From positions 1-23,232 of the IMG/VR virus record IMGVR_UViG_3300046010_000460: 23,232 nt of DNA; one strand, written 5' to 3'. This DNA comes from a virus. The notes beneath the pieces were generated by a model. That model was not told where the DNA came from. It saw only the letters and a program-made list of their open reading frames with translations, and did not search any database. Positions 1 through 23,232 of the stretch are shown piece after piece; within the stretch, counting starts at the first letter, position 1, and each line of letters begins with the position of its first letter. The position numbers and the translations under genes were made by a program.

Positions 1-141
1 ATTACAGTTACTGTTGTTGGTATCAAGGCTACCTCCCCTGAGGAAGTTGAAGATATCATTACGGACAACATCGAAGTCAGCGGCTACGACTTAGAGTTGC
101 ACGACCCAGATGTACGAGTACAACATATCGAGCGAGAATAA
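1..141 (+). CDS. C-terminal end of an unknown phage protein (5' truncated)
   Basis: The frame starting at base 1 is open for 46 codons and ends with TAA at 139-141. The visible part starts ITVTVVGIKATSPEEVEDII and is acidic at its end (DVRVQHIERE). Its start lies left of the window, so full length is unknown. Alternating hydrophobic residues followed by an acidic helix suggest a small alpha/beta domain, but I recognise no family. It is the last gene before a 119-base non-coding gap and is probably the preceding gene of the same early operon. It is accepted as coding because its residue use matches the neighbouring genes and the gap only begins after its stop. Confidence 0.55.
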   Translation: MTVTVVGIKATSPEEVEDIITDNIEVSGYDLELHDPDVRVQHIERE

Positions 142-260
142 CTATCATCAGCACACGCTATCTAGCACATGGGACTTTGTTCATTTCGACTATGTGTTAG
201 ACTTGGGGATGGGTGGTCCCGCCATCTGCGAACACGGGACACTACTAAACAAGGAGACAA
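142..260 (+). promoter_or_regulatory. Structured 5' leader: long hairpin plus possible H-type pseudoknot before the nuclease gene
   Basis: This is the only sizeable non-coding gap in the left block. Bases 161-172 pair with 190-201 (12 bp with two G-U pairs, 17-base loop). A second stem pairs 208-212 with 222-226. The loop segment of that stem, GTCCCG at 216-221, is complementary to CGGGAC at 235-240, which gives H-type pseudoknot geometry (3-base and 8-base connecting loops). The first hairpin loop also carries CTTTGTT (175-181), which could pair with AACAAGG (248-254) and mask the Shine-Dalgarno AAGGAG at 251-256. A cis-acting regulatory RNA is inferred. I see no convincing -35/-10 promoter here. 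All pairings were found by eye, with no folding energy calculated. Confidence 0.5.
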
Positions 261-1043
261 ATGCCAGTAGAAATTGAAAGAGATAGATACGGAAGACCGC
301 TAGTCATTCCTCCTAGTGGTGGTAAAGCAATTGCATATACCCGTGCTACCACTATAGCCAACAGTCTTGATGATGCTTCAGCATTAACCGCATGGAAAAT
401 GCGGATGGCAGCAATAGGTTTAACCAGCAGACCAGACTTACTGCTAGCCATTGGTGTAGCAGCAGACAACAACAAATTAGTTAATGCATACATTGAAGAA
501 GCAATGGAAGTTGCAGGTGCTAGCAAAGCAGCAACAATTGGCACAGCCATCCATGCATTAACAGAAAAACTAGACTTAGGTTTAGAGTTAGGTGCAGTAC
601 CAGAACAATGGATGCCAGACATTCTTGCATACCAAAAAGCAACCAGCATACTTACTAAGATTTATATCGAACAATTCACAGTGCTAGACAAGTTTAAAAT
701 TGCTGGCACACCAGATAGAGTTGTTGAATACAAAGGCGAAAGGTTTATTGCAGACCTAAAGACAGGTCGCATTGACCATCCAAATAACATTGCTATGCAG
801 TTAGCAATCTACGCTAACGGCTCGCCGTACATGATAGATACGGCGACCCGTGGCACATGGGGCGACATCAACAAAGAAAAAGCAATCATCATTCATGCCC
901 CAGCAGGGACAGGAACTTGCAAGTTAGTATGGATTGACATCAAAGAAGGATGGAAAGGTGTACAATTTGCAATGAAAGTAAGAAAGTGGCGAGACCAAAA
1001 GGGTTTGGCTACTCCATTTGAGCAAGGAGAAGATAGTGCCTAG
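261..1043 (+). CDS. Cas4/RecB-like PD-(D/E)XK exonuclease
   Basis: This 260-residue protein has the RecB/Cas4 nuclease motif set: GTAIH at 94-98 (motif I histidine), GTPDR at 149-153 (metal-binding Asp), DLKTG at 165-169 (the D/E-X-K core) and a Q-x-x-x-Y motif (QLAIY) at 180-184. Such enzymes are metal-dependent DNA exonucleases. In phages they usually sit in replication or recombination modules and process DNA ends. No cysteine cluster typical of iron-sulfur Cas4 proteins is visible (a single Cys near 220), so RecB-like is the safer name. The ATG start is supported by AAGGAG at 251-256 with a 4-base spacer. The gene lies directly behind a structured leader, and its end overlaps the start of the next gene by 8 bases. 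Confidence 0.85.
   Translation: MPVEIERDRYGRPLVIPPSGGKAIAYTRATTIANSLDDASALTAWKMRMAAIGLTSRPDLLLAIGVAADNNKLVNAYIEEAMEVAGASKAATIGTAIHALTEKLDLGLELGAVPEQWMPDILAYQKATSILTKIYIEQFTVLDKFKIAGTPDRVVEYKGERFIADLKTGRIDHPNNIAMQLAIYANGSPYMIDTATRGTWGDINKEKAIIIHAPAGTGTCKLVWIDIKEGWKGVQFAMKVRKWRDQKGLATPFEQGEDSA
1024..1029 (+). promoter_or_regulatory. Shine-Dalgarno site that fixes the GTG start at 1036
   Basis: AAGGAG lies six bases before GTG at 1036-1038. A longer reading of the frame would begin with TTG at 1018, but that start would lie upstream of this site. The GTG is therefore the preferred start, and it makes the protein six residues shorter than the longest open frame. Confidence 0.7.
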
Positions 1044-1488
1044 TACAGAAGCACCAATCAGTATCACAGTAAAGACACCAGCAGGTAGTCTTGTCACAGT
1101 CCGTGCAGAAAGCGGAGAAGAACTAGACAATATTGTTGCACTATCAGTGCACGCTATTGCATCAGCAGCAACAGAACTAGAAGCAGCAGTGCGTGGTGCA
1201 ACACCAGCACCAGCAGCACAACCAGTTATGTCAGCAGCATCAGTTGCCGCAGCATTAGGTGGCAACATCATTGAAACACCAGCCCCAGTTGCAACAGCAC
1301 CAACAATTGGTGGGCGTTCATGTCCACATGGAAAGATGACAGCAATCCAAGGTATGGGTAAAGATGGCAGACCATATAAAGGTTGGTTCTGCCCAGCACC
1401 GAAGGGTGCATTTGATAAGTGTAAGAACCAGTATGTTGCTAACACATCACCAGAGTGGAACACATTCGTTCCAGAACAGATTAAGTGA
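1036..1488 (+). CDS. Small protein with C-terminal CHCC putative zinc site
   Basis: This is a 150-residue protein with three parts. Residues 8-55 form a beta strand plus helix (starting SITVKTPAGSLVTVRA). Residues 56-92 are an Ala/Pro-rich linker. Residues 94-135 are a compact segment with C96, H98, C119 and C129 spaced like a zinc ribbon, plus aromatic residues (YKGWFC). I do not recognise a named family. Its place between a RecB-like nuclease and a DnaB-like helicase suggests a replication accessory role, perhaps binding single-stranded DNA or a partner, but this is inference from context. Its start overlaps the nuclease gene, and its TGA stop overlaps the GTG start of the helicase (GTGA), so translation is probably coupled. 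Confidence 0.75.
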   Translation: MPSTEAPISITVKTPAGSLVTVRAESGEELDNIVALSVHAIASAATELEAAVRGATPAPAAQPVMSAASVAAALGGNIIETPAPVATAPTIGGRSCPHGKMTAIQGMGKDGRPYKGWFCPAPKGAFDKCKNQYVANTSPEWNTFVPEQIK

Positions 1489-2297
1489 AAACACTTAGAC
1501 GCTCTATAAACAAAGCAGAGGTAGGCGGAGAACCACTTCCGCCTGCCTTTGCTGCATTTGAGAGAGCAGGAATTATCCTGCGTAGAGCAGAGGTAACTGT
1601 TATTGCAGGCACTCCAGGTGCAGGCAAGTCATCCGTTGCATTGGCTATTGCTGCTAAAACAAAACATCCTACACTTTACTTTTCAGCAGATACCAATGCA
1701 CATACGATGGCTATGCGCTTGATTGCCATGACTGGCAAGATGACACAGGCAGCAGCAGAACAACTACTAAAGCGCGACCCTGCTAGGTCGCACGAAATAC
1801 TACAACTCAACAACCATTTGTTCTGGTCCTTTGAATCTAGCCCTACACTCAAAGATTTAGATGATGAAGTCTCAGCCTTTGAAACAGTATGGGGTAAGTC
1901 GCCAACCCTTATAGTTGTAGACAACCTAATGGATGTAGCAATGGATGGATACGATGAGTTCGGTGCAATGCGTGCCGTTATGAAAGAACTCAAGTATCTA
2001 GCCAGAGATACCAATGCAGCAGTGTTGGTACTACACCATACAAAAGAAGGATTTGATGGCTATCCTTGCCAGCCACGCAGCGCAGTGCAGGGCATGGTCA
2101 ATCAAATTCCAGCAATGGTTTTAACTATTGGTCAGATGAAACAGGGTGACGACACATACTTATGTGTGGCACCAGTCAAGAACAGATACGGTAGAGCAGA
2201 CCAAACAGGTAGCAATTATGTTAGCCTATCTTTTAGTCCAGACTCTATGTATCTAGAGGATGTACCAGTCAGGTATCAACAGGAAGAGGTAATGTAA
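1485..2297 (+). CDS. DnaB-like replicative helicase ATPase domain
   Basis: This 270-residue RecA-fold ATPase has Walker A GTPGAGKSS at 42-50, Walker B LIVVDN at 142-147, a histidine sensor segment (VLHHTKE, 182-188) and KNRYGR at 232-237. The last corresponds to the KxRxG region of DnaB/RepA-type hexameric helicases. It lacks the N-terminal primase-interaction domain of cellular DnaB, which accounts for its short length. It most likely unwinds DNA at the phage fork, working with the split primase downstream. The GTG start overlaps the preceding TGA. No strong Shine-Dalgarno precedes it, so initiation probably depends on coupling. A RadA/RepA-like ATPase of another role is the main alternative. 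Confidence 0.85.
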   Translation: MKTLRRSINKAEVGGEPLPPAFAAFERAGIILRRAEVTVIAGTPGAGKSSVALAIAAKTKHPTLYFSADTNAHTMAMRLIAMTGKMTQAAAEQLLKRDPARSHEILQLNNHLFWSFESSPTLKDLDDEVSAFETVWGKSPTLIVVDNLMDVAMDGYDEFGAMRAVMKELKYLARDTNAAVLVLHHTKEGFDGYPCQPRSAVQGMVNQIPAMVLTIGQMKQGDDTYLCVAPVKNRYGRADQTGSNYVSLSFSPDSMYLEDVPVRYQQEEVM

Positions 2298-2440
2298 TGC
2301 CAAAGTATAGAGTGACATACTCACAATATAAAGTAAAAGTTATTCGCGCTTCTTCATTAGCAATAGCAGAAGAACGTGCAAAGAAAGCAGAAACAGGTAG
2401 ATGGGAACTAACAGAGGTTAGGGACGAACCACAAGAATGA
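2297..2440 (+). CDS. 47-residue phage protein of unknown function
   Basis: The ATG at 2297 overlaps the helicase stop (TAATG), and an AGAGG site lies seven bases before it. The frame is 47 codons and ends with TGA at 2438-2440, which overlaps the ATG of the next gene. The protein starts MPKYRVTYSQYKVKVIRA, has a central helix rich in Ala, Glu and Lys, and ends acidic. The beta-strand start followed by a helix resembles small single-domain phage proteins, but no family is recognised. Overlap at both ends and a good ribosome site make it a real gene despite its size. Confidence 0.7.
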   Translation: MPKYRVTYSQYKVKVIRASSLAIAEERAKKAETGRWELTEVRDEPQE

Positions 2441-2781
2441 GTACACCAGCCAAGCGTAAAGGCAGCAAAGCCGAAGCAGATGCAGTTAAATGGCTAAAGG
2501 CTAATGGTTTTCCTTATGCAGACCGCAGAATAGCAGGAGCACAGTTAGACAAAGGCGATATCAGCGGTGTCAATGGAGTAACTATTGAGGTTAAAAACCA
2601 TGTCCGCATGGACTTGAGCGCTTGGATTAAAGAACTAGAAGTAGAAATGAAAAACGATAATGCATGGACAGGAACTGTTCTGCATAAGCGTAAGGGTAAA
2701 TCAGATGTTGGTGAGTGGTATTGCAGTATGCCAGCCAGCGTATGGCTAGCCCTGATTAGGAAGGTGTTAGGTGAAACATAG
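2437..2781 (+). CDS. Hjc-like PD-(D/E)XK endonuclease (putative Holliday junction resolvase)
   Basis: This 114-residue protein has the compact resolvase-type nuclease pattern: basic start with KGSKAEADAV (E13 in helix 1), GDI at 40-42 with D41, and EVKN at 51-54 giving the E-x-K pair. Length and motif spacing fit archaeal Hjc or related phage resolvases, which cut branched DNA. The role would be resolving recombination or replication intermediates before packaging. A different structure-specific or VRR-type nuclease cannot be excluded. Its ATG overlaps the previous stop (ATGA), and its last 11 bases overlap the primase zinc-finger gene. It is the second of three PD-(D/E)XK proteins in this operon. 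Confidence 0.75.
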   Translation: MSTPAKRKGSKAEADAVKWLKANGFPYADRRIAGAQLDKGDISGVNGVTIEVKNHVRMDLSAWIKELEVEMKNDNAWTGTVLHKRKGKSDVGEWYCSMPASVWLALIRKVLGET

Positions 2782-3145
2782 TATCGCAGACTATCTACGC
2801 TATATAGGCGCAGCCGTTCCTGCTGAGGGACACGGCTGGCGCAAAATCAAATGCCCATTCCACAGCGACAGTCATGCATCAGCAGGTATTAACTTTGAAG
2901 AAGAAAGATTTAAATGCCACGGCTGTGGTGTTAGTGGAGATGTATACGATTTAATTATTCACAGGGAAGGAGGCACATACCGTGAGGCTATCAAATTCGC
3001 ACAGACAATTTCTCTTGCAGGCAACGCACCAGTACGCCAGTCAGATTCATCTAGCAACAGACTACCTAGCAACACGCAATCTATCGGTAGAAGAGGCGCA
3101 ACGCTTTCATCTTGGAGTGGTAAAGGACGCTCTTCCAGGTCATGA
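2771..3145 (+). CDS. CHC2 zinc-finger part of a split DNA primase
   Basis: This 124-residue protein carries the DnaG-type zinc-binding domain: C28, H31, C49 and C52 (C-x2-H-x17-C-x2-C), then GVSGDVYDLI and a helix REAIKFAQ matching the end of the CHC2 domain. Such domains recognise the template for primer synthesis. After about residue 82 the frame gives a Ser/Arg-rich tail with no catalytic domain, while the TOPRIM part lies in the next frame and overlaps by 164 bases. The GTG start has AGGAAGG six bases upstream. It may act as a separate subunit, or be joined to the TOPRIM part by a +1 ribosomal shift. A sequencing error is the third possibility. Confidence 0.8.
   Translation: MKHSIADYLRYIGAAVPAEGHGWRKIKCPFHSDSHASAGINFEEERFKCHGCGVSGDVYDLIIHREGGTYREAIKFAQTISLAGNAPVRQSDSSSNRLPSNTQSIGRRGATLSSWSGKGRSSRS
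2965..2973 (+). promoter_or_regulatory. Strong internal Shine-Dalgarno before the TOPRIM primase frame
   Basis: GGAAGGAGG lies inside the zinc-finger gene, eight bases before GTG at 2982. It supports independent initiation of the TOPRIM frame. The same bases encode the Glu-Gly-Gly segment of the zinc-finger domain, so chance cannot be fully excluded. Confidence 0.55.
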
Positions 3146-3611
3146 GCAGTACCTCAATAGACTAGCAATACCGTACATCACACCGTCAGGTGTAGTTGAT
3201 ATTAGATTCAGAGCATTAGGTAATGTAGACCCAAAGTATATGGGTATGCCAGGTGCTAAGACCAGCATGTTTAATGCACAAGCAGTGCTAACAGCATCAG
3301 ACTATATCTGTGTGACTGAAGGCGAGATAGATTGCATAACAGTATCTGTTAAAACACCACATCCAGCCGTAGGTATTCCAGGTGCAAACAACTGGAAGCC
3401 ATTCTATTCCAAGATATTAGATGACTTTGATACAGTAATTGTTTTAGCAGATGGTGATTCAGCAGGTATGGATTTTGGCAAGAAGGTTAGCCGAGAGTTA
3501 GGTAATGTTAATATAGTTCAGATGCCAGAGGGGCATGATGTTAATAGCATAGTAATGCTAGAAGGAGCGGAGTTTATTAATGAACGAATCCGAAAATGCC
3601 TTTCTGAATAA
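2982..3611 (+). CDS. TOPRIM catalytic part of a split DNA primase
   Basis: This 209-residue protein has the DnaG catalytic-core order: DYLATRNLSVEEAQRFHLG at 27-45 (the usual core start), then TEGEIDC at 112-118 with the catalytic Glu, DGD at 157-159 (metal-binding pair) and DVN at 186-188. It would make RNA primers at the phage fork with the zinc-finger partner. The first about 22 residues are not primase-like and come from the overlap with the previous gene. Its frame is +1 relative to that gene and is closed by a stop at 2952-2954, so any shift must occur between there and 3145. The GTG start is chosen because of the strong ribosome site. Its end overlaps the next gene by 32 bases. Confidence 0.8.
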   Translation: MRLSNSHRQFLLQATHQYASQIHLATDYLATRNLSVEEAQRFHLGVVKDALPGHEQYLNRLAIPYITPSGVVDIRFRALGNVDPKYMGMPGAKTSMFNAQAVLTASDYICVTEGEIDCITVSVKTPHPAVGIPGANNWKPFYSKILDDFDTVIVLADGDSAGMDFGKKVSRELGNVNIVQMPEGHDVNSIVMLEGAEFINERIRKCLSE

Positions 3612-3891
3612 TGGCGATGAGGTATGGGATTTTATTAAAGATAACCCCAGATACATAGGCATACCAATCTCTAAGCGCCAAGGACTAGACATCCTTAATG
3701 CGTTACGAGATGTATGGGTAGCCAATAAGAATGACCATGAACAGGCTAACAAAATGCTAACTATGTTGGCAGCCGTGCTTGTATCAGCAGAAGCAGGACT
3801 GGGTGAAGAGATAGTAGAAGAAGTGTTAGTACAAGAAGCAATGATGGATTTTGAAGAGCAGGCTAAGGAGATACTAGATGAAAAACCTTAA
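3580..3891 (+). CDS. Small helical protein of unknown function
   Basis: This 103-residue acidic protein is mostly helical by residue pattern. A start rich in Asn and Glu (MNESENAFLNNGDEVW) leads to a short Ile/Pro segment around 22-32, and then to a long amphipathic stretch rich in Ala, Val, Leu, Glu and Met to the end. No catalytic or metal-binding motif is visible and no family is recognised. GGAG at 3569-3572 precedes the ATG by seven bases. It overlaps the primase end by 32 bases and the next gene by 14 bases, so it belongs to the replication operon. The overlap and strong codon continuity support it as a real gene. Confidence 0.65.
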   Translation: MNESENAFLNNGDEVWDFIKDNPRYIGIPISKRQGLDILNALRDVWVANKNDHEQANKMLTMLAAVLVSAEAGLGEEIVEEVLVQEAMMDFEEQAKEILDEKP

Positions 3892-4168
3892 TGACTTTGA
3901 AGATATTCTTAATGAACTACGTATTATTATGGTACGTAAGCATCAAGACTATGGTCCATTTAACATAGCCAATGCTCCAGGTGGTGCAATGAACGGGCTG
4001 CTTGTGCGTATGCACGACAAGATGGCACGATTAGAAAACCTTTACTACAAAAGTAGCGACACGCCCAACTATGAAAGTATTGAAGATACCTTTCTTGACC
4101 TAGCGAACTATGCAATAATCGGACTATTGGTACAAAGGCGACAATGGGAAGGCGTAGCAGAGGAATAA
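3878..4168 (+). CDS. DUF1599/Nmad1-type protein (nucleotide modification associated, MazG-like helical fold)
   Basis: This 96-residue protein matches the pattern of the DUF1599 (nucleotide modification associated domain 1) family: K-H-Q-DYG at 21-26, R44 with MHDKMARLENL at 45-55, and an acidic helix ESIEDTFLDLANYA at 66-79. The Glu/Asp-rich helices resemble the metal site of MazG-type nucleotide pyrophosphohydrolases. The family is found in many phages and has been linked by genome context to modified DNA bases. No other base-modification enzyme is visible here, so nucleotide-pool trimming is an equally good guess. AAGGAG at 3865-3870 sits seven bases before the ATG. Confidence 0.75.
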   Translation: MKNLNDFEDILNELRIIMVRKHQDYGPFNIANAPGGAMNGLLVRMHDKMARLENLYYKSSDTPNYESIEDTFLDLANYAIIGLLVQRRQWEGVAEE

Positions 4169-4169
4169 C

Positions 4170-4817
4170 GTGGACTACTTAGAAGAGTATGAGCAGATGG
4201 TTGTGGCAATTGCTGCCGAATACCAGCGCAAATACCCTATGACTGACCAGCAAGATATCCAGCAGGTACTATGGATATGGTTTGTTAGTCATCCAGTTAA
4301 GTACAAAGAGTGGTCAGCACTGCCACAAAAAGACAAGGACAAACTCATAGCCAAGTCTCTTCGTAATGCAGCACTTAAATACTGTGAACGCGAAAAGGCA
4401 CGGACGGTTGGTTATGAGTTACTTGATTTGTACTACTACGATGCCTCAGTTATCGAGGCATTCCTACCATCTATCATCTCAGAATCCTATGAGATACCAA
4501 CTAAGATTAAAGACCTCAACTTTAAGTTCACCAAAGGTGAAAGCACAGACACTAACAACTGGTTAGTGCTGCGCTCAGACATAGCATCTGCATATTACAA
4601 ACTGTCAGAGGCTAAACAGTTTATTTTAAAGACTAGATTTAGTACAGAGTCTTGCGAGTGGAGCAAGTTAGGGGAAGAGTTAAAGACCACCCCTGACGGT
4701 GCACGTATGAAAGTACAGCGTGCTATCAGTTCTTTAATTAGAAATCTTGGTGGCTATAGGTCACATCTAGATGAAGACAGTTCTGTAGAGGTAGAAGATG
4801 ACGAATCAGGAGAGTGA
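4170..4817 (+). CDS. Sigma-factor-like DNA-binding protein
   Basis: This 215-residue protein has two recognisable parts. Residues 5-80 resemble a sigma region 2 helix bundle (EYEQMVVAIAAEYQRKYP, DQQDIQQVLWIWF, SLRNAALKYCERE). Residues 143-193 resemble region 4, with a helix-turn-helix (LSEAKQFILKTRF, then SKLGEELKTTPDGARMKVQ and a final basic helix). The end is acidic. By family knowledge such proteins bind RNA polymerase or promoter DNA and would redirect transcription to phage genes, here perhaps the late block. The match is by pattern only and core-binding residues are not obvious. The GTG start has GAGG at 4160-4163. It heads a run of four putative regulators. Confidence 0.6.
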   Translation: MDYLEEYEQMVVAIAAEYQRKYPMTDQQDIQQVLWIWFVSHPVKYKEWSALPQKDKDKLIAKSLRNAALKYCEREKARTVGYELLDLYYYDASVIEAFLPSIISESYEIPTKIKDLNFKFTKGESTDTNNWLVLRSDIASAYYKLSEAKQFILKTRFSTESCEWSKLGEELKTTPDGARMKVQRAISSLIRNLGGYRSHLDEDSSVEVEDDESGE

Positions 4818-5043
4818 TAATGTCAAAGAAATCCGAGAGTTACTACATCCAAAGGATTACTCACACGCTATGGATTTGCGAGGAGAATCTATTGGGGATG
4901 TTTGCGTATGTGGAGGGGATGTATTTCATGCGCTTGTTGCATTTGACCAAGGTGAACTATGCTTTTATTTCCTTGATGGAGAGTGCGTTAACTGTGGGTC
5001 AATGGTCACACTCCCTTACCCAAAGAATGAGGACTCTATCTAA
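4798..5043 (+). CDS. Small CxC/CxxC zinc-ribbon protein
   Basis: This 81-residue protein has a helical start followed by C36-V-C38-G-G and, after a beta-rich segment (ALVAFDQGELCFYFLDG), C63-V-N-C66-G. This is the usual two-knuckle layout of a zinc ribbon. Its role is unknown; small ribbons of this type often bind nucleic acid or a polymerase. The ATG at 4798 overlaps the end of the sigma-like gene by 20 bases and has GAGG six bases upstream. The stop overlaps the next ATG (TAATG). A competing frame from 4820 has a good ribosome site but no coherent domain, so this frame is preferred. Confidence 0.65.
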   Translation: MTNQESDNVKEIRELLHPKDYSHAMDLRGESIGDVCVCGGDVFHALVAFDQGELCFYFLDGECVNCGSMVTLPYPKNEDSI

Positions 5044-5204
5044 TGCCACTGTATGATTTTAAATGCAACTATTGCACAGAAGTAATAGAGACTAACGAGA
5101 ATATTCCACCAGCCTGCACCACTTGTGGTGAAACTATGCAACGGGTATGGTCAGCACCAGCAATCAAGTTCAACGGCACAGGCTTTTATTCAACAGGAGG
5201 ATAA
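5043..5204 (+). CDS. FmdB-family zinc-ribbon protein
   Basis: This 53-residue protein closely follows the FmdB/Zn_ribbon_8 pattern. It starts MPLYDFKC with C8 and C11, then CTTCG with C25 and C28, then QRVWSAPAIKFNGTGFYST, where the family usually reads R-V-F-S-A-P-x-I-x-F-x-G-x-G-F-Y. These ribbons occur widely in bacteria and phages. A regulatory role was proposed for the founding member, but the molecular function is unclear. The ATG overlaps the previous stop and the gene ends one base before the WhiB start. It is too short to be noticed by length alone, yet the family match is strong. Confidence 0.85.
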   Translation: MPLYDFKCNYCTEVIETNENIPPACTTCGETMQRVWSAPAIKFNGTGFYSTGG

Positions 5205-5471
5205 ATGAATTACCCAGAATGGAAAGGCACACCCAATTGCAGAAGTGTTGACTCAGAGGAATTTTTTGTACCCGATGGTTCATCAACTTATAGAGAAGTA
5301 AAGATGCTAAAAAGAATCTGCAATAACTGTGAGGTCAAAAAGCAATGCTTAGACTATTCACTACATAATGGTGTCTTTGGATTCTGGGGTGGTACTACAG
5401 AATACGAACGTAAACTTCTACGCAGAAAACTAAACATCATTCCCAAACCTCTATACTTAGGATACCCATGA
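5205..5471 (+). CDS. WhiB-family iron-sulfur transcription factor
   Basis: This 88-residue protein has the four invariant cysteines of the family, C12, C39, C42 and C48 (C-x26-C-x2-C-x5-C). These bind a 4Fe-4S cluster. It also has the GFWGG turn at 59-63 and a basic C-terminal segment (ERKLLRRKL) for DNA contact. WhiB proteins bind the main sigma factor of Actinobacteria and alter promoter choice. Phage versions are known; the one in mycobacteriophage TM4 interferes with host WhiB2. This gene is the best host marker in the window. AGGAGG at 5195-5200 precedes the ATG closely. The TGA stop overlaps the next ATG. Confidence 0.93.
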   Translation: MNYPEWKGTPNCRSVDSEEFFVPDGSSTYREVKMLKRICNNCEVKKQCLDYSLHNGVFGFWGGTTEYERKLLRRKLNIIPKPLYLGYP

Positions 5472-5848
5472 GCAAACTATCAGACTTTGACTTAGACCTA
5501 GCAAGAGGACAACAAGGAGAACAACTAGTAGAACAATTGTTAACGGGTGGTTCTACAGTAGAAGTAAAGACAGATTTAAAATGGAAAGATACGGGCAACC
5601 TATATATAGAAACAGTGTGCTGGTCACACAACAACGAGAATTGGTATCTATCAGGATTGTCCAGTACGAAAGCAAGTTACTGGGCTTTCGTTCTGGAGGG
5701 GGCAACTCTGTTAGTACCAACGGAAGTACTGAAGCAGGTAGTTACGGCAAGGGGAAGAGCCATTACCTGCAACATACCTCCGAACCCAAGCAAGGGATAC
5801 CTTGTGAAGGTAGAGGACATACTTAATGTTCTCCGCAACTCTCTGTAA
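5468..5848 (+). CDS. PD-(D/E)XK nuclease-like protein
   Basis: This 126-residue protein has a nuclease-type pattern: RGQQGEQLVEQLL (E18 in helix 1), VEVKTD at 31-36 giving E32-x-K34, then TGNLYIE at 42-48 and LSSTKASYWAFVL at 64-76. The acidic residue expected just before E32-x-K34 is not in its usual place, though D10 or another residue could serve. The function may be cutting branched or host DNA, which is inference. It is the last gene of the left operon. Its ATG overlaps the WhiB stop (ATGA), and a terminator follows ten bases after its stop. Confidence 0.6.
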   Translation: MSKLSDFDLDLARGQQGEQLVEQLLTGGSTVEVKTDLKWKDTGNLYIETVCWSHNNENWYLSGLSSTKASYWAFVLEGATLLVPTEVLKQVVTARGRAITCNIPPNPSKGYLVKVEDILNVLRNSL

Positions 5849-5857
5849 ATAACAAAA

Positions 5858-5898
5858 AAACCCCCAGCGCTGGTAATAAAAACCAGTACTGGGGGTTT
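5858..5898. terminator. Bidirectional rho-independent terminator between convergent operons
   Basis: AAACCCCCAG (5858-5867) pairs with CTGGGGGTTT (5889-5898), and CTGGT (5870-5874) pairs with ACCAG (5882-5886) inside it, with a small internal mismatch and the loop AATAAAA. On the + strand TTTCTTGTTT follows the stem; on the - strand the run TTTTTTTGTT follows. It therefore can end both the early (+) and the late (-) transcripts. Confidence 0.9.
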
Positions 5899-5909
5899 CT
5901 TGTTTCTAT

Positions 5910-5924
5910 GGGCCTGCTAGGCCC
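5910..5924 (-). terminator. Short GC-rich hairpin after the last late gene
   Basis: GGGCCT (5910-5915) and AGGCCC (5919-5924) form a perfect six-pair stem with a three-base loop, nine bases after the stop of the last - strand gene. No U-run follows directly, so it may pause polymerase or protect the 3' end ahead of the larger terminator. Confidence 0.45.
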
Positions 5925-5933
5925 CTTAAATAG

Positions 5934-6149
5934 TTATTCGTTTGAGCCTGGACCGTAGTCCTTTGAGTTCTTGTTAGCCCACTTAGCAACAGGTGCAGCC
6001 AATGCACCAATTACTACAGCATATTGCGGAGCCATATCAGTAAGCAGGGCGATACCCATTGTTACAGCAGCCGCTAGTACGGCTAAAGCATAATCCTTAA
6101 TTGCCTTTACTTCTTTTGGACCAATAAACTTATCTACTAAGTGCTTCAC
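5934..6149 (-). CDS. Putative holin (two membrane segments)
   Basis: This 71-residue protein has a charged start (MKHLVDKFIGPKEVKAIKDY), a hydrophobic stretch at about 21-38 (YALAVLAAAVTMGIALL) and a second at 43-58 (YAVVIGALAAPVAKWA), then a polar tail. Size, two segments and position directly after the endolysin gene fit a holin that permeabilises the inner membrane at the end of infection. No sequence family is recognised, so the call rests on topology and context. The GTG start overlaps the endolysin stop by four bases, and GGAG lies five bases upstream. It is the last gene of the late operon. Confidence 0.65.
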   Translation of the reverse strand: MKHLVDKFIGPKEVKAIKDYALAVLAAAVTMGIALLTDMAPQYAVVIGALAAPVAKWANKNSKDYGPGSNE

Positions 6150-6619
6150 TTGTTCTCCTTTTTTGGTAGTGGTTTAAACTTAAGAGCAAAATTTCTTGCA
6201 GCATCTGCAGTTTTAAAAACCGTTTTCTTCTTTACAATCAACCACGGAAACCATGGTGACGTATCATTCCCACAGTCATCTTTAATGGAAATATGTAAGT
6301 GGCTATTGTGTTTGTTAGAGCCAGTGTACGCATGGTCTGCATCTTGCTTTGTCCAGATACGTCCTTTAAAAATTAAATACTTAACTCTGTTATCGCTTTG
6401 TAGTTTTTCAAATGCCTCTGCACAATCAATGCCAAATACTGGGTCATGAGTTAAGTCAACTGCATAGCCCGTGTTATGGTCTGAGTTAGGATTCTGTTTT
6501 AGGTGGGCAGCAGAAGGTAGAAGACCATCTGATGCTTTCTTGCGCTTCGGCTTTAACGCCGTCGCTTGACGGAGAACAGCAATTGCAGCAGGTGTGGCTT
6601 TCTTGGCAACAGGTTTCAT
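6146..6619 (-). CDS. Endolysin, M15/LAS-type peptidase
   Basis: This 157-residue protein has the LAS metallopeptidase signature SDHNTGYAVD at 46-55 (zinc ligands H48 and D55) and HLHI at 107-110 (third ligand H109). Such enzymes cut peptide bonds in peptidoglycan (D-Ala-D-Ala carboxypeptidase or L,D-endopeptidase type) and release progeny. A lysine-rich stretch precedes the domain (residues 5-30) and a basic tail follows (VKKKTVFKTADAARNFALKF), which may bind the wall. No signal peptide is seen, so export through the holin is expected. No separate amidase or glycosidase domain is present. The gene sits between two small membrane proteins, the classic lysis-cassette setting. Confidence 0.85.
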   Translation of the reverse strand: MKPVAKKATPAAIAVLRQATALKPKRKKASDGLLPSAAHLKQNPNSDHNTGYAVDLTHDPVFGIDCAEAFEKLQSDNRVKYLIFKGRIWTKQDADHAYTGSNKHNSHLHISIKDDCGNDTSPWFPWLIVKKKTVFKTADAARNFALKFKPLPKKENK

Positions 6620-6625
6620 TGTTAC

Positions 6626-6829
6626 TCATTTCTTTACCATTTGGATTACTAATTCATGTAGCATTTCTACCTTATGCTCCAGTCTTGTGACGGAATCTTT
6701 TAGACTTGAACCAGAATTGGGCTTAAGTTCATACAAGTAATGCTTAACCAACCATCGAACAGATGCAGCAAAGGCAGAAGCAATTGCTATGATAGATACA
6801 ATGAGGCCAGCCCAGTTAGAAGGTGTCAT
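6626..6829 (-). CDS. Small membrane protein with coiled coil, possible second holin
   Basis: This 67-residue protein has one hydrophobic segment at about 6-30 (WAGLIVSIIAIASAFAAS), a short basic and aromatic stretch, and a C-terminal amphipathic helix (SVTRLEHKVEMLHELVIQM) with heptad-like Leu, Val and Met spacing. The layout, one membrane helix plus a coiled coil, resembles XhlA-type holin partners. It could equally be an antiholin or a spanin-like accessory. It lies directly upstream of the endolysin gene in the late transcript, with a six-base gap. The ATG start is weakly supported (GGA nearby). Confidence 0.55.
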   Translation of the reverse strand: MTPSNWAGLIVSIIAIASAFAASVRWLVKHYLYELKPNSGSSLKDSVTRLEHKVEMLHELVIQMVKK

Positions 6830-6837
6830 GATGATTC

Positions 6838-8823
6838 CTATAAGGTTCTAATAGCGACAACAAGGGTTCCACCAAATCCTGAAAACCTTTTGTCTGTAGG
6901 TGTGCGGTTAATGAATTGTATTTCTTCAATCAGACCAATGTACGATTCACCAGTTCTGAAATCTTCTACTCTAATTGAGTCTCCAACATTTTCAAGGGCT
7001 TCAAGGTCAGAGAGTTTGTCATAAGCAGAACCTTCATAGCCAATAGTTACACCAAACTTATCTGTTTCATTGTCATAACAGTAAAGTGGATACTGAATAA
7101 GCCGTTGACGTGGGACTGCTGGCAAAGCCTTTAACTGATAGCCGTTAAATACTGGTCCTTTACTAGCATCTGTTGAAAACCTAGTAAATGTAAACTTAAA
7201 TGACATGAACTCTTGCGAACTGTAAGGATATGAAACACCAATCTCTGACAGGATATCGCCTTCAGCAAAACTACCAATATTATAAGCCTGACCGAGTGTA
7301 TCTATAGACTGAATTGAAACACCACCAAAACCATTATTCATTCGTATCTTTAATAGTTTAAATACTTTTGCTTCTAGTGTGCTATAACGTATTTTTCCAG
7401 TTGTAATATAGCCAGATGGAACTAGTGATGATTCATTTTCAAGATATACACCACCTTCTGCAGCACTAGCATAGGCTGATGTAAAAGAAATAATATCTGT
7501 ATCACCAATAAATGCACAAGATGTTGTTGGATGAACCGTACTTCCAGTAGCATTATAGACATCGTTTGCATAGGCAAAGCGCAATGATTCTACTTCTGTA
7601 CTTAAATCAATCCTAGTCACACCTGGTTCACCATCAACAGATGTTGCACACCAAATAAATCTATCTCTTGCAGCAAAGTCATAGCATGGCTGAGTGCCTT
7701 CAATAATTAATGGACCATAGTTAATCGAACCATCTTGGTCGCTAACAATGGCTGCTCTTACACCCTTGTTTGTGCCAATCATCATGTATCCAAGGTAGTA
7801 GTAAATCCTAAACACCCATTCACCAACTGGAAGTTCAGCAGCAACTGCTGCTCCAGCACTTAAGGTTGGCATTCCACCAGTTGTTGTAAGGGTAAACTTA
7901 ATAATTGTTGACTGAATTCCATTGTATCCAGAAACATAAATTGCTGGACCAGATGCAGTAATACTTGTAAATACATGAGAACTTGCTGGATGTGTGTACA
8001 CAGGAGTTGGTAGTGTTGTTGTTCCTGGAGATGTGGATAATTCATAAACTTTATTATCAGCACACATTACAATACGTTCTTTTGTAAACTCCATAACAGC
8101 ATTAGAAATTGTAAAGTTTGCTTCATAGATTTTAGTTTCATCTGCAGTACTAGCAGAACTACCAGTTAAAGGTTTCTTATAAACTGTTAACTTTGCAGAG
8201 CCACCAGATGTAACATTTGTAACCCAGTAAGCATAGGTTCCATCATCACAAATAGCATATACAGGATACACGCCAGCACCAGCATTGTAGTCAATGTAGT
8301 GTGTTACTGTTCCATTTGCTGCAATTTTATCTACATCATACTCATCGAGAAGTAAGATACCCTTGCTAGTACTCCATTGGATAGAGCGTGAAAATTGAAA
8401 TGGTCTTCCATTAGATGCTATTGCACCTGTTGTAACATGTTCTTCTGTTGAGTCGTTAAGAAGAGTAACCTCTCCTTTAGTCCAGACATTAACACCCTTG
8501 CAGTCATTAACTCTATACGCAACAGATTCACCTGCGGATGGGTCATAGAATTTAATTCCAGTTCCATTGTGAAATGAAGATTGGCTACGTGTCCACCAAC
8601 CAGTAAGCGTCTGTTCTCCAGGCTCATTGGTTTGGTCAATTTGTTGCTTACGATATGGTGCAGTCTGACGAGTGTATGGAAACTCGTCTATTGCTGCAAG
8701 AAAAAATGGTAAGCCGTTAAGTGATATATCGTATGATTCGCCAGTTGCTGTGTAAGTTGGATTTACTGATGCATTGGATAATACATAGGGTAAACCTTCG
8801 GTAATATCATCGCCGTATGGCAT
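6838..8823 (-). CDS. Large tail protein with propeller-like central region
   Basis: This 661-residue protein is the largest in the window. The N-terminal about 95 residues include FPYTRQTAPYRKQQIDQTNE, a type of segment seen in tail proteins that contact a baseplate or tube. From about 180 to 430 it has repeated beta units (for example VYAICDDGTYAYWVTNV, SGPAIYVSGYNGI, YYLGYMMIGTNKGV, RDRFIWCATSVDGEPG) that look like propeller blades. The last 100 residues form another beta domain ending TLVVAIRTL. It is probably a structural tail or nozzle-associated protein at the distal tip. No enzymatic motif was found. AAGGAG lies six bases before the ATG. It is placed between fibre genes and the lysis cassette. 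Confidence 0.7.
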   Translation of the reverse strand: MPYGDDITEGLPYVLSNASVNPTYTATGESYDISLNGLPFFLAAIDEFPYTRQTAPYRKQQIDQTNEPGEQTLTGWWTRSQSSFHNGTGIKFYDPSAGESVAYRVNDCKGVNVWTKGEVTLLNDSTEEHVTTGAIASNGRPFQFSRSIQWSTSKGILLLDEYDVDKIAANGTVTHYIDYNAGAGVYPVYAICDDGTYAYWVTNVTSGGSAKLTVYKKPLTGSSASTADETKIYEANFTISNAVMEFTKERIVMCADNKVYELSTSPGTTTLPTPVYTHPASSHVFTSITASGPAIYVSGYNGIQSTIIKFTLTTTGGMPTLSAGAAVAAELPVGEWVFRIYYYLGYMMIGTNKGVRAAIVSDQDGSINYGPLIIEGTQPCYDFAARDRFIWCATSVDGEPGVTRIDLSTEVESLRFAYANDVYNATGSTVHPTTSCAFIGDTDIISFTSAYASAAEGGVYLENESSLVPSGYITTGKIRYSTLEAKVFKLLKIRMNNGFGGVSIQSIDTLGQAYNIGSFAEGDILSEIGVSYPYSSQEFMSFKFTFTRFSTDASKGPVFNGYQLKALPAVPRQRLIQYPLYCYDNETDKFGVTIGYEGSAYDKLSDLEALENVGDSIRVEDFRTGESYIGLIEEIQFINRTPTDKRFSGFGGTLVVAIRTL

Positions 8824-8836
8824 TTGTTCTCCTTAG

Positions 8837-9652
8837 TTAAACTGCTGCATAACGAATAATTACAATGCCTGAACCACCATTGCCAGGTAATCCAACTACA
8901 AGATTTGCAGCGTATGCACCGTTGCCACCATTTCCAGTATTAGCAGCACCAGAAGTGCCATTACCACTGCCAGTACCTGTACCACCTTTAGCAATTTGAG
9001 CAGGTGCGCTTGAATCCCACCAACCTGTATAAGTTGTAAGTCCAGCACCGCCAGTACTTCCAGATGCAGCGGCTGCTGAACCACCGCCACCACCACCAAA
9101 TCCACTAACGCTAGAATTAGCGCCATCATTACCTTGACCTGCAGTTCCAGCAGCATAGGCGTATGTCGTTGTAAGACTGCCGATAATACCTTTTTCGGAA
9201 CCACCACCACCAGAACCACCAACTGTTGCAGCAGCATCACCAGTTGCACCATAGCCACCGCCTAGTGCACTAGCAACAGGAATTGGAGAACCTACTCCTC
9301 CAGAAGGAAGAATGAAAAGTGAACTAGTACCACCATTACCACCATTATTAACAGTACCACCAACACCTACTGTAACGTCAAGAGTAGTAGATGAGTATGT
9401 TCCATTAAGAACTCCACCACCACCGCCAGCACCAGTTGCTGTGAATTGACCATTGTTATACATACCACCTGTTGTTGTTCCGCCAGAACCACCACCAGCA
9501 ACTAGTAAATATTCAAGAGTTGTTGAACCTCTAGTTACAGTAAAAGTTCCACTAGATGTAAACTTATGATAGGTGTATCCACCTTGAGTATAGATAGTAC
9601 CGCCAGTTGCATTAAAACCACTGTATGCAGTAATGAGTGGAATAAGAGACAT
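8837..9652 (-). CDS. Glycine-rich tail fibre/adhesin protein
   Basis: This 271-residue protein has the layout of glycine-rich phage adhesins. A beta start (GFNATGGTIYTQGGYTYHKF) leads to a strand with LEYLLVAGGG, a core of Gly runs separated by short Ser, Thr, Ala or Asn segments, and the terminal motif GGSGIVIIRY. Glycine runs like these form polyglycine-II sandwiches in the T-even-like receptor-binding protein gp38, so a receptor-contact role is plausible. ATG at 9652 is chosen over an upstream in-frame start at 9679 because it overlaps the stop of the preceding gene (TAATG). It resembles the protein at 12694-13596, which suggests duplication or a shared fold. Confidence 0.75.
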   Translation of the reverse strand: MSLIPLITAYSGFNATGGTIYTQGGYTYHKFTSSGTFTVTRGSTTLEYLLVAGGGSGGTTTGGMYNNGQFTATGAGGGGGVLNGTYSSTTLDVTVGVGGTVNNGGNGGTSSLFILPSGGVGSPIPVASALGGGYGATGDAAATVGGSGGGGSEKGIIGSLTTTYAYAAGTAGQGNDGANSSVSGFGGGGGGSAAAASGSTGGAGLTTYTGWWDSSAPAQIAKGGTGTGSGNGTSGAANTGNGGNGAYAANLVVGLPGNGGSGIVIIRYAAV

Positions 9653-10503
9653 TAAGCAATATCTCCAACAACTGTCCAAGTATTTGCCGCAGTCTTAATA
9701 CAACTGCCTGCTGAATATCTAGTGCGAGTCTTTGGTGTAGCAGATGTAGCACCAGCAGAAGTAATTGTAGTAGTTCCAGAAGTAACTGCAGATACTGTTA
9801 CTTGTCCTGTTCCAATTTGCTGGAAGTTAATAACAGTTCCAGTTGGAAATGCAACAGAAGCATCAGTTGGAATCTTCAATGCAACGGCTGAAGAATTGTT
9901 TAAAGTAACCAACTTATTAGCATCTGTTAATACAACTGTATATGTAGTAGTAGTATCAGCAGTAAAACCAATGGTTGCTACTGGTGTTGTAAGAGTCTTG
10001 TTAGTCAATGTCTGTGTTCCAGTTAGGGTAACAACACTAGTTGATACACCCCACTTAACTCCCAATGTTGCTGCTGAATCTGCAACTAGGTACTGGTCGT
10101 TTGTTCCTACGGCTAGGTTATCAATTACACCATCAGCAGAGGCAACAAGAACATCTCCCTTTGCTGAAACCACAGATGCAGGACTTGATGTATTAAAATA
10201 ATTTAAATCGTCAGCAGTTAAAACATGCTTAACTTTTGCACCAGTTATATGTGATATAGCAGATGTTCCAGAACGTCCTCTAGTAATTGTAAAGTTATCA
10301 ACAGAACGTGCTGTAACAAATACAATTTCTTCATTAATGGTATCTGGGTCAATTACTACAGTAAACTGGTCTCCGTCTGCAAAGCCAGAACCTTGAATCA
10401 GTGTTGCTCCGCCACCACTAAAAACAGTCATGGTTGTTGCTGAGTTTGAAATATCAGAAGCCAAAGTTGTTTCTGTGCTGATGCTGCTATATTTGCGTGC
10501 CAT
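9652..10503 (-). CDS. Tail fibre-type protein with LTGTQTLTNKTL motif
   Basis: This 283-residue, Thr/Ser-rich beta protein begins MARKYSSISTETTLASDI and has an early domain (about 20-95) of short strands including EEIVFVTARSVDNFTITRG. It then carries LTGTQTLTNKTLTTPV at about 159-174, a motif common in phage tail fibres, followed by a beta-helix-like segment and a compact end (TRYSAGSCIKTAANTWTVVG). It most likely forms a trimeric fibre or fibre adaptor. The N-terminal segment may be the virion attachment domain. AAGGAA precedes the ATG. The stop overlaps the next start, so it is probably made together with the glycine-rich adhesin. Confidence 0.7.
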   Translation of the reverse strand: MARKYSSISTETTLASDISNSATTMTVFSGGGATLIQGSGFADGDQFTVVIDPDTINEEIVFVTARSVDNFTITRGRSGTSAISHITGAKVKHVLTADDLNYFNTSSPASVVSAKGDVLVASADGVIDNLAVGTNDQYLVADSAATLGVKWGVSTSVVTLTGTQTLTNKTLTTPVATIGFTADTTTTYTVVLTDANKLVTLNNSSAVALKIPTDASVAFPTGTVINFQQIGTGQVTVSAVTSGTTTITSAGATSATPKTRTRYSAGSCIKTAANTWTVVGDIA

Positions 10504-10511
10504 GTTTTTCC

Positions 10512-11414
10512 TTAGCGGTTGTAGTGAAGTTTAATTGGGAACTTACCAGAAAGTTTTGCTGCTTCATCTGCCAGTCTTTGATTGTAAATTGCATAGACAT
10601 ATTTAGAAGCAGACATTCCTGCATTAGATGGCAGTTTAGTGTCAGCATTATCTGACTCTGCACTTGTAAGATTGATTCGTCCAGCGTCTAAGAATGATAG
10701 TAATCTCCAAGATGCACCCATGGTAATAACATCACGGGCTGATTCTGGAAGTCCAGATACATCTGAGAACTCATCATTGTTAGAAGTTAGTTGATTAGGT
10801 TCTGCTGTGTACCATACTTGGACTGTGCGACCTGGTGTAATGCTGTCATAAATTGAGATACTGTTATTAGAATTAAATGAAGTTGAGTTAGCCATTGGGT
10901 CTACTCGCCAACGGCGAACTGGCATCCATTCTTCTGATGGTCCAACAGTTTGCCATGAAACCGCAAGAATACTTTCGGCATCATCTGGCAAAGAGTATGT
11001 ATTTTTTGCTGGATTAAAAGTAAATGTTGTAGATGAAATTGCCCATAGTCTTGGAAATACGGATAAAATTGTGTCGTTAATTGCTCGCTTGATTGTATTA
11101 CGTGGGAATGTTGGACTAAGTGTTACCTGTGCGGACTGAGCATGTGAGGTTGGAACTGTGTTCTGATAACCTCTACCAAAGCCAGGGGCTACACGCATAG
11201 TGTTGTTATTCTTATCAAAGGAATCTATCCAAAATAATTCGTCATCAATTTCAATGACTCCCTTTGCAAGGTTGGATGATGAGCCAACCTGAATGTCAAC
11301 TCCAGTACTTGAGATGCCACCAGTATTTGCTAAGTATGTGATTCGGTCTTGTCGCATTGTGTAGCCAGCAAGACTACTGCGTACCTCATCTACCATATCA
11401 TTTAATGTAGCCAT
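10512..11414 (-). CDS. Virion structural protein, possible adaptor/connector
   Basis: This 300-residue protein begins MATLNDMVDEVRSSLAGY and alternates helix and beta segments. The central part has FPRNTIKRAINDTI and a hydrophobic and Pro stretch (YSLPDDAESILAVSW, then EWMPVRRWRVD). The end is helical (YAIYNQRLADEAAKLSGKFP). A similar order, a helix with a basic pair followed by Leu-Pro-Asp and a beta domain, is seen in connector or neck proteins of phages with short tails, but the match is only by pattern and I cannot name the family. It lies between a glycosyltransferase and a fibre gene in the late operon. A fibre-attachment protein is an alternative. Confidence 0.55.
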   Translation of the reverse strand: MATLNDMVDEVRSSLAGYTMRQDRITYLANTGGISSTGVDIQVGSSSNLAKGVIEIDDELFWIDSFDKNNNTMRVAPGFGRGYQNTVPTSHAQSAQVTLSPTFPRNTIKRAINDTILSVFPRLWAISSTTFTFNPAKNTYSLPDDAESILAVSWQTVGPSEEWMPVRRWRVDPMANSTSFNSNNSISIYDSITPGRTVQVWYTAEPNQLTSNNDEFSDVSGLPESARDVITMGASWRLLSFLDAGRINLTSAESDNADTKLPSNAGMSASKYVYAIYNQRLADEAAKLSGKFPIKLHYNR

Positions 11415-11416
11415 TT

Positions 11417-12469
11417 TTACCTTTCATACCATCCGTTATCCCATAGGGTAAGTAACCGACTAAAGTACTTTTCGTACTGTAGAGCGATTACATCAAGTGA
11501 GTAGAGGGAAACTGCTCGCTTGTGTATTGCTACTGGGTCTAGTGTTTTTACATCCTCTACTGCTTGGCAGAACTCAGAGAATGTGCGACATCTATATCCA
11601 GTAAGACCATTGATATTAGTTTCAGTGAAAGCACCCCAGTCAGTTGTGATTGTAGGTGTTCCACAAGTTTGTGCTTCGATTACCACATTGCCAAAGGGTT
11701 CAATGTATTGAGTAGGGGCAAAGGTTGCTATAGCACCACCCATAAGTTTGGCCCGTTCTTCTGGACCAACTGCTCCAACATACTCACCATAGCCATCAAA
11801 CTCACCAGGACCAGCAACTATTAATCGCTTACCTAATGCTTCGCATACTTGCTGAGCAATTCTGTAGCCTTTACGGTCAATTAATCTACCAATAAACAGA
11901 TAGTAATCGTCTTTCTTTTTCTGTAAAGGAAACATTTCAGGCTCAAGATAACCATTAATTACACAATCAAAAAAGTTGCCATCTACCGTAGTAGGATTCT
12001 TGAACATTGCATAGATGCTGTGCATCCAAGCATAAGACTCAAAAACTTTATACTTGCTAAATACTCCACCATAACCAATACCAAACTCAACTGTAATGTG
12101 GTTAGGATAAGCATCTGCAATTGGCTTCTGAATACTTCCGCCAATAACGCAGATAAAATCTTTTTGTTCCAAGCGTTTGCCTAGTTCTACAATCACATTG
12201 GCGTTAAATATCTGCCAGTGAGGTAGACTTGCGTCAAAAGGCACTTCCGTATAGTGCTTTCCTTGAATAGAATCAAGTCTTTGCTGTTCTGTTATACAGG
12301 TTACTAACTCATCTACTGGTGCTTCATTCTGTTCACCAGCATAAAGATAGACTGTATGACCCAGCGACTTCATCATTACACAGAAGCGCCTTACCTTTTC
12401 GGTATAGGCGCAGTTAATATATTCTTTTGTAGTCTGCGTATGAGGCAAACTTATAACGTGAAACCTCAT
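11417..12469 (-). CDS. GT-B fold glycosyltransferase (GT4-like)
   Basis: This 350-residue protein starts MRFHVISLPHTQTTKEY, which fits an N-terminal Rossmann domain. The C-terminal donor-binding domain has GRLIDRKG at 194-201 and the E-x7-E motif EPFGNVVIE at 257-265, followed by AQTCGTP. These are hallmarks of family 4 retaining transferases, which move sugars from nucleotide-sugar donors. ATG at 12469 is preferred, since GGGGG lies just upstream; a longer frame would use TTG at 12508. The gene sits among fibre genes, so the likely target is a virion protein, though host glycans cannot be excluded. No signal peptide or membrane helix is seen. Confidence 0.85.
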   Translation of the reverse strand: MRFHVISLPHTQTTKEYINCAYTEKVRRFCVMMKSLGHTVYLYAGEQNEAPVDELVTCITEQQRLDSIQGKHYTEVPFDASLPHWQIFNANVIVELGKRLEQKDFICVIGGSIQKPIADAYPNHITVEFGIGYGGVFSKYKVFESYAWMHSIYAMFKNPTTVDGNFFDCVINGYLEPEMFPLQKKKDDYYLFIGRLIDRKGYRIAQQVCEALGKRLIVAGPGEFDGYGEYVGAVGPEERAKLMGGAIATFAPTQYIEPFGNVVIEAQTCGTPTITTDWGAFTETNINGLTGYRCRTFSEFCQAVEDVKTLDPVAIHKRAVSLYSLDVIALQYEKYFSRLLTLWDNGWYER

Positions 12470-12485
12470 CTGTCCCCCTATGAGT

Positions 12486-12677
12486 TTATTCTGTTGTTTG
12501 TTCCTCAACTACTGGTGGGACAAAGTTTTCCCCATCCCAAGTCCAGCCAATATAGGCTGGTTTTTCTGGAGTGTATTCAATTAATACACAGTTCAAATCT
12601 TTTTCTGACTGTTCTTTATTGTCTGTAACAATTACATTTTGTACAGACATTCCAGACATCATTGCAAATGTAGCCAT
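12486..12677 (-). CDS. Small conserved phage protein with IGWTWDG motif
   Basis: This 63-residue acidic protein begins MATFAMMSGMSVQNVIVTDN and contains IGWTWDGENFVPP near its end. The short sequence I-G-W-T-x-D-G-x-N-F recurs in small proteins next to fibre genes in many phages, and they are probably structural or chaperone-like, though the function is not established. The gene lies between the glycosyltransferase and a glycine-rich fibre gene, and its stop is 16 bases before the transferase start. The product could be a fibre-assembly factor. Confidence 0.6.
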   Translation of the reverse strand: MATFAMMSGMSVQNVIVTDNKEQSEKDLNCVLIEYTPEKPAYIGWTWDGENFVPPVVEEQTTE

Positions 12678-12693
12678 ATTATTCTCCTAAAAA

Positions 12694-13596
12694 TTAGTAG
12701 TAAAGAAGGATGCAACCGCCGCCACCAGCAGCGCCAGTATTTGCTGCTGCTGCGCTATTTCCTGAACCGCCAGCACCACCGCCGCCTGAGCCACCTGCTC
12801 CGCCCACGTTTGCGCCACCTGGAGAGCCTGCACCTACTGCACCACCACCGCCACCCCCGCCTCTATTAAGAGCGGCAACAGTTCCACCAGCGCCACCAAA
12901 ACCAGAACCGCCTGGACCAGCAGTACGTGCAGCGTTAATAGACCCACCGCCACCACCACCTACAAAACCATTACCGCCGCGTCCACCGTCAATGGTACTT
13001 TGTCCAGACCCACCACCGCCACCACCAGACATTCCATCTCCACCAGCCTGACGACCATCAGTTGCAGCACTAGCACCACCAGCAGCAGAGTAAGCGCTTC
13101 TGAGAACTCCACTGGATGCGGTCGTAGCAAAATTTTGACCAAGGTATGGCTGCGAACCATCAGAACTACCAGAAGATGCTGTTCCACCACCAGCACCTGC
13201 TCCTGCACCGCCATTAGTTCCAGTCAAAGCAGAACCTGCTGTGCTAGTAGTACGACTACCAGCGCCGCCGCCTGCTAACAGCATTCCATATTGAGTTGTG
13301 CCACCATTACCACCGTCAGCAGTATTACCACCAGCAGCACCACCTGCACCGATAACACAAGTTGAAAATGCTGGAGTCCATCCCATTGTTACACCACCAG
13401 CGCCACCACCGCCAGTTCTAGAAGAAGCGGTTGCGCTTTCAGTACCAGCAGAACCACCGCCACCACCTACAACAATTGCCCATACCCAAGTAATTCCAGA
13501 TGGGATTGTTACTGATGTACCTGATGTAATAGTTTGTTGAAGTTTAAGTCCGTATGGAGCGCCAACTGGTCGCTCAGGAAAAGTATTAACTGACAT
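12694..13596 (-). CDS. Second glycine-rich tail fibre/adhesin protein
   Basis: This 300-residue protein has an N-terminal beta segment (MSVNTFPERPVGAPYGLKLQ, then TITSGTSVTIPSGITWVWAIVVGGGGG) followed by about 240 residues dominated by Gly, Ala and Ser, with runs of up to eight Gly, and a hydrophobic end (GGCILLYY). The plan is the same as in the protein at 8837-9652, but the detailed sequence differs. Polyglycine sandwiches in phage adhesins use such runs to support variable loops, so it may carry the host-binding loops. The ATG overlaps the preceding stop (TAATG). The + strand of this gene gives long proline-rich open frames that are artefacts. Confidence 0.75.
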   Translation of the reverse strand: MSVNTFPERPVGAPYGLKLQQTITSGTSVTIPSGITWVWAIVVGGGGGSAGTESATASSRTGGGGAGGVTMGWTPAFSTCVIGAGGAAGGNTADGGNGGTTQYGMLLAGGGAGSRTTSTAGSALTGTNGGAGAGAGGGTASSGSSDGSQPYLGQNFATTASSGVLRSAYSAAGGASAATDGRQAGGDGMSGGGGGGSGQSTIDGGRGGNGFVGGGGGGSINAARTAGPGGSGFGGAGGTVAALNRGGGGGGGAVGAGSPGGANVGGAGGSGGGGAGGSGNSAAAANTGAAGGGGCILLYY

Positions 13597-13901
13597 TATG
13601 AAATCTCCACTCCACTGATATGGAAGTTAACTGTAGTCGCTGATGCTCCACCTTGAATTGTTTGAGCAGCACTAATTACTTGCTTTAGGTCAATAACAAC
13701 AATTGAGTCAGCGGCAATGGCAACCAAATCGGCAAGTTTTGTACCATTAAGTGCTAGGTCAAAAGTTGCTGCAGTTGTTGCTGTATTAGTAACCACAATG
13801 TTAGTTACTACTGCAGTAGTTGACGCTGGGACTGTATAAAGAGTTGTAGTCAGCGTTGTTGTTGCTGCTCCTCGGAAGAGGGCCTTAGTCGTTGTAGCCA
13901 T
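13596..13901 (-). CDS. Small beta-structured, Thr/Ala-rich virion protein
   Basis: This 101-residue protein is rich in Thr, Ala and Val, with alternating strands (LYTVPASTTAVVTNIVVTNT, then ATFDLALNGTKLA and DSIVVIDLKQVI). The pattern resembles an Ig-like or jelly-roll domain that decorates fibres, as seen in small proteins next to collagen-like fibres of other phages. No family is named with certainty. It stands directly after the collagen-like fibre gene and before the glycine-rich fibre gene, with GAAAGGTA upstream. The stop overlaps the next start. A fibre-tip or fibre-capping role is a guess from position. Confidence 0.6.
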   Translation of the reverse strand: MATTTKALFRGAATTTLTTTLYTVPASTTAVVTNIVVTNTATTAATFDLALNGTKLADLVAIAADSIVVIDLKQVISAAQTIQGGASATTVNFHISGVEIS

Positions 13902-13919
13902 TAGTTACTACCTTTCATA

Positions 13920-15311
13920 TTAGTATGCACCCATTATATTCATAAGTTCTATGTCTTTGCCTTGAATTGTTAAACCGCCTGTGTTTTGTCCTGCCGTTAC
14001 GTTAGTACCAATAAATACGCTACCTGAAAAGTTGATACGCATTTTTTCTGTTTCGTCTGTTGCAAAAATAATTGCCCTAGATGCTGAGTTATGTCCTAAC
14101 CAAAGAGCAGTAGAGTCAAGAGCAATACCTCCCGCATAACCACTGCCTTTTGCGGTAATTTGACCTGACCAGAATGCGTCAGGAGTAATATCTGTTGATT
14201 GATTATTAACAGCAAGTTTAGTATTTATTGTTGCACCATAAGTTGCGCCAGCGCTAGTTCCTCCAATAGCAACATTACCATCAGCATCAATAACAAATGG
14301 TGTTGTATCAGAAGCCACATCGTTAACTACAAATGAGTTGCCTGTGCCATTGTTTTGAATGGCAAGCGGAACCGTTGTGCCTGATGCAACTGTAATGGTT
14401 GAGCCACCATTAGTAGAAACATAATCAGTTGGCAATGGGCCTGTTGCACCTGTTGCTCCTACTGGGCCTATCGCTCCTGTTGCTCCAGTTGGTCCAACGT
14501 CTCCAGTTACACCCGCTGGACCTGTAGCACCCGCTGCACCTACTGGACCAGTAGCACCCGTAGCACCATCTAATCCATTAGTACCTGCTGGACCCGTTGC
14601 TCCAGTTGGGCCTGGCACTGTAGAATCAGCACCGCTTGCACCTGTCGCACCTGCAGGTCCCGTAGGACCAGTTGGTCCTTCTGGTCCTGTTGGACCTGTG
14701 GCTCCTGTAGAGCCAATTGCTGTAGAGTCTGCACCAGCAGGCCCCGTTGCGCCAGTGGGTCCTATAGGGCCTGTAGGGCCCGTAGAACCTGTATCACCCT
14801 GAATACCTTGTATTCCCTGGGGTCCAGTAGCACCTACTGGTCCCGTGGCTCCAACAACTCCTGTGGCTCCTGTTGGACCCACATCGCCTGTAACTCCCGT
14901 AGGTCCGACAATTCCCGTTGCTCCGACTGGTCCAGTTGCTCCAGTCGCGCCAACACTACCAGTAGCCCCAATAGGGCCAGTGGGACCAACATCACCAGTA
15001 ACTCCAGTAACACCTTGAACTCCTTGACTTCCTTGTGGTCCTGTTGGACCTGTCGGTCCGACATCACCTGTTACTCCTTGTGGTCCAGTAGACCCTGTTG
15101 GACCTTGCGGTCCTGTACTTCCTGTGGGTCCTGATGGACCCGTAGCACCAGTGTTTCCAGGTGTACCTTGTGGACCTTGGTCAGCAGATAAAGAAACTGC
15201 AACAGTTGGACTTACTGACTCAATAGTAATAGTTGTTTCATTTGGTGAAGCATTTTCAACAGAAAGATTAATTGCCGCACTAGGCGTTTCTACAATAATA
15301 AACTCTGTCAT
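13920..15311 (-). CDS. Collagen-like tail fibre
   Basis: This 463-residue protein has three parts. Residues 1-45 are an anchor-like beta segment ([19 protein letters not shown]). Residues 46-292 are Gly-x-y repeats, mostly of the types GPTG, GATG and [10 protein letters not shown]. Residues 293-463 form a C-terminal beta domain ([33 protein letters not shown]). Such repeats form triple helices in phage and bacterial fibres, and the end domain is the likely trimerisation or receptor-binding head. The repeat is broken twice by GADST plus two residues, giving hinges. Thr-rich repeats offer sites for glycosylation. The ATG overlaps the previous stop by four bases. Confidence 0.85.
14436..15176 (-). 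repeat. Coding Gly-x-y repeat tract of the collagen-like fibre
   Basis: About 82 triplets encode Gly-x-y units. Nine-base periodicity and recurring blocks such as [10 protein letters not shown] (four copies or near copies) make it prone to expansion, contraction and assembly error. Two interruptions carrying GADST divide the tract. Confidence 0.85.
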
Positions 15312-15649
15312 ATAGTCACCGCAGCGGTAACAACAAACTTCCCCTCAAGAATGCGTGTTGTTTCAGAACCTGAATCAAGTACTAAATCATAATCGTAACG
15401 ACCAGCAGCAATTGCTCCAGTAGTAACAGCAGGAACGCTAACAAGAACACGTCCATTAAGTGCATCAAAGTTAATTAAATCATTAACTGTTGTAGCACTT
15501 AAAGTAGTAGTTGTTGAGCCAGCAAATGGACGCACAGTCATTGTTGCTGAATAGTTAGTTAAGTCCCATGGAGTAGCATCAGTTTTAATTACAAACTGTA
15601 AATTAAATGTTGTAGCCTGCTCACAAACAATGTTATATTTTGCACTCAT
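15308..15649 (-). CDS. Beta-structured fibre-attachment-type protein
   Basis: This 113-residue protein follows a pattern common next to phage fibre genes. It starts [19 protein letters not shown], continues [17 protein letters not shown], then [19 protein letters not shown], and ends [20 protein letters not shown] plus a final strand. The order of an initial strand, a D-L-T-N/G-Y segment, an arginine strand, and A-G-R-Y-x-Y-D-L near the end is typical of N-terminal baseplate or fibre-docking domains (BppU-like). It may link the collagen-like fibre, encoded next, to the virion. The stop overlaps the start of that gene, which would favour matched production. Confidence 0.6.
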
Positions 15650-15650
15650 A

Positions 15651-15917
15651 TTATAGAGTCCTTAATGCATCAACGGCAGATTTGCCAGTAGTGCTAGCCA
15701 GTTCATTGCATACGCCATTTAAATCTTTAAAGTCAGATGGTTGACGTACTGCGCTAACTTTGTAGTTAAGCGCACCAATCAAGCCTTTGCCAGTAGTACC
15801 AGCCCAAGCATTAGCAGCACCTTGTTCGTCCAGAAATGCAGTACGGGCAGGATAAGTACCGCCATTAGCCAACCTATTTAACTCTGCACATAATGTGCTG
15901 CCTTCTGTACCTGGCAT
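15651..15917 (-). CDS. Small virion-operon protein of unknown function
   Basis: This 88-residue protein begins MPGTEGSTLCAELNRLANGG and ends ASTTGKSAVDALRTL. A Leu-Asn-x-Leu-Ala start, a central GLIGALNYK segment and a helical end suggest a compact helical domain. I recognise similar short proteins in phage structural operons but no assigned function. It lies between the GT-A glycosyltransferase and the fibre-docking gene, four bases after the former's stop. A role in fibre assembly is possible but unsupported by motifs. Confidence 0.55.
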   Translation of the reverse strand: MPGTEGSTLCAELNRLANGGTYPARTAFLDEQGAANAWAGTTGKGLIGALNYKVSAVRQPSDFKDLNGVCNELASTTGKSAVDALRTL

Positions 15918-15920
15918 TTG

Positions 15921-16640
15921 CTACCTCTTTCGATGATGTTTTGGTAATATCAAATTAGATGGCTTTTCTACTGCACCAAAAAATGCTTTGTAGTAATGCT
16001 CATCAAATGAAAATCTTTTCATGTGCGGAACTGTTGCTCCTGTATGACACCAGACTGGAACTTCAGCCTTGTCACACACTGCAAAGAAATAAATATCTTC
16101 ACCCATGAATGTGCTACCAACGCCTACTTCTGTAAAGAATGGGGCATCTGGTAAAACTTCTTTAATCTTAGTAACTGCATTTCGATGCATTAGAACAAAC
16201 CCCATACCAGCAGCGCCTACTTGAATAAACTTATTATCAGGCAAAGGATGTATTCTTTGGATACCGACTACGCCATCTGCTTCGCCAAACTGATATACAG
16301 TAGGCATGGGAATCATAAGCGGGTCTTCTGGATTATCAGTAGTAAAGTAAACACCAGTAACAATAGGACGCTCATTTGCGTCTTTGTTATCCCACAGTAG
16401 TTTAAACTTATCAACACTAATAACTACATCTGAATCTACCCACAGCAACCAGTCTGACTTGTTTTCGTCATACCAGTAGTTAATTACTTTTTCTCGTTGA
16501 CGAGCAATTTGATTGCCTTGACTACGCAGTGAGGTTTCAAACTTAATACCTGAATGAAGCAATACATCTGCTACTCCCTGCATAAACTTGCCATCTACAT
16601 TGCCGTTATCGCACCAAGCAATTGATACTGTTTCTTGCAT
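15921..16640 (-). CDS. GT-A fold glycosyltransferase (GT2-like)
   Basis: This 239-residue protein has the marks of a GT-A transferase: an N-terminal SIAWCDNGNV strand region, WVDSDVV at 67-73 (the D-x-D metal and nucleotide-sugar motif), VGAAGMGFVLMHR at 141-153, GEDIYFF at 180-186 (acidic catalytic segment), and His199 and His206 after it. It would transfer a sugar from a nucleotide donor. No membrane segment is seen. The gene is in the late operon just before the fibre genes, so virion-protein glycosylation is the leading idea; host-surface modification is an alternative. GGTAGGGG precedes the ATG. Confidence 0.8.
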   Translation of the reverse strand: MQETVSIAWCDNGNVDGKFMQGVADVLLHSGIKFETSLRSQGNQIARQREKVINYWYDENKSDWLLWVDSDVVISVDKFKLLWDNKDANERPIVTGVYFTTDNPEDPLMIPMPTVYQFGEADGVVGIQRIHPLPDNKFIQVGAAGMGFVLMHRNAVTKIKEVLPDAPFFTEVGVGSTFMGEDIYFFAVCDKAEVPVWCHTGATVPHMKRFSFDEHYYKAFFGAVEKPSNLILPKHHRKR

Positions 16641-16654
16641 GTCCCCTACCTTTA

Positions 16655-16810
16655 CTATTTCTTTTTCTTTGCTACTGCAGCATTGTCAACTAAATTAGGG
16701 TATGGCCTGCCCGCTGCTTTAGCGCGGGCTTTAGCCTTAGCCTTTTGTGCTGGTGTTAATTTTTTAGAAGTCTTTTTTGGATTCTTTGTATCCCAAAATG
16801 CTTTCTTCAC
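16655..16810 (-). CDS. 51-residue lysine-rich protein
   Basis: The GTG at 16810 overlaps the stop of the gene before it (GTGA), and the frame runs 51 codons to TAG at 16655-16657. The protein begins MKKAFWDTKNPKKTSKKL, has an Ala/Lys/Arg repeat (AKAKARAKAAGRPYPN) and ends in four Lys. With 15 Lys, two Arg and two Asp it is strongly basic. The segment L-T-P-A-Q-K-A-K-A-K-A-R-A followed by G-R-P-Y-P-N-L-V-D-N recurs in small proteins of other marine and freshwater phages, so it is a conserved gene. DNA or RNA binding is plausible but not shown. An internal GC-rich hairpin lies at 16709-16729. Confidence 0.7.
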   Translation of the reverse strand: MKKAFWDTKNPKKTSKKLTPAQKAKAKARAKAAGRPYPNLVDNAAVAKKKK

Positions 16811-17064
16811 CACTTCACCTTATCTGCCCAGTATGCTGCTGACATTTTGCCTTTGGCAATATTCTTAGCATGACGTGCTTTGAAAGAAGCCTGACGCTTA
16901 GTAGGCTTTCTATCACCAACAACACCCTGTTGACCAAAGCGAATAGTCTTCACTTTATCGCCTTCTTTAGCCACAACTACGTGTGATTTCTTTGGGTGAT
17001 TTGGTGTGCGCTTAGGCTTGTTAAAGCCTGATACTCCTGCTCGCTTTAGTCTAGGGTCAGCCAT
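16807..17064 (-). CDS. Conserved small basic phage protein (DPRLKRAGVSGFNKPKRT type)
   Basis: This 85-residue protein starts MADPRLKRAGVSGFNKPKRT and continues with HVVVAKEGDKVKTIRFGQQG and ASFKARHAKNIAKGKMSAAY. This is a recognisable conserved family of small basic proteins found in many aquatic phages, with no known function. ATG at 17064 is chosen because the family starts M-A-D-P-R-L and the site lies four bases after the upstream stop; a longer frame starts at 17124 inside the previous gene. The run of Lys, Arg and His suggests nucleic acid or capsid contact. Its stop overlaps the next start. Confidence 0.75.
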   Translation of the reverse strand: MADPRLKRAGVSGFNKPKRTPNHPKKSHVVVAKEGDKVKTIRFGQQGVVGDRKPTKRQASFKARHAKNIAKGKMSAAYWADKVKW

Positions 17065-17068
17065 AATT

Positions 17069-17293
17069 TTAGTATGTCTTATAAACTTTGTTAACGAGTT
17101 TTCCGCCAGCACCAAATAATCCACCGTTTGAACGTGGCTTAATTGGTTGAATTTTCATATTCATATCTAGTCCTGGATTAGGAACTTTTCGACCTGCGCC
17201 TGGGCGTGGGTCAACTACTGGCTTGTTTCCTCCTGGGGTTTTGTTGCCTGACTTCTTTGCTCCCCAGTTACTTCCCTTTGGTGCTGGTTGCAT
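17069..17293 (-). CDS. Small basic Gly/Pro-rich protein
   Basis: This 74-residue protein is rich in Gly, Pro, Lys and Asn (starting MQPAPKGSNWGAKKSGNKTP) and has no hydrophobic core, so it may be disordered until bound. The middle reads DPRPGAGRKVPNPG, and the end (FGAGGKLVNKVYKTY) is a short amphipathic helix. No family is recognised. AAAGGT precedes the ATG by seven bases. It is part of a run of seven small genes after the capsid gene. A linker or capsid-internal peptide role is only a guess. Confidence 0.6.
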   Translation of the reverse strand: MQPAPKGSNWGAKKSGNKTPGGNKPVVDPRPGAGRKVPNPGLDMNMKIQPIKPRSNGGLFGAGGKLVNKVYKTY

Positions 17294-17323
17294 TATTTTA
17301 CCTTTCTTAGTTTTGAATTCTTC

Positions 17324-17548
17324 TTACTTTCCTTTAATTCGCTTTCCTTTAGAGTCATAGCGTGCACCCATTAGGAGTGCGCCAAAAGCCTGACCCTGTT
17401 CTGCTCTAGCCTTTTTGCCAGCAGCAGCAGCACGGGCATCAGCACCTGGTCGTATATCTGCATCAGCGTTAAACGCAGTGCGCCATGACTGATAAGCCTC
17501 ATTAATTTCTTTGGCTACATTTTCAAAATAATTACGATTTTTAGCCAT
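17324..17548 (-). CDS. Small helical basic protein
   Basis: This 74-residue protein starts MAKNRNYFENVAKEINEAY and has an Ala/Arg/Lys-rich helix in the second half (DARAAAAGKKARAEQGQAF), ending YDSKGKRIKGK. It is mildly basic overall and predicted helical by residue pattern. No catalytic or metal motif is visible and no family is recognised. The ATG overlaps the stop of the preceding gene (TAATG). A gap of 30 bases separates it from the next gene. Confidence 0.6.
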   Translation of the reverse strand: MAKNRNYFENVAKEINEAYQSWRTAFNADADIRPGADARAAAAGKKARAEQGQAFGALLMGARYDSKGKRIKGK

Positions 17549-17736
17549 TACTTCTTCTTGCCCATCTTCCTCATTGCAGCCTTCTTAACGGCTTTTTTAG
17601 CAACCTTCTTCATTCCCTTTTTCATTTCCATCATCTTCTCAGACTTGGACTCCATCATTTCGCCAGCGGCGTATGCCTTAGCGGCCTTCTTACCTGCTGG
17701 TGTATATGGGAACTTCTTCTTTCCTACCTGTGGCAT
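17548..17736 (-). CDS. 62-residue extremely lysine-rich protein
   Basis: This 62-residue protein has 20 Lys, one Arg, nine Met and only four Glu. It starts MPQVGKKKFPYTPAGKKAAK, has a Met/Glu segment in the middle, and ends in K-K-V-A-K-K-A-V-K-K-A-type repeats. The opening V-G-x-K-K-F-P-Y-T is a conserved start seen in other phage small proteins. The composition resembles histone-tail or protamine-like DNA-condensing peptides, so DNA packing or ejection is plausible; no evidence beyond charge supports it. AGGAG lies seven bases before the ATG, and the stop overlaps the next start. Confidence 0.65.
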   Translation of the reverse strand: MPQVGKKKFPYTPAGKKAAKAYAAGEMMESKSEKMMEMKKGMKKVAKKAVKKAAMRKMGKKK

Positions 17737-17737
17737 G

Positions 17738-18049
17738 TTAGACTCCTATTTCCTTTAGTACTTCGGCGGTTTTTTTATTTATATCTTTTGTCTTTGGCAT
17801 AGTTTCTGCATTGTAGGCTTTACCTAAAGTCTCTGATGCGCTATACGCTGCCTCAACATCTGACATTCTTGTTCCTGCTGGTTGCATACCTTGGGCACGT
17901 GCATCCCTGTATGCTTGTAGTTCTGCATTCCATTTCTTATCAGGAATGTCTCTGGCTGCATCTCCTACACCTAATTCAAGGGTAGCAATTTTGCAACCAA
18001 AACATCCTTCAACATACTCTGGATGTGTTTGCTTTTTATGTAGACTCAT
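17738..18049 (-). CDS. Small late-operon protein with CFGCK motif
   Basis: This 103-residue protein begins MSLHKKQTHPEYVEGCFGCK. With H4, H9 and C16-x2-C19 it has the makings of a single zinc site. A helix-rich body follows (ELQAYRDARAQGMQPAGTRM), then a basic end. The arrangement H-P-x-Y-V-x-G-C-F-G-C-K recurs in small proteins of actinobacterial phages, function unknown. The ATG overlaps the previous stop by four bases. It could be a structural accessory or a zinc-bound DNA-binding protein; the sequence does not decide. Confidence 0.65.
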   Translation of the reverse strand: MSLHKKQTHPEYVEGCFGCKIATLELGVGDAARDIPDKKWNAELQAYRDARAQGMQPAGTRMSDVEAAYSASETLGKAYNAETMPKTKDINKKTAEVLKEIGV

Positions 18050-18315
18050 ATCGCTGTAAAGTTAGCCTCGGTTACTCCGATGCCACCAGCAATAAGAGCG
18101 GCCTTAGTCGCTTCAGAAACAACATGGTTTCTTCCGCCAAGATAGATTTCCTGATAGTCGTCTAACTGGTCATCTAACAGATATCGTGTAATTGAATATG
18201 TCCCGTTGTTCTTAATAACAGTTAACCCTTTATCTAATTTATAAAAATGAAATAAACGATGTCCACCTGCTGGTCCTTCACGGACAGTTGGTGTTTTAAA
18301 TACGTACTCTGTCAT
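18046..18315 (-). CDS. Small beta-rich protein after the capsid gene
   Basis: This 89-residue protein begins MTEYVFKTPTVREGPAGGHR and has strands with aromatic residues (LFHFYKLDKGLTVIKNNGTY, YQEIYLGGRNHVVS), then a helix (EATKAALIAGGIGVTEANF). It looks like a compact alpha/beta structural domain, and its position right after the capsid gene suggests a head or neck component. AAGGAGG stands five to six bases before the ATG, one of the stronger sites in the late block. I do not recognise a family. Confidence 0.6.
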   Translation of the reverse strand: MTEYVFKTPTVREGPAGGHRLFHFYKLDKGLTVIKNNGTYSITRYLLDDQLDDYQEIYLGGRNHVVSEATKAALIAGGIGVTEANFTAI

Positions 18316-18343
18316 TCGTCCTCCTTAATGGACTTACTGATGA

Positions 18344-18361
18344 GGCTAGGTTTCCCTAGCC
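18344..18361 (-). other. Hairpin between capsid gene and next gene
   Basis: GGCTAGG (18344-18350) and CCTAGCC (18355-18361) form a seven-pair stem with a four-base loop. There is no U-run on the - strand, so it is not a standard terminator. It could set the 3' end of the capsid message or reduce read-through so that the capsid is made in excess. Confidence 0.5.
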
Positions 18362-18376
18362 CCACCCGTCAATCAA

Positions 18377-19330
18377 CTAAGCGATTGATGAACCTGATTC
18401 GATTCGGTATAGTGCCTCTTCGCGGTAGCGAGCAAAGCCAAGTACGCCGTACCAACCCATTGGGCGATGACGCATTAACTTGTCTACTACTGGTCCGATT
18501 ACTACGTGTGGCTCTTCTGCCACTGCCTCAGCCATTGCCTGTTGTCCAGCAATGATTGTGCGGTAGTTGCGAGCAGATGATGCTCCGTCTGTAGCATTGT
18601 ATAGACGTGGTGACTCTACGAAGTATGCACCTTCGTATGTTCCGATTTCACCAGCCCAGATGCGGTCCTGTGCAGAACCGTACTGATTTGGTAGAAGCCA
18701 TCCTGCTGAACCTGTTTCTGCACGAAGGTCGTGTGAAACTTCTGGGTGAATACCAGCCCAGTATAGTGAACCCTTGCGGGCGATAGCCTTACCAGCACGC
18801 AACTTAGCAACAGCCTTACGGATGTTTGCTGAAGAAAGTGTTGCTGCTGCTGTAATTGTGGCTGTTGAAGTAGCAGTTGCACCTGCGTAGATTACGTTTG
18901 TACCACCGCGCAATGTTGTCATTGCTACTGAGTCAATAGAATCTGCAAGGTTAAATGCAATGATGTTAGCAATTGCTGGGTCTACATCTGCTAGAGAGAA
19001 TAGTTCCAACGCACGTGTTACAAGTACTGAGTTACCATACTCGTTAAGAGTAATGGTGACAGATGTTGGTGTAGACAGTGCTACTGCATCTGGGTCAGTA
19101 TCTTCAGTGAGAGCAGTTGTTGCTGCTGAAAGGTCAACGTAGCGCTGTAGGACTACTGTTGAACCTGGGATTGCTTGCTTAGCAGGACGCTTATCTGCGA
19201 CAGAACGAATGAGTGGTTCTGAACGGAGAGCGAACTCTAGTAGGCGGTCATACGCCTTTTGTACTAGACCTGCTGCACCTGCTGTACCTCCAAGAGTAGA
19301 GGAACCAGTTGATGTATATGCATTAGGCAT
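18377..19330 (-). CDS. Major capsid protein, N4-gp56 family (HK97 fold)
   Basis: This 317-residue protein matches the N4-gp56 family pattern. It has a low-complexity start with Ser, Gly and Thr, then IPGSTVVLQRYVDLSAATTA (54-73) and LTEDTDPD (74-81). It continues with LNEYGNSVLVTRALELFSL (95-113), SLYWAGIHPEVSHDLRAETG, and EIGTYEGAYFVESPRL near residue 240. The family forms the icosahedral shell in many phages. The protein is most likely the main shell subunit made in large amounts, in line with the near-perfect Shine-Dalgarno GGAGGTGA six bases before the ATG. It follows the scaffold gene, as is usual. The length is normal and no truncation is seen. Confidence 0.88.
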   Translation of the reverse strand: MPNAYTSTGSSTLGGTAGAAGLVQKAYDRLLEFALRSEPLIRSVADKRPAKQAIPGSTVVLQRYVDLSAATTALTEDTDPDAVALSTPTSVTITLNEYGNSVLVTRALELFSLADVDPAIANIIAFNLADSIDSVAMTTLRGGTNVIYAGATATSTATITAAATLSSANIRKAVAKLRAGKAIARKGSLYWAGIHPEVSHDLRAETGSAGWLLPNQYGSAQDRIWAGEIGTYEGAYFVESPRLYNATDGASSARNYRTIIAGQQAMAEAVAEEPHVVIGPVVDKLMRHRPMGWYGVLGFARYREEALYRIESGSSIA

Positions 19331-19336
19331 GAGTTG

Positions 19337-19344
19337 TCACCTCC
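19337..19344 (-). promoter_or_regulatory. Near-perfect Shine-Dalgarno of the capsid gene
   Basis: On the - strand GGAGGTGA lies six bases before ATG at 19330, matching the 3' end of 16S rRNA over eight bases. It is flanked by a five-pair stem (GTCAC/GTGAC) with a six-base loop; GGAG lies mostly in that loop, which may keep it exposed. Confidence 0.7.
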
Positions 19345-19364
19345 AAGTGACTAGGAGCGGAAAA

Positions 19365-19838
19365 TTATTGAGAGCGAAGGAATGCAATTAGTTCTTCTTG
19401 AGAGTTAAACTCTCCGCCTAAACGTGCTTCCAAATCCTCTGCTCTTGATGGAGTCCCTGCATTTTGTGTGATGATGTCTTGCTGACGTAATGTCGCACGG
19501 TCTACATCACTAATGTTTTGTTCCTGTGCATCACGGGCATATCCAAACAAATCTCCGTTATCATCGAGCCAGTTCATAACTGTCTCATCGTTAACTTCTT
19601 CTAAGTCCTTTAGGATAATACGTGCTGCCTTAGGATTGACTCCCTTTTGTTCTAAGATTTCTTTGACGGTTCGCTCACGCTGCACCTTGGATAAACTCTC
19701 AAGTTGCTCAGTGAGTTCCTTGATACGCTTTTCATCTGCACGCTTGGCTTTGCGTAACTTTTTTACTAAGTCATCGCCACCAAGTTGCTGGTCGGTATCT
19801 AGTTCGTCGTCTTCGTCATCCCAGTAATTGTTGCTCAT
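19365..19838 (-). CDS. Capsid assembly scaffolding protein
   Basis: This 157-residue protein has an acidic start (NYWDDEDDELDTDQQLGG), a basic/acidic coiled-coil segment (LVKKLRKAKRADEKRIKELT to about 60), and an acidic, Gln/Ala-rich end. Composition, length and position directly before the major capsid gene match scaffolding proteins, which guide shell assembly and leave or are cut later. There is no protease domain in it and no separate protease gene in the window. ATG at 19838 is preferred (AAGGG eight bases upstream) over a GTG at 19847. A 117-base gap with hairpins precedes it. Confidence 0.75.
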   Translation of the reverse strand: MSNNYWDDEDDELDTDQQLGGDDLVKKLRKAKRADEKRIKELTEQLESLSKVQRERTVKEILEQKGVNPKAARIILKDLEEVNDETVMNWLDDNGDLFGYARDAQEQNISDVDRATLRQQDIITQNAGTPSRAEDLEARLGGEFNSQEELIAFLRSQ

Positions 19839-19955
19839 AGCAACCACCCTTCTATTCGTTGTTAGTCGCAGACCACAGTTCAGTTCGGGGAAACTGGCTG
19901 GCTTCTGCTATCGGTCTTATACACTGCATGGGGCCGATAGGTCCATGTCAGGAAT
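19839..19955 (-). promoter_or_regulatory. 117-base gap with two hairpins before the scaffold gene
   Basis: The gap separates the scaffold gene from the preceding structural gene. CTATCGG (19908-19914) is complementary to CCGATAG (19934-19940), and CAGTT (19881-19885) to AACTG (19892-19896). The first loop holds TATAAG on the - strand (19916-19921), -10-like but without a matching -35. It may hold a late internal promoter or a message-processing site for the capsid genes. Evidence is weak. Confidence 0.35.
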
Positions 19956-21269
19956 TTAGATTGAGCCTCTTACTTCTGATTTAAGAGATACCTTGCTTGT
20001 TCCAGATGAACCTCTGAAACGTCCAGTTTCTCTTTTAGAAATATCTTCAAGTTCTTGCTTAGCACTTGCAGACTGACGTAAGTAAACATCTTCTGCCTGT
20101 TGCTGTGTGTATGTTCCGTTCTCATAAGAACGCAACTGAGCCGCACGTGGAAGAACTCCAGCAATTTGCGATGCACCAAGTTCTGCTTCATCTCTGCTGA
20201 TACCAAGGGCTGCATATTCTTCCATTGATGCTGTATTAATCTTTAGTCCTTGCTGTAGGAATGCTCCACCAATTGAAGCAGCCTGAGCCTTAGTCTCTAG
20301 TTTAGGTAGAGTTTCTTCTGGATTTAAGAAATATGCAACAATGTCACTATCGCCAATCATTGGATACAGTTCCTTAATTGCTCTAAGAGTACTGTTATCT
20401 GACTTAGCAAGACCAGTAGAAATATCCATACGGCGCTTTAATTCTGCAGGTGCAATAGTTCCACCAATATACTTAGCAAATGTAGCCTGCTGTTGTTCAC
20501 GGGTAGAACCCATAAGACCCTTTTGACCATAGGCTGTAAAGATTTCAGCCATTGCATTCTCAAGGTCTAGGTATGTACCCTCATCATAAACATTAAGTCC
20601 TGCTTTTCTACGTGCTTCATTTCCAGCAAAACGAGCCTTGTACTCTGGTCTTTCACGAAGCATTAATGTAACTTGAGCAGTTGGTGTTCCGTCGATAATC
20701 ATTTGTTTAACTGAGTCAGCAAGAGAACCCAAACCATACTTTTCAAATTCAGCCTTTAATATTGCCCAAGCAGATTCACGTTGGTATTTTTTTTCTGCTG
20801 CATCAGCCGCTGCTGCAAGGTCTGCTGCATACTTAGTGCCATCTGTAGCATTATTATTATTGCCATTACCAGCAGCATTATTATTGCCACCACCTTTAGG
20901 TGGGTTGTTACCTTCTGCTTCTTTGTATAGTTTCCATGCTCCGCCAATAAATGACCAGTATGTTCCTGCTGGAGCCTCATAAGGAGGCTCTGTTCCACCA
21001 CCAGTTTCACGGGTTTGTCTTGTTCTATCAGCACGACCTCTTGCAAAAGCAGCACGGGCTGCTGGAGAATACTTGTTCATTCTTGAAGTATCGCCAGCCA
21101 TACCTGCTTCATAGGCGAGAGTTTCTTCATCAACACCAAGTTCTTCGCCAGCCCGTTGTGTGGCTTCATATACTTCTTGGTCAGTTAATGGAGTTTCATC
21201 TTCATTTTTGCGTCTGGTATTGCGTCCACCAACAGCACCTTCATCTAGTTGCATATCTTCTTTAGCCAT
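19956..21269 (-). CDS. Helical virion protein, probably internal or head-associated
   Basis: This 437-residue protein is hydrophilic and helical. An acidic, Glu/Asp-rich start (to about 60) leads to an Arg/Ala segment, a Gly/Asn low-complexity linker at 121-143 (starting NNPPKGGGNN), and a helical body with RERPEYKARF at 205-214. The end is basic and Ser-rich. The R-E-x-P-E-Y-K-A-R-F segment recurs in structural proteins of other phages. No membrane or catalytic motif is visible. The position just before the scaffold and capsid genes, together with two similar neighbours, suggests an internal or ejected virion protein, though a portal-associated protein is possible. Confidence 0.55.
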   Translation of the reverse strand: MAKEDMQLDEGAVGGRNTRRKNEDETPLTDQEVYEATQRAGEELGVDEETLAYEAGMAGDTSRMNKYSPAARAAFARGRADRTRQTRETGGGTEPPYEAPAGTYWSFIGGAWKLYKEAEGNNPPKGGGNNNAAGNGNNNNATDGTKYAADLAAAADAAEKKYQRESAWAILKAEFEKYGLGSLADSVKQMIIDGTPTAQVTLMLRERPEYKARFAGNEARRKAGLNVYDEGTYLDLENAMAEIFTAYGQKGLMGSTREQQQATFAKYIGGTIAPAELKRRMDISTGLAKSDNSTLRAIKELYPMIGDSDIVAYFLNPEETLPKLETKAQAASIGGAFLQQGLKINTASMEEYAALGISRDEAELGASQIAGVLPRAAQLRSYENGTYTQQQAEDVYLRQSASAKQELEDISKRETGRFRGSSGTSKVSLKSEVRGSI

Positions 21270-21271
21270 GA

Positions 21272-22276
21272 TTATCCCTGCAATCCGAAGTCTTGCAAGA
21301 TACGTAGTACCGTACTTGTAGACTGCTCTATAGCCTCGTCTGTAAATGCAAAATCAGAATGTTGCCTTACGGCTCTGTCAAAATCCCAGATTGGACGAAG
21401 GTTTCCCTTTTCATCAAACATGTTTTTCATAAGCCAATCATCCTTCATGGTTATGTTTGTTTTCTGCAATTTTGAATTCATACGATTAACGTATGGCTGA
21501 TAAATAGTACGGAGCGTTAAGCCTTGGTTCATAAGTTTTTGGACTTGTTCTGTTTGTCCAATAAGAGCAGCCTGCTTAATTTCAGCCTTAACTGCATCAA
21601 GACTTTCGCCTCTATCAAGGCGTTGCATCCAAGTACTTACCTGTGACTTTGTAAAATCCTTTTCCAGTTCAAAACCATAATCATTTGCATAGTCTTGTAA
21701 GTCAGAAATATTTGTGGCAATAGCGCCTTTAGGCGTACCATCACCCAACTTAATCTTTGCATTAAGATACTTTGCAATGTAAGCAGTATTCTTTTCATTG
21801 GCTGAATCATAAATATCTTTAGCCCAAGTATTAAGTTCTGCTGGAGTATAAGTAATACCTTTGCTATTGAGTTGGTACTCAAGATTATCTTTAGCAGTTT
21901 GCAGACCACGGGCATAGTCTGTATTACCAGCAGCAGCCTGAACTTTTTTGTCATAGTCTGGGTCGTTTGGGTCAAGTCCCTTGACTAGATTGTCATACTG
22001 ACGGCGAAAGAAATCACGTGCTCTAATAGTATCAGCATTAGCAATAAACCATTTCTTGCTTGTTAACTCGCGCTCAAACTGTACTGGTGACATATCGCCC
22101 TCAATAGCGCGAATTAAAAACTCTCTTAGTTCGTCATCAGTAGAAAAGATTGCATCAATGTAGCCATACTTTTCTTGTGCTTTTTTAAGAATATTAGCAA
22201 ATTCTGGGTTAGCATTTTCTGCTGCAGTATTTTTAGAAGCAGCGGTAATACCAGCAATTGTGGTTGTATCTGCCAT
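21272..22276 (-). CDS. Helical virion protein, related in type to its neighbours
   Basis: This 334-residue, charged and helical protein starts MADTTTIAGITAASKNTAAE. It has LREFLIRAIEGDMSPVQFER and then LTSKKWFIANADTIRARDFF at about 49-91, a layout of short amphipathic helices with a Trp-containing turn. Further helices run to a compact end (STSTVLRILQDFGLQG). It shares the helical plan of the next gene product but I see no clear sequence repeat between them. AGGGAT precedes the next gene, and its own ATG overlaps the previous stop (TAATG). An internal virion protein ejected with DNA is the favoured guess. Confidence 0.55.
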   Translation of the reverse strand: MADTTTIAGITAASKNTAAENANPEFANILKKAQEKYGYIDAIFSTDDELREFLIRAIEGDMSPVQFERELTSKKWFIANADTIRARDFFRRQYDNLVKGLDPNDPDYDKKVQAAAGNTDYARGLQTAKDNLEYQLNSKGITYTPAELNTWAKDIYDSANEKNTAYIAKYLNAKIKLGDGTPKGAIATNISDLQDYANDYGFELEKDFTKSQVSTWMQRLDRGESLDAVKAEIKQAALIGQTEQVQKLMNQGLTLRTIYQPYVNRMNSKLQKTNITMKDDWLMKNMFDEKGNLRPIWDFDRAVRQHSDFAFTDEAIEQSTSTVLRILQDFGLQG

Positions 22277-23232
22277 TACTGAACTCCCGTCACTCTCTTA
22301 AATATGTCATAGTATTCAAGTACTTTATTTGCTTTAGTTTCATCTGTTTTAGAAAGTTGCTCATACAAGAACTGCTCTGAGTCAAGACCTGTGTTTGTTA
22401 CTCTAGATACTGGCGCACCTTCTACATCGTATGTAGTGGTAGTAACATTTGGATTTTTACGTTGAACCTTTTGCAACAGAGGAAAGATTTCTTCAAACTG
22501 CTCATCTGTAGCGTTAATACCCTGTAGTTGTTGGTACATAGCATTAACCGCTTTACGAGCATCGGTTTCTCCAAAGACAGTTGCATCTCTTAATGTTTTA
22601 GATGTATAACTATCAGATGGTTTCTTTCTTGATAAAAACTCATCTAGTGTTTCTAAAGTTTTTTTGCCCTCAAACTTATATGCTGTTGTCTGCTCAACTG
22701 TGTAAGCAGATACCGCTCTATCAAGGGCTACAAGAATATCCTCTGATGTAATATCTTTAGTCTTACTAAGATAACCAGAGTTACGTAGTTTGCTTGCTAC
22801 CTTAGCCTTGTCATTGTCATACTGCTTCAACAACTGCTTAAGATACATATCACGGACTGCATCCGTGCGTCCATACTGAACACCCTGGTCTACAAAGTAT
22901 GGCTTTCCTAAATCATTAATTTCTGATGGGCCAGGAGCAGCAGTAAGTTTTGGTCGCTTTGTTTCAGCAGGTTCAGTATAAAGATAAGCCTGATAAGGCG
23001 TATTTTTTTCTGGGTCAGTAACCTGAACTACAGTCTGTCCACCATCAACAGAAACACTAGCACCAGCAAAAAGGTTTTCTACTTGTGCTTCATTAGAAAC
23101 TGTTTTACCAGCAGTTTCTTTTGTTTCTTTTTCTATTACTTCCTTGCTTTTAAACTGCTCTTTACTATCAAAAGACTTCTCACCAGAAGTCCAAGCACTA
23201 AAAGAAATGTGATAACCTTTAGTTTCTCCAGC
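22276..23232 (-). CDS. Helical virion protein, 5' truncated by the window edge
   Basis: The frame is open from the right edge to TAA at 22276-22278, giving 318 visible residues. The first internal ATG, at 22848, would drop 128 of them and is not the start. The visible N-terminal part includes KSFDSKEQFKSKEVIEKETK and then GASVSVDGGQTVQVTDPEKN, a linker and a beta segment. From about residue 110 it is helical (YLKQLLKQYDNDKAKVASKL, EQFEEIFPLLQKVQRK). No catalytic motif is seen. It is the first of three consecutive helical proteins in the late block. A terminase or portal gene was expected near here but this sequence does not resemble either. Confidence 0.6.
   Translation of the reverse strand, partial: AGETKGYHISFSAWTSGEKSFDSKEQFKSKEVIEKETKETAGKTVSNEAQVENLFAGASVSVDGGQTVVQVTDPEKNTPYQAYLYTEPAETKRPKLTAAPGPSEINDLGKPYFVDQGVQYGRTDAVRDMYLKQLLKQYDNDKAKVASKLRNSGYLSKTKDITSEDILVALDRAVSAYTVEQTTAYKFEGKKTLETLDEFLSRKKPSDSYTSKTLRDATVFGETDARKAVNAMYQQLQGINATDEQFEEIFPLLQKVQRKNPNVTTTTYDVEGAPVSRVTNTGLDSEQFLYEQLSKTDETKANKVLEYYDIFKRVTGVQ

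Follow-up and report, generated by a model that had tools for sequence, protein, structure and literature searches.

What occupies the 119 bases (142-260) between two co-directional genes near the start of a 23,232-nucleotide viral sequence (the window, by which we mean the whole stretch analysed), where the preceding frame stops at 139-141 and the following one starts at 261? A sequence-only reading had proposed a pseudoknotted RNA here, and its main pairings are found in the letters: all 12 pairs of a hairpin, 161-172/190-201, are present as placed, two of them being G-U, and so are a stem of GATGG (208-212) with CCATC (222-226) and a knot of GTCCCG (216-221) with CGGGAC (235-240). Overlooked in that reading were a sixth pair of the stem, 207-227, and a third helix, 156-158/228-230. 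The hairpin is referred to below as P2, the stem as S1, the knot as S2 and the third helix as Pa (Table 1). The product of the downstream gene is ~40% identical to a mycobacteriophage 'Cas4 family exonuclease', and the window contains a single match to the element.

Table 1. Features of the leader and its flanking genes, in window coordinates.
Feature	Position	Strand	Basis
Upstream co-directional gene, 3' end; related to a 144-aa protein of locus L279	1-141	+	open frame, homologue
Pa, 5' strand, CGC (UUCGC or similar in relatives); closes the three-way junction	156-158	+	complementary to 228-230
P2 hairpin, variable second arm: stem 161-172/190-201, loop 173-189	161-201	+	12 pairs
S1 (= P3), 5' strand; 6 bp with 222-227	207-212	+	100% paired, covariation
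L1, GUG: GU invariant, third base mostly G/U	213-215	+	alignments A1, A3
S2, 5' strand, GUCCCG; pseudoknot with 235-240	216-221	+	double changes, covariation
S1, 3' strand	222-227	+	covariation
Pa, 3' strand, GCG	228-230	+	covariation
Junction AACA; final ACA invariant	231-234	+	alignments A1, A3
S2, 3' strand, CGGGAC	235-240	+	double changes, covariation
G-free linker up to the ribosome-binding site	241-250	+	composition across copies
Shine-Dalgarno, AAGGAG	251-256	+	sequence; kept in homologues
Downstream gene, PDDEXK (Cas4/RecB-like) exonuclease	261-1043	+	Pfam PF12705; phrog_466, E 2.7e-65

Folding energy gave no support when compared with shuffled sequence, since the nested fold of the leader is unexceptional (z = -1.29, with 17 of 200 shuffles folding equally well), but a nested fold cannot score a pseudoknot and its energy is therefore uninformative on this leader. 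The claim that the complementarity in the gap had been selected was settled in its favour by comparison, through pairing in homologues and covariation. A query with the nuclease protein gave 362 viral relatives, and most of the best 80 of these, which were kept, carry the same leader with a nearly unchanged core and a drifting hairpin. Among 43 distinct leaders of close homologues S1 and S2 are 100% paired and the P2 hairpin is 99.8% paired, with three of its pairs doubly changed; S2 has a double change, UA to CG, in L023. A further helix had been suggested between the hairpin loop (175-181) and the ribosome site (248-254), and the complementarity exists in the window sequence but is not conserved: 80% of cells pair in homologues, 35 of 43 lack the pair 175-254 and 16 of 42 lack 179-250, and we rejected this helix because two positions are so often broken and no double change occurs. 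A 55-aa open reading frame (110-277) was considered as a coding alternative and dropped, because the lengths of hairpin and linker vary freely between homologues.

When sequences were scanned for the core, or for a pattern in which S1 could vary, the RNA also turned up in other gene contexts, behind unrelated hairpins of differing lengths. The two strands of S1 change together (GAUGG/CCAUC, AGUGG/CCACU, GGAGC/GCUCC, AGAGC/GCUCU and others), and a conserved short 5' segment (UUCGCA and variants) pairs with the bases just past S1 (UGCGAA), also co-changing, as in UUUGCA/UGCAAA in L244, UGCGC/GCGCA in L214 and UCAC/GUGA in L238. This is the helix Pa, reduced to CGC/GCG in the window, and its co-change with the bases that follow S1 implies a three-way junction of Pa, P2 and P3, the last being S1. 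Over 42 divergent copies 92.6% of cells are paired, compared with 86.0% for shuffled and at most 42.5% for slid partners, 44 cells are doubly changed against a shuffled mean of 9.3 (none of 500 shuffles was as high), and four of the six Pa pairs are doubly changed. In this three-way junction the loop of P3 forms a knot with the strand immediately 3' of Pa.

The patterns that yielded these 42 copies fixed most of S2, so independent data were needed for that helix. A model built without the S2 pairs (R1) was run on loci chosen by their diverged nuclease protein and gave 33 matches in 79 of these protein-selected loci, where S2 reads GUCCCG/CGGGAC, GCUCCG/CGGAGC or GUACCG/CGGUAC and the pairs 217-239 and 218-238 have double changes in eight sequences each; E-values of R1, and of a model R2, are rough. 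The model to which alignment A2 was fitted contains Pa and S1 but not S2, making S2 the cleaner test there. In the merged alignment the top nine of 861 column pairs by corrected G-statistic are all proposed pairs, S1 taking ranks 1, 2, 3, 6 and 8, S2 4 and 5, and Pa 7 and 9 (and also 11), which is a ranking and not a formal E-value, as the effective number of sequences is about 10. One locus, L217, has two tandem copies in which S1 and S2 differ between the copies yet match internally. Compensatory change in homologous leaders, the check named in the sequence-only reading, is thus seen in all three helices, and by these comparisons the leader is a real structured RNA, larger than that reading described. 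A DNA-level element, such as an origin, recombination or protein site, might mimic RNA helices by its symmetry and would agree with a core whose bases hardly vary and with the usual single copy per genome, but knotted complementarity with compensatory changes and a sense orientation relative to the flanking genes are what an RNA predicts, and we regard a DNA site as extremely improbable.

The impression that the fold belongs to no known class held in database searches. Rfam 15 gave no match at gathering threshold for the window or for L011, L046 and L002, and permissive scans (positions 100-320, and eight loci with diverse copies) gave unrelated weak matches only, with no described xrRNA covariance model among them. 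GUCCC...GGGAC resembles HDV ribozymes, a reading that was discarded because P3 of the ribozyme is missing. Judged by these scans, the element matches no described RNA family. Flaviviral xrRNAs are likewise three-way junctions, in which the P3 loop forms a pseudoknot with the strand 3' of P1 (PMC7603331), and Pa, S1 and S2 covary in this same order here; however, xrRNAs sit in the 3' UTR of an RNA virus whereas the element would lie in a phage mRNA between cistrons, and no second pseudoknot was identified in the element. The common topology is, on this analogy, a resemblance and not membership.

Collection by pattern gave 137 distinct copies, of which a few GC-rich ones are probably chance (L208, L209, L212, L216 and L228 look so and were kept out of the alignments). 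About 130 distinct copies are credible, in metagenomic phage contigs related to phages of Ca. Nanopelagicales, and the comparison demonstrates that evolution has preserved the base pairs in more than 100 freshwater phages. One copy is present in 49 of 50 records and two in the other (G041), seven contigs of ~40 kb being included. Two of the records that bear the element have ~54% GC and are arranged in other gene orders; the family thus extends beyond a single phage group. Searches of INPHARED by blastn with the leader or core returned nothing useful, GTDB genomes contain neither an exact 28-mer of the element nor relatives of the nuclease protein, and the element found no match in Planktophila phages E7/F5 at E up to 5. 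The nearest cultured relatives are two Planktophila phages, with ~67% identity over 12% of window positions 1-6000 and a helicase 56% identical to that of the window; Planktophila phages infect Ca. Nanopelagicales (PMC10202952), and we infer that the host of the window is Nanopelagicales-like. Elsewhere in the window, a primase is encoded in two overlapping frames (2771-3611), a zinc ribbon at 2771-3145 and a Toprim frame from a GTG at 2982 that has its own Shine-Dalgarno, lies in the +1 frame and overlaps the zinc ribbon frame by ~160 nt, an arrangement that is the same in 98 of 98 distinct sequences tested. A long collagen-like Gly-X-Y repeat protein is encoded on the minus strand (13920-15311) among structural genes.

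A same-strand gene ends just before the element in 109 of 112 copies, with 34-114 nt separating the upstream ORF from the core in almost every case (two outliers measure 152 and 327), and a start codon follows 17-30 nt past S2 in 107 of 130 copies, a count that includes a few chance-looking GC-rich matches. The linker sequences of the copies consist of 56% A, 30% C, 13% T and 1% G. Short spacing could partly reflect the compactness of phage genomes. In 23 copies other sequence, typically 110-170 nt, precedes the next start, and at L192/L277 (G029) the element is adjoined on its 3' side by a strong hairpin that resembles an intrinsic terminator, T run included, and then by an antisense HNH gene, an arrangement that most copies lack; closeness to a ribosome site is therefore not obligatory. 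The next gene varies between the nuclease, MARGNG, MNTIQ and small ORFs; MARGNG and MNTIQ matched no Pfam or PHROG family, and DUF932 is found near them. The RNA had been described as preceding the nuclease gene, which is correct for the window but does not extend to a nuclease-specific association, as other genes follow in relatives. The notion that the element always stands upstream of the replication module was also discarded, since in G026 the two lie on opposite strands.

From its position the element is likely to be regulatory, and a riboswitch, an operator and a translational device are all possible. We think a general cis role, exerted on the next cistron, probable; the element usually occurs once per record and at different junctions, so its effect would not be tied to one gene product. 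The mechanism is less secure than the cis role, and we tentatively favour, at somewhat under an even chance, a gene-independent block that insulates the ribosome site and/or holds back decay. An intercistronic module of ~60-100 nt would be transcribed within the polycistronic early mRNA and fold into the three-way junction with its knotted P3 loop, and after it would come a G-poor stretch without structure in which the ribosome site of the next gene lies. The fold would shield the ribosome site from invasion by upstream mRNA and would hinder 5'-to-3' decay or processing, and the downstream cistron would thereby gain its own initiation and lifetime, uncoupled from the preceding gene. The xrRNA-like topology speaks for this reading, as does the clustering of the invariant unpaired bases (GU, ACA) at the knot and not in a junction pocket.

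The strongest rival reading is a translational operator of the T4 gene 32 type, on which a phage or host RNA-binding protein would nucleate at the pseudoknot, spread over the leader and cover the ribosome site. In the T4/RB69 gene 32 mRNA, too, the leader that contains the Shine-Dalgarno is unstructured and has a pseudoknot immediately 5' of it (PMC535899), and the spacing and 1% G linker of the element give the same layout, its unstructured state being judged from composition. Invariant bases lie at the knot, conservation beyond pairing hints that something recognises them, and the element precedes early, partly replication, genes. Unlike the gene 32 operator, however, the element is a three-way junction with a shorter, A/C-rich and G-poor linker (that of T4 is >40 nt) and no known binder; no SSB-like gene was identified, and the downstream genes differ, which accords poorly with simple autoregulation by the next gene. 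Several of these downstream genes match no family. An operator is on balance a rather doubtful candidate.

PreQ1-II and SAM-II are compact pseudoknot riboswitches near a ribosome site. The element has a compact, conserved and covarying aptamer-like fold beside a ribosome site as well, tandem copies occur in L217/L236, and pseudoknot aptamers have a precedent in the glutamine-II riboswitch (PMC6698751), also a compact pseudoknot near the ribosome site. Binding of a small molecule at the junction or knot that controls translation of the next gene is nevertheless unlikely, because the varied downstream genes have no consistent metabolic logic and no expression platform is visible: the Shine-Dalgarno lies outside the fold, the pairing of loop and ribosome site is not conserved, and no sense-strand terminator-like site was found in window positions 1-1500, the terminator at L192/L277 coming after the element. 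J2/3 is not conserved either, and no riboswitch was hit in Rfam. HK022 put is a two-stem cis-acting RNA of a phage early transcript, present about once per transcript and not tied to a ribosome site. An RNA of this kind, which would target RNA polymerase during early transcription and cause processive antitermination, would agree with one position-flexible copy per record in early operons, but the architecture seems different and the element usually stands mid-operon at a near-fixed distance from the start codon, which put would not need, making this reading very unlikely. We give even less credence to a trans-acting RNA, whether a processed small RNA or a decoy or antitoxin mimic like PhiTE pseudo-ToxI. 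Phages mimic ToxI pseudoknots, and ToxI and pseudo-ToxI are, as is the element, small phage-borne pseudoknot RNAs (PMC3475682); RNA modules also turn over and stand in tandem in these leaders. ToxI is a tandem-repeat antitoxin, however, whereas the element is a single larger module embedded in an operon with conserved start-codon spacing, and no array of short pseudoknots was found in the 50 records.

The gene-independent block that we tentatively favour would explain the varied downstream genes, the swap for another knot and the absence of the element where genes are adjacent. In 68 protein-selected loci the DUF932/MNTIQ junction holds this RNA in 33, a module D in 19 and a near-D sequence in 5, the D descriptor having a background of ~3% per 75-nt window, while 9 loci have 8-9 nt between the genes and 2 are of another kind; where the genes stand apart, therefore, nearly every leader ends in either of two unrelated pseudoknots. 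Module D, with the sequence NNNC-C-UGAGYA-U-GNNN-WUAAAC-UGCUCA, is an H-type pseudoknot of 28 nt that immediately precedes ribosome sites (L302:4957, L338:4887, L011:2786, L046:1098, L342:3088 and others), with compensatory changes in its first stem (for example ACAC/GUGU, AGAC/GUCU, CCUC/GAGG) and its second (UGAGYA/UGCUCA, and UGACCA/UGGUCA in L116).

Further modules were observed in such leaders. Module C, an internal loop of AGCGUAA / GAGAUGCA with flanks ACC/GGU, occurs in both circular orders and is often the immediate 5' neighbour of the element or of D (L226 upstream of 12264 on the minus strand; L046, L311 and L338 leaders). Module B, UAUGCAUA-CUGC ... GCAG-CGAUAGCG within a closing stem, is placed between the element and D, or before D, in the L011, L211, L230, L318 and L341 leaders. 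Module E, a conserved three-helix RNA around CUCGCAAUGAUACSCGAG-UAAGA-GUAC..GUAC, is found in the same leaders (L281:6256, L311:4641, L345:4950, L347:1749, L357:926). It is conceivable, although we would not expect it, that freshwater actinophages have an intercistronic slot for interchangeable, unrelated pseudoknot RNAs, the three-way junction or D and often further tandem modules. These would make a cistron independent in translation and stability, xrRNAs would have a counterpart among them in bacterial viruses, and evolution would proceed by module exchange.

The swap with another pseudoknot at the same junction makes a role in polycistronic mRNA testable, and control of initiation, a decay block and a binding site could be distinguished in this way. 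Resistance to a 5'-to-3' exonuclease, if true, would be a phage parallel to viral xrRNAs. A strongly covarying and widespread family that is absent from Rfam would extend the known RNA regulation of phages, and its carriers are relatives of phages that infect a freshwater bacterial group among the most abundant.
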